Assembly (NCBI GenBank): GCA_900299185.1
Contig: OMIV01000035.1
Location: 1-54,424, forward strand
Source: Planctomycetaceae bacterium
Lineage (GTDB): Bacteria > Planctomycetota > Planctomycetia > Planctomycetales > Planctomycetaceae
Reading direction: 5' to 3'
Length of the DNA: 54,424 nucleotides
Made by a program: the position numbers and the translations under genes
Part shown: positions 1 through 54,424 of the stretch, piece by piece
Layout of the letters: each line of letters begins with the position of its first letter
Numbering within the stretch: position 1 is the first letter of the stretch
The notes under the pieces: generated by a model
What the model was told of the DNA's origin: nothing
What the model saw: only the letters and a program-made list of their open reading frames with translations
The model's database searches: none

Positions 1-2
1 CC

Positions 3-491
3 AGGGAGAATCCGACTTGGGGCTACGATCGCATCCAAGGAGCCTTGGCCAACATTGGTTACGACATTGCCGACTCGACTGTCGCCAACGTTCTCAAAGC
101 GCATGGTATTGAACCGGCACCTGACCGGCAGCGAATTTCAGCTTGGTCGACGTTTTTGAAGGCTCACTGGGATTCCATCTTTGCGACAGATTTCACGACG
201 GTCGAAGTGTGGACTCGGAGCGGGCTGGTCACGTTTTATATCCTCGCCGTGATGCACTTGAAGACACGACGCGTGCACATTGCCGGTATCACACCCAGTC
301 CCGATGCCACATGGATCAAGCGGGTCTGCCGCAACCTGATTGACTGCGATGAGGGGTTTCTCAGGGACGCCAGCCATCTGATCGTGGACCGTGATACCAA
401 CTTCATCGCGATGGGTGACTTTCTGGAGCAAAACACCGATACCGAAATCGTGCTGTTGCCCCCCGAGTGCCGTTTCGACCTCGGTTGTTGA
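3..491 (+). pseudogene. Truncated DDE (integrase-core) transposase fragment
   Basis: The reading frame is open from the window edge (position 3), so the 5' part lies outside. The visible protein begins with a helix-turn-helix-like end (ENPTWGYDRIQGAL), followed by the start of an rve/DDE core. The first catalytic Asp is in WDSIFATDFTTVEV and the second in HLIVDRDTNF. The frame then reaches VLLPPE, where family members normally continue into the Ser-Pro-Asn motif and the third acidic residue. Here it runs into unrelated sequence and stops at 491, so the third catalytic residue and the C-terminus are missing. It is therefore an inactive insertion-sequence remnant. The family assignment (IS3/IS481-like integrase core) comes from recognising the motifs. 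No terminal inverted repeat is visible. Confidence 0.8.
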
Positions 492-616
492 CACGCATTC
501 GAAGCGTGAACAGAGCGAGCACAAAGCTGCATTTAAGGTGTGACAATTGCGTGAAATACATTCGCGGAATTGCAGATTGGTCAAAAAGGAGAGGAATTGA
601 TGATGTAAGTCGAATC

Positions 617-3600
617 TCAAAACCGCTTCGATCGACGATCAACGTAAAAGGGGGTAGAGCGGAGTTCTTGATCGCAATGAGGACACTTGAAGTTCATCGC
701 AAAATCACTCTCCATTAAATCCTCGTCCCATGCTTCGTCTGGGAGTGATAACACCGGGGAGTCGGCCACACTGATTCCGAACTCGATATGGATTCGATCT
801 ACCGTATCTATCACTTTGGGTGGAAGGCGATCCCGTTTGCCACATCCTCGACAACGATATGTGATTTCTTCGTCAAACGTACCGGGGAGCTGTTTCTCGT
901 TGAGGTAAATCAGACTGTTTGGGGCGGGAGTGGAGCCGTCGATGCTTCCAATTCGAAATAATCGAACCCCAGTAACCCAGGCTTTACGGCTATTTGAATC
1001 GAGGATCTGAAGACCAGTCCTGACACCGTTGGAGTCGCGAACGTAGCCTTCTTTATCAAGCCAAGGATGACCGCTTGGCCATTGGCTGTTGTAATAAGAA
1101 ATTAATCCGCCGTGATCTGTGCCAACACACTTTCGCTCTGCAATTGACCATAAATAAGTTTGATCGTCGGTTTGTTCGGCAAAATATCGCGCATCACGCG
1201 AGAAGACGCACTCCCAACCTCGTATGACCGGATCTGCACCTGGACGCGGCAACGTCCAGTTCGAATCTTGATTGAGTTGAACGATTTGCGGTCGCCCATG
1301 TAGTCCGTCTGAAACCATATATCTTCCATCCGGACTGATGGGTATCCCAGGTGCAACCACTCCTGAAGAGTATCGACGCTTGGGCTCTAGCCAATCTGCA
1401 TGTTTTATACTCCAGAATCTGAGTGTGTTATCGCTGTTGGCGAATATGATTGCGTGTCCATCGCTTGTGAATGCGATCGGATCGCCGCACTCTTCAAGGA
1501 TTGCCTCGTTTCCTTTTGCGAGATTGATCATTGTTAGGGTTTTCGAATTCTTGAAACTCCTAAATACGATGGCGGTGCCGTCAGGGCCAAACAGCACAGG
1601 AAAATCATCACTTCCTTCGTAGAAGTTGAACTCGGGAGTTCGAGACCAGAACGATGATTTCTCGATGACTCTTAAGTGGCTTGGAGTCGTCCCTCGTGGA
1701 TCTTGAGAGATGGCGGACGACGGTACGAACTCCATTCCGAATTTCGCTATCTCCAACGTCTCTAGAAGGGCGGCCACACCTTCGCCGTCGTAGGTGTCGG
1801 TCGACGGCACGAACTCCATTCCTAATTCTGCGAGAGTCAACGCGATCTCGTCATCTCGGTGACTGGGGATTACAGGTAGTAACGGCTGAGAAGCATCAAG
1901 GGGTGGACTTAATTGGGCCGACATTTGTCCGGTCGCGAGATCAACGAGTGAGAAGGTATTTGGTCTTTTCAAGAATCCATAACGCCCATCAGCGCTGATG
2001 CATCTGAGGTCGCCGTTCCCTTTCGGAATTCTACGCAACTCTGTCTTGGACTTCGTTTCAATTACAGAAACGCCATCCGACTGTTGCGTGAATTGATCAA
2101 GAGAGATTGCTTTCAGTTGAATACTGCGGTCGGCTGTTGATTTGGAATCAATAATCTCTAAGGATGAACGCAACGACTCTGCTCGACTCGGCTTCCAGGA
2201 GTCGGAGCTGTCAATAATTGTGTCATTTACGAGATCAATAACGATCCAATAGGCATCTCTCGAATCGCTTGCTCCGCGAATCAATGCAGTCGCTCCGGAG
2301 TGGCATAGTCTTAATAGGTCGGCGGTGAAATCGTCATCACATCCTAGATTGGCAAGTTGTTTCTTGCATACTCTATTAGAACCGATGTCCCAGATGACTA
2401 GAGTGCCTTCCATTACCCCAACGACACGAGCGCCGTCAGGAGTGATCGCTACGTTGGTGTGAAAGCCTGTTGCGAAAATCTCATCGCATTCAGCGTGTCG
2501 TCCATTTGGGCGATTCAGGTCGACTCGCATAAGTGGGTGTGACGAATCGCCATGAGTAGCTTGAAACAACGCCCAAGTACCATCTGGCGAAAGAGCAACT
2601 GGGAAACCGAGTTCACCTGCGTTGACTGTAACTTTTCTCGATGTTTCCAGGTTATAGATTCCACCAAATTCATGAAGGTGGCCCTCGCCTATGAATGCAA
2701 ACCGAGCGTCGGGGGTCATCCAGTACTCATTGATGTCTCCACCGTAGTCCTCTTTTGCACTACGAATAGAGCAAAGGTAGAACGGGGCGACGTCTGGAGA
2801 CTCCGGCAAAATGTGCTGCAAGAGTTGCACGGGGGGCGTCGGCAATTTTGCGGCAGCGTCTGCGATTAGTCCGTGCTTTGCGTAATTGCGAGCAATTTCA
2901 ACTATCGCATCAGGTGCTTCTTGCAGAAGTTGAAACGTTGATCTGACAAACTGCTGGAATTCGTGGATCCGTGAAAAGTTGGTGGGCTTCGCGGGCTTGC
3001 GAGCGGATGGCTTCTTTTGACGTTCTTCCGTTCGGCGCATGTCTTTGATGGTCTGCGTCGTGTCCGGTGGAGGGGGGAAATTGAGCTTCTCGATCTCGGC
3101 AACGGGGTCCTTGCACTCGCCCTGTTCGTGACGGTTGCGAATCTCGGTGCAGCGACGTGAGTACTCGACGATGTCTTGCACGTACTGGTGTAAGGCGGCG
3201 TCTTGCTCGATCCGCTGTTTGAATTCCTTGTCCTGCTGCGGATGTGCTTTGAGGACGGCATCATATTCCGCCAGCAAGTCATGTCCTTGCCCCGCCTCGA
3301 AGCGCGCTTGGATGAATTGTAGGTCAGTCAGAAGTGCCTCAACTTCATTCCATGCTTGGGCATGAACGAAGTGATGGATCACAAATCGAAGCGCGTACGC
3401 TCGCTCGAATTCAGCCGGTGTATCATGAATCCAATCTCTACAACTATTGGCGAGCTTAAGCTCCATTCTTCGAGCGTCGCTCTTCAATTTCAGCGATACG
3501 AAGTCGGCGAAGGTTGCATGAAAAAGACTGAACACTTCGGTTTGTGTTCCATCGAAAAGAGTGATGTCTTCGCGCACATACTCACCGATATTGTCGATGA

Positions 3601-5092
3601 GCTTATCCCAGTCAGAAGTTTCGAATTTCAAGACTGCTTTGATCATCTCGGATGTGAGGGGCTGACGGCAGACTGCGAGTAATGCCAATGTCTGATACAC
3701 ATTTCGAAGCGCTTCGTGGCTCAGCCGTCTAAGACGCTTCCAAGCCCTTTGGAATAACTCTTCATAGAGTTTCGGTGCGTTTTGATCCAAGTTTCGCAGT
3801 TGCTGCAAATAGGTTTCGACTTCCAAGGCTGATGAAGGAAGTTCTTGGCAAATCAACGACAGGACTAAAAAATTGCCATTCCCTATTTCACCAATTGCTC
3901 GCAGTGCGTCGCTGCTCAAGTTTGCTGGTGCAATTGTTCGCACGAAAGCGATCCCATCATTGCGGTGATCGTTGCGAACATCGGGATGCTCAAAATCAAA
4001 GACGTCAATCTGTAAGCATTGAGATGCGTCAAAATGCGTTGGTCGCACTGTGGCGAGAACTCGAACATTGGGCGGGAACTCGCTCCGCAAAAATTCGGCA
4101 ACGGATTCCTTTGAGGGACCAGCTTCGTCGATGGCGTCAATCACAAAGAGGAGTTGCTTTTGTGACGTTATTGCGTTCTCGCTGAGCCGGTGTCGAAACT
4201 CACGTAGCAACGCAGTCTGATCGGCATTCGCCAAGTGAGGTTCTTGATGCTTGAGTTCGTCGGGGCTCAGAAGGGCCGAATAGAATCGACAGATCCAGTC
4301 CCGGGGCTCTCCTTGAGAGTCAACAAAGAAGTGCCAGCAAGCTGCGGTCTCAATCGGCAAGTGCTCATCAAGGAACTGCGCTATGACGCCAGATTTGCCG
4401 CGTCCGGGATCACCTTGAATAACCAATACCCGTTTTTTATCTTGATTTAGAAACTGCTCAATTCTTCGATAGACCCAATCGCGACCAGTGAACTTCTTAG
4501 CTCGAAACGGCGTGATCGATTGCTTCGCTGCCCAGCGTGACAGATCAATTGGAAGCCCCGCTGCTCGTTGTGCGGCTTCGTCGCGTTGACTTCGCAGCTC
4601 AGCCAACTCCTCGCCGCCGCGTTGTGGCTCGGCGAATGCATCACGCGGCCTTTCCCATCCTAGTTTTTGAGCGACCCAAGCAGACAGACCCCAAGCCGTG
4701 TTCAGCAAACGGAGTGTTTCTCTTGCTTCATAAGTTCGATCGTGGGTTGCAGGATCACCTGCGTTTTTGATGTCCTTAAACCATTGAAGCTGCTGGGCCG
4801 GTACATGCCAGGGCTTCTTCGGGTCACTGCACTCACCGATTAGCGTGCTGAATTCGATGGTCCGATGCTGGCCATGATCGCCGCGCGTCTTGACACCTTC
4901 CCGTCCCTTACGCTCGACAAACTCATGTAGGAGGAACTCCGCGTATCGCCTCATGTCAGCGATTGCGTCAGCAGGTGATTCATGGATGTGGCTCTCGATG
5001 ATTGCGCCAAGGTCGCTCAGTCGCTGAGCATTGGCTCGAAGGAACTCAAAGTTGGTTGATCGCATGGGCTGTGTTTTGTGTTCTTGGTTCAT
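617..5092 (-). CDS. STAND/NACHT-type ATPase: DUF4145-like N-terminus, beta-propeller, zinc ribbon
   Basis: This is a very large protein of 1491 residues, or 1482 if translation starts at the second Met (5065). Residues about 12-145 resemble the DUF4145 domain at the N-terminus of type I restriction HsdR (TNFEFLRANAQRLSDLGAI; then FKDIKNAGDPATHD). A P-loop follows, with Walker A GDPGRGKS at 227-234, Walker B LLFVIDAIDEA at 314-324, and a winged-helix end LFHATFADFV near 523-532, typical of signal-transduction (STAND) ATPases. Residues about 760-1400 contain at least eight spaced SPDG-like strands (TPDARFAF, SPDGTWAL, TPDGARVV, SADGRYGF, SPDGRYMV), read as a degenerate WD40-type propeller. The C-terminus has a CxxC pair at 1414/1417 and another at 1470/1473, a probable zinc ribbon. 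STAND proteins of this layout usually sense a ligand, oligomerise and trigger an effector. A defence role is inferred. It lies downstream of a sigma-54 activator. Confidence 0.85.
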   Translation of the reverse strand: MNQEHKTQPMRSTNFEFLRANAQRLSDLGAIIESHIHESPADAIADMRRYAEFLLHEFVERKGREGVKTRGDHGQHRTIEFSTLIGECSDPKKPWHVPAQQLQWFKDIKNAGDPATHDRTYEARETLRLLNTAWGLSAWVAQKLGWERPRDAFAEPQRGGEELAELRSQRDEAAQRAAGLPIDLSRWAAKQSITPFRAKKFTGRDWVYRRIEQFLNQDKKRVLVIQGDPGRGKSGVIAQFLDEHLPIETAACWHFFVDSQGEPRDWICRFYSALLSPDELKHQEPHLANADQTALLREFRHRLSENAITSQKQLLFVIDAIDEAGPSKESVAEFLRSEFPPNVRVLATVRPTHFDASQCLQIDVFDFEHPDVRNDHRNDGIAFVRTIAPANLSSDALRAIGEIGNGNFLVLSLICQELPSSALEVETYLQQLRNLDQNAPKLYEELFQRAWKRLRRLSHEALRNVYQTLALLAVCRQPLTSEMIKAVLKFETSDWDKLIDNIGEYVREDITLFDGTQTEVFSLFHATFADFVSLKLKSDARRMELKLANSCRDWIHDTPAEFERAYALRFVIHHFVHAQAWNEVEALLTDLQFIQARFEAGQGHDLLAEYDAVLKAHPQQDKEFKQRIEQDAALHQYVQDIVEYSRRCTEIRNRHEQGECKDPVAEIEKLNFPPPPDTTQTIKDMRRTEERQKKPSARKPAKPTNFSRIHEFQQFVRSTFQLLQEAPDAIVEIARNYAKHGLIADAAAKLPTPPVQLLQHILPESPDVAPFYLCSIRSAKEDYGGDINEYWMTPDARFAFIGEGHLHEFGGIYNLETSRKVTVNAGELGFPVALSPDGTWALFQATHGDSSHPLMRVDLNRPNGRHAECDEIFATGFHTNVAITPDGARVVGVMEGTLVIWDIGSNRVCKKQLANLGCDDDFTADLLRLCHSGATALIRGASDSRDAYWIVIDLVNDTIIDSSDSWKPSRAESLRSSLEIIDSKSTADRSIQLKAISLDQFTQQSDGVSVIETKSKTELRRIPKGNGDLRCISADGRYGFLKRPNTFSLVDLATGQMSAQLSPPLDASQPLLPVIPSHRDDEIALTLAELGMEFVPSTDTYDGEGVAALLETLEIAKFGMEFVPSSAISQDPRGTTPSHLRVIEKSSFWSRTPEFNFYEGSDDFPVLFGPDGTAIVFRSFKNSKTLTMINLAKGNEAILEECGDPIAFTSDGHAIIFANSDNTLRFWSIKHADWLEPKRRYSSGVVAPGIPISPDGRYMVSDGLHGRPQIVQLNQDSNWTLPRPGADPVIRGWECVFSRDARYFAEQTDDQTYLWSIAERKCVGTDHGGLISYYNSQWPSGHPWLDKEGYVRDSNGVRTGLQILDSNSRKAWVTGVRLFRIGSIDGSTPAPNSLIYLNEKQLPGTFDEEITYRCRGCGKRDRLPPKVIDTVDRIHIEFGISVADSPVLSLPDEAWDEDLMESDFAMNFKCPHCDQELRSTPFYVDRRSKRF

Positions 5093-5105
5093 GCGGCGAC
5101 GCTAG

Positions 5106-5120
5106 GCAAGCACTGTGCCA
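5106..5120 (-). promoter_or_regulatory. Sigma-54 (-24/-12) promoter for the STAND ATPase gene
   Basis: On the minus strand the sequence reads TGGCAC-AGTGC-TTGC. This matches the core of the RpoN consensus (TGGCAC, five bases, TTGC) at every defined position, with exactly ten bases between the GG and GC dinucleotides. It lies in the 52-base gap between the activator gene and the ATPase gene and points at the ATPase. With the C of TTGC at -12, transcription would begin near 5094, only two bases before the first ATG (5092) and 29 bases before the second (5065). Either the message is nearly leaderless or translation starts at 5065. Confidence 0.85.
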
Positions 5121-5144
5121 CGACGTTGGTCGATGGGGAAAGTA

Positions 5145-6755
5145 TTACTCGACAGTCGCATTCGAGTCGGGAACTTTGAGGCTGTCTAAACGATGCGTCA
5201 GAGCTTGATAGCTCTTGAGTCCGAGCAGCTTCGCAGCTTTGGTTTTGTTGCCTTTGGCTTGCTGCATCGCGCGACGCAAGATCTCTCGTTGCAGGCTGTT
5301 GAGATGCTCATCGAGGTCGAAGCCGGATTCGAAATCGAGACCGTGCAAGACACTCTGAAAGGACTCTGGCGAGGGCAATTCTCCCAGCGATGCGAGCAAG
5401 TCTTCGCGACTGAGTTCCGTCTGGTCCGCCATCACGGCCGCTTGTACCATGACGTTATAAAGTTGCCGGACATTGCCCGGCCAAGCCTGCTGTTGCACAA
5501 AGACTTTTGCGGTGGCAGAAAGCGTTTTGTGCTCATAGCCCGGTTCCTCCGAGGCGAATTGCCGATTGATGTCCAGCAGCAATCGCTCAGCGATGGCGGG
5601 GATGTCGGTGCGTCGGGCTCGCAGCGGAGGCAAGCGAATGGAAACAGTCCCGAGGCGGTAGAAGAGGTCCTCGCGGAACTTGCCATTCGAAATGCACTCC
5701 AACAAATCGCGATTCGTCGCGGCGATGATGCGGACATCGACCTGATTCTCAACTTCGTCGCCGACACGGCGGATACAGCGGAGGCTGGCGGCAGCTCCTC
5801 TAATGGGCTGTAAGGTACGCAACATCTTGGCTTGAATTTCGAGATCACACTCTCCGACTTCGTCGAGAAACAAGGTGCCGCCATCGGCTTGCTCAAAGGC
5901 TCCAGCTCGGTTGCGGTCGGCTCCGGTGAAGGCTCCTTTTTTGTGGCCAAATAGTTCAGACTCCAGCAAGGCTGCATTGAGTGCAGCGCAATTGACTGCA
6001 ACAAATGGCTTATCGCGACGTGGACTGGCTTGGTGGATCGCACGGGCGAACAACTCTTTGCCCGTACCGCTTTCCCCCAACAGCAACGTTGAAACGTTCC
6101 GTAGGGCAACTCGCCTGGCTCGTCCGACCGCCTCTCGCAGTAAGTGACTCTCGCCAACAATCTGTTCGAAGCCCTCTAACTCTCTGGGACCATGGGCAGC
6201 CAGATGCTGCCAATGTTGATCTGCGGAGCGAAATAACTCCGGAATGACATCAACCGTGAGGTCGAACGGAACGGCAATGACCTTAGAGCGTCCAGCGAAG
6301 GTCTCGAAAAACGTCGCCGGATGGCGCGTCTTCCCGAGTAAGAGCCAAACAGCAGCCATCGCGGGGGTGCCCGGGCTTAAGTGCAAGCAGAGCTGAAAGT
6401 CGAGTGAGCTATGGCGTTGCTTGATTTGATTCAGCACTTGATCGGTGCAGCGATAAATCGCTGCGTAGTCTGTAGGGCTCGGCAGTTCGACTGGCACTAA
6501 CTCGACAGCCTGTTTTATCCACTTGCAAAACCACCGATTGAAGGCTGGCGGGTAATTACTGAGGAGCTTGATCTCGTCGAACGATTCATTGGTAAGCAAA
6601 GTTCTTGTTGGCCCCTCATCTCCAACTAATGCCGCTTCGCCGCCTACATGTTTGAGAACGTGCTGTCTTTCACTCGGTTGAAGGTCGCGAGCCATTGCTC
6701 GTAGATCGCTGTGGCCAATCCATTGGACAAGTATTCGGTTATTTGATGTGTCCAT
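5145..6755 (-). CDS. Sigma-54-dependent activator with CARF-like (RtcR-like) sensor domain
   Basis: The product has 536 residues from ATG 6755; an in-frame extension to 6941 has no family-like content. Residues about 7-175 form an alpha/beta sensor with the motif [10 protein letters not shown] (125-134), like the TGT-type loop of CARF domains, including that of RtcR. An AAA+ sigma-54 activator core follows: Walker A GESGTGKE (227-234), the sigma-54 contact loop GAFTGA intact (274-279), Walker [12 protein letters not shown] (292-302). A Fis-type helix-turn-helix ([14 protein letters not shown]) lies near the C-terminus. Known RtcR is held off by its CARF domain until an RNA-end ligand binds. 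By analogy this protein should respond to a nucleotide or RNA-damage signal, but the ligand is inference. The next gene on the strand has a sigma-54 promoter, so that ATPase is its obvious target. Confidence 0.9.
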
Positions 6756-7992
6756 AAAGCAATCGGTTTGGTTGGCGAGCAGGCAAACTGATGGAGTCGA
6801 ATCGAATGTCGGTTGCGTTCCGCCGCCCTCGAAGGACGTCTTGTTCGCCGAAAAGCTGGCGTCACTTGAAGTCGCGTTGCAGGCATGCCGTCTTACATGC
6901 TTCGTGTCGGTTAACGTCGCAAATCGCATTGATAAATGCAATTCCGTTAGAACATTCGGGCTTCCAGGATCGATTCTTCGGATTCATTTGCTGATGGATT
7001 GGCAGCATCTCCAGACGGAGTGCCTACGGCTTAACGAAGGCAGTCGCTTAGTTGATTACTTAGTAATTGGCGAAAGCTAGCGGGCCAGGAGTCGTCCGCA
7101 TTCCAGTCACGGACGACGCTGTGCGGGGCCTCTGGCTGCGCCAATTGGTCCGTCGTGACGCGAGCGATCGCATGCACGAAGCACGTCGTGCGGTGCTTGC
7201 CAGATGATGCCTCTCGCTTGGCATTGTTTCGGCGATGATTTCGCCGACAGGATTTTTTCCGCGGGCCGACTTCGAGTGGCGGTGGCCGAAATTAGGCCAT
7301 TTCGGCACCGCTTGGTACGTCTGGCATCGTCAGACGAGTACCTTCGATGTGCATGAGCACTTCGGACTTGGCGAAGAACCTAAGAATTAAGGGGTTCCAG
7401 GAACGCTGTGCTCGGCACCGGCCAATAGGTTTCGGGATGCGAGGGTCACTGGAAGATTCCGCCACGGTGAGGAGCCGGATCGAGTACCGGATGCTTTGGG
7501 AGATCTCAGGATCGACTCAGCTCATCTGTGTCTGGCTTGTGATAAACGACCGCTGAAGTCTCTCTCAAGCGACACATTCGGCGCGCTAACGACACAAAAT
7601 CGCCAAAATCGATGCTGCCAAAATGGCAGCTTGCAGAGCATTTTATGCGCAATTGTTTTTAAATGAACGCATATTGTATCTTGTTTGCTCATGAGTTGCT
7701 GTTACTTACCAGTTTGCCGGCGAGACTCTGGTCGTGACTTTTGCACGTGCGGAATCCTCGCGCAAGTGGATGCTGTCGACCGGATGTGGGCAAATACTAT
7801 CTCACTCGGACGTGGTGATAGCACTCACATCACCAAGGCATCATGGGCTTAAGAATGCCCCGAATTGCTTGGGATGAGAATTGGTATGAACGCCGCGTCC
7901 CTGCGGCAGAGTTTCATCCTTGATCGCGCGAACGATTGCACGAAGTGCCCGTCGCTCGGCTGACCGGACCAAACAGTGGAGATCGAAGCCGG
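6756..7992. other. Gene-poor stretch of the accessory region
   Basis: About 1.2 kb without a convincing gene. The small ORFs here have no recognisable motifs and look like chance frames. The only strong structure is the hairpin cluster at 7230-7342. I see no sigma-54 consensus pointing right, so no divergent target of the activator is apparent. Confidence 0.5.
7230..7342. repeat. Cluster of three adjacent hairpins
   Basis: Three separate inverted repeats lie within 113 bases. The first has arms CGGCGA / TCGCCG (7230-7235 and 7241-7246) with a five-base loop. The second, at 7279-7311, has inner arms GCCGAAAT / ATTTCGGC around a six-base loop and outer arms GCGGT / ACCGC, giving 13 pairs with one bulged G. 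The third, at 7314-7342, has arms GGTACGTCTG and CAGACGAGTACC with a two-base bulge. The arrangement suggests a structured RNA or a protein-binding or recombination site. No poly-T tail marks it as a terminator. Confidence 0.6.
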
Positions 7993-8418
7993 TTACGGAT
8001 GCTTGGGATCTCTTGATTTTCTGTCTTGTGACACCGCACCTGAGCCGGACAGTGAATCATTGAGCTCGGACATGATTCGTTGTCGCGACTCCCGAATCTG
8101 CGCTAAATCCATCAGGAGTTCCAGCTCAATATTCTTCAGTTCCCGCCGTGAGAATTCGCCAATTTGCCGGATTTTGCCATTTCCGGAAGCGATTACTTTT
8201 CCGGTATCGGTCCGAGGTCCGGTTGAATGTTCCCATGGGCGTTTCTCAAGAGCGGCTGCGCGAAGACGCTCACGACCTTCGTCGGTTAGCGGTCCTCGTT
8301 TGCAGCGGTTCTTGCGGCCGGCTGCGACGCGGCGAGGATTAGGCCGCTGCTTTAGATCGCTGTCTTCTTGACTTACCTTGGCTTGAAATGCCGGTCCGAT
8401 TTTGGGTGGCAGATCGAT
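7993..8418 (-). CDS. Small element-associated protein with PWEHSTGPRT motif, no standard start codon
   Basis: The frame stays open for 141 codons and has strongly protein-like content: a basic N-terminal part (RPNPRRVAAGRKNRCKRGPL), the segment TDEGRERLRAAALEKRPWEH followed by STGPRTDTGK, and a helical C-terminal part (LKNIELELLMDLAQIRES). I recognise the GPLT-EGRERL-HSTGPRT style from small proteins that recur in planctomycete genomes; their function is unknown to me. The frame begins directly after the TGA of the gene upstream (8419-8421), in the same frame. It has no ATG, GTG or TTG before its conserved part (only ATC and CTG). It could be a decayed gene, a gene using a rare start, or the second half of a longer protein split by the TGA. 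Confidence 0.55.
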   Translation of the reverse strand: MDLPPKIGPAFQAKVSQEDSDLKQRPNPRRVAAGRKNRCKRGPLTDEGRERLRAAALEKRPWEHSTGPRTDTGKVIASGNGKIRQIGEFSRRELKNIELELLMDLAQIRESRQRIMSELNDSLSGSGAVSQDRKSRDPKHP

Positions 8419-9066
8419 TCACGGAGCCGGCTGTGATTGTTCACATGACTTGTTGACTGGTAGAGAACGGCGCGATTTGCGGTCTTGTCGTGGCATGCCG
8501 ATTAGCTCGGCGAACGGAACATCGGGGTTGAACTCCAGATTGTCCGACGCGTTTGCCTCAGTGGTTTGCTCAGTTGCACCTGCCGACATGATGCAATTCA
8601 CTGTCGGTGTGATGACGTATTCAACATTCGTTTGAATCGCCGTCGCCGGTTTTGATGACGTGCTTGGGTGGTCATTGTCTGGCGTAACGACTGACTGAAG
8701 TTGGCTGAGAGTCGAAATACAATGCCGAGCCTCAGCCATGTACTTGGTCGCAATTCTTGCATGGATTTCAGCCAATTGAGCGGGGATGCCGGCGCTGTTC
8801 ATGATCGCCACCGACGCTTGCCCGTACGCCAACATTGCAAGATCGCTGAGAAGAGCCTTGAGCAACTCCGGATTAGATCGAGCCTCAGTAAATGCACGCA
8901 CATGGTCGGGTAGGCTCAGGATCTTTAACTCCGTTCCCCTGGATGCTGCATATTGGGCAGTGGGCGCAAGACCCTGCAAAACGAATTGTTTTCCGTTGTC
9001 CGGTGGTATGACCGAAGAAGCGGAGGCCTGTGGTGTCTCGGAGACGACGGTTCGGAACTGGCTCAC
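8419..9066 (-). CDS. Hypothetical element protein, start uncertain
   Basis: The open frame runs back to 9381, but its first third lies antisense to a clear recombinase fragment, so the true start must be internal. GTG 9066 is one option and neither it nor later Met codons has a good ribosome site. The credible part is the helical middle (LSLPDHVRAFTEARSNPELL, LLSDLAMLAYGQASVAIMNS, AQLAEIHARIATKYMAEARH), followed by a Thr/Ser/Pro-rich and polar tail ending SQPAP. I do not recognise the family. It ends with a TGA that is directly followed, in frame, by the 141-codon small protein, and both point the same way as the sigma-54/STAND pair. Confidence 0.4.
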   Translation of the reverse strand: MSQFRTVVSETPQASASSVIPPDNGKQFVLQGLAPTAQYAASRGTELKILSLPDHVRAFTEARSNPELLKALLSDLAMLAYGQASVAIMNSAGIPAQLAEIHARIATKYMAEARHCISTLSQLQSVVTPDNDHPSTSSKPATAIQTNVEYVITPTVNCIMSAGATEQTTEANASDNLEFNPDVPFAELIGMPRQDRKSRRSLPVNKSCEQSQPAP

Positions 9067-9580
9067 CAGTTCGAAAATCCAAAGATCGGCAGATGCCGAA
9101 TGTGTTTGCTCTGAAATTGCGGCGACGGAACTCAATCCAATTGTGGTGCGAACAGAGCGCCGGACTTCGCGACTTGGCCAAAGGCAGAAACAGCGTTTGA
9201 CCAAGGAGCGAGTCAGTCGTGTCATCAGCCTGATTGGCAAAGAAGCCGGGGTCATTGTTCGCAAAAGCGATGGCAAATCGGTGGCTCGGGACAAATTTGC
9301 AAGTGCGCACGACCTGCGTCGAGGTTGTGCGATGAGGCTGATGAATTCAGGTGTTTCCGCAGAGACTCTCAAGGTCGTCATGCGGCACGCGGACTTTGCG
9401 ACAACCGAGAAGCACTACGGTGCATTGAGGTCTGCTCAAGCGGCGGCAGACGAAGTCCAACGCAGATTAGCCGCACTGAATCCCTCATTTGTGGGGGGAT
9501 TAGTGGGGGGAAAAGAAGAAACTCCCCAACTGAGTGCTGAGGAGCTTCTGAAGCTAAAGTCTTTGCTGAATTTGCTTTAG
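9008..9580 (+). pseudogene. 3' fragment of a tyrosine recombinase (phage-type integrase)
   Basis: The C-terminal half of the catalytic domain is clear from about 9188: KERVSRVISLIGKEAGV, then SAHDLRRGCAMRLMNSGV with the His-x-x-Arg box, then VVMRHADFATTEKHYG with the second His and the nucleophilic Tyr, and a charged tail ending LLKLKSLLNLL. The first catalytic Arg and the core-binding domain are missing, so the protein cannot recombine on its own. The frame continues upstream into a segment that looks helix-turn-helix-like (ACGVSETTVRNWLTSSKI), which might be real or a chance fusion after deletion; 9008 is the nearest ATG. The stop codon lies 5 bases from the 3' end of a tRNA-Arg gene, the usual position of an integrase gene next to its attachment site. 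Confidence 0.7.
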
Positions 9581-9585
9581 CGAAA

Positions 9586-9659
<74 letters not shown>

Positions 9660-9745
9660 ATCCTTTGATGCCCGTCGGGCTTTAAGGCGGGCGGGAGTTT
9701 AGCTCGGTAGTTGAGCATCGCAACCCCATCGAAATGAAGTTTGAA

Positions 9746-10339
9746 TCATGGTGTGTCGTACTGCTTGTCTGCGTCTTCGATCGGAATGTCGCGTTCCTTA
9801 AAGCGTCGGATTTTTTCGGCCTTGTCTTCAAGAACTACCATGTCTCCCGTCTTTGAGTCGTAACCCAGGAACTGCCAGGGTGGGAGCGGTAAGAACTCGA
9901 TGCGAAGTTGCCGGATTAGCTCCATCAATTGGCTGTGGGTTAGGGGCTTGTCATCGTAGATAGCTTTAGTGATGCGGACTTGGTTTTGGAAATTCGCGAT
10001 CTGGGCCTTGGCGGGAACTGAAAAGTAGGCTTGAGCCGATGCAGTAAGCGGATCTGCTCCCGTTATTTTGCCCGTGACAATTACAATTTTCGGGTTCTTT
10101 AGAGCCTCGGCGAGGTCCATAAGGTTCGCGGGCTGAGTGTCAAATCCTTGCTTGGGATCGGCGTGATTTGCTGCCGGAGCGTTCGCGGATGGGCTGGCGG
10201 GAGTGGCTTTGGAGTCTGTGTTGGCGGGTAATGGCTGAGTTGCAGTTATCGCTGGTTGCGATGTGGGTTTGGGTGACTCTTGAGGTTTCATGCAGCCTGA
10301 AGCAACGAGGATTGAAAGTGTGAAAACGATGTGCTTCAT
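9746..10339 (-). CDS. Putative lipoprotein of unknown function
   Basis: The product has 197 residues from ATG 10339 (an extension to 10387 precedes the signal and is unlikely). It starts with a lipoprotein signal: MKH, a hydrophobic stretch (IVFTLSILVA), then the lipobox SGC, so Cys15 should be lipidated. A Pro/Thr/Ala-rich linker (about residues 16-65) follows, typical of a tether, and then a folded domain with LMDLAEALKNPKIVIVTGKI and a C-terminal LPPWQFLGYDSKTGDMVVLE. I do not recognise the domain. It stands alone upstream of the tRNA gene on the same strand. A periplasmic, membrane-anchored location is inferred from the signal. Confidence 0.75.
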   Translation of the reverse strand: MKHIVFTLSILVASGCMKPQESPKPTSQPAITATQPLPANTDSKATPASPSANAPAANHADPKQGFDTQPANLMDLAEALKNPKIVIVTGKITGADPLTASAQAYFSVPAKAQIANFQNQVRITKAIYDDKPLTHSQLMELIRQLRIEFLPLPPWQFLGYDSKTGDMVVLEDKAEKIRRFKERDIPIEDADKQYDTP

Positions 10340-10604
10340 GACGGTGCTTTCATTTGTTGTCTGACTAGTAACTCTCGGACTTCCCAACGACGAGTTTACC
10401 GAGGTGGTTGAATTGCGGGCACTCAGCAGATTGAAGATGTAGCCGATCGTTGATGGGCGTCGACCGAGTCGGGATGAGCCTTGGAAGCATCTTGATGCTG
10501 GTCAGCCTCGATGTTCGAAGTGTGAGCGTTATGCTCCCAGCGTAGAATCGCCTCTTGGAATACGAGTGGCTCTGCGTCGTTAGTCTCCTAAGGGGAGCGA
10601 GTTG

Positions 10605-11498
10605 ATGAGATGGATCATAGCATGGTGCGTGCTGCTTAATGTGGCACCATTCGTCGCAGCTCAAGACATGCCCCTGTCGCAAGTTTTGATTGGCGGCAAC
10701 GGGTGGGAAATTGTCGGGGACGGATTCAAGTTCACCGAGGGGCCGGCCGTCGATGTTAAGGGAAATGTGTTCTTTACAGACATTCCCAACAACCGCATTC
10801 ATCGCATTGATCTCGGCGGAAACGTAACGGTATTCGTCGAGAATTCAGCCAAGACAAATGGTTTGATGTTTGGAGCTGATGGCCGACTTTACGGTTGCCG
10901 TGCGGGCGATCGAAAGGTTGTTGCATATAAGATCGATGGCACGTTTGACACGATCGCCGAAGATGTGGATTCAAACGACCTAGTTGTGATGATTAATGGT
11001 GCTGTTTATTTCACCGATCCGCCGGGGCGTCGAGTTTGGTATGTTTCACCATCTGGCGTGAAGCGAGTTGTCGCTGATGGGTTTCGCCCCAACGGTGTCA
11101 TTGCATGGCCTAGAGGAGAGACTCTCGTTGTTACCGACGGTGATGACCCCCATCTCCTAACGTTTCGAATTGAAGCTGACGGCAGTCTGTCTCATCGAGA
11201 TGCGTATTATCGACCTTTGCAAATGCCGGTTGGTCGTGATAGGCCGGGTTCGGACGGCATGACGATGGATGATGAGTATCGACTGTATGTCGCGACTGCA
11301 GCGGGAATCCAAATGTTTGATCCAACTGGGCGCTTAGGGGGCACAATTCTGAAGCCTGAATGGAATAAACCCGTTTCCAACATCGTCTTCGGCGGCGAGA
11401 GATTTGATTACCTTTATGCGACGTGTGGTGACAAGGTTTTTCGTCGCAAAGTTAAACCGGCTGGTAAGCCGTACTTTCTGCGAGGTGTGGCAAAATAG
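10605..11498 (+). CDS. Secreted SMP-30/gluconolactonase-type hydrolase
   Basis: The product has 297 residues with an N-terminal signal peptide (WIIAWCVLLNVAPFVAA, cleavage near VAAQD). The rest is a six-bladed propeller of the SMP-30/gluconolaconase/LRE family: FTEGPAVDVKGNVFFTDIPN with the metal-binding Glu, then KTNGLMFGADGRLYGC, then VYFTDPPG and GFRPNGVIAWP, and a late acidic site GSDGMTMDDEYRLYVA. Family members open sugar lactones such as gluconolactone; the substrate here is not readable. ATG 10605 is preferred over TTG 10602 because AGGGGA lies eight bases upstream. It is transcribed alone, with a metallo-hydrolase gene following on the same strand after 136 bases. Confidence 0.85.
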   Translation: MRWIIAWCVLLNVAPFVAAQDMPLSQVLIGGNGWEIVGDGFKFTEGPAVDVKGNVFFTDIPNNRIHRIDLGGNVTVFVENSAKTNGLMFGADGRLYGCRAGDRKVVAYKIDGTFDTIAEDVDSNDLVVMINGAVYFTDPPGRRVWYVSPSGVKRVVADGFRPNGVIAWPRGETLVVTDGDDPHLLTFRIEADGSLSHRDAYYRPLQMPVGRDRPGSDGMTMDDEYRLYVATAAGIQMFDPTGRLGGTILKPEWNKPVSNIVFGGERFDYLYATCGDKVFRRKVKPAGKPYFLRGVAK

Positions 11499-11634
11499 AC
11501 TCTGGCGGCGGAAGTCGACGGAGATCGGATTTTTCTCGCTCACGGATTGTTGGGCGAACTTACCAGTTAGTGGTTTCTGATACGGACGGCCTGAGTGTTG
11601 TTGTTACGTTTTTTTCTCTGTCCAAAGCTGGATT

Positions 11635-12420
11635 ATGTTAGCACGTGCTGAGATTTTTCCAGGCGTTATTGAACTCAATTTTCAAGCTCGCAAACGCCTA
11701 GGTTGCTGTGTCTATCTGGTCTTTGATGGTCCCGACTGGATGCTGATTGATATTGGGTACGACGATACTGTGGATGAGATAATCGATCTTATTCGTAAGC
11801 TCGATTTCTCACTCGCGAACTGCAAGTACTTGATTGCTACACATGCAGATGTAGATCATAGCCAAGGCTTTAAACGGGCGAGGGCGCTGCTGCCGACGGC
11901 TGAGGCAATCGGTCATGCAGAGTCCATCGAGTTGCTGAGGACAGGCGATCGTATTGTTACTTTTGCTGAGATCTCGGCTCAGGGGATTTCCATCGACATG
12001 CCGCCAGTGCAGTTTGATCGAGCGATTGATGAGGGTGATGTAATTACTTTGGGTTCGAAGAAGTTCGAGGTCTGGCACACGCCGGGTCATACTCACGGTC
12101 AACTTTCATTTCGACATGGCAATTTGCTTTTTAGTGCGGACAATATTTATCGCGATGGCTGTGTCGGCAATATCGATGCGCATCACGGATCTGATATTCC
12201 TGACTTCATTGAGTCACTGAAACGTATTCGCAACAGCGATGTCGAGTGGCTTTTACCGAGTCACGGACCGGCCTTTCGAAAAAATCTTAAGCAGCTTGAT
12301 GAAGCGATTGCTCGTTTGGATCGCTATCAGCACATGGCGGACTTTGGGACATGTGCCGTCGACTGGCCGTTGCTTGATGAATGGGAAGATGAACTCACAA
12401 AGGGAGTGATGCCTAAGTAG
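11635..12420 (+). CDS. Metallo-beta-lactamase-fold hydrolase with variant metal motif
   Basis: The product has 261 residues with no signal peptide, so it is cytoplasmic. The fold signatures appear in order: LIDIGY near 38, [10 protein letters not shown] (69-78) in place of the usual HxHx[14 protein letters not shown] near 145-156, FSADNIY, and PSHGPAF near 210. The second His of the HxHxDH motif is Asp72, which should change one metal ligand; the other ligands look intact. Families with this fold include glyoxalase II, lactonases and nucleases. Nothing here points to one substrate. It sits between the SMP-30 gene and the ceramidase gene on the same strand but without tight spacing. Confidence 0.85.
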
Positions 12421-12504
12421 GTTGCGGTCGAAACGATGAGGCACTCTGCGGTTAGTCACTTCATAATTACGTCTCATCGAGACGATGCTGAAAGGGAGAC
12501 GCTC

Positions 12505-13905
12505 ATGATCTCCGACATTTCTCGACGAGCGTTCGTTTCGGGTATCTCTTCAGTGTTACTGGCGTTAACCACGGGCAGTAGCTCGTCAGTGTCGATTGCG
12601 GATGAGACAAGAGGTTGGAAGGCAGGAATTGCTCGTTCTGTGATAACGCCTGAAAAGGGTGTTTGGCTGGCTGGCTATGGTTCGAAGCGAGCGCCCGATG
12701 GAAAGCTACATGATTTGTGGATGAAGGCTCTCGCGCTTGAAGATCACACAGGCAAACGAGTCGTCTTAATCACGAGCGATTTTCAAGGCGTGCCGAAGAG
12801 CATGAGCGATCGAGTGTTTGCCCAGGTCAAGCAGCGGTATGGGTTGGAGCGATCGCAGATCATGCTGACCTTTTCGCACAATCACTGCGGTCCGCGGTTG
12901 GGGGACGATCTCATCGACTACTACCCCGTCGATGTTGAACAAGAAAAGCTCGTGGCCGAGTACACCGATTTGATGGTCGTTACGACTGTCGAGCTTGTTG
13001 GCGAGGCGTTGTCGAAACTCTCACCGGCGACGCTGAAACAAGGTGAGGGCAGGGCGACGTTTGCGGTGAATCGACGTAACAACCGAGAGCCGGATGTGCC
13101 CATGATGATCGAAAAGGGCATTCCGTTCGCAGGACCGGTCGATCATGCGGTCCCGGTGCTGACTGTGACGAGACCAGACGGCAAGCTGGATGCGGTGCTC
13201 TTCGGATATGCCTGTCATCCGACGACGCTGAGCTTTCTCACTTGGTGCGGAGACTATCCGGGCTTCGCTCAGTTGGAGTTGGAGAAGGCTCATGAAGGTG
13301 TGACTGCGTTGTTCGTCAACACGTGTGGTGGCGATCAAAACCCGTTACCGCGCCGCAAAGTGGAACTGTGTGAGAAGTACGGACACATGCTCGCTGTAGC
13401 TGTAGAAGAGGCATTGAAGCAGCCACTGAAGCCGGTTTCGTCGGGCATTCGCACGGCCTTTGAATTGATCGACTTACCCTATTTGAAGGTCGTCACAAAC
13501 GACGAACTGCAAACTCTGACAAAGGATGCGAACGCGCTGAAAGCTCGCTGGGCGACTCGACTATTGAAGAAGCTTCAGGCGGGGGACAAGTTCGAAGACG
13601 CATATCCTTATCCCGTGCATGCCTGGATGCTCGGACGCGAAATGCTGGTGATCGGCATGGGGGCCGAGACCGTCGTTGATTATGCGTTGCGATTCAAACG
13701 CGAGTTTGGACCAGGCACTTGGGTGATGGGCTATGCCGACGACATGGCTTCGTACATTCCATCACTGCGAGTGTGGAACGAAGGCGGATATGAAGGTGGT
13801 TCGAATCTCTTCGAGTATGGTCGTCCGGCCTTTCGATGGGATGGCAGTATTGAGGACCGCATCGCGACTTCAGTTCATAAGCTCGTGAAGCAAGTGCGTG
13901 AGTGA
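12505..13905 (+). CDS. Exported neutral/alkaline ceramidase-like hydrolase
   Basis: The product has 466 residues from ATG 12505, preceded by GGGAG at a suitable distance; upstream Met codons are less likely. A twin-arginine type leader (SRRAFVSGISSVLLALTTG) predicts folded export. The mature part matches the N-terminal catalytic domain of neutral/non-lysosomal ceramidase: AGIARSVITPEKGVWLAGYG, the metal-site region FSHNHCGPRL, GYACHPTTLS, and NTCGGDQNP. Full ceramidases are longer (600 residues or more) and have a C-terminal domain not seen here. In planctomycetes this compact form is common and its true substrate is unknown. It could cleave another amide or ester rather than ceramide. Confidence 0.85.
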   Translation: MISDISRRAFVSGISSVLLALTTGSSSSVSIADETRGWKAGIARSVITPEKGVWLAGYGSKRAPDGKLHDLWMKALALEDHTGKRVVLITSDFQGVPKSMSDRVFAQVKQRYGLERSQIMLTFSHNHCGPRLGDDLIDYYPVDVEQEKLVAEYTDLMVVTTVELVGEALSKLSPATLKQGEGRATFAVNRRNNREPDVPMMIEKGIPFAGPVDHAVPVLTVTRPDGKLDAVLFGYACHPTTLSFLTWCGDYPGFAQLELEKAHEGVTALFVNTCGGDQNPLPRRKVELCEKYGHMLAVAVEEALKQPLKPVSSGIRTAFELIDLPYLKVVTNDELQTLTKDANALKARWATRLLKKLQAGDKFEDAYPYPVHAWMLGREMLVIGMGAETVVDYALRFKREFGPGTWVMGYADDMASYIPSLRVWNEGGYEGGSNLFEYGRPAFRWDGSIEDRIATSVHKLVKQVRE

Positions 13906-13933
13906 GTGGTGGGCACTTGCTTCATCGTGGAGC

Positions 13934-15070
13934 TCAGTCAAACCGCTTGATTCCCAAGAAGTCGATCGAAGCGGTGGTGTTGCCGGTGGCTGCGAGGTCG
14001 GCGAGGGCTTCGCCGATGGCCGATGTGAACTTGAAACCGTGGCCAGAAAACCCTGCTCCTAAGAAGACATTGGAATGCTCGGGGTGTCGGTCGACGAGGA
14101 AGTGACCATCGGGGCTCATGGAGTAGAGGCAGACGGCGTGACGCTTAGGACGACTTCTGACCTGAGGCATGTGTCGCGTGAGGAACTCTGCGATTGGTGT
14201 GATGTCGGCTTCATGCAATGAGCGATCAACGTTGAAGGGATCGTCGACGACGTTGCCTTTTGAGTGCTCGCCGCATTTTAGAGTTTGTCCGTCAACGGAG
14301 GGGAAGCCGTAGAAGACTCCATCAGGGCATTCAAAGAGGAATGTCACGCCGTTGTTGTCGATCGAATATGCGCCGGGATCGACCGAGTTCCACAGCAGCA
14401 CTTTGCGGCGCACTTCGATGTGAGGGAATGACGACGAACTCTTTATCAGTCCCGGAGCCCATGCTCCCGGCGTAAGGATCAAGGCGGCTGCTGAGTGAGT
14501 CTCGCCGTTGCTGAGAGTTAATCGAACAGATTGACCGTTACTCGACCAATCCGTGATCGCTGAGCCGATCGCGAGTTGAGCACCATGTTCGCAGGCCAAC
14601 TGAGTGTGAGTTCTTACACACTCTTCAACTGCAAGAATCCCCGCGCCGGGTTCGAGCACGACTTCCATGTCGTCGGCGAAACGAAATCCCGGAAAGGCGC
14701 GTTCAGCTTCGCGCGGCGAGAAGTTCTGGACGGGAATGTCATAGAGATCGGCGGCTTTGCGGACTCCGGGAACGACTTCGCCTGACATCGGGCCGGCTTG
14801 CATCAGGCCGCAGATTCTGAGGAGTGAGCGACCAGATGCCGCTTCGAGTTCTCGCCAGAGTTCATACGAGCGACGAAGCAGTGGAACATAGTCGGCGTGT
14901 TCGAAGTACGCCTGCCGGATGATGCGCGTGTCTCCGTGCGAGCTGCCTCGATCATGACCTGGCAAGAAACGGTCAACGCCCAGAACTCGGCAGCCGCGTT
15001 GGGCCAAATGATAAAGGCACGAACTACCGAATCCTCCGCAGCCCAAAACGATTACATCATATGTCGACAT
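13934..15070 (-). CDS. FAD-dependent amine oxidase (sarcosine / N-methyltryptophan oxidase type)
   Basis: The product has 378 residues from ATG 15070. It begins with a Rossmann dinucleotide site (VIVLGCGGFGSSCLYHLA, about 7-24), followed by the MSOX/MTOX signature GSSHGDTRIIRQ near 52-63. Cys314 in AVCLYSMSPDGHF corresponds to the cysteine that binds FAD covalently in monomeric sarcosine oxidase, and VFLGAGFSGHGFKFTSAIG closes the FAD-binding fold. Enzymes of this family oxidise secondary amines such as sarcosine, N-methyltryptophan or fructosyl-amino acids to an imine and hydrogen peroxide. The exact substrate cannot be read here. It shares the strand with the LOG-family gene, 48 bases downstream of it. 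Confidence 0.9.
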   Translation of the reverse strand: MSTYDVIVLGCGGFGSSCLYHLAQRGCRVLGVDRFLPGHDRGSSHGDTRIIRQAYFEHADYVPLLRRSYELWRELEAASGRSLLRICGLMQAGPMSGEVVPGVRKAADLYDIPVQNFSPREAERAFPGFRFADDMEVVLEPGAGILAVEECVRTHTQLACEHGAQLAIGSAITDWSSNGQSVRLTLSNGETHSAAALILTPGAWAPGLIKSSSSFPHIEVRRKVLLWNSVDPGAYSIDNNGVTFLFECPDGVFYGFPSVDGQTLKCGEHSKGNVVDDPFNVDRSLHEADITPIAEFLTRHMPQVRSRPKRHAVCLYSMSPDGHFLVDRHPEHSNVFLGAGFSGHGFKFTSAIGEALADLAATGNTTASIDFLGIKRFD

Positions 15071-15118
15071 CGCAAATCCTTTGATGTGTAACGCAAGCTC
15101 CACTGGCTCTCGTCGTGA

Positions 15119-15868
15119 TTACTTCGAATTGAGCTGCCAATGGCGTCCCGAGTAGCGACCATCGATCGGAGAATGCGGCTCGGATTTGCAGCAACCAAGT
15201 GCTTCCAAGATCTCGTCGATCGAGTCCGTCAGCAGGAGTTGTTCGTGATCGGCGCGGGAGATGGTGCCGGCCTCGGTCATCTTTTGTCGCATGAAGTCGA
15301 AGAGCGGTTGCCAATATTCGGTGCCGACGAAGATCAGCGGGAAGTCCGTGATCTTGTCGGTTTGCATGAGCGTCGCGGCTTCGAAGGCTTCATCCAGAGT
15401 TCCAAAGCCGCCGGGGAAAATCACGAAGGCTTGCGAGTACTTCACCAGCATGACCTTGCGAACGAAGAAGTACCGGAACGTGATGGTGACATCGAGATAC
15501 GGATTAGGAACTTGCTCATGCGGCAGATGGATGTTGCAGCCGATCGATGTTCCGCCGACGTCCTTCGCTCCGCGGTTGGCTGCTTCCATGATGCCAGGGC
15601 CGCCGCCCGTCATGATGTTGAAGCCGAGCTTGGCGATCTCAGCGGCAGTGCGTCGGGCTAGGTCGTAGTACGGATTCGATTCGTTGAAGCGGGCTGAGCC
15701 AAAGATCGTGACGCAAGGCCCGAGGAAGTGCAGTTTGCGAAAGCCGCGAATGAACTCGCGAACGATTCGCAGCACGCGCAAGAACTCGTCCGTGCGAGAG
15801 CGTGGCCCTTCGAGTAAGCGATGATCGTCGCGAACGATCTTGGCTTGGCGCTGACCTGCGTTAACCAT
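15119..15868 (-). CDS. LOG-family (TIGR00730-type) nucleotide-processing protein
   Basis: The product has 249 residues from ATG 15868, which has AGGAGA nine bases upstream (better supported than the ATG at 15895). It contains both family signatures: GGGPGIMEAANRGAKD near the middle and PGGFGTLDEAFEA further on, with a Rossmann-like first strand (GPCVTIFGSARF). LOG proteins hydrolyse nucleoside 5'-monophosphates, releasing free base and ribose 5-phosphate; plant members activate cytokinins. Older databases call them lysine decarboxylases, wrongly. Here the role is probably nucleotide salvage or housekeeping. It precedes the amine oxidase on the same strand. Confidence 0.9.
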   Translation of the reverse strand: MVNAGQRQAKIVRDDHRLLEGPRSRTDEFLRVLRIVREFIRGFRKLHFLGPCVTIFGSARFNESNPYYDLARRTAAEIAKLGFNIMTGGGPGIMEAANRGAKDVGGTSIGCNIHLPHEQVPNPYLDVTITFRYFFVRKVMLVKYSQAFVIFPGGFGTLDEAFEAATLMQTDKITDFPLIFVGTEYWQPLFDFMRQKMTEAGTISRADHEQLLLTDSIDEILEALGCCKSEPHSPIDGRYSGRHWQLNSK

Positions 15869-16008
15869 GCCGAGGTTCTCCTGTGGTCCGACCAAACGAA
15901 AGCTCGACCCTGATGCCGCGACCGAATGTTGGTCGCCGAGAAGGTCTCGCTCTTTGGTCTCTGTGACTCAATAGCGTTCGATGCGATTCTTGCGGAGTCA
16001 GACTTAGC

Positions 16009-16431
16009 ATGTTGTTTCGATTGCCGTTCGCTTGGTTCATCGGTGCGATCATCTGCTTCCTCACGGTCGTGATCGAAGAGTATGACGGTGTAATGACCAT
16101 GATCTTCGCACCGATTGTCTCGCTGACGGCGAGCGGGCTGACGACTCTTGGGACGGCGATTGTCGGAGCACCGCTTTATCTCAAACGTGTCTGGCCAGTT
16201 TGGTCGCGGTACTGGATGGTCTCGGTCGTTGGCATTGCCGTCGCAATGTGCTGCTTGCTGCTGGCTTGGTGGCCGAGCCTGCAAGAATCGCATGCAGGAG
16301 TTGGCGATGATCTCGGATTGACCTTCATGGGACCGAACTCAACTCTTTCGATCGTTGGTTGGTTCCTGCTTCACTACTGCTTGGTGCATTGTCCACGGTT
16401 GGGAATCTCGAAAGAGAAGGTCTATTGGTAG
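16009..16431 (+). CDS. Small membrane protein of unknown function
   Basis: The product has 140 residues with about four hydrophobic segments: LPFAWFIGAIICFLTVVI, a weaker one around MIFAPIVSLTASGLTTLGTA, MVSVVGIAVAMCCLLLAWW, and TLSIVGWFLLHYCLVH. There are no enzyme motifs and I do not recognise the family. It starts divergently from the LOG gene, about 140 bases away, and is followed by a DUF1552 gene on the same strand. The hydrophobic pattern and the clean ORF make it a likely real gene; the function is unknown. Confidence 0.65.
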   Translation: MLFRLPFAWFIGAIICFLTVVIEEYDGVMTMIFAPIVSLTASGLTTLGTAIVGAPLYLKRVWPVWSRYWMVSVVGIAVAMCCLLLAWWPSLQESHAGVGDDLGLTFMGPNSTLSIVGWFLLHYCLVHCPRLGISKEKVYW

Positions 16432-16618
16432 GACGATCCGGTTCGGCGATTCAGCAGCGTTCTGAAGTGGAAGCTCACAGTGGCAGAACTCGAGCACTGC
16501 GATTTGCCGATTCATGACAGTGTCGCCGTTGTCGGGCCTTACATTGGTGCGTCCTCTGGCTACCTTTTGCGGCTCGGATTTGGCTCGTTGCTCAACTCTC
16601 GTTCTTGTGGATGACGCT

Positions 16619-17953
16619 ATGACATCTTCTCTGAAGCTTGATCGTCGTGCGGTGCTCAAAGGCTTGGCCGGGGTTTCTTTGGCGTTGCCATTGTTGGAAG
16701 CGATGGGCAAAGAAGTCGCCAGCCAAACTCCTCGGCGGTTCTGTGCGTTGTACACAGCCAATGGCATGTCGCTGCCGAACCCGAAGAATGAGATCAACGA
16801 CTGGAGTTGGTTTCCGCAGATTGAAGGGCGGGCATTCGAGTTCGGTAAGTCGACGGAGCCACTCAAAGCGTTTCGCGAGAAGCTCAGTTTTCTCGGCGGT
16901 TTGCATCATCCCAACGGAACGAAAGCCGACCCGCATTTGTGCTCGGACATGTGGCTGACCGGAGCGCCGCTGCATAACCCGAAGCCCGGTATGTTTAACT
17001 CCGTGGCGTTGGATCAACTTATCGCGCAGCACACCAAACAATTCTGCCGACAGCCATCGCTCGTGCTGTCGATCGATGCTGGCGTCGGCTTTTTGTCTCG
17101 CACTGGTACGATTTCTTACAACCTGGATGGCAAGCCAATTCCCGCCGAGAACAATCCGCGACGAGTATTCGATCGGCTCTTTCGAGGTGACCGCGACTCG
17201 TTGGCAACTCAGCGTGAAGAACTCCAACGCCGCATCAAGCTGGTTGACGCGGTGCTCGAAAGTTCGACGTCGCTCAACAAGCAACTGGGTAAGTCTGACC
17301 GCGAAAAGATGGACCAGTATCTTACGTCGCTGAATGAGATCGAAGCGCGACTGACGGCCTCGGAAAAGTGGATCGACATCCCACTGAAGAAGCAGGACTA
17401 CTCGCACCTGAATCTCGACGCGACGTCAGAAGGCGAGCCGCGCGAGTACTACCGCAACATGTTCGATCTGATTGCGTTGGCCTTCGATGCCGACATCACG
17501 CGGTCGGTGGCATTCATGCTCAATCGCGAAGATGGCATGGGGGTCAGCGATACCTTCCCACTGAAGCTCGGCCTTACGAGGACGCATCACAATCTCTCAC
17601 ACGCTGGCGACAAAGACGGGCAGTTGGAGTTTGCGAAGTACGATCTCTTCCTCAGTGAGCAGGTCGCTCACTTCCTGCGTCGATTGGATGAATACAAAGA
17701 CAATCAGGGCAGGGTGCTCGACAACTCTATCGTGCTGTTTGGCAGCGGAGCCAGCACGACTCACTACCCAAAGAACCTTCCCACGCTGGTGGCGGGAGGC
17801 ACGAATCTGGGACTCAAGCACGGTACGTATTGGCGAGGCAAAGATGCCCGCATGTCGAACCTCTTCTTGAGCATCCTGCGTTCGATGGGCATTGAGCAGG
17901 AGTCGTTTGCTGACAGCACCGGAACGCTAAGCAACTCGATCTTCACGGTGTGA
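16619..17953 (+). CDS. DUF1552 family Tat-exported protein
   Basis: The product has 444 residues from ATG 16619. It begins with a twin-arginine leader ([20 protein letters not shown]), then the family opening [36 protein letters not shown], a helical stretch (about residues 185-270), and the C-terminal [24 protein letters not shown]1552 proteins abound in planctomycetes and Verrucomicrobia, usually next to a partner with planctomycete-cytochrome and DUF1587/1588/1592/1595 domains; the pair is presumed to act in the periplasm. No such partner is in this window, so this copy stands alone. The function is not established. The longer frame from 16514 lacks a leader at its start and is unlikely. 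Confidence 0.9.
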
Positions 17954-18024
17954 TGGTTAGCAGCATCACGACCGGCTCGTCTTCTCTGTGCTCCAGTTGC
18001 CTCTGTGTTTCAGAATTTCCGGGC

Positions 18025-18909
18025 TTACTCGGCTTTCACGTCGCTCCACAACCACTTGAGCGACTGTGGCAGAATTGCTCCACCGTGCTTGGCTGAGTGT
18101 CGGCCGTCGCCCATCACGAATTCAAAGTCGTACTTGGCGAACTTCAGTGCCGCGGCCATCTGCTGATTGGCGAGCGGCCAGTGCCCATGCAAGTTGTCGA
18201 GATCGTTTGAGCCGTCTTGCAGGAACACCTTGATGTCTTTCTTCGGTGTCTTGCGAATCAATGACGGATAGACGTTGCCGCCTCGAATATTGGTGAAGCT
18301 GCCAATGTGGCTTAGGACTTTGCCGAACTGATCAGGCCGCTCCCAAGCGACGGTAAAGGCTGCAATGCCTCCCGAACTGATGCCGCAGGTCGCACGGTGT
18401 TTCGGATCCTTAGAGATCGAGTACTGCGACTCGAAATGAGGCAACACTTCCTCAATCAGGAACCGCGCATATTGATCGCCGAGCGAATCGTATTCGAAGC
18501 TACGATTGCCGCGTGCTCGACCTCCTGGAACAGTTGCAGGGATGCTGCCAGGATTGAGGAACAGAGCGATGGTGACGGGCATCTCTTTGCGATGAATCAA
18601 ATTGTCGAAGACCACAGGCACTCGAAAGCCGCCGTTCTCGTTCGCGTAGTTGCCGCCATCTTGAAAGACCATCAGACACGCTGGCTTCGACTTGTCATAT
18701 TGAGCGGGCACATAGAGCTTCACGTCGCGTTCCGTGCCCGAAAAAACTTTGTCGCTCTTCCACTTTGACGATGTCACGGTGCCAACTGGCACCCCTTCTT
18801 GCCGCATCGAATCAGGCCCCAGTTGGTAGTCATCGATGGCGAATGCTCCGGTTGCTCCAGTCATCAGCACGGTCATTCCCAGCACGCATCGTCGCAGCAG
18901 TCGCAGCAT
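18025..18909 (-). CDS. Secreted alpha/beta-hydrolase (enterochelin-esterase-like)
   Basis: The product has 294 residues with a signal peptide (LLRRCVLGMTVLMTGATGAFA). The fold is that of the esterase D / Fes group: VKLYVPAQYDKSKPACLMVF, then FQDGGNY around the oxyanion hole, then the nucleophile elbow GISSGGIAAF near residue 176, an acidic residue in VFLQDGSNDLDN, and the catalytic His in GDGRHSAKHGG near 276. Relatives cleave feruloyl or siderophore esters; the substrate here is unknown. It is transcribed towards the DUF1552 gene and appears monocistronic. Confidence 0.85.
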   Translation of the reverse strand: MLRLLRRCVLGMTVLMTGATGAFAIDDYQLGPDSMRQEGVPVGTVTSSKWKSDKVFSGTERDVKLYVPAQYDKSKPACLMVFQDGGNYANENGGFRVPVVFDNLIHRKEMPVTIALFLNPGSIPATVPGGRARGNRSFEYDSLGDQYARFLIEEVLPHFESQYSISKDPKHRATCGISSGGIAAFTVAWERPDQFGKVLSHIGSFTNIRGGNVYPSLIRKTPKKDIKVFLQDGSNDLDNLHGHWPLANQQMAAALKFAKYDFEFVMGDGRHSAKHGGAILPQSLKWLWSDVKAE

Positions 18910-19517
18910 TACGGTTCTCCAAAAGGCGTTGTCTCAATAGTAGCGCGATCATAGCGCGAGCCCTTTGATCCGCAACGCGCGAACGAATTTGAGACGTGTG
19001 TTGGTCGCGCCGATTGAGCCGGTCGAGAGAGCTTTTGCTGTGTGTGGCTGACCTCGTGCCAGGCAGTCAGCGGCGCGAGTTCACTGCCCTCACACTTTAC
19101 GCAACCGCTGCGACGAACCTGAGAGTGGTTGGAAATGCCGTCACGCGAGATCTCTGGCTACCGCGACGGCGGTCATGGCGCATGCTTGGGGTGAAACGAC
19201 AGCAAGTTCAACGCACAGTCAAAACTTCTTGATCGTCGTAGCAAGTTCTGTCTCAAGTCACTGATCTGCCAGTTTCCTGCCGTAGTGGAAACGACCGGCG
19301 GTGCGGTGTTGTGGTGAGTTGGTTTGTGGACCTTCTGGGTCTCGTAAGCCGACAGGCTGCGACGTTGCGACCTTCGATCGTTCTCCGCGCCAGAGTGGTC
19401 GCGGTGCGCACGATGCGCAGCGATGACTCTGTCGGAATGACGTTTCGTGTTCGATGTCCGTCGCTTTGACCGAGCGACCTCATGGAATTCGGATCTACCC
19501 GCACTTGGAGCGCCAAT
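18910..19517. other. Intergenic stretch without a recognised gene
   Basis: Divergent gap of 608 bases between the esterase (minus) and the LysM gene (plus). The small ORFs have no coding character I can support. It should contain the promoters of both genes; no specific element was recognised. Confidence 0.5.
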
Positions 19518-20483
19518 ATGCATCCCGACAAGAAAGTCGGGTTGGCTTTGGGCATCCTGTTGATCGGGATCGTTGGGGCATTGTTCTTCCGTAATGAGGC
19601 CCCCGAATCCGATCAGACCGGACCGGCCCTCGCCAATCCGCAGGCTCTCGATAGCCGCATTCGCCACAAGCCGAACGCGCCATATCTTCAAGACGTTGCG
19701 AAGTCGAAAGACTCGGTGCCAACGATCCCTGATGCTTTGGTGCCGGACGTTGCTCCTCAGATTCCGGGGGCAGTGGCGGCGACGGGGAATCGCCAGACCG
19801 CGACCGTGCCCGAACCTATTCGACCAAACGCTCGACGTGATGGTGAGCAATCCACTCCGGTTCCGACTCCGACAGGAGAAGTTGGTGGAGTGCCTCAGCC
19901 ACGCGGTGAGAAGACAGAGCGAACCGTCGCTGCATCTAACGCTCCTCAGAGACATGAAGTCGCTGCCGGTGAGTCGCTCAGTTCGATCGCCTTTAAGTAT
20001 CTCGGCACGCATAAGCGGTACATGGAGATCTACGAAGCGAACAAGGATGTGTTGAAGAGTCCGAATGATCTCAGCCCAGGTATGAAGCTGAAGATTCCTC
20101 CAAAGGAACGTTCGGCGTCGGCACCGGTTGCCACATCGGCGGCTGCCACGACCGAACCGCCTCAAAATCCGAGTGTAGGAACTCCAACAGTCGCAGCACC
20201 GACCGGTAATTCGTCGACCACTTCAACGTCTTCCTCAACACCGTTGTCGGTTCCATTGCCGGACACCAAAACGGATGAGCCCGCTTCCTCGAAGCCCTTG
20301 TTTGTGAGACCGAAATCCATTCCGGCCCGAGTGCCCTCGAAGAATGGTCGATCGCTTTCGCAGACGGTCCCGCCTGACGTGCCTTCGGTGGATGGCGTTG
20401 AAGTGAAACGTGATCCCGCTGTCATCGCGTCGAAGCCAGATGAACTCGATGCGGCGGCGAGCGAGAAGACCAAAGCGAATTAA
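19518..20483 (+). CDS. Membrane-anchored LysM-domain protein
   Basis: The product has 321 residues from ATG 19518. A single membrane anchor (VGLALGILLIGIVGALFF, residues about 7-24) is followed by a long Pro/Thr-rich spacer, a LysM repeat near 146-196 (HEVAAGESLSSIAFKYLGTH, ending SPGMKLKIP), and another Ser/Thr/Pro-rich tail to the end. LysM binds N-acetylglucosamine in peptidoglycan or chitin, so the protein probably sits in the cytoplasmic membrane and reaches the cell wall. There is no catalytic domain. Low-complexity linkers on both sides suggest a tether rather than an enzyme. Confidence 0.85.
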   Translation: MHPDKKVGLALGILLIGIVGALFFRNEAPESDQTGPALANPQALDSRIRHKPNAPYLQDVAKSKDSVPTIPDALVPDVAPQIPGAVAATGNRQTATVPEPIRPNARRDGEQSTPVPTPTGEVGGVPQPRGEKTERTVAASNAPQRHEVAAGESLSSIAFKYLGTHKRYMEIYEANKDVLKSPNDLSPGMKLKIPPKERSASAPVATSAAATTEPPQNPSVGTPTVAAPTGNSSTTSTSSSTPLSVPLPDTKTDEPASSKPLFVRPKSIPARVPSKNGRSLSQTVPPDVPSVDGVEVKRDPAVIASKPDELDAAASEKTKAN

Positions 20484-20643
20484 CTCAACACCGAGTCGCA
20501 GCGATTCATTCTTTGATTCCAAGCACAAAGTTATGACGCCAGCGAGTGTCTCTCGTCGTTCCGAAAGGTCGACGGAAACGCTCGATGGCGTTTCGGCTTT
20601 TCGGGGTATTCGCCGGCTCCGACTGACAAGCGTCGAGAGTCGC

Positions 20644-21702
20644 TCAATCCGAGCCTGCGGGTTGCAGAACCAACATTCGTCTTCGACGTCGAGCGATGAT
20701 GTTGCCGGGCAAATTGATCGCGCCTTGATCGAGCTGGATTAACTCAGCGAGTTGTTGCCAGTGTCGAAAGCCCATGCCGCGCATCGGCCAGTTGATGTCT
20801 TGCCAAGCGACTCGAATGGCTTCGCGCACAACGCAGGCGGGTTCAGACCGAAGCACCGTCACATCGAAGCTCAGGCAGTCTGGTGGTGACTCCAATTTCG
20901 CAGACCTTGCAACATGCCGCGCGGTCTCGGTTAGCCAATCGCTGACCTCAGAGGCTTGAGTCGCCAACGTCAGCAGAGCCTTGCGCACTTGCGGATTGAA
21001 GTCTCGTTCCAGCAACGGCAGCAATTCGTGCCGCAGTCGGTTGCGAGTGAAGGCCGCGTCCGTATTCGACGAGTCGGTGCGATAGCTCTGATGTTGCGAG
21101 TTCAACCAGTCTTCGATGGTTTGTCGCGAGACATCCAACAACGGCCGAGCCAGGATCAAGTTGCGATTGGTGTTGGTGTCGGCCTCTGGGGCGGTATCGC
21201 GCTGCGCGAGCACTCTCGTCTGAGGCATGCCGCGTAGGCCGCTGAGTCCGGTGCCTCGCAAGATGTGATGCAAGATCGTCTCGACTCGATCATCAGCGTT
21301 GTGCCCTGTCACAACGAACCGGCAGCCTTGCTCGAAGGCAATGTCGATGAGTGCTCCGTAGCGCATCCGTCGCGCGGCTTCTTCGAGAGTCTCGCTGGCT
21401 TCTGCGACCCGGCCAGCCACGTCGATCGAACGCACAACAAGCGGCAGGTTGATCGAATCGCAGAAAGTGCGCACCCACGCTGCGTCGGCATCGGATTCGG
21501 CGCCTCTCAATTGATGATTCAAGTGGGCTGCCACGATCTCGATACCAAGCTCCTCACGAAGCATCGTCAGCCCGAGGCAAATCGCGACGCTATCGGCGCC
21601 TCCCGAGATCGCGACTAGCACGCGGCAATTGGCCAACTCGCAAGCACGCGCGCCATCACGCAGTCCATGGAGGAACTCGGGATGGGGCGAAGCGGCGGGC
21701 AT
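20644..21702 (-). CDS. tilS: tRNA(Ile)-lysidine synthase
   Basis: The product has 352 residues from ATG 21702; the frame extends to 21954 but the extra part is not protein-like. The ATP-binding PP-loop is visible as VLVAISGGADSVAICLGL (about 28-45), followed by VAAHLNHQLRGAESDADAAW, the ARRMRYGALIDIA region and VVTGHNADDRVETILHHILRG. These are diagnostic for the N-type ATPase of TilS. The enzyme puts lysine on C34 of tRNA-Ile(CAU) so that it reads AUA; it is normally essential and cytoplasmic. The gene is alone, convergent with the LysM gene. Confidence 0.92.
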   Translation of the reverse strand: MPAASPHPEFLHGLRDGARACELANCRVLVAISGGADSVAICLGLTMLREELGIEIVAAHLNHQLRGAESDADAAWVRTFCDSINLPLVVRSIDVAGRVAEASETLEEAARRMRYGALIDIAFEQGCRFVVTGHNADDRVETILHHILRGTGLSGLRGMPQTRVLAQRDTAPEADTNTNRNLILARPLLDVSRQTIEDWLNSQHQSYRTDSSNTDAAFTRNRLRHELLPLLERDFNPQVRKALLTLATQASEVSDWLTETARHVARSAKLESPPDCLSFDVTVLRSEPACVVREAIRVAWQDINWPMRGMGFRHWQQLAELIQLDQGAINLPGNIIARRRRRMLVLQPAGSD

Positions 21703-22054
21703 GGCCGGATGGTCCTGTTGATGATGAGTCGGTCGACTTGATGACGGATCGTGAGTGGTCAACTTGGGACGCAGAATACAAGTTCCTGCCGTCGAGGCTG
21801 CACTGGTCTGAGTGGATCTTGTCGAATTCGGAACTCGGGTCGAACGCACGCTGTCGAGTCGGCCAATCGCTGCGGAGCGAGTGGCAACTATCGCGCGAAA
21901 CCGATTTCGCGGCGTCGAGACTGTTTCAAATTGAGTGTGCTTTGCACTCCACATTGACCCTGAATTTCAGCTTGCCGTAGCTTCCCGAGCATTCCGACCG
22001 CCGACTCAGTGGTTGTGCTTAGCCCGACCCGGCGATCGTAGCCAAGGATGGATC
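21703..22054. other. Divergent intergenic stretch
   Basis: Gap of 352 bases between tilS (minus) and the glycosyltransferase gene (plus). No gene or clear structural element is seen; it should hold both promoters. Confidence 0.5.
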
Positions 22055-23164
22055 ATGCGAATTTGCTTAGTCACTGCTGACTTCTTCCCGAATGTGGGTG
22101 GTGTCGCCGCGCATGTAGTCGAGCTCGGCAAAGCTTTCGTCAAGAACGGGCATCTGGTTGATGTCTTCACGTTGCCATTGGGCAATGAGCGACAGCCTGT
22201 CAGCCAGCTCTTCGGCATGACCGTTCATCGTCCCGCCATCCCCAAGGCCAAGCCGTTCTTCAATTGGTGGATGCATTGGGCACTCAAGAAACATCTCAAC
22301 AAGTACCCGGTTGATGTCGTCCATGTGCATGGCTTGCGGCCGCTGGAAGCCACGCGCGGGCTCGATGTGCCGGTCCTCTTCACGAACCACACCTCTGGCT
22401 TTTTGAGGCGCATTGAAGGGAGCCGGTTTGAACGCTGGCGGATGGCTCGCCGGATGACTCATCTGGATGCCGTGCTGGCACCCAGCGAAGAGTTAGCTCA
22501 AGCCACCATCGACATCGGCTATGAAGGACCGGTCCGGTTCATTGCGAATGGCGTTGATCCCGATCGCTTTCATCCGGGAACAGCGACAATGCGGGCTCAA
22601 TGGGGCATTAAGCCGGACGAAGTCGTGCTGTTGTTGGCGCGACGCTTGGTCGAGAAGAACGGCGTCTGTGTGTTTGCCGAAGCGATGAATCGTCTGAAGG
22701 GCGAGACGGTGCGTGTCGTCTTTGCTGGTGACGGAGCAGAACGACCCGCCGTTGAGAACATCCTCAGACAAGGTGGCATGCTCGATCGCTGCATCTTCTT
22801 GAGCAACGTCCCCAATGCCGAGATGCCCAAGGTTTATCAGTCGTGCGACATCTCAGTCCTGCCATCGTTTTATGAAGCGACCAGCATCACGGGGCTCGAA
22901 AGCATGGCGAGCGGACTGCCGTTGGTGGGTACGCGAGTCGGCGGCATTCCAGCCATTGTGATCGATCACGAGACCGGCATGTTGGTCGAGCCGAAGCAGC
23001 CCGAACAACTCGCTGACGCCATCAAGACGCTGATGCAGCAACCCGTCTTGCGAGCGGCGATGGGCGAGCGTGCTCGGCAACGAGTTCTTGAATTCTTCTC
23101 TTGGTCGCGGATCGCTCAGCAGACGGCGGCCATGTACGAGCACGCTGAGCGGAGAGCGGCATGA
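22055..23164 (+). CDS. GT4-family glycosyltransferase
   Basis: The product has 369 residues from ATG 22055, with AAGGA a few bases upstream. It has two Rossmann domains in the GT-B layout. The N-terminal glycine-rich loop is LVTADFFPNVGGVAAHVVEL (5-24), and the C-terminal sugar-nucleotide site includes LARRLVEKNGVCVFAEA and the E-x7-E motif FYEATSITGLESMASGLPLVG. It transfers a sugar from an activated donor to a lipid or polysaccharide acceptor at the cytoplasmic face. Its stop overlaps the start of the wecB-like gene by four bases (ATGA), so the two are translationally coupled. The partner makes UDP-ManNAc, a possible donor in the same cell-surface polymer. Confidence 0.9.
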   Translation: MRICLVTADFFPNVGGVAAHVVELGKAFVKNGHLVDVFTLPLGNERQPVSQLFGMTVHRPAIPKAKPFFNWWMHWALKKHLNKYPVDVVHVHGLRPLEATRGLDVPVLFTNHTSGFLRRIEGSRFERWRMARRMTHLDAVLAPSEELAQATIDIGYEGPVRFIANGVDPDRFHPGTATMRAQWGIKPDEVVLLLARRLVEKNGVCVFAEAMNRLKGETVRVVFAGDGAERPAVENILRQGGMLDRCIFLSNVPNAEMPKVYQSCDISVLPSFYEATSITGLESMASGLPLVGTRVGGIPAIVIDHETGMLVEPKQPEQLADAIKTLMQQPVLRAAMGERARQRVLEFFSWSRIAQQTAAMYEHAERRAA

Positions 23165-24279
23165 AGAAGATTCTTCTGGTGTTTGGGACCCGGCCCGAGG
23201 CCATCAAGATGTGCCCGATGGCTCAAGCACTGCGAACCGATTCTCGCTTTCAGCCGATCGTTTGCGTGACTGCTCAACATCGGCAGATGCTCGATCAGAT
23301 TCTCGACTTGTTCGCGATCAAACCCGAGTACGACCTCAACTTGATGCTGCCAGGTCAGACGTTGGCGGGACTGACATCTCGCATCATCGACTCTGTGACG
23401 CCAGTGCTGAAGGAAGTCCGCCCTGATGCGATCTTGGTGCAAGGCGATACGACGACGACGTTCGCTTCGGCTTTGGCGGCGTTCTACGAGAACGTGCCGA
23501 TCGGGCATCTCGAAGCGGGATTGCGAACGGGCGATATCCGCGCTCCGTTCCCCGAAGAGATGAATCGCGTGCTGACAACGCGCATCGCGAGTTGGCATTT
23601 CGCGGCGACTCCGCGCAATCGTGAGACTCTGCTCGCGGAAGGTGTACCGTCAGAGAATGTCTTCGTGACGGGTAACTCGGTCATCGACGCCTTGCTGCAA
23701 GTTCGAGATCGCATTCAACGCGGCGAGTGCAGCTCTGAAACAGCCGCTCTGATGGCGCGATTTCAGAAGCCTTACATCTTGGTGACTGGCCATCGCCGCG
23801 AGAGCTTCGGGACAGGATTCGAATCCATTTGCCAAGCGATTCGTGCCTTGGCCGTGAAGCACCCCGAGTTGGATGTTGTCTATCCGGTGCATCTCAATCC
23901 GAACGTGCAAGAGCCGGTGCGTCGCATCTTGAGCGGTCTGCCGAACGTGCAACTCATCGAACCGCTGAGCTACGAGCCGTTCGTTGCGTTGATGTGCCGG
24001 TCGAAGTTCATTCTGACGGACTCGGGCGGCGTACAAGAAGAAGCCCCGTCACTCGGTAAGCCGGTGTTGGTCATGCGCGATAAGACCGAGCGACAAGAAG
24101 GACTCAACGGCGGCGTGAGACTGGTCGGTACCGATGCAGCTCGCATCTTGTCGGAATCCGAGAAGCTCATCGCTGACGCAGATCACTACCGCCGCATGGC
24201 CGAGGCCATCAACCCCTACGGCGACGGCCAGACCTGCTCACGCATCGCTGATCTACTCGCCCAAAAGCTCGGTGCTTGA
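23161..24279 (+). CDS. wecB: UDP-N-acetylglucosamine 2-epimerase (non-hydrolysing)
   Basis: The product has 372 residues, the usual family length. Motifs appear in order: LVFGTRPEAIKMCPMAQAL (5-23), ILVQGDTTTTFASALAAF, IGHLEAGLRTGDIRAPFPEE, VTGHRRESFG, and DSGGVQEEAPSLGKPVLVMR followed by KTERQEG. These include the conserved acidic and His residues of WecB/MnaA enzymes. It interconverts UDP-GlcNAc and UDP-ManNAc in the cytoplasm, feeding surface polysaccharide synthesis. The ATGA overlap with the upstream glycosyltransferase shows a two-gene operon. Confidence 0.95.
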   Translation: MKKILLVFGTRPEAIKMCPMAQALRTDSRFQPIVCVTAQHRQMLDQILDLFAIKPEYDLNLMLPGQTLAGLTSRIIDSVTPVLKEVRPDAILVQGDTTTTFASALAAFYENVPIGHLEAGLRTGDIRAPFPEEMNRVLTTRIASWHFAATPRNRETLLAEGVPSENVFVTGNSVIDALLQVRDRIQRGECSSETAALMARFQKPYILVTGHRRESFGTGFESICQAIRALAVKHPELDVVYPVHLNPNVQEPVRRILSGLPNVQLIEPLSYEPFVALMCRSKFILTDSGGVQEEAPSLGKPVLVMRDKTERQEGLNGGVRLVGTDAARILSESEKLIADADHYRRMAEAINPYGDGQTCSRIADLLAQKLGA

Positions 24280-24283
24280 CATC

Positions 24284-24348
24284 GTCGATCTCAATCGGAA
24301 CTGCTCTTGCAATGACAGCTTCGGCGTGCGCTGGCCTGTGAGATCGAC
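24284..24348. repeat. Inverted repeat between convergent genes
   Basis: Perfect ten-base arms GTCGATCTCA (24284-24293) and TGAGATCGAC (24339-24348) flank a 45-base loop, right after the wecB stop and before the convergent cytochrome-type gene. It may work as a transcription end for one or both genes, but there is no T-run, so this is tentative. Confidence 0.35.
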
Positions 24349-24395
24349 TACATCAGTTTGAGTAATAGATCGCCGATCAAATGAGCCGCCCGTTG

Positions 24396-26924
24396 CTATT
24401 CGCGGCTTAAGGCTTCGTCGAGATTCAAGATTGCTAAGCACACCGAGGCCAGCGCGGCGTGATCGGCGAGTTGCAGGGACTCGTCGCGTTTGGATGCTCC
24501 GACGGTGAGCAAGGACTTCGCGGCTTCCGTATCGGCTTTGTAGATCGCGTGCTGACGGTCGAAGGCTCGCTGCAAGGCGGCGAGATCTCGCTCTGAGGGC
24601 TTGCGGCCCAGTACTTGTCGGAAGGCGTGACTCAGTCGCGCGGTGAGGTCGGGCGACGATTTCATGCTCTGCTCAGCGAGTACTCGCGCGGCTTCTACCC
24701 AGGTCGGATCGTTGAGAGTTGTGAGTGCGTGCAGCGGAGTGCTGGTTGCCGATTGGCGGACTCGGCACGTTTGCCGACTTGAGGCATCAAACATGTTGGC
24801 CGGGTTCACCGTGCGGCGCCAAAACGTGTAGAGGCTGCGGCGATAAAGGTCTGGGCCGGTCGAGGCGGGGTATGTGAAGTCTCGCTCTTTGGTGATGGCG
24901 AGCGCCTCCCACACGGCATCAGGTTGATAGGGATAAACCGGGACTCCGCCGTAGCGACGATCGAGCAACCCGGACGCCGCGAGAGCCCAGTCCCGCAGCA
25001 AGAGAGACGGCATACGGAAGCGGCTCGCTCGGGCGAAGAGTCGGTTCTCGGGGTCTTTCGTCTTGAGGTCCGTGCTCACTCGACTGGCTTGCCGATACGT
25101 CGCGCTCGTGACGATCAAACGATGCGTTGCCTTCATGCTCCATCCTCGTTCGCGAAATTCGACTGCGAGCCAATCGAGCAACGGGCCGTGCTGCGGGTAC
25201 TCGCTCTGCACTCCGAAGTCTTCAGAGGTCTTGATGAAGCCCGCACCGAAGAAGTGTTGCCACATACGATTGACCTGCACGCGAGCTGTCAGCGGATGCT
25301 CGGGCGACATCAACCACTGCGCGAGTCCGAGTCGATTCCTCGGTGCGTCATCTTTCAACGGTGGCAGGAAGGCTGGTGTGTTGAAACTTACTTTTTCCTT
25401 GGGCTTAAGATACTCGCCGCGATCAAGGATCGACGTCTCTCGCGGTCGCTCGTCGCTCATGATCATCACGCGCGGCATCTGATCGTTGCGGTAGGCATTG
25501 AGTTGCTTGCGAATCTCTTCCGCCTTGCCGAGCACTGGAAACTTGCCGTTGAGCGATGCTCGAACTTTCGCGTCGAAGTGCTTGCGCAGTTCAGGCTCGA
25601 TGGCTTTCTTCTCGGCCTCTGAACGTTCGGCTTCGGGCTTCTTGAGGATCGCGATGAGATTGTCTGGCAGGCCCTTGCCTTCATGCGGCTTGCCATCCGC
25701 GAAGAGTCCAACTCGCCAACCTTCGAAGGCGGCGTTTGCAATTGGAGCGGCTTCGTCGTCGGCTGCTTTGATCTTGGCTTCAAAGTCCGCAAACCGCTGC
25801 TTGTTCTCTTCGGTCGGTAGCTCAATGAACGGCGCTGCGACTCGCACGCGCGATGAGAAGAACTGTGGCGTGCCCGATTCCGGCAAACGATTGAACCCAT
25901 CGAGAATGCTGTAGTAGTCCCGCATCGTGATCGGGTCGTACTTGTGGTCATGACACTGACAGCAAGCCATCGTCAGACCGAGCCAATTGGTTGCGGTCGT
26001 ATCCATGCGATCGAAGAGGATTACCCAACGCTGCTCTTCGGGGATCGCGCCGCCTTCGCCATTGAGCAAGTGATTGCGATTGAAGCCGCTTGCGATCTTC
26101 TGCTTATTCGTGGCATTGGGCAGCAAGTCACCTGCGAGTTGCCAGGTTGTGAATTGATCAAACGGCAGATCGTCATTGAGCGCCTTCACGACCCAATCGC
26201 GCCAGATCCATTGCCATGTATCGCCGTCTTGCTGGAAGCCATTGCTGTCGGCGTATCGCGCGGCGTCGAGCCAAGGTAAGGCCATTCGCTCGCCGTAATG
26301 CTGACTCTTGAGCAATCGCTCAACGAGCTTTTCATAAGCCTGCGGATCAGCATCTGTAATAAAAGCGTCAACTTCCGCCGGAGTCGGCGGCAGTCCGACC
26401 AGATCAACCGAGAGTCGTTTGATGAGCGTTGCTCGATCGGCCTCAGGCGACGGTAAGAGTCCTTGCTGTTCGAGCTTTGCCAGTACGAAGCGATCAATCG
26501 GATTGCGAGCCCACTCAGCCTTCTTCACTGTTGGTTCAGCGGGCTTTGCCGGGGCGACGAAGGCCCAATGCGTTTGGTAATCCGCGCCTTCATTGATCCA
26601 ACGTTCGAGCAACTTTTTCTGCTCGGCACTGAGCCGACGATTGGACTTCGGTGGAGGCATCATCTGATCGGGATCATCCGACAAGATCCGCTTGATGAGC
26701 GAACTGTTCGCCACATCCTTCGGCTCAATCGCTCCTGCGTTAATCGCCGCTTCGCGCACATCAAGCCGCAAGTCGCCTTGCCGCTTATTGGCGTCCTGCC
26801 CGTGACAATAAAAGCAATTCTCTGACAGGATGGGGCGGATGTCGCGGTTGAAGTTGAGCGGTTCATCGGCCAGGGCCGTGAGTGCAACTGAAACGACCAA
26901 GACAGAGAGCAAAATGGCTTTCAT
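24396..26924 (-). CDS. PSD1 / planctomycete cytochrome C (DUF1549-DUF1553) protein
   Basis: The product has 842 residues from ATG 26924. A signal peptide (MKAILLSVLVVSVALTALA) leads into a PSCyt1 domain with a haem motif CFYCH at 37-41 (FNRDIRPILSENCFYCHGQD). Next come DUF1549 (NPIDRFVLAKLEQQGLLPSP; DLVGLPPTPAEVDAFI; MALPWLDAARYADSNGFQQD), an internal coiled or helical insert (about 350-500), and DUF1553 (RNRLGLAQWLMSPEHPLTAR; VNRMWQHFFGAGFIKTSEDF). Such proteins are abundant in planctomycetes and are exported. They are thought to act in polysaccharide or sulfated-glycan breakdown, but no reaction is proven. Often a DUF1501 gene follows; none is seen here. Confidence 0.92.
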   Translation of the reverse strand: MKAILLSVLVVSVALTALADEPLNFNRDIRPILSENCFYCHGQDANKRQGDLRLDVREAAINAGAIEPKDVANSSLIKRILSDDPDQMMPPPKSNRRLSAEQKKLLERWINEGADYQTHWAFVAPAKPAEPTVKKAEWARNPIDRFVLAKLEQQGLLPSPEADRATLIKRLSVDLVGLPPTPAEVDAFITDADPQAYEKLVERLLKSQHYGERMALPWLDAARYADSNGFQQDGDTWQWIWRDWVVKALNDDLPFDQFTTWQLAGDLLPNATNKQKIASGFNRNHLLNGEGGAIPEEQRWVILFDRMDTTATNWLGLTMACCQCHDHKYDPITMRDYYSILDGFNRLPESGTPQFFSSRVRVAAPFIELPTEENKQRFADFEAKIKAADDEAAPIANAAFEGWRVGLFADGKPHEGKGLPDNLIAILKKPEAERSEAEKKAIEPELRKHFDAKVRASLNGKFPVLGKAEEIRKQLNAYRNDQMPRVMIMSDERPRETSILDRGEYLKPKEKVSFNTPAFLPPLKDDAPRNRLGLAQWLMSPEHPLTARVQVNRMWQHFFGAGFIKTSEDFGVQSEYPQHGPLLDWLAVEFRERGWSMKATHRLIVTSATYRQASRVSTDLKTKDPENRLFARASRFRMPSLLLRDWALAASGLLDRRYGGVPVYPYQPDAVWEALAITKERDFTYPASTGPDLYRRSLYTFWRRTVNPANMFDASSRQTCRVRQSATSTPLHALTTLNDPTWVEAARVLAEQSMKSSPDLTARLSHAFRQVLGRKPSERDLAALQRAFDRQHAIYKADTEAAKSLLTVGASKRDESLQLADHAALASVCLAILNLDEALSRE

Positions 26925-27299
26925 GTGTGACCCTGCGGTGACATGAGTGCGAATCAAATCAGGGGAGTTGGTCGCGTAGGAATAACAATCAACTCGGGGC
27001 CTGCCAGCCTCGGCATGATTCCTGCCACGACTCTAAGAACGGTTGGGATATGTCGCCTCGATCATCGGCATGGTTTTGTTGGTCGAGTTGGTTTGTAAGA
27101 GCGCATCGCACTCGGGGGGCTTGGAAACGATGGCTCAGACGGACCTCGTCAAATTGCAAGAACCGTGCTTGTTTCTGTGCGGCCTGCAAGTTCTTTGCGT
27201 TGATTAAGGCAATCGCATGCGGCTTCGCGATGAGCAGTGCCCAATGCTCGAACTCACTTCCGGCGACGATCTGTTGCCGCTTCTTTCAAAGGATCAGAC
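26925..27299. other. Divergent intergenic stretch
   Basis: Gap of 375 bases between two divergent genes. Nothing beyond the expected promoter region was recognised. Confidence 0.45.
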
Positions 27300-29573
27300 A
27301 TGAAACCTATGACTTGGAATCGTTCTCTTCGTAGTTGGACGATGGCTGTCGGCGCGTTGGCAGGATGGTACGGCGAAGTGCTCGTGCTGCCTCAAAATCA
27401 GACAGTCGCGAAGGCTGCAGATGGAGTTACAGCAGCGTCTGTCGAAGAGGCTGTGAAGGTTCTCGATCTTCGAAAGGTCAAGTTGCCAGAAGGCTCAGTC
27501 AGCGGTGAGGGATCGCATGCCGTTATGCTGTCTTATGAAACCAAAGCCGGGCTGAAAGAGGCGTTCCAGTTTCAGCAACAGGAACTGGTGAAGCTGGGCT
27601 TCAAAGAGCAGCCGGGGACTCAGCGAGAAGCGGCGTATTGCACGGGCACGTTTACCAAGAACGGCTTTGCGGTTTCGTTGATAACATATCTCGATATGGC
27701 GAATCCTGCTCAGCCATTGACTCGCGTGTTTATGACACACTTTGGCAACGTGCCCGCTGAGCAAGTGCCGGTCATCAAGGAGTCGAAGCGAGTCTTGGTG
27801 AGTCCCGGTGGTGCGAATTACTCGACGCCATTGAAAGCCGCAGAGGCTGCTGCAGCGACTCGCAAAGTTCTGATTGCCGCTGGTTGGGAGACGTATGGAT
27901 CGAACTCGATTCCACCGGATTCCGAAGTCCAAGTCTACAAACGCAACGCCATCCGCCTGACGGCCTACATCGCTCCCGCGCCGGATCAAGGTCCGCTGAA
28001 GGGCACGGGCATGCTGATCAACTACAGCTTGCAGATGATGTCGGCGGACATACCGGCTCCGGCAGATGCTCAGCAGGTTGGCTTCGCTGACTCGACCAAG
28101 ACCTTGAACTTTGAGTCCGCTCACGAGTTCAAAGATGTGGCGGCTTTTTATCAGCAGCGACTCGCCAAGAATGGCTGGAAGTCAACGACTCCTGAAGTGG
28201 TCGAGCAGAGCGATCGCTTCAATCAACCAGCCGCAACGTTGATGTTTCGTAACTCCGCAAACGATGTTCTTTCGCTGGAGATGCAACGCCGAGACGACAA
28301 GACCGTAGCGACGGTTGCTCATCTGACCGCCATGGAATTCGCAGCCATCGAACAAAAGCAAAAGGCTGCTGCTGAGAAGTTCGTTGCCGAGCGAAAAGCT
28401 CGCGAAGAGCAAATGGCAGCGAAGGCCGCGACCAAGAAGCCTAAGTCAGAGCAACCGACGAAGTCCGACGACGGGTTGCCTGATATTGAAGCGACGGCGA
28501 ACGCCGCGATTGCTGATGCTCTGAAGGGTACGGGGATCTCGATCAAGCTTGGCAAGGAAGGCACTCCTTCGAAGACCAAACCGAATGCTGCTTTGGAAAC
28601 GGCGAAGGCTGAAGCCGCCAAGAAGATCAAGAACAAGAGCAAGGAAAGTCCTGCCAGCGAGCCCAAATCTGACGATCAACCGAAGAAGGATTTGTCGTCC
28701 TTGGCACCGCGCGACAACGCTGGGGAAATCACGCTCGACGACAAGAGCTTCGAACTCAAGCACGCGACCGCGTTCGTGATGACGCGTGGCGATCAACGAG
28801 TCACCAAGGTTGTGCTCAGTGGCAAACCTCTGAAGCAGTCGGCGTTGATCGAGGCATTGAAGTCGAAAGGCGATGACGAAAACTTCAACGTGCCGGAGCC
28901 TTCTGTCACCATCGAATTGGATGAGCGAGATCGTCCTTCTTCCATGAGCTTGCATGCTGATCGCAAGAGTCTCGGAGTCAGCAGCAGCAATCTCGCGGGT
29001 GAAGCTGTTGTGGCTGAAGGCCGTGCTCGCGGCAGTTTCAAGATGAAGAAAGACGGCGAGTTCTTCGACACTCGCTATCGAGCTGCGTTGAGCTTCGATG
29101 TCCCGGTTCTCACCAAAGACAGTAAGCCCGCCAAGCAACTGACGGATGCTTCCAAGTTGGAGACTTCCGGCAAGATGTTGGCCGATGGCAAGACCATCAA
29201 ACTGGCCAACGTCGTGGCTTATGAGATGAAGGTCTTCGACGAGAAACGCGTTGCCATCTTCTTCACGGAGAAGCCGGTCAATCTCGCCAAGCTCAAGGAG
29301 TCCTTGAAGAAGATGGGCAACGACGATGGGCTGTTCGAAGTTCAGCCACAGGTCAAAGTCGAGATCGATAAGAACGACCGCTTGGCCATGATGCATCTGT
29401 GGGTGAATAACGTGTCGCTGAATAGCAACGCGGATTTGGTTGGCGACGTGATCGTCGAAGATGGCCGAGCACGCGGCACTGTGAAGCTTGGCAAGCCAGC
29501 AGAGTTCTTCGACAAGGAGTACTCGTTCGAGCTGACGTTTGATGTCGATGTCATCCCGCTGCCGAGTGAATGA
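27300..29573 (+). CDS. Secreted protein of unknown function with duplicated C-terminal domain
   Basis: The product has 757 residues from ATG 27300, preceded by GGAT/CAGA; the frame extends to 27237 without coding character. The N-terminus is a signal-like segment (WTMAVGALAGWYGEVLVL). Residues about 30-350 contain two or more similar alpha/beta units (AFQFQQQELVKLGFKEQPGT; AFYQQRLAKNGWKSTTPEVV). A Lys/Ala-rich linker covers about 360-470. Two tandem copies of one domain then follow at about 477-605 and 623-757. Each has a strand with FVMTRGDQRVTKVVLSGKPL or YEMKVFDEKRVAIFFTEKPV, then an acidic strand (VTIELDERDRPSSMSLHADR / VKVEIDKNDRLAMMHLWVNN), then EGRARGSFKMKKDGEFFDTR or EDGRARGTVKLGKPAEFFDK. 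I do not recognise the family. Confidence 0.8.
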   Translation: MKPMTWNRSLRSWTMAVGALAGWYGEVLVLPQNQTVAKAADGVTAASVEEAVKVLDLRKVKLPEGSVSGEGSHAVMLSYETKAGLKEAFQFQQQELVKLGFKEQPGTQREAAYCTGTFTKNGFAVSLITYLDMANPAQPLTRVFMTHFGNVPAEQVPVIKESKRVLVSPGGANYSTPLKAAEAAAATRKVLIAAGWETYGSNSIPPDSEVQVYKRNAIRLTAYIAPAPDQGPLKGTGMLINYSLQMMSADIPAPADAQQVGFADSTKTLNFESAHEFKDVAAFYQQRLAKNGWKSTTPEVVEQSDRFNQPAATLMFRNSANDVLSLEMQRRDDKTVATVAHLTAMEFAAIEQKQKAAAEKFVAERKAREEQMAAKAATKKPKSEQPTKSDDGLPDIEATANAAIADALKGTGISIKLGKEGTPSKTKPNAALETAKAEAAKKIKNKSKESPASEPKSDDQPKKDLSSLAPRDNAGEITLDDKSFELKHATAFVMTRGDQRVTKVVLSGKPLKQSALIEALKSKGDDENFNVPEPSVTIELDERDRPSSMSLHADRKSLGVSSSNLAGEAVVAEGRARGSFKMKKDGEFFDTRYRAALSFDVPVLTKDSKPAKQLTDASKLETSGKMLADGKTIKLANVVAYEMKVFDEKRVAIFFTEKPVNLAKLKESLKKMGNDDGLFEVQPQVKVEIDKNDRLAMMHLWVNNVSLNSNADLVGDVIVEDGRARGTVKLGKPAEFFDKEYSFELTFDVDVIPLPSE

Positions 29574-29626
29574 CAGCGGGTTTGATGGAGTGATGTCAGT
29601 TTGGATGTTGATGCTGAAAGACATCT

Positions 29627-29704
29627 CACGCAGAGGCGCGGGGGTCGCAGAGTTGAAGGCGATGAATGGTCTCGTCTTCTCCGCGTCCCCTGTGCCTCTG
29701 CGTG
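29627..29704. repeat. Intergenic palindromic repeat (copy 1)
   Basis: A 26-base imperfect inverted repeat: the left arm begins CACGCAGAGGC (29627) and the right arm ends GCCTCTGCGTG (29704), with a loop of about 26 bases. It lies in the 386-base gap 29574-29959, which otherwise shows nothing. The core resembles the repeats at 32935-33000 and 35183-35260. Confidence 0.7.
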
Positions 29705-29959
29705 GGATTTTTCTTTTTCAGAGTAAGACGAACTGAAAAGCTCCTACTGGCTTCGCTGCGGGTTGCGTTGAGTTTGACGGTTAACGAAAGGCTTTTGGTC
29801 GCGAAGAGTTGTCGGCCCGCATTCGTTACCTCGTTTAACGATTGGCGCGGAAGTATGCCAAATGAGGTCCGAGACCAACTTCGCGGCACGCAGCGAGGAC
29901 CGGGTGGTCGAACCAAGTGGCGAGGTTTTCCCGACACTTCCCGTCTCACTCGACGCGCT

Positions 29960-31372
29960 ATGACGAACACTCCCTCAATTCGTATGTTGATCGTTGATGA
30001 CCATGCCGAGAACCGGCAGGTTGCTCGCTGGATGTTGCGCCGCGCTTTCCAACAACCAGTCGTGTTGGAAGCGAGTTCGTTGGCGGAAGCCGAGCAGGTT
30101 TGTGATAGCGAGCAGCTCGACGCGATTGTGCTCGATGCGGCCATCACCGGGTTTTCCGATGTGTGCTCCGTGCTCGCTCAACGAGCCGAAGATGCGTGCT
30201 GTGGCTTCGTCTTATTGGTCGGCGCTTTAGAGCAAGTGCAACGCAAGTTCGGCGAAGAGTTGGGGCTTGAGCATTGGGTCGTCAAAGAGTTGATGTCAGC
30301 GTACTCCGTTGAATTGGTGGTGCGCCGGGCGATCGACAATGCGGGCTTGCGACTCAAGCTTACCGAACAAGTTCGAGCCGCTCAGCAGCTTCTGTCTGAG
30401 CGAGAGACAATGCAGGCCGAGATCTCTGACTTGCAGGCCAAACTTGCTCAGGCCAATGAAGCCGCACAAGCAAAAGTAGAGGCTGTCAGCACTGCGGCGC
30501 TTGTGGCTGCCGTCACTCCGGTTGCGAATGTTGAAACGCCAACGGTCTCGTCAGCCGTAGCGGCTTCGCACGATGTCGGTTCTGATGCGAGTGAACGTCC
30601 CAAGTTGATCTCGAAGCAAGTCAACGCTGCTGATCTTGAAGGCCAAGCGACAGCCCGGCGATTGCAAACAGAACTTGCGCCACCGGGTTCGCCTCTGATC
30701 GAGGGCTTCGAGATTGCAGGTCTGTCGTTGCCTGCTGAAGCGACGGGTGGCGATTACTACGACTATCTGCCCTGCGGCGACGGCTTGCTGTGTATCACGA
30801 TTGGCGAGTGCAGCGGACGAGGGCTGGCTCCCACAATGCTGGCGACTTCATTGCGGGCGTACTTGCGAGTGCTGACTGCTTCGATGACCGATGTGTCCGA
30901 GATTGTGACGAAAGCCAATCGGCTCATTACGGAAGACATCGGTGATGAAGAGTTCCTCGTCACGATGATGCTGGTGCAGATTGATCAAGTGACGAAACGC
31001 ATTCAATATGCGAGCGCCGGTCATCAAGGTTATCACCTAGATCGCGAAGGTAAGTCGCAAGTATTACACAGCACCGGCATGCCGATGGGGCTGGGCGATA
31101 CCGTGATTCCAGAAGGCCCATTGGTGCGACTGAAGGCGGGCGAGATTCTTTTGCTTGTCACTGACGGCATTCAAAAAATGACCACGCAGGAAGGCGAACG
31201 CTTTGGCGTCGAACGCATGCTGGATGTTGTTCGCAAACATCGTCATATGACGCCGCGCATGATTGTGAGCGAGCTGAGGAAAGCCTGTTTGGAGTTCTCG
31301 AAAGGGTCTGGCCAATGCGACGACATCACGGCTGTCATTGTGCGTGCTGAAGGTGCGAATGGCTTTCATTGA
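29960..31372 (+). CDS. Response regulator receiver - SpoIIE (RsbU-type) phosphatase
   Basis: The product has 470 residues from ATG 29960; the frame extends upstream to 29666 but without domain content. Residues 1-125 are a receiver with acidic pair VDDH, phospho-acceptor Asp in AIVLDAAI and the conserved Lys in WVVKEL. A coiled-coil segment (about 130-200) follows. Residues about 230-470 are a PP2C/SpoIIE phosphatase: LQTELAPPGSPLIEGFEIAG, ATGGDYYDYLPC, then IGECSGRGLAP where most members have GDVSGKG, then LLVTDGIQ and GQCDDITAVIVRA. It should dephosphorylate an anti-sigma antagonist or similar protein in response to a sensor kinase. The Asp-to-Glu change at one metal position is unusual. 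No kinase is next to it. Confidence 0.9.
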   Translation: MTNTPSIRMLIVDDHAENRQVARWMLRRAFQQPVVLEASSLAEAEQVCDSEQLDAIVLDAAITGFSDVCSVLAQRAEDACCGFVLLVGALEQVQRKFGEELGLEHWVVKELMSAYSVELVVRRAIDNAGLRLKLTEQVRAAQQLLSERETMQAEISDLQAKLAQANEAAQAKVEAVSTAALVAAVTPVANVETPTVSSAVAASHDVGSDASERPKLISKQVNAADLEGQATARRLQTELAPPGSPLIEGFEIAGLSLPAEATGGDYYDYLPCGDGLLCITIGECSGRGLAPTMLATSLRAYLRVLTASMTDVSEIVTKANRLITEDIGDEEFLVTMMLVQIDQVTKRIQYASAGHQGYHLDREGKSQVLHSTGMPMGLGDTVIPEGPLVRLKAGEILLLVTDGIQKMTTQEGERFGVERMLDVVRKHRHMTPRMIVSELRKACLEFSKGSGQCDDITAVIVRAEGANGFH

Positions 31373-31492
31373 TCGCGAGGTCGTGGACTTCACGAGCAAC
31401 CCCGAGAAACTCGCGTTGAGTCGCTGAGGCAAAAGAAGCACAACTCATTCGGAAGTCGGGCTGTCTCTCTCATTAGCAGCGCGGAGGCTCTC

Positions 31493-32782
31493 ATGTCCGA
31501 AGCCGTCATCATTGGCGGAGTACGAACTCCGTTTGTGCAAGCAGGTGGTGAACTCAGTAATGTGCCTGCTCCCGAGCTGGGCATTCTTGCCGTCCGCGAT
31601 TTGCTGTATCGGCTCGATGTTGAGCCTCGACTCATCGATGAGTTGATCTGCGGCAACGTCGCGTCGCCCGTTGATTCTGCCAACGTTGGTCGTGTGATTG
31701 CGCTGCGAGCCGGCATACCGCGCGACCGCATCGCTCACACTGTGAACCGCAATTGCGCAAGCGGGTTGGAGGCCGTCTCTCAAGCTGTTGCTCGAATTGA
31801 ATATGGTCGAGCTAAAGCGGTGATCGCACTTGGCGTGGACTCCATGAGCAACGTGCCGCTGCTGTTTCGAAAGCAGTTTGGAGAGAAGTTGCTGGAACTG
31901 TCGAAGGCGCGAAGTTCACTGCAGAAGTTGCGAGGTCTGTTGCGGTTCCGCCCGAGTGACTTTGCTCCGTTGATTGGTTTGAAGCTTGGTCTGACTGATC
32001 CGGTCTCGGGGCTGATCATGGGCGATACTGCCGAGAAGCTGGCTCGCGAGTACGGCATCTCTCGGGATGAGCAGGATCAGTTTGCATTGGCGAGTCATCT
32101 GAAGGCTGTCGAAGCGCTGAAAGCGGGGCGTTTGGCATCCGAGACGTTGACGCTCTATCCGCCGCCATCGTCTGACCCGATCGCTCAAGACATTGGTCCG
32201 CGTGAATCACAAAGCATGTCTGCGTTGGGCAAGTTGACTCCGTACTTCGATCGCAAGTGGGGCACGGTGACGGTGGGCAATTCTTGTGGAGTCACTGACG
32301 GAGCTGCGGCGCTGTTGCTCATGGATCGTGACTATGCAGCGTCGCTTGGGTTGAGTCCCATCGGTCGCTTCCGGGCCACTGAGTTCTCCGGCTGTGATCC
32401 CGCTCGAATGGGATTGGGACCGGTGTACTCGACCGCCAAAGCTTTCGAAGTCGCAGGCGTGACGATGGACGACATGGACTTGGTGGAGCTCAATGAAGCC
32501 TTCGCTGCGCAAGTCTTGGCGTGTCAGCGCGGTTTCGAAAATCCGCCCGACGATTGCTCGAACTGCAACGCGACCTCGCGGCTAAGACGCATTCCCGAAG
32601 AGAAGCTCAACGTGAACGGCGGAGCGATCGCACTTGGGCATCCTGTGGGCGCGACCGGCACGCGTCTGATTCTCACGCTGCTGAATGAGCTCAAGCGACG
32701 CGACCAAACGATGGGGCTGGCCACGCTGTGCGTGGGCGGTGGGCAGGGCGGCGCATTCATCGTGGAACGACTCGCCGCATAA
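31493..32782 (+). CDS. Acetyl-CoA acetyltransferase (thiolase)
   Basis: The product has 429 residues with GGAGG shortly upstream of ATG 31493. Thiolase hallmarks: IIGGVRTPFVQAGGELSN at the start, the nucleophilic Cys88 in TVNRNCASGLEAV, ALGVDSMSNVP, then the distal active-site motifs NVNGGAIALGHPVGATGTR and the second Cys in LATLCVGGGQGGAFIVE. It condenses or cleaves acyl-CoA units in the cytoplasm (beta-oxidation or acetoacetyl-CoA synthesis). The length and the insert around residues 355-375 fit the FadI/trifunctional-beta type. No 3-hydroxyacyl-CoA dehydrogenase neighbour is present, so biosynthetic versus degradative use is open. Confidence 0.93.
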   Translation: MSEAVIIGGVRTPFVQAGGELSNVPAPELGILAVRDLLYRLDVEPRLIDELICGNVASPVDSANVGRVIALRAGIPRDRIAHTVNRNCASGLEAVSQAVARIEYGRAKAVIALGVDSMSNVPLLFRKQFGEKLLELSKARSSLQKLRGLLRFRPSDFAPLIGLKLGLTDPVSGLIMGDTAEKLAREYGISRDEQDQFALASHLKAVEALKAGRLASETLTLYPPPSSDPIAQDIGPRESQSMSALGKLTPYFDRKWGTVTVGNSCGVTDGAAALLLMDRDYAASLGLSPIGRFRATEFSGCDPARMGLGPVYSTAKAFEVAGVTMDDMDLVELNEAFAAQVLACQRGFENPPDDCSNCNATSRLRRIPEEKLNVNGGAIALGHPVGATGTRLILTLLNELKRRDQTMGLATLCVGGGQGGAFIVERLAA

Positions 32783-32849
32783 GCCTGCCGTCTCTAAATC
32801 AGTTCGTCGCTGAGCAAGACTGACGAACGCGACAAGAATTGCATTTCGT

Positions 32850-32913
32850 CGTGGGGCAGGTTTTTAACCTGCCTGTTTCGTAACCGTCGCGCAGGTTGAA
32901 GACCTGCACCACG
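32850..32913. repeat. Compound palindromic repeat downstream of the thiolase gene
   Basis: Outer arms CGTGG (32850) and CCACG (ending 32913) enclose two hairpins with GCAGGT/ACCTGC arms, giving a cruciform-like unit of 64 bases between convergent genes. It may end transcription from both sides. Confidence 0.6.
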
Positions 32914-32934
32914 TGCCTTTTTCAGGATCGCCTA

Positions 32935-33000
32935 CTCTGCGTTCTCCGCTTCTCAGCGGTGAGCAATCGTCTTCACCGCTGAGAATCAGAGAACGCAGAG
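32935..33000. repeat. Intergenic palindromic repeat (copy 2)
   Basis: The left arm begins CTCTGCGTTCTCCGC and includes CTCAGCGGTGA; the right arm is TCACCGCTGAGAATCAGAGA followed by ACGCAGAG. This gives about 28 near-perfect pairs around a ten-base loop, ending 22 bases before the convergent mrp stop. The motif is shared with copies 1 and 3. Confidence 0.75.
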
Positions 33001-33021
33001 TGTTCGAAAGCGAGAGTTGAG

Positions 33022-34095
33022 TTACAGGATCTCCAGCGTCGGCAGTTCCGGAGTTTCAATCAAACTCTTGGCGACTTGCATCGCGACGTTTTGGCAGATC
33101 TTCAGGAGTGGTTCTCGAACAGGGCTGCCCTCGTTGAAGACTTCGCCGATGCGACCATCGTCGCCGAGTACTCGGATGCAGGCATCGATTGGGACTTCAC
33201 CCAAGAACGGGATGTTCGACTTACCGGCCTGATCCTTGGCACCACCTCGACCGAAGATGTCACCGGTCATGTTCTCGACAATGCCGAGCACCGGGATCTT
33301 CACTTGGTCGAACATGCTTAACGCTTTGACCGCGTCGATCAGGGCGACCTTTTGAGGCGTGCAGACGACGACTGCTCCGGCCAGTCCCAGCAACTGCGAC
33401 AGGGTCAACGAGACGTCACCGGTTCCTGGTGGCAGGTCGATGATGAGATAGTCGAGATCGCCCCAGTCGGTCTGGGCGAGGAACTGAGTCAGCAACTTGT
33501 GAAGCATCGGACCGCGCCAGACGACGGCTTGGTCTTCTCGAATCAAGAAGCCGATCGAGAGCAATTTCAGACCGTCTTTTTCGATCGGCTGAATGCGCGG
33601 GATGACCTGCCCATCCGGGCCTTGATGTTCGACCATGGCTGGTTGGCCAGCGTTCTGAGCACCGCAGAGCAGCGGGATGCTCGGGCCGTAAACGTCTGCG
33701 TCCATCAGGCCGACTCTGGCTCCGAAGTTCTTCAAGCCGTACGCCAGGATTGCGGCGGTCGTGCTCTTGCCGACTCCACCTTTACCGCTGCCGACAGCGA
33801 TGACGTTTTTCACTCGCAAGCCAATCTTGCCACCGCTCTCTTTGCCGCGGACTCGCCACGAGAATGAAACGTTTGCCAACGGGCTTCCGGGGAATTTGGC
33901 GCTGAGGGCCGCTTGGGCTAGCTCTGCCAATCGACCTCGATTTGGATAGGCCGGAGTGGGCAATTCGATCTCGATGCTGGGCACTCCACCGTCTCCAATC
34001 GCGGCGGACTTGAGCATTCCTAGCTCACCCAGAGAGTGACCGAACTCGGGGTCGAGAACACCAGACAAACAGCTTTGAATTTCAGCAGGACTCAT
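33022..34095 (-). CDS. mrp: Mrp/ApbC-type iron-sulfur cluster carrier ATPase
   Basis: The product has 357 residues with GGAG upstream of its ATG. The N-terminal part is a DUF59/MIP18-like domain (CLSGVLDPEFGHSLGELGML). The ATPase begins with a deviant Walker A, VGSGKGGVGKST (101-112), then GARVGLMDADVYGPSIPLL, the LIIDLPPGTGDVSLTL box and VPIDACIRVLGDDGRIGEVF. Relatives carry and deliver Fe-S clusters in the cytoplasm. The C-terminal CxxC seen in many Mrp proteins is not visible here (the matching place reads ENMTGDIFGRGG), which occurs in some bacteria but may matter for cluster binding. It is convergent with the thiolase gene. Confidence 0.93.
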   Translation of the reverse strand: MSPAEIQSCLSGVLDPEFGHSLGELGMLKSAAIGDGGVPSIEIELPTPAYPNRGRLAELAQAALSAKFPGSPLANVSFSWRVRGKESGGKIGLRVKNVIAVGSGKGGVGKSTTAAILAYGLKNFGARVGLMDADVYGPSIPLLCGAQNAGQPAMVEHQGPDGQVIPRIQPIEKDGLKLLSIGFLIREDQAVVWRGPMLHKLLTQFLAQTDWGDLDYLIIDLPPGTGDVSLTLSQLLGLAGAVVVCTPQKVALIDAVKALSMFDQVKIPVLGIVENMTGDIFGRGGAKDQAGKSNIPFLGEVPIDACIRVLGDDGRIGEVFNEGSPVREPLLKICQNVAMQVAKSLIETPELPTLEIL

Positions 34096-34367
34096 CGAAA
34101 AGAAGCTCCGGTGGGTTTGATGGGGGCGGGCGTTTTAACGCCGGTCGGAGAGGTGCTCAACGAACGCCATGGACTTGGTTGGTTGCGACCAGTGGATGTT
34201 GATGTGACTCATCAGATTTCCGCAGGTCTGAGTTGAAGGCCGGATGAGACGTTGCTTTCGCTGCTCATCCTGTGATGAACGAGATCGACTTTTAGCTATT
34301 CATACTTGGTATAGAGTTCGTCCCAGGTATTGACCAATTCGCTTCACGACTCATTAGGAACGCAATC

Positions 34368-35039
34368 ATGAAACGCTGGCTGATGTTTTCGATTGGTGGT
34401 CTGTCGCTGGTCGGTGTGATGTCGTTGGGCATGGCTGACGAAGAGAAAGAATCGCGCGGTGAAAAGCCCGTCGTGAAGCCGCGAGAAGAGGTTCGCAAAG
34501 GCGAACAAGACAAGCCTCGCGAAGGTGCTGCCGAACGAAAGAAGGAAGGCGATTCCGAGAAGGCTCGTGAGGAGAAAAAGCGTGATCTCGAAGTCCACGC
34601 GAAACGTCCGTTGCCAAGTGCAGAGAAGTTCGAACGGCGCATGCATGAGCTTCATCAAGCTTTGAAGAAGCACGTTGAAGCTGGTCAGCATGAAGAGGCT
34701 GGACGCATCAAGCGGGAGATCGCGGAACTGCAACGATCACTGCGTTCGGAGGGTGGTGAGCGAATCGAGCGGGTGAAGATCGCCGTGCAACACATGCATG
34801 AGGCCGCAGAGCATTTTCATGCGGCGGGTCTTGCAGACGTGGCGGAAGGACTGAATCGTCATGCCAAAGAGATCCTGCTGCATCAGTCGCGACTACAAGA
34901 AAGCGAGCAACGTGGCAAAGAACGAGATGGCGACGAGCACCGTGCTGGTGTGGAAGATCAATTGCATGAACTCAAGCAGCTCGTGAAGAAGTTGCATGAG
35001 CGAATGGATCGGCTCGAACAAGACCGCGTACTTAAGTAG
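34368..35039 (+). CDS. Secreted charged coiled-coil protein
   Basis: The product has 223 residues. A signal peptide (MKRWLMFSIGGLSLVGVMSLGMA) precedes a very charged Glu/Lys/Arg region (about 25-85), then long helices (KFERRMHELHQALKKHVEAG; AVQHMHEAAEHFHAAGLADV) and a C-terminal amphipathic helix (LKQLVKKLHERMDRLEQDRV). The second region is His-rich, which could bind metal. I do not recognise a family. Codon use and a clean start support a real gene. It appears monocistronic. Confidence 0.7.
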   Translation: MKRWLMFSIGGLSLVGVMSLGMADEEKESRGEKPVVKPREEVRKGEQDKPREGAAERKKEGDSEKAREEKKRDLEVHAKRPLPSAEKFERRMHELHQALKKHVEAGQHEEAGRIKREIAELQRSLRSEGGERIERVKIAVQHMHEAAEHFHAAGLADVAEGLNRHAKEILLHQSRLQESEQRGKERDGDEHRAGVEDQLHELKQLVKKLHERMDRLEQDRVLK

Positions 35040-35182
35040 CCGCCTGCAATCGTTGGATGTGGAGCGACTGGATTCGCGAGGGCTCAATGCCGCAACGCAT
35101 AGCGTTGAAGAAGTGCGTTTTCATGCCACACGGTTCAACGCACTGAGCCACCGACTCTCGATGATATCGCTGCAACTGACAT

Positions 35183-35260
35183 CGGTGTTCTCGGCTTCTC
35201 TGTCGTGCTCAATGTCCTGATATGGACGAGCATGACGGCAGGGAAGCAGAGAACGCTGAG
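35183..35260. repeat. Intergenic palindromic repeat (copy 3)
   Basis: Imperfect inverted repeat: the left arm includes GGTGTTCTCGGCTTCTCTG and GTGCTC, and the right arm GAGCATGACGGCAGGGAAGC followed by AGAGAACGCTGAG, with a short loop. It shares the AGAGAACGC core with copy 2. It lies in the gap before nadD. Confidence 0.6.
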
Positions 35261-35318
35261 GTGATCGAATCGGATCGAGCTGTCAGAGCAATTACACGAA
35301 TCTTTCGAGACTGAGTTT

Positions 35319-35921
35319 ATGCGTATTGGCATCTACGGCGGGGCCTTTGACCCCGTGCACTACGGACATCTTTTGCTGGCCGAGATGTGTCGCGAACAAT
35401 GCCAGCTCGACGAAGTTTGGTTTGTGCCGACTCGCAGGCCACCGCATAAAGACTTAGATCTGACCGAGGGGCGACATCGTGTCGAGATGCTGAAGTTTGC
35501 CGTGGCAGGGCATCGGCAGTTTCAGGTGAAGACGCTGGAACTGGACCGCGAGGAGACTTCTTGGACTGTGGACACTTTGGCTGTGGTGAAGAGTCAACAG
35601 CCCGAGTCGACGCTGTTTTTCCTCATGGGAGCAGATTCGCTGCGAGACCTTCCAACATGGAGACAACCCGAGCGAATCGCGCAGTTGGCGACGCTCGTCG
35701 CGGTGAATCGAGGAACTCAGAAGTCAGAAGAATTCCTGAAGGGACTGGCTCCGAGCATTGTGCCGCGAGTCCGCTTTGTGACCATGCCAGGTGTGGCTTT
35801 ATCGGCGACCGAAATCCGCGAGCGAATCCGACATCGCCAGAGTGTCCGCTTCATGGTTCCTCGCGCGGTCGAAGAATACATCGCACAGCACGGGCTCTAT
35901 CGCGACGAGCCATCGCGATAG
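35319..35921 (+). CDS. nadD: Nicotinate-nucleotide adenylyltransferase
   Basis: The product has 200 residues, the usual family size. It begins with MRIGIYGGAFDPVHYGHLLL, carrying the nucleotidyltransferase GG-FDP-H-GH signature, then VWFVPTRRPPHKD, FLMGADSLRDLPTWRQPERI and the C-terminal ISxTxIR-like LSATEIRERIR. It adenylates nicotinate mononucleotide to deamido-NAD in the cytoplasm, a core step of NAD synthesis. No clear ribosome site precedes the ATG. The apgM-like gene converges from the right, 19 bases away. Confidence 0.95.
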   Translation: MRIGIYGGAFDPVHYGHLLLAEMCREQCQLDEVWFVPTRRPPHKDLDLTEGRHRVEMLKFAVAGHRQFQVKTLELDREETSWTVDTLAVVKSQQPESTLFFLMGADSLRDLPTWRQPERIAQLATLVAVNRGTQKSEEFLKGLAPSIVPRVRFVTMPGVALSATEIRERIRHRQSVRFMVPRAVEEYIAQHGLYRDEPSR

Positions 35922-35940
35922 AGGAAACCTCTGGGGCGGC

Positions 35941-37146
35941 TTATCGCTTCATGAACCACGGCATGAGTTCATGGCCTTTCTCAAAGACCAATGCAGAGGC
36001 ATCTCCCGTGGCTTCGTCATAGGTTGCTGCTGAATCGGCGGAGATCCCTGACCCGCAGGCCGCCACCGGGACGAAGCCGTGGCTATGCGTTTTGGTCCGC
36101 AAGAAGGTCGGGTGATCGGGCGAAACGAGAATTCGATATTCGCCCATTTGCTTCATCGCCGCATGCAGCGGACCAACGATGTCGGCATCGATGCGTTGGA
36201 GTGCTTCGACTTTGGCCGCCGCGTTGCCTTCATGCGATGCTTCGTCGGTAGCTTCGACGTGAACAACGACGAAATCGTGCGTCTTCAACGTCTCGATGGC
36301 CGCACGTCCTTTCGCCGCATAGTCCGTGTCGAGATATCCCGTGGCCGTCGGAACGTTGATCACGTCCCAGCCGAGCAATCGACCGATGCCTCGCAGGAGG
36401 TCGACTGCGGTGATGACGGCACTCTTCACGCCAAATCGTTCGGCGAAGTTCTGGAAGCTCGGTCGACTTCCCATTCCCCACAACCAGGTTTGAGTCGCCG
36501 AGATACCATGAGCGGCGATCCGAGCCTTGTTTTGATCGTCATTCGCGAACAACGGTTTGCTGCGTTCCATGAACTCCAACAGCACGTCAGATCCCGGTCC
36601 GGTTGGAAGGTACCCAGCGATCGGTTGGTCGGTGATGTCGTGTGGCGGCGTCGATTGAGTCGCTGTTGTGAACGGAGCTGGGACGCCTCGTGACCGGTAA
36701 ATCAGCAGATTGCGATAGCTGACTCCGTTGAAGAACTTCCAATGTTCGTCACCGCAATGATCGTGTTGCAGGAGCGAGATCAAATGCTTGGCGAGGTCGT
36801 TAGGGATTTGCTCGGCCGTGAAGCTCTTCATGACGTCATCGAGCACCGTCACCAGATTGCAGCGTACCGCCCAATCACCATCGCCGAGTTCGATCCCCTG
36901 TGCAGCGGCTTCCAGTGGGGCTCGACCGGTGTGGTAAGCGAGTGGGTCGTATCCAAAGAGACTCATCGTGCCGACATCGCTGCCAGACGGCATGCTTATC
37001 GGAACATGGTTCGCTCGACCGACAACTCCGCTTCGGGCGATTTCATCCATGTGCGGAATGTTGGCAGCTTGAAGCGGTGACTTGTTTCCGAGGCTTGGTT
37101 GTGGCTCGTCTGCGGGTCCGTCGGGAATGACCAAGGCAAAATTCAT
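35941..37146 (-). CDS. apgM: Cofactor-independent phosphoglycerate mutase, archaeal (ApgM) type
   Basis: The product has 401 residues from ATG 37146 (the frame from 37212 adds an unlikely N-terminus). It belongs to the alkaline-phosphatase superfamily: metal Asp in VIPDGPADEP, SMPSGSDVGTMSLFGYDPLA with the catalytic Ser, the VVHVEATDEASHEGN metal block, and the SPDHPT and THSHGFVPV metal His sites. It interconverts 2- and 3-phosphoglycerate. Some close relatives are annotated as proposed homoserine kinases, which the sequence alone cannot exclude. The gene is monocistronic and convergent with nadD. Confidence 0.9.
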   Translation of the reverse strand: MNFALVIPDGPADEPQPSLGNKSPLQAANIPHMDEIARSGVVGRANHVPISMPSGSDVGTMSLFGYDPLAYHTGRAPLEAAAQGIELGDGDWAVRCNLVTVLDDVMKSFTAEQIPNDLAKHLISLLQHDHCGDEHWKFFNGVSYRNLLIYRSRGVPAPFTTATQSTPPHDITDQPIAGYLPTGPGSDVLLEFMERSKPLFANDDQNKARIAAHGISATQTWLWGMGSRPSFQNFAERFGVKSAVITAVDLLRGIGRLLGWDVINVPTATGYLDTDYAAKGRAAIETLKTHDFVVVHVEATDEASHEGNAAAKVEALQRIDADIVGPLHAAMKQMGEYRILVSPDHPTFLRTKTHSHGFVPVAACGSGISADSAATYDEATGDASALVFEKGHELMPWFMKR

Positions 37147-38033
37147 CGTGCAAACTTTCTGAGCGGAGAGGGCTGAGGTCGTTGGTCGGGAGTTACAAGT
37201 CGAGGCCGCCATTTGCGAGCTTTCAACAATTGGCCGGACCTCAGCCGATGGGACAGGATCGGGCGGGAATCACAACGACGTTCATCGGTTCGAGCAAGAT
37301 CGTCTGCCTCATAACACCTGGCTTAGAGATGGTCTTGGAGCTTTGAGAGATGAATTGACACAACTAGGCTCACCGATAAGATCCACGGCGACCGCTGAGT
37401 TGCGATGCCTCCCTGAATCAGTTGTTCGCACCGGAAATGGCTGAGTTCGGGAGATGAATTCCAACGGTTGGCCAGCCCAAGACACCGCGTTTCTGCCAAC
37501 TCTTTTTTAGTTATCCGCATGACGTCGCGGACGCTTTCTTGGCAGACATCGGAAATGTAATTCGGGCCGGTAGATCGGTGCTCGATGAGTGCCGAGATTT
37601 GTCTTGCCGCGAACGCTGAACAGGCTGGCGAGTCTACTGCCGCCAATTCGGCGTTTGGTGAGATTGATTGAATGTGATGCTCGTGCCGTCTGTCGGACGA
37701 GCGGTTTTACTGGCTCGATGGAGCTGGCTTGTTGTGAGGGGGCATGGGTTTTGGGCACACGGTCAGTCGTGTTTTGAACCTCGAATCCCCGCCTGTTGTA
37801 GTTTGCGGATCCCGGTAGCCGCGTTCCCTAGGAATGGATGACCTCTTTCGTCGGCCATTGCTGTTGGCCAATTCCAGACTCACTGCAGGGATTGTGTTTG
37901 TGAGCAGGATTGTTGCGGTTCTCGATTAATGACCGCACTTTTGAGTCGCTTTTGCGACTCTCTTATGTTCGATGTGGCAACGCTGTTTTGTGTGTCACGT
38001 CACTCAATTTTCATTGTTTGCTGGAACTACCTT
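37147..38033. other. Long gap upstream of rho with leader hairpin
   Basis: Nearly 0.9 kb between divergent genes and no supported coding gene; the short ORFs here have no motifs. Close to rho there is a perfect stem-loop GAGTCGC-TTTT-GCGACTC (37943-37960) and a weaker GGCCA / TGGCC pair (37853-37869). Rho genes in other bacteria are attenuated in their leaders, so a regulatory role is possible but unproven here. Confidence 0.45.
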
Positions 38034-40430
<2,397 letters not shown>

Positions 40431-40469
40431 GAGTGCTAAGCAGACGTTAAGTCGTCGCTGGATATTACG

Positions 40470-40504
40470 AAGGCGAGTCGTTCAATGGGCGGCTCGCCTT
40501 TTCT
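40470..40504 (+). terminator. Intrinsic terminator after rho
   Basis: Stem AAGGCGAG (40470) and CTCGCCTT (from 40493) with a loop of about 15 bases, followed by TTCTC. It lies 40 bases after the rho stop and just ahead of pgpA. Confidence 0.75.
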
Positions 40505-40519
40505 CATTTCGGAGTCCGT

Positions 40520-41008
40520 ATGTCGGAACCTCGCAACTCAAATCTCGATCGCCTGGCTGTCGTGTTAGCGACAGGGCTTGGCGTGGGCTTCGTGCCCTGG
40601 GCTCCGGGAACTTTTGGAAGTCTCTGGGGAATCGCCCTCTATTGGCTGATTGCCAAATGGACGCTCCCGATCGTGATCACAGTGGCGTTGCCCTTCATCA
40701 TGCTTGGTATCCCCATTTGTACTCGCGCAGCACGCGTACTGGGAAAGTACGATCCGGGCTCTGTGGTCTACGACGAAATCTCGGCCTTTTGGATTGTTTA
40801 CCTGCCAACGTTGGCTTTCAGCACGAAGCCTCATAATTGGACTGTGGCGATCGCAGGCTTCGTTCTTTTCCGATTCTTTGACATCCTAAAGTTCTGGCCG
40901 TGTCGTCGTCTTGAGGAACTGCCGGATGGGCTGGGCATCATGTCGGATGATCTTGCTGCTGGGGTTTATGCAGGAGTCATCCTCTTCCTTGTTGCTCAAT
41001 CGATCTAA
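40520..41008 (+). CDS. pgpA: Phosphatidylglycerophosphatase A
   Basis: The product has 162 residues, the family length, with GGAG upstream of its ATG. Signature elements: ATGLGVGFVPWAPGTFGSLW near the start, the metal site DPGSVVYDEISAFWIVYLP, FRFFDILKFWPCRRLEELPD, and GIMSDDLAAGVYAG near the end. Several membrane segments place it in the cytoplasmic membrane. It removes phosphate from phosphatidylglycerol phosphate in phospholipid synthesis. It follows rho after a terminator and is likely read from its own promoter. Confidence 0.93.
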   Translation: MSEPRNSNLDRLAVVLATGLGVGFVPWAPGTFGSLWGIALYWLIAKWTLPIVITVALPFIMLGIPICTRAARVLGKYDPGSVVYDEISAFWIVYLPTLAFSTKPHNWTVAIAGFVLFRFFDILKFWPCRRLEELPDGLGIMSDDLAAGVYAGVILFLVAQSI

Positions 41009-41142
41009 GCACCATTCATGCTGATTGGTGATGGTGGCGGTCGACTCCCTCGACCATCTGCTTGTCGGTACTTTCTGCGTTGTGACGAATCCGTTCGTCA
41101 TCTTGCTACTTCGAATAACGCATCTACTTTTGAGTCTCTCCC

Positions 41143-42102
41143 ATGCCGAAACGAGCATTGATTACGGGCATCTCTGGCCAAGACGGTCGCTATCTCACGG
41201 AACTACTGACATCCAAAGGCTACGAAGTGCATGGCATCTTGCCGTGCCGAGCTCCGGGGATTGGTGAGGCTGGTGAGCGGCTCTATTACGCAGATCTCGC
41301 AGACGGCAGCAACTTGCTATCGATCTTGGAGCAAGCTCAGCCTGATGAACTCTATAACATGGCGGCTCAGAGCCATGTGAAGTTGTCATTCGACCTGCCG
41401 GTCTACACCGCTGATGTCACCGGAGTGGGTGTGTTGCGGGTGCTTGAAGCGATCCGACAGTACGAAAAACGCGGCGGAAACCAAGTCAGGTTCTATCAGG
41501 CTTCTTCGAGCGAGATGTTTGGCAAAGTCGCCGAGACGCCGCAAACAGAGCGGACGCCGTTCCATCCTCGAAGTCCTTACGCATGCGCGAAGGTCTATGG
41601 GTATTGGCAGACTATCAACTATCGCGAGTCTTATGGCTTACATGCTTCAAACGGGATTCTCTTTAACCACGAGTCACCTCGACGCGGCGAAGCGTTCGTA
41701 ACTCGCAAGATCACCCGAGCCGTGGCTCAAATCAAACTTGGCAGACAAGACAAACTGAAACTTGGAAACATCGATGCCCGGCGCGATTGGGGGTTCGCTG
41801 GAGACTACGTCGAAGCCATGTGGTTAATGTTACAACAGTCGCAGCCTGACGATTACGTCATCGCAACGGGTGAGACACACTCGGTGCGAGAGTTCTTAGA
41901 AGTCGCCTTTGGATGCGTCGGGATCGACTGGCAGAACCATGTCGAAATCGACCCGCAATTCATGCGTCCGGCAGAGGTCGACATCTTGAGAGGAGATGCG
42001 AGCAAAGCTCGCAAGCAACTTGGTTGGAGTCCGCGAGTCCCCTTCGAAGAACTCGTTCGCATGATGGTTGAGCACGACCTTAAGTTAGCGATGGCCAGCT
42101 AA
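41143..42102 (+). CDS. gmd: GDP-mannose 4,6-dehydratase
   Basis: The product has 319 residues. Short-chain dehydrogenase fold of the extended type: [20 protein letters not shown] binds NADP, then [20 protein letters not shown], the catalytic SSSEMFG region with Thr/Ser and Glu, and the Tyr-x3-Lys pair in [32 protein letters not shown] and [19 protein letters not shown] are specific for GMD over other dehydratases. It makes GDP-4-keto-6-deoxymannose, the precursor of GDP-fucose and relatives for surface glycans. It is slightly shorter than typical (about 345-370), with no obvious loss of catalytic parts. No follow-up reductase gene is adjacent. Confidence 0.93.
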
Positions 42103-42254
42103 CGTTGAACTTCGCATCGAGCCGAGTAATTAGCCCGCGCTACTCCGTTTCGATGTTTATAGTTCATAACAAAACCGCCTCGGACTTGAAGCATTTTGCT
42201 GCAAGTTCGAGGCTGAATTGAGGTCGTTTATTTATGGCAATCGAGCGAGCTGAG

Positions 42255-42671
42255 TTAGCGATTTGAGAATTCGCTGCGATCTGGCATGGCGCTTGTTCCT
42301 ACAGCAAAACGCGGAGCTTGCTGACGTTCCCAGTTCCACGCATGCGGCTGAGGGACACCGCTCGATGATGCTCCATGAGGAGCCGTCAATGGTGCTCCGA
42401 CGGCGAGATGTGGTCGAGGAATAGGTGCTGGACCGTGAATAATCGGTTGAGCGATTGTCGCAGCGGGTGCAGGTTGCATCTGCGGAACAATGGGCAGCGG
42501 GGTTGGCTGAATTCTGTAGATCCACTCTTGGATGCAGATCCACTCGTTGCGGCATGCCGAGAAGACGCAGCTACAACCAGCTCGACCAGCTTGAAGTTTT
42601 GATGCCAGTGAGAGTGGAACTTTCGACTCACACTTCGGGCAGTGGGTATAGAAGTCAGTACGAGGTCGCAT
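42255..42671 (-). CDS. Small hypothetical protein with Cys-rich N-terminus and Pro-rich tail
   Basis: The product has 138 residues, with AAGGG eight bases before its ATG. The N-terminal 50 residues hold CPKCESKVPLSLASKLQAGR and CSCVFSACRNEW, several cysteines that could form a zinc ribbon. The rest is Pro/Ala/His-rich (PTPLPIVPQMQPAPAATIAQ) and probably disordered. I do not recognise a family; the layout resembles zinc-ribbon plus linker proteins common in planctomycetes. It lies 77 bases downstream of the response regulator gene on the same strand. Confidence 0.6.
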   Translation of the reverse strand: MRPRTDFYTHCPKCESKVPLSLASKLQAGRAGCSCVFSACRNEWICIQEWIYRIQPTPLPIVPQMQPAPAATIAQPIIHGPAPIPRPHLAVGAPLTAPHGASSSGVPQPHAWNWERQQAPRFAVGTSAMPDRSEFSNR

Positions 42672-42748
42672 GAATCGGCCCTTCAGTGAAGGTTGGCAGC
42701 GAAGTATCCGCAGTCATGTGATGACTTCGCGGGAAGTCAAGAAGACGA

Positions 42749-43417
42749 CTAGGGACAGACGAGACCCTCACGAATTGCATAGCGAGCCAGGTCGACTCGA
42801 TCGTGGATCTCAAGGGCCTGCATGATTCGGTACTTGTGAGAGTCCACGCTTTTCACCGAAATGTGAATCTTTTTTGCGACGTCTTTTACGCTGAGGCCGA
42901 TTGCCAAGTTGCGAAGTACCTCAATTTGTCGATCACTGAGTGTCGCCAATCGACTTTCGCATTGAGTTTTCATCTGGCCGGATATTGGATCCAGGGTGAT
43001 TCGTTCTCGGATCTGCTCTGAGAAGAACGTTCCTCCATTGGCAACTCTCTGGACCGCAATCACAAGATTAGCCAGCGTATCTGTCTTGAGAACGTAACCA
43101 GCGACCTTCGTGCGAAGAGCTTGATCAACATAGATGTCCGGCATAGCAACGGAGTACAGGATGACTTTGGTTTCTCGCTGGCGCATCGCGAGATCTCCGG
43201 CGATTTCGAATCCCGAGCGATTCTCAAGATCGATCTCGACAACTGCAATTCTCGGTCGATGTTCAATAAGAGCGCGAAGTCCGGTCTCGCCGTCTCGCGC
43301 TGTGGTAACGACTTGCATCTCAGGCTGGTTGTTGAACAGCGTGCTGAGGGCGAATTCGGTTGCTTCAAGTGCTTCTACAATTCCGATTGTGATCGGTTTC
43401 TGTTGTCCATCGAACAT
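42749..43417 (-). CDS. LuxR/NarL-type response regulator with atypical receiver
   Basis: The product has 222 residues from ATG 43417, with GGAAGG a few bases upstream; a GTG at 43438 is also possible. The receiver (about 5-125) lacks the usual acid pair ([14 protein letters not shown]) and has Glu in place of the phospho-acceptor Asp ([15 protein letters not shown]), but keeps the Ser (ILYSVA) and Lys (GYVLKTD). The C-terminal DNA-binding domain is a clear LuxR type: [20 protein letters not shown], then [20 protein letters not shown]. Such receivers are usually not controlled by a kinase, and Glu can imitate phospho-Asp, so the protein may be constitutively active. No kinase gene is nearby. 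Confidence 0.88.
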
Positions 43418-44021
43418 TGGTGGCCTTCCGTTGTTCACGCCGCGACACCCGAATTCGCTCGCGCCCCGCTCCAGTAGCGGTTAGGTATTACGCCGCAAGA
43501 TCTCAGCATCTTGCTTCACGCTCGTAGGTATCGGACCTCCCGTTGACGCGATATAGCAGGGTTACCCTCCTGCATAATGAATGCGGTCGTCAGCGGCATT
43601 CCGCAACAAATCGAGTGATCGCGTGACGAATCTTCGCCACCTTTAATTAGTTGATCTGAGTCGAGAATTCGCGACAGTTTTCAGCACCCTGACGTAGCGA
43701 AAAACTTTGAATTTTCGACTGCTTTTGGTCTTTGTGCCGCGATTGAATGCATCACTTGTTGATCGAAATTTGCATTGCCTCATGCAGATCCGTTCTACGG
43801 AGCAATCTAAACATAGAATTAGATGGGGCATGGCGTCGATTCTGCGGTGGACATGCTCCAGAGATCCCAAATACGAGCCCTGAGAAGCCGCCCATTCTCC
43901 AAAACATCGAAGAATTGCTGGGGTGGCATTCGGGAGGATGTTCGAGTTGCTGGGGGTTTCCAGTTACGTTGCCGAACTCTGCCTTAACCCGTGATCGTTT
44001 CCTGAAACTCTCAAGGTTCCG
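43418..44021. other. Divergent intergenic stretch
   Basis: About 0.6 kb between the response regulator (minus) and the pseudouridine synthase (plus). No gene or strong structure was recognised. Confidence 0.45.
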
Positions 44022-45014
44022 ATGTCCGAATCTCTTTCATCAGAAACCGTAACACTTACCCTCGAAGCTCGGGCACATGGTTGGCGGCTCGACCATTACT
44101 TGACTCGTCTGTATCCAAATTACAGCCGAGCCGCGTTTCAAAAGGCAGTTGAGCAGGGGGCAATCCAAGTCAATGGCGTTTCAGTCAAAGCTGGGAGACG
44201 CCTCAAGGTCAACGACCATTTGAGCGTTCGGCTTCCGGAAGCTGCAGACGAGACGCTTCCGCCGGAAAACATTCCACTCGAAATCTTGTATGAGGACGAG
44301 TCCTTGATAGTGATCAATAAAGCCGCCGACATGATCGTTCATCCGGGGAAGGGGAACTATCGAGGGACGTTAGCTGGAGCGCTTCAGTTTCACTTCAACA
44401 ACCTTAGCGACGTTGCCGGCAAGCTGCGGCCTGGAATTGTTCATCGACTTGATCGAGATACGACCGGTGTCATTGTCATTGCCAAGGACAACCAAGTTCA
44501 TGGACGGCTAAGTGCCCAATTTGAAGCTCGTGAAGTGACCAAGGAATATCGGGCTCTGGCATGGGGCGAGGTCAAGTTCGACAGCGGCCTGATTGAGACC
44601 CACCTGCGTGTCGATCCTCGTAATCGCGAGAAAATGCAGGTGTGCGAGCCGGGCGGGAATTCTCGTGAAGCAGTGACTCGATACGAGGTGCTGGAAAGGT
44701 TCCCAAGAGCCACCTACGTGCGACTCTTGCCGAAGACCGGACGCACGCATCAACTGCGAGTTCACATGCAGTCGCTGGGAAACACGTTGTTAGCGGACTC
44801 CCTGTATGGCGGCCGCTCTCCAGTAATGGTTAATGACGTCCTGCCGCGAGGTGCAAACCGACCCGCAGATGCATCGCGAGTGCTGATCGAGCGACAGGCG
44901 CTTCACGCATTTCGGTTGGCGTTCAAGCATCCGATGAGCGGCGCATCGATGGAGTTCGAAGCTCCTTTTCATGCCGACATGCAGCAGACGTTGGAGTTCT
45001 TAAGGACGATTTGA
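44022..45014 (+). CDS. rluD: RluA/RluD-family pseudouridine synthase
   Basis: The product has 330 residues, with AAGG before its ATG. The N-terminal S4 RNA-binding domain is AHGWRLDHYLTRLYPNYSRA and KAGRRLKVNDHLSVRLPEA. The catalytic domain has the motif HRLDRDTTGVIVIAKDN with the essential Asp near 148, preceded by IVINKAADMIVHPGKGN and followed by PKTGRTHQLRVHMQSLGNT. It isomerises uridines, for RluD in helix 69 of 23S rRNA. RluC/RluA relatives cannot be fully excluded, but the length and S4 domain fit RluD. It is convergent with the sdh operon. Confidence 0.9.
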   Translation: MSESLSSETVTLTLEARAHGWRLDHYLTRLYPNYSRAAFQKAVEQGAIQVNGVSVKAGRRLKVNDHLSVRLPEAADETLPPENIPLEILYEDESLIVINKAADMIVHPGKGNYRGTLAGALQFHFNNLSDVAGKLRPGIVHRLDRDTTGVIVIAKDNQVHGRLSAQFEAREVTKEYRALAWGEVKFDSGLIETHLRVDPRNREKMQVCEPGGNSREAVTRYEVLERFPRATYVRLLPKTGRTHQLRVHMQSLGNTLLADSLYGGRSPVMVNDVLPRGANRPADASRVLIERQALHAFRLAFKHPMSGASMEFEAPFHADMQQTLEFLRTI

Positions 45015-45052
45015 ACGACAACGTAGAAATCGCGCTGACCGAAAGAAACAAG

Positions 45053-45102
45053 AACGGCCGTCAGCGAAGCGGGAGTCTATCCCTGGATCGCTGGCGGCCG
45101 TT
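45053..45102 (-). terminator. Terminator of the sdhCAB operon
   Basis: A 15-base stem (minus strand AACGGCCGCCAGCGA, pairing with TCGCTGACGGCCGTT; one mismatched pair) is followed on the minus strand by the T-rich run CTTGTTTCTTTC. It lies 27 bases beyond the sdhB stop. Its stem may also stop the convergent rluD-like transcript. Confidence 0.8.
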
Positions 45103-45128
45103 GTTAAGGTCGATTGAAGCCTGCTTCG

Positions 45129-45899
45129 TTAGACACCCTCTTCCGACAGGAATGTCGCCTTCAGGTACTCGCGGTTCATGCGCGCGATGTTTGAGACCGA
45201 GATGCCCGCCGGACAGGCCGCTTCGCACTCATAGGTGTTGGTGCAAGATCCGAAGCCTTCTTTATCCATCTGTGCGACCATCTTGACGACGCGTCGCGCG
45301 GCTTCAGGTTGACCCTGCGGTAAGAGGGCCAGTTGGGAAACCTTTGCGCTGACGAACAAGCTCGCGGAGGCGTTCTTGCAGGAGGCGACGCACGCTCCGC
45401 AGCCGATGCAGGCGGCGGCGTCCATCGCCTTCTCTTGATTCTGCTTCGGAACCGGCAAGCAGTTCGCGTCTTGAGCGTTGCCCGCGTTGATCGAAACGAA
45501 GCCGCCGACCGAGATGATGCGATCAAAGGCCGAGCGGTCGACGACGAGATCCCGCAGCACTGGGAATGCTCGCGCACGCCACGGTTCTATGACGATCGTG
45601 TCACCGTCTTTGAAGCGGCGCATGTGAAGTTGGCAAGTCGTCGTTTCACGATCAGGACCATGCGCCTGCCCGTTGATCATCAGGCTGCACATGCCGCAAA
45701 TGCCTTCGCGGCAGTCGTGATCGAACGCGACCGGCTCTTCGCCCTGCTGGATCAATTGCTCGTTGAGCACGTCCAACATTTCCAAGAACGACATGTCGGG
45801 CGAGACATTGCTCAGACGGTAAGTCTGAAACTCGCCTTTGGCGCTCGGACTGGTTTGCCGCCAAATCTTCAGCGTCAGATTCATACCTCGACCGGCCAT
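45129..45899 (-). CDS. sdhB: Succinate dehydrogenase iron-sulfur subunit
   Basis: The product has 256 residues. The [2Fe-2S] loop is [20 protein letters not shown], with a later Cys in [11 protein letters not shown]. The [4Fe-4S] site is [13 protein letters not shown], and a third cluster uses [15 protein letters not shown]. The spacing and the INGQAHGP sequence fit the subunit that pairs with a single cytochrome-b558 anchor (non-classical type). It carries electrons from the flavoprotein to quinone. Its ATG overlaps the sdhA stop by one base (TAATG), so translation is coupled. Confidence 0.96.
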
Positions 45900-47836
45900 T
45901 ACTTGTAGCTCCTCGTCATGAAGGGCACGTTTTCAAAGGAGAGCGGCTCTTTGTTGAGAATGGGTTCGTCGCCGACGTTCGTGAACTGCCATGCGGCGGC
46001 ATACGAGAATTTGTCGTCGTCGCGCTTCGCTTCGTTGTCGTCGGTCTGATGTTCCTCGCGGAAGTGACCGCCGCACGACTCTTCGCGATGTAGCGCGTCG
46101 ATCACCATCAACTCAGCGAACTCCAAGAAGTCCGCGACGCGACCGGCTTGCTCCAGATTCTGATTGAGCACATCGCCCGACCCGAGCACTCGGACGTCCT
46201 TCCAGAACACATCACGCAGAGCACGGATCTCTTGCTGAGCTTGCTTCAGTCCGGCGGCGTTACGAGCCATACCGCACTTGTCCCACATGATCGTGCCGAG
46301 CTGTCGATGAATGCTGTCAACTGACTGCGAGCCGTTGATCTTGAGGATCGACCGAACGCGGCCTTCAGCATCGGCGAGAGCTTGCTTCACTGCCGGATGA
46401 TCGTCGCCGATCTTCGTCAGCTTGCTGCTGTTCTTCGCAAGGTGATCGCCGATCGTGTAAGGGATGATGAAGTAGCCGTCGGCCAATCCTTGCATCAGTG
46501 CCGAAGCACCGAGCCGGTTTGCACCGTGATCAGAGAAGTTCGCTTCGCCCAGCACGAAGAGGCCGGGGACGGAACTCTGCAAGTTGTAGTCAACCCACAA
46601 GCCGCCCATCGTGTAGTGGACTGCGGGGTAGATTCTCATCGGTACTTTGTAGGGGTTCTCGGCTGTAATCTTTTCATACATGTGGAAGAGATTGCCGTAG
46701 CGAGCCCGAATCGCCGGCTCGCCGTCTCGTTCGATCGCTTTCTGGAAGTCGAGATAGACCGACAAGCCACTCTCACCGACTCCGCGACCTTGATCGCATT
46801 CCAACTTCGCAGCGCGAGAGGCAACGTCTCGCGCCACCATGTTGCCGTAAGTCGGATAGCGGCGTTCGAGGTAGTAGTCGCGCTCGTCTTCAGGGATCTG
46901 CTCAGGAGAGCGGTGATCGCCATTTTTCTTCGGCACCCAAACGCGACCGTCGTTGCGGAGACTCTCGCTCATGAGCGTGAGCTTCGATTGATAATCGCCG
47001 CTGACCGGGATGCAGGTCGGATGAATCTGCGTGTAACAAGGATTGCCGAAGAAGGCTCCGCGGCGATGAGCACGCCATGCGGCGGTCACGTTGCAGCCTT
47101 TTGCGTTCGTCGACAGATAGAAGACGTTGCCGTAGCCGCCGGTCGCAAGCACAACGGCATGAGCGGTATGAGTCTCGAACTTACCGGTCACCATGTCGCG
47201 AACGACGATGCCCCGAGCGACTCCGTCGACGACGATCAGATCAACCATCTCGCGGCGCGGGAACATCTTCACTTTGCCGAGCCCGACTTGCCGCATCAGC
47301 GACGAGTACGCCCCGAGCAGCAATTGCTGTCCCGTCTGGCCCTTCGCGTAAAACGTGCGGCTGACGAGTGATCCGCCGAACGTGCGGTTGCCGAGCAACC
47401 CGCCGTACTCGCGAGCGAACGGAACGCCTTGAGCGACGCATTGATCAATAATGTTCGCGCTGAGTTGAGCCAGCCGATAGACGTTGCCTTCGCGGGCGCG
47501 CCAGTCGCCACCCTTCACAGTGTCCGCAAACAAACGCCAAATGCTGTCACCGTCATTGGGATAGTTCTTCGCGGCGTTGATACCGCCCTGAGCGGCGATC
47601 GAGTGAGCCCGGCGCGGCGAGTCTTGAAAGCAGAATGCTTTGACGTTGTAGCCCAGTTCGCCGAGCGAGGCCGCTGCCGCTCCGCCTGCGAGACCCGTGC
47701 CGACGACGATGACATCGTACTTGCGCTTATTGGTCGGGCTGACGAGCTTGAGATTGTCCTTGTGCTTATCCCACTTCTGGGCGATCGGCCCGCCGGGCAC
47801 TTTGCCGTCGAGTGGGGTATCAGCGACTTTGAACAT
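45899..47836 (-). CDS. sdhA: Succinate dehydrogenase flavoprotein subunit
   Basis: The product has 645 residues from ATG 47836, which has AGGAG nine bases upstream; the frame to 47872 adds 12 residues. The FAD-binding site begins [20 protein letters not shown]. The His of [20 protein letters not shown] is the covalent FAD link. The active-site region includes [20 protein letters not shown], the [20 protein letters not shown] segment and [20 protein letters not shown]. It oxidises succinate to fumarate in the membrane complex. It is the middle gene of sdhCAB. Confidence 0.96.
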
Positions 47837-47953
47837 CGGAGTCACTCCTGATCCATCAAGGCCATCGCCCAAAGTCGGGCGGCAGTATTTTTATTGAGGG
47901 AGATCGTTTCGAATCGCAGCGGCGAGTGAGCATCGAGCTGCGTCATGTCTCGA

Positions 47954-48796
47954 CTACATCTTCTTATCGGCCTCTGCCGGCTTCTCAGCGGCAGCAGTGC
48001 CTCCGGACTGCTCACCTTTAGCAGTCGCAGCTTCGTCCGTCTTTGAAGTGGCCTCTTCAGCCTCAGTAGTTTTCGTTACTGGCGGAGCGATGTGAGCCTC
48101 ATCGTTTGCAGGTGCAGCCTTCGAACTCGGTCGCGTATTCGCCCAACCGACGAGCACTGCATTGCCAACAACCAGTCCAATCACAAACAACAACCCGGCG
48201 ATGCGAATGAGGTTGTTGTACTTCTTGTGATTGATGCCCAGCGTTTGAAAGAGGCTCGGCACACCGTGCATCAGGTGCAATCCAAGGAACACAAACCCGG
48301 AGAGATAGCCGATCGCTGACAACGGCGTCTTGAGGATCGCAAGCGCCTTATCGAAAGGAGTCAGTCCTTCGTAGGCGATGTCGCTTCGCAACTGGAGTTT
48401 GAAGTCGATCAAGTGCAGGACGATGTAACCCAGCACGACCGCTCCTGAGACCGCCATCCAAGTATCGGGCCGACCGAAGCCGAAACCGTCACCTTCACCT
48501 TTGGCCTGCTGCACCGCATAGCCTTGCCCGCGAGCGAGCTTGTTGCCGACGGTCAGCTTGAAGGCCAACACGATGTGAATGATGAAGAGACCAAACAGCC
48601 CGACTTCAGCCACTGCGAGCAAGGGACCTTGCGAGTGGAGCTTATGGGCATAGTCGTTGTAGGCGTCGGCTCCGACGAGTAGGAGCAGGTTTCCGGCCAA
48701 GTGGACAACGAGAAAGCCACACAGCAGAAGGCCGGTGATCGCCATCACAAACTTCCTCCCAACGGAGGAAGAAAGGGCGTTGAGCAACCACTTCAA
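47954..48796 (-). CDS. sdhC: Succinate dehydrogenase cytochrome b558 subunit
   Basis: The product has 280 residues from TTG 48796, with AAGGAGC six bases upstream. It has five hydrophobic segments: KFVMAITGLLLCGFLVVHLA, AVAEVGLFGLFIIHIVLAF, TWMAVSGAVVLGYIVLHLID, AIGYLSGFVFLGLHLMHGV, and LFVIGLVVGNAVLVGWA. The His residues in these helices match the b558 (TIGR02046-type) anchor that holds two haems. An Ala/Glu/Lys-rich tail of about 60 residues ends the protein and is not part of the usual core. It is the first gene of the sdhCAB operon. Confidence 0.93.
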   Translation of the reverse strand: MKWLLNALSSSVGRKFVMAITGLLLCGFLVVHLAGNLLLLVGADAYNDYAHKLHSQGPLLAVAEVGLFGLFIIHIVLAFKLTVGNKLARGQGYAVQQAKGEGDGFGFGRPDTWMAVSGAVVLGYIVLHLIDFKLQLRSDIAYEGLTPFDKALAILKTPLSAIGYLSGFVFLGLHLMHGVPSLFQTLGINHKKYNNLIRIAGLLFVIGLVVGNAVLVGWANTRPSSKAAPANDEAHIAPPVTKTTEAEEATSKTDEAATAKGEQSGGTAAAEKPAEADKKM

Positions 48797-49133
48797 GGTC
48801 AGCTCCTTCGCAGATCAGAGGTGCCAATTTCATGGGGCGAAACGTGCCCGAAAATGACCGAGTAAAACTTACTCGGATCGCAGAAACAGGCGGAAGTATA
48901 GGGCGGTCAGATGCCTTCGCAATCGAGCCCACGAGTGTGTCGCAGAAGCACGGCGCGAGTTGCATCGCACTCGATCGTGCTCTCTACTCCCGCCCCACCG
49001 ATCCTGCTCCCGATTGCCCTCCAATGTTCCAGCTGTAGACCATAGCGTTGAACTTCGGGCTTTCATAATGCGCTAGCGTTGGGCATCAACTGCTAATCGC
49101 ACTGCTTGCCGCCAACCCCAATAACTCCTCGCC
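48797..49133. other. Divergent intergenic stretch
   Basis: Gap of 337 bases between sdhC (minus) and the GcvH-like gene (plus). It holds the sdh ribosome site next to 48796 and presumably both promoters; no gene was recognised. Confidence 0.5.
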
Positions 49134-49589
49134 ATGTCTTCCGACCTCGTGTTCGCAATGGGTAAGTACGAAGCTCGAGTTCCGAGCGATCGGCTCTATT
49201 CCAAGAACCATTTGTGGCTCAAACCGGTCGGCGATCTGTTTCACGTCGGCTTCACTGCCTACTCGGTGCGACTCTTGAAAGACGTTTACTTTCTCGATTG
49301 GTCCATCGATCCCGGTACTCACGTTCGACATAAGCAAGAGATTGGAGAGATCGAAAGCTCTAAAGCGGTCTCGGCTCTCTTCGCACCGTTTGAAGGGCGA
49401 GTCATTGAGTTCAACCCAGACCTTCTCAGTGATCCGTCGGCGATCAACACGGATGGTTACGGCAAAGGCTGGCTGTACTCGTTCGAGACCTCTGAGACAC
49501 CGCTCACTCCCGAAGAATATGTGCGTCATCTTGAAAGCACGTGGGAGCAGACGCAGCGTGTGTTGAAGGGGCAAGCCAACGAGTCGTAG
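49134..49589 (+). CDS. GcvH-like lipoyl carrier protein
   Basis: The product has 151 residues. It has the H-protein fold: LYSKNHLWLKPVGDLFHVGF, TAYSVRLLKDVYFLDWSIDP, then the lipoylation site EIESSKAVSALFAPFEGRVI with Lys77, then LLSDPSAINTDGYGKGWLYS. A C-terminal helix of about 30 residues (VRHLESTWEQTQRVLKGQ) is longer than in GcvH. GcvH shuttles the aminomethyl group in glycine cleavage; related lipoate-binding proteins serve sulfur oxidation. No gcvT or gcvP gene is in the window. The next gene encodes a ferredoxin, so a redox use of the lipoyl arm is plausible. Confidence 0.85.
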   Translation: MSSDLVFAMGKYEARVPSDRLYSKNHLWLKPVGDLFHVGFTAYSVRLLKDVYFLDWSIDPGTHVRHKQEIGEIESSKAVSALFAPFEGRVIEFNPDLLSDPSAINTDGYGKGWLYSFETSETPLTPEEYVRHLESTWEQTQRVLKGQANES

Positions 49590-49685
49590 TGCAGATCTCA
49601 ATGTCGACTTATCCGCGTCAGCAGACTCAAGGTGGCGTACCGAGCAACGAGCTAGTTCAAAGAGATATCACGGAGCATTCCGCAA

Positions 49686-50714
49686 ATGTCTGGCAAGAAA
49701 CTCACCGTCGTGATCTCGCAGCATCAAGGTAAGAACCCTGCCAAGCGAAAGCTGGAAGAGGACCTGGCGTTGGCGTGCATGCTTGAGCCCGACGTTGATG
49801 TCTCGCTGGTTCCTAACCTGTACGACTTAGGGCACGACCACTCTGGAATGCTGTTTTTGAAAGGCGTTCCAGGCAACCTGCTGGTGCTCGGTTGGCTTTA
49901 TCCGCGAGCAATTCGATGGACGTTGGACCGCGCGGGCGTGAAGGGCAAAGAGGGCACCGTACTCCTCAAGAGCGACGATGATGATGAGGGGGATGATGAA
50001 CCGCAGGACGTTGACTCAACGGGTATCGGCGCGCTGAACGTTCCGAATCGGTTCATCTATTGCGCGGACCTGAAGGCGTCGTCTGATCCGCAAGTTTATC
50101 TCGAAGAGATCCGCCGTATCCTGGCTGAGACCAATCAGAAGACTGTCAGTCTTATGGATTGGATTCAGGGCGATCCGAATAAAGACCAACTGCAGCGGTA
50201 TCTGAATCCCCAAGAGTTGCTGGCTCCAGCACCAACACCAAACAACGGACACTCTGTTGCTGATGCCGAAGAAGGCGTGAAGCGACGCTGGTATCCCGTC
50301 ATTGATTACAGTCGCTGCACCAATTGCATGGAGTGCATCGACTTCTGTTTGTTCGGCGTCTACGGCGTGGATGAGCTAGACCGCATTCTTGTTGAGACTC
50401 AAGACAACTGTAAGAAAGGTTGCCCGGCCTGCAGCCGCGTTTGCCCTGCGAACGCGATCATCTTTCCGCAACACAAGCAGCCTGAAATTGCCGGAGCTTC
50501 GGGCGAGGTTACGAGTCTCAAAATCGATCTTTCGCAACTCTTTGGCGCACCGGATCCGCTCGAACTTGCGGCGCGCGAACGCGACATCGAACTCGTCCGA
50601 GATGGTCGCGATGCCGTCGGACTTACGGTTGGTGTCAAAAAGCGACATAAGCAATGCGGGCCGCGCGACGAACTCGATGACCTGATGGACGATCTCGACA
50701 AGCTGGACTTGTAA
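49686..50714 (+). CDS. Dicluster [4Fe-4S] ferredoxin-domain protein
   Basis: The product has 342 residues, with GGAG upstream of its ATG. The N-terminal 180 residues are unfamiliar ([40 protein letters not shown]) with an acidic loop DDDDEGDDE near 97-105. A bacterial-type ferredoxin segment holds two clusters: [11 protein letters not shown] (211-221) and [12 protein letters not shown] (242-253), the second with one extra residue between the first two Cys. The C-terminus is charged and Asp-rich ([13 protein letters not shown]). It follows the GcvH-like gene on the same strand after 96 bases. I do not recognise the family; electron transfer linked to the lipoyl protein is inferred from the pairing. 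Confidence 0.82.
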
Positions 50715-50743
50715 GCAACGCGAAGCCCGCAATTGCAATGTGG

Positions 50744-52081
50744 CTACTGAGCCTGCTTCTTTGCGCCGGGGCCTAAGGCGGGTTGAGTCCACGCTCTCTC
50801 GAATTCACCGACTTCGGATGGATTGGGATGCTTGCGCGAGGACGTGATGCGAGCCCGCACGTAAAGCTCATCGCCCGAGAACTTAAAGCTCGCGTTCGGT
50901 CCTTCGACGGTGGCGAGAACCTTGCCAATGTCGTCGCTGTAACGCTCGGTCACTCGCAGTGGTTTCCCGTCTTTATCGAGTACGGGTTCGTGCTTTGGAT
51001 CGAATCCTCTTCGAGTGCCGATGAAGTCCACTTGATAGGTCGTATCGGCCGTGGTCTTCACGCTGATTTGAAGTCCCTCTGGTGAGCTTGTGACAGACTC
51101 CAATGCCACGCCGCTGGATGAGTAGAACCGGCCGTGTTCCATGGCATCGACGAGTGCATTGGCATGAAGTTGCGGAGCCAACACGACGACCCAACCTCGT
51201 CCCGGTTCTGCGGCTCGACTGGGAATCTTGTGATAGTTGTGACCATCGTCCGTCGCGAGACCGTACAGCAGCGGCAATTCAAACTCCGTCAGCCTTCGCG
51301 TATTGATGATGTCCCAAATGCGCTCCGTCGAAGCGTGTTGTTCGTCACCCGAATTCTTCACTCCGGGGTGTCCGTTGTAGACCTCGAAGAAGTTCTCGCC
51401 GCGGACACGCATGAGGTCTTCAGCCGTGATGCCCCAACCAAAATTGGGATGATTCAAATGGATCATCATGGGCTGGCCGGTGCGCTCGCGTTGCGAGATC
51501 AACGCGTCGGTATTGTTCTGGATGGTTTCGGCGATGCTCATGCCGTGACGAGGTACAACCAACTCTTTGACGTTCGACGCATTCATGTGAATGGGAGCTT
51601 TGCCGAATGAATCAGTGACTTCCTCGCCTTGCACCAAGAGGTACTTACTGGGGTTGTTAAACCGCTCTGCCACTTCCAGAAACGTCTTGAGTTTGACTTC
51701 GATCTTGCCTTCGGCGGTGGTGCGTTCTGTCACCCAACCCTCGGGGAATTTCTGCTTCAGTTTCTCCAGTGCCTCTTTGCCGCCTTTGCTCTTCGACACA
51801 TCCACCCAGCGTTCGCGATCGGCCAAGGTGTTGTGGTCGGTGTAGACCAAGAACTGATAGTCGTGCTCGCGATACCACAGCGCGATGGATTCCAGATAGT
51901 CATCGCCGTCGCTCCACAGCGAGTGCGTATGCATGTTGCCTTTGAACCACTGCAACTCGCCGGTTGCTCGCAGTACTTGGGCATTGGCCTTGGCGGTCGG
52001 AGTGGTTTGAGGCAGGTTGATGGCAGCCCACATTGAGACCACGACCAGAAACGCGACAAACAGCGAGCGAGCTGATTTCAC
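50744..52081 (-). CDS. Exported PHP-domain phosphoesterase-like protein
   Basis: The product has 445 residues from GTG 52081, which has GGAG eight bases upstream and starts a good signal anchor (VKSARSLFVAFLVVVSMWAA). ATG 52186 is also possible; it overlaps the stop of the upstream gene (TGATG). The PHP fold is visible: FKGNMHTHSLWSDGDDYLES with the metal His pair, YQFLVYTDHNTLADRERWVD, VQGEEVTDSFGKAPIHMNAS, MIHLNHPNFGW, and GLATDDGHNYH. PHP enzymes are metal phosphoesterases or nucleases; exported members are common in planctomycetes with unknown substrate. It follows the DUF1549/DUF1553 gene and could be co-transcribed with it. Confidence 0.85.
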   Translation of the reverse strand: MKSARSLFVAFLVVVSMWAAINLPQTTPTAKANAQVLRATGELQWFKGNMHTHSLWSDGDDYLESIALWYREHDYQFLVYTDHNTLADRERWVDVSKSKGGKEALEKLKQKFPEGWVTERTTAEGKIEVKLKTFLEVAERFNNPSKYLLVQGEEVTDSFGKAPIHMNASNVKELVVPRHGMSIAETIQNNTDALISQRERTGQPMMIHLNHPNFGWGITAEDLMRVRGENFFEVYNGHPGVKNSGDEQHASTERIWDIINTRRLTEFELPLLYGLATDDGHNYHKIPSRAAEPGRGWVVVLAPQLHANALVDAMEHGRFYSSSGVALESVTSSPEGLQISVKTTADTTYQVDFIGTRRGFDPKHEPVLDKDGKPLRVTERYSDDIGKVLATVEGPNASFKFSGDELYVRARITSSRKHPNPSEVGEFERAWTQPALGPGAKKQAQ

Positions 52082-52185
52082 CAGAAGTACTCCGCAGAGA
52101 GGGATGCGAGTGAGAGTTTTTGAATCATCGAGGTTGCTTGGCTGTCCTCGTTGAGATCGAACGAAAAGTAGAGACGGACGCGGCA

Positions 52186-54424
52186 TCAGTGGTTGTAAAG
52201 AAACTCTTTGGTATTGAGCAGGCTCCACAAGATGTCTTCGATGGCTTGTCGGCGCGAGCTGCCTTCGGCTTCAAATGCCGTCTTCAAGAGTGATCGTTCC
52301 TCAGCAGTTGGGAAACGCGATAACGTCCCAAGGAAGAGTTCTTCCACGGTCGCATCTGAGCTGAGATCCGAGTCTGCCAACTTACGAGCGACACCGTGGC
52401 GATGCGTCAGTTTGGCGTGGACTTCGGGCGAGTTAATCAAGTGCAAGGCTTGAGCGATGCTCGGCAACGTACTGCGTTCGCATTCGCAAACGGTCGCTCT
52501 CACGGGGCGACCAAAGATGCGAAAGAAGTAGGACGGCATGCGGTTGTCCCACACATGAATGGCTCGCACGCCCAGCGGCCAGCCGTTGAATTTCTCAGGG
52601 ACTCCTGTGGTCTGACAGATCGCGTCAAGCAGGACTTCGGCAGCCAATGGCTTGGCGGGATAGTGCGAGAAGTTCTGGCGATCGTCCCCATTCGAATCAT
52701 TGGTGTCGGACTGCAGTTGATAGACCTTCGACTTCAGCAGCGTCGCCGTGAAGGCTTTGAGGTCGTATTTCACTTCTCGCAGATGTGCGACGAGTGCCTT
52801 CAAGAGTGGCTCATTGGTGGCTGGGTTAGTGACTCGCTGGTCGTCGATCGGTTCCACGAGTCCTCGTCCGAAGTAGTGCGACCAAATGCGATTTGAAATT
52901 GCCGACGCGACGAATGGGTTGTCGTCATTGGTCATCCAAGCGGCGAGCACTTGGCGGCGATCTGTCACTTGAGAGAAGTCGGCGTCTGTGGCATCTAAAG
53001 CTCGCGCCGGAACCAGTTGCCCGGTGCGCGGGTGCTTCTGATCGTTCCCGATGCGAGCCACGATGGCATCGGTGCCGTCCGGCAACTTCTTTGTGGCGAC
53101 GCCCGTAAAGAAGCCGACAAGCCCGGCATAGTCATCTTGGCCCCAGCGTTCCGAAGGATGATGGTGGCATTGAGCGCACTCGATGCGGACGCCGAGAAAC
53201 AATTGGCTGACCGATCGAGCGGCGACTTCAGGAGTGTCGACCGACTTATAAAACGCGACCGGACCTTCGCTCTGAACGGGGCCTTGAGCCGTGATGATCT
53301 CGCGCACGAACTCGTCATACGGGCGGTTCTCGAGGAACTGCTTTCGCAACCAGCGAGTCAACCCGACGGTGCCTTGCGGCGTCACCTTGAGCTTGTCGGC
53401 TCTAAGTAAGTCGGTCCATTTCATCGCCCAAAAGTCAGCGTACTCGGGACGATTCAGGAGTTCTTGAACCAGCTTCACGCGTTTGTCCGTCGCAGTGTCC
53501 GTCAAGAAGGCACGTGCTTCGGCAGCCGTCGGCATCGTGCCGATGGTGTCGAGGAACACGCGTCGCAAGAACGTGGCATCGTCTGCCGGAGGGCTGGGCT
53601 GAATGCCGAGCTCTTGCAGCCGGTCCCAAACCAGTTTGTCGATGAAGTTCTCTTCGGCAGGCCGAGCAAACTTAGTGTCGGGTCTCGGCAGTGTGACCCG
53701 GCAAACGGCCACATGGCCGAGGTATCGAACCAGAATCGCGGCCGAGCCCGAGATATCGCTGGAACGAAGTAAGCCACGTGTATCAGTTCCGACAACGTGC
53801 TCGGCGTTCGAGAAGTAATCGGCTTCGACGGTGCAGCAGCGGCGGCCTCCCATTGAGTCGATCGCGGTCACTCTTAGTTGCTGCGTCGACGACGCAGTCA
53901 TGATGACGTTCGCTGGTTCGACTTCGATGCGCTCAATCGCCACTTCATCGCCAATGGTTCGCGGTGCTCCCGCTTCGATCCAGCGACGCAACCGACGGAA
54001 GCCAGGTGTGCCGACTTCGATCTTGCGGCCCCCACCATGTGGAGTAATCGCTCCACCCTTGGTCAAGATCATGCTGCGATCGGGATGAGCAAGGTCGACT
54101 CTTCGTCCTTTGGCTTCTTTGATCAGCGCGTCGTAGTCCGAGGACCAGTCGTAACCCAGCAGGCTGAGCTTGAATCCGTTTTGGCCTTCCGCCTTTCCGT
54201 GACAGCCTCCGGAGTTGCAACGTCCTTTGGTGAGGAGCGGGATGACTTCATGCTGAAACGAAACCGGCGGCGGCACTTGCTGGCCAGTAACGGTCACGTC
54301 CACTCGCAGTTCTTGAGTTCCAGCTTTGATGACGATTTGAGCGGTGCCATCTGCGAGCGGTTGCACCAGCCCATCGGCAGCGATGGCAACGACTCCCGCC
54401 GGTTGCGCCGAGTAAGTGGCCGAG
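52186..54424 (-). CDS. DUF1549-DUF1553 planctomycete cytochrome-type protein (5' end outside window)
   Basis: At least 745 residues are visible and the frame stays open past the right edge, so the N-terminus is missing. The visible part starts in an Ig-like (BIG2-type) segment (AIAADGLVQPLADGTAQIVI), followed by FQHEVIPLLTKGRCNSGGCH, a family-typical C-x4-CH motif. A second Ig-like unit follows (VEPANVIMTASSTQQLRVTA). DUF1549 follows (NFIDKLVWDRLQELGIQPSP; LDTIGTMPTAAEARAFLTDT; WAMKWTDLLRADKL), then LFLGVRIECAQCHHHPSERW, then DUF1553 (NRIWSHYFGRGLVEPIDDQR; FRIFGRPVRATVCECERS). An exported protein of unproven function. Its stop overlaps an in-frame ATG of the PHP gene (TGATG), suggesting coupling. 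Confidence 0.9.
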   Translation of the reverse strand, partial: SATYSAQPAGVVAIAADGLVQPLADGTAQIVIKAGTQELRVDVTVTGQQVPPPVSFQHEVIPLLTKGRCNSGGCHGKAEGQNGFKLSLLGYDWSSDYDALIKEAKGRRVDLAHPDRSMILTKGGAITPHGGGRKIEVGTPGFRRLRRWIEAGAPRTIGDEVAIERIEVEPANVIMTASSTQQLRVTAIDSMGGRRCCTVEADYFSNAEHVVGTDTRGLLRSSDISGSAAILVRYLGHVAVCRVTLPRPDTKFARPAEENFIDKLVWDRLQELGIQPSPPADDATFLRRVFLDTIGTMPTAAEARAFLTDTATDKRVKLVQELLNRPEYADFWAMKWTDLLRADKLKVTPQGTVGLTRWLRKQFLENRPYDEFVREIITAQGPVQSEGPVAFYKSVDTPEVAARSVSQLFLGVRIECAQCHHHPSERWGQDDYAGLVGFFTGVATKKLPDGTDAIVARIGNDQKHPRTGQLVPARALDATDADFSQVTDRRQVLAAWMTNDDNPFVASAISNRIWSHYFGRGLVEPIDDQRVTNPATNEPLLKALVAHLREVKYDLKAFTATLLKSKVYQLQSDTNDSNGDDRQNFSHYPAKPLAAEVLLDAICQTTGVPEKFNGWPLGVRAIHVWDNRMPSYFFRIFGRPVRATVCECERSTLPSIAQALHLINSPEVHAKLTHRHGVARKLADSDLSSDATVEELFLGTLSRFPTAEERSLLKTAFEAEGSSRRQAIEDILWSLLNTKEFLYNH

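Follow-up and report, generated by a model that had tools for sequence, protein, structure and literature searches.

A start codon at a conserved distance from sigma-54 promoters behind CARF-type activator genes suggests near-leaderless messages for defence effectors

RtcR, the regulator of the rtcBA RNA-repair operon, combines a CARF domain with a sigma-54 AAA+ domain and a Fis HTH; its target adjoins the regulator gene and carries a strict -24/-12 promoter. The same arrangement is found in the planctomycete locus described here, which lies within a stretch of 54,424 nt (the whole analysed stretch is referred to as the window). In the RNA-repair operon, however, rtcR and rtcB are divergent and the ATG of E. 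coli rtcB is located 40 nt after the -12 C, whereas in the window the regulator and its target run in the same direction, and the target is a putative defence effector whose predicted start is near-leaderless. RtcR-type CARF bacterial enhancer-binding proteins (bEBPs) have also been described directly upstream of type I restriction-modification (RM) and CoCoNuT superoperons, with predicted sensing of RNA fragments and sigma-54 activation of defence (PMC11090510). The order of an RtcR-type CARF bEBP followed by type I RM genes is shared with the loci analysed here; the parts of that paper considered for this comparison describe no promoter position, near-leaderless start, in-frame double ATG or HsdR-NTD/STAND fusion.

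Bacterial leaderless mRNAs carry an AUG at or near the 5' end, have no Shine-Dalgarno sequence and use AUG only (review PMC9031893; S. meliloti transcription start site map PMC3616915), features resembling those predicted for the start region studied here. Initiation by 70S ribosomes at 5'-terminal AUGs is supported, and other groups did not reproduce the MazF-based form of the stress model (PMC9031893). For the leaderless mRNAs of B. japonicum the upstream motif is an extended -10 (TGnTA), and no specific promoters were described for such genes (PMC4842269). No family-wide conserved tie of a leaderless start to a sigma-54 promoter came up in the literature searched. To our knowledge, leaderless messages are usually treated as a property of a genome or a stress state, without a dedicated promoter class. 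CARF bEBPs beside type I RM genes and leaderless mRNAs are each known; what appears to be new, as far as the searched literature goes, is the conserved tie between both. By means of a sigma-54 promoter, a regulator-effector family spread over several phyla appears to tie the start codon to the end of its transcript, which makes the CARF-bEBP loci a ready system to test if leaderless translation gates immune effectors. The comparison further yields corrected start codons for many annotated HsdR genes and, for the CARF-bEBPs, a candidate enhancer dyad.

The regulator gene and its neighbour in the window

The regulator gene occupies positions 5145..6755 on the minus strand, with a probable start at the ATG at 6755, and encodes a CARF-AAA+-Fis HTH bEBP of the RtcR_PspF2 class in which the GAFTGA loop is present. 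The best PADLOC model, RtcR_PspF2--CARF_AAA_HTH, matched residues 69-590 of 598 with an E value of 1.8e-159, and matches to Sigma54_activat, AAA_lid_14 and HTH_8 were obtained. The CARF-like sensor domain (6168..6755, minus strand) was used as query for the homologue searches. The protein is not RtcR proper, scoring 307 bits with NCBIfam NF038308 against a curated cut-off of 650, and no neighbouring rtcA or rtcB was found among the ORFs of the first 12 kb of the window.

The codirectional target gene (617..5092, minus strand) encodes a protein of 1491 aa with an HsdR-like N-terminal DUF4145 domain, a NACHT/STAND ATPase, an APAF1_C-like helical part, WD40-like propellers and a Cys-rich C-terminal end. 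Matches to NPHP3_N (1.4e-11), NACHT (1.9e-6) and APAF1_C (8.6e-6) as well as WD40-like matches characterize it as a STAND/NACHT ATPase. The N-terminal domain common with HsdR of type I restriction enzymes covers residues 10-140 (4673..5065, minus strand) and was recovered by BLASTP with E values of 2e-11 and 2e-9 against the HsdR proteins of the homologous loci L080 and L036, and by a match to PRK11448. Like HsdR of the EcoKI type (PRK11448), which carries a DUF4145-type domain beginning MxSxNFEFL, the protein opens with this domain; unlike it, the window protein continues with the NACHT/STAND module and propellers and gave no match to the HSDR_N nuclease or the HsdR SF2 helicase, both of which are present in relatives such as L080. 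The N-terminal domain of a restriction enzyme appears to be reused here on another effector behind the same promoter layout. A search of 297 planctomycete genomes for proteins related to the STAND part returned weak matches, two of which have a readable N-terminus and carry other N-terminal domains. Judged by translations only, transposase-like and integrase-like frames flank the module at 45-491 (+) and 8786-9580 (+), as in a mobile defence island.

The sigma-54 element and two in-frame ATGs

Reading along the minus strand, the stop codon of the bEBP gene (gtcgagTAA, 5145) is followed after 24 nt by the -24/-12 element TGGCACAGTGCTTGC (5120..5106), then by CTAGCGTCGCCGC and an ATG (5092). The original prediction of a sigma-54 core with a 10-base GG-GC spacing was borne out: GG and GC are 10 nt apart between consensus flanks, and the only mismatch to the consensus TGGCACRNNNNTTGCW is the last base, the W after TTGC being absent. 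About 1.1 sites with <=1 mismatch are expected per shuffled 54-kb window, so the motif by itself is no proof of a promoter, and this frequency together with the missing W would suit a chance match without a working promoter. The window site gains its significance from its position 24 nt after the stop of the CARF-bEBP gene and from its conservation at this place in homologous loci. A strong site follows the bEBP stop in nine of the first ten planctomycete loci, and among about 75 related bEBP genes the majority carry a high-scoring site right behind the stop, mostly 0–42 nt after it; the C after TTGC seen in the window recurs in the homologous sites of L018, L031 and L061. Moreover, a sigma-54 activator is the product of the upstream gene, and the genome contains rpoN (full-length match to the RpoN DNA-binding domain). 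We consider a chance match the least probable of all explanations discussed here.

Two ATGs follow the element. ATG1 (5090..5092, minus strand), the presumed near-leaderless start codon, is conserved in position and frame across homologous loci, and ATG2 (5063..5065, minus strand), the putative ancestral HsdR-type start, is located in frame 27 nt downstream. Their distances from the -12 C are 14 and 41 nt, fitting the pattern of the homologues. Taking the C as -12 places the predicted +1 at 5094, two bases ahead of the first ATG as had been proposed; an alternative within the predicted range (5092..5094, minus strand) is the A of ATG1 at 5092, which offers a pyrimidine-purine step. From the spacing a leader of 0–2 nt is predicted for the window message. 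The claim that ATG2 opens the conserved DUF4145 part also holds: the sequence reads MRSTNFEFL, and ATG2 is conserved throughout the bEBP-linked HsdR/DUF4145 loci.

Placement of ATG1 in homologous loci

The phylum search yielded 12 further planctomycete genomes with a relative of the bEBP, and a scan of a genome collection gave 80 loci from Planctomycetota, Pseudomonadota, delta-type bacteria, Myxococcota, Acidobacteriota, Lentisphaerae and others; in viral contigs no CARF relative was found. In many planctomycete loci the bEBP gene is directly followed by hsdR, hsdM and hsdS-type genes, and the effector of L080 was confirmed as HsdR by Pfam. Elsewhere the targets are AAA ATPases, sets of vWA/PP2C/kinase genes on plasmids, or an unknown protein with a DEAD helicase behind it. 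The nearest bEBP relative of the phylum search (L016, 7235-15001, oriented) has as target a 1176-aa protein that matched no Pfam family, with a DEAD helicase next in order; an ATG is located 15 nt after its -12 C.

For the analysis of start codons, loci were picked by the promoter only, and the 38 in which the next gene opens with the HsdR/DUF4145 domain "MxSxNFEFL" were considered. Of the 38 loci, 29 carry an ATG 13–15 nt downstream of the -12 C, 2.0 being expected from flanking positions (p ~1e-29), and 9 of 12 clusters at 60% identity keep ATG1 at this distance (p ~6e-10); these p-values are nominal and overstate independence because the loci are related. All 29 start codons at 13–15 nt are ATG, with no GTG, TTG or CTG, as in leaderless mRNAs. 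ATG1 is in frame with ATG2 in 28 of the 29 loci across gaps of 12, 15, 18, 24, 27, 30, 36 or 39 nt, all multiples of three. The comparison of homologue start sites, a check named with the original prediction, places an in-frame ATG1 at 13–15 nt in 28/38 bEBP-linked loci. The exception is L077 with an ATG1 at 13 nt that is out of frame and runs into a stop after six codons. ATG1 is missing at 12–15 nt in eight bEBP-linked loci. Nine non-duplicate loci were found after the pattern had first been noticed, five of which are also among the 38 (L110, L111, L112, L122 and L125; the others are L142, L143, L145 and L158). They derive from plasmids, gamma, Myxococcota and Desulfuromonadota. ATG1 is present at 13–15 nt in seven of these nine, in frame in each; the exceptions are L125, one of the eight loci mentioned above, with an in-frame ATG at 19 nt, and L111 with none. 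In L077, L035 and L060 the ATG1 frame is short and ends close to the next start (by an ATGA overlap in L035; in L060 it is the decayed beginning of an HsdR gene ahead of an AAA ATPase), which suggests that the following gene is coupled to a leader peptide that is itself leaderless.

ATG1 lies merely 7–70 nt behind the bEBP stop, a proximity that would suit a read-through bEBP-effector message on which ATG1 is reached by coupled reinitiation and does not serve the sigma-54 message. The distance to this stop, however, varies with a standard deviation of 15.5 nt compared to 0.8 nt for the distance to the -12 C, and a Shine-Dalgarno-like core precedes ATG1 in only 3/33 loci, which renders reinitiation highly improbable.

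A further explanation places the constraint at the level of DNA, the ATG near +1 reflecting a start-site preference of sigma-54 RNA polymerase and not a start codon. The base ahead of ATG1 is C or T in 27/29 loci, similar to a pyrimidine-purine initiator, and L077 retains its ATG at 13 nt in spite of the early stop. Such a preference does not account for a frame kept over eight different spacer lengths, nor for an ATG that shifts by 1–2 nt relative to the promoter amid variable flanks. Furthermore, loci of the same bEBP family with other effector types carry ATG1 in only 3/20 cases, and one of these (L033) turned out to be an NFEFL locus in decay whose ATG1 is in frame. Differences in the spacer between ATG1 and ATG2 are spread evenly over the codon positions (79/67/74), compared to a pile-up at third positions after ATG2 (153/108/375). 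No protein-level constraint on the spacer peptide was found, and since the differences are even it is the start and the frame that are kept, not the peptide. This combination is expected if ATG1 starts translation and is hard to obtain from promoter DNA alone. We therefore regard a pure DNA preference as very unlikely. In three loci of the same bEBP family with another HsdR type the ATG is found at 17 nt, and at least two of them have a second start in the same frame.

More weight has to be given to ATG2 as the sole translation start, with a leader of about 29 nt and ATG1 being incidental or mere upstream sequence. The conserved domain opens at ATG2 in every locus, RefSeq annotates ATG2 for the plasmid copy of Pseudomonas luteola, and in Myxococcota a GGAG is located about 9 nt ahead of ATG2. 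HsdR genes without a bEBP also start there: the eight such plasmid homologues, several with WYL regulators and others with none, showed neither ATG1 nor a sigma-54 site. On the other hand, a Shine-Dalgarno-like core precedes ATG2 in only 9/33 loci and is absent from the window and from most gamma and delta loci, and a sole start at ATG2 leaves both the enrichment of ATG1 at 13–15 nt and the 28/29 in-frame rule unexplained. Exclusive use of ATG2 is in our view unlikely. The choice posed originally, between a leaderless start at ATG1 and ATG2 as the true start, stands insofar as both ATGs are conserved in homologues, but not as an either/or: the protein can probably start at either, ATG2 being probably used because it is conserved throughout. 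Among the bEBP-less HsdR genes, those of L132 and L133 adjoin WYL-domain regulators. Nine HsdR loci on viral contigs lacked bEBP and promoter; in viral-contig loci (within L163-L171) the preceding reading frame appears to reach the HsdR start.

A putative signal-gated module and related promoters

Because position and frame of ATG1 are kept far beyond chance, we consider the near-leaderless layout a conserved design, and its recurrence beside related regulators in several phyla suggests that defence genes are deliberately made from leaderless messages. The likeliest reading, which we hold to be probable, is a self-contained signal-gated module in which a CARF sensor-activator switches on the (near-)leaderless mRNA of a defence effector. 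By analogy to RtcR, the CARF domain would sense a ligand linked to infection or RNA damage. Once activated, the bEBP would drive transcription by sigma-54 RNA polymerase from the promoter that follows its own gene after 24 nt, a place that is conserved. Transcription would begin exactly at ATG1 or within about 3 nt of it, which would leave the message leaderless or nearly so, and the ribosome would initiate at the 5'-terminal AUG, in agreement with the conservation of its position, frame and identity. A second start would be available at ATG2, which stays in frame and, mainly in Myxococcota, is preceded by a Shine-Dalgarno sequence. The effector, presumably serving defence, is type I restriction HsdR(MS) in most relatives and in the window a NACHT/STAND ATPase that carries an HsdR N-terminal domain.

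Such a layout may provide insulation: a 5'-terminal AUG that lacks a Shine-Dalgarno sequence would be usable only at the very end of a transcript, so that the harmful effector would not be made from messages reading through from the bEBP gene. This rationale fits the anatomy of the locus, in which the effector gene is located directly behind a constitutively needed bEBP gene. A second possible rationale is that leaderless messages stay translatable when normal initiation is disturbed. In a tentative and on the whole rather doubtful extension, the activator would sense RNA damage and be tied to obligately leaderless sigma-54 messages whose first base is the A of the start codon. The effector would then be made from induced messages only, possibly by ribosomes whose initiation is already impaired by the sensed infection or RNA damage. 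In some species the sigma-54 start could also lie 1–3 nt past ATG1, leaving ATG2 alone.

According to the original prediction sigma-54 mRNAs normally have longer leaders. This agrees with E. coli rtcB and with five strict-consensus sites elsewhere in this genome, where leaders measure about 100 nt or more if any gene follows, but not with many near-leaderless cases in Myxococcota. In 193 genomes of this phylum 50 strict sigma-54 sites have an ATG 13–15 nt on, compared to 34 with an ATG at 41–43 nt and 8 with the reversed pattern. We therefore rejected the notion that near-leaderless sigma-54 sites are unique to the CARF-bEBP family. The CARF-bEBP family, the best conserved case in our data, may thus belong to a broader group of near-leaderless sigma-54 genes. 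Among 30 inspected near-leaderless sites of Myxococcota (L173-L202) many open long frames, several with lipoprotein-like starts.

A search for perfect 7-bp palindromes upstream of the promoter revealed no common upstream activating sequence (UAS). The dyad CAAGA-NN-TCTTG was first noticed at bEBP start regions and was afterwards tested in the enhancer zone. Upstream of bEBP starts it gave 11 matches in 52 loci (<=1 mismatch) compared to 0.1 for permuted motifs, and in the zone 115–200 nt upstream of the promoter 10 matches compared to 1.5 (maximum 5). The window copy CGAGAGATCTTG (5277..5288, minus strand, one mismatch) is located 168 nt upstream of the -24 element within the bEBP gene. We tentatively propose the dyad as candidate operator and UAS of the CARF-bEBP family, the assignment being tentative because the window copy is part of a coding region and the loci are related to each other. 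At bEBP starts the dyad occurs in L022, L060, L065, L070, L090 and others.
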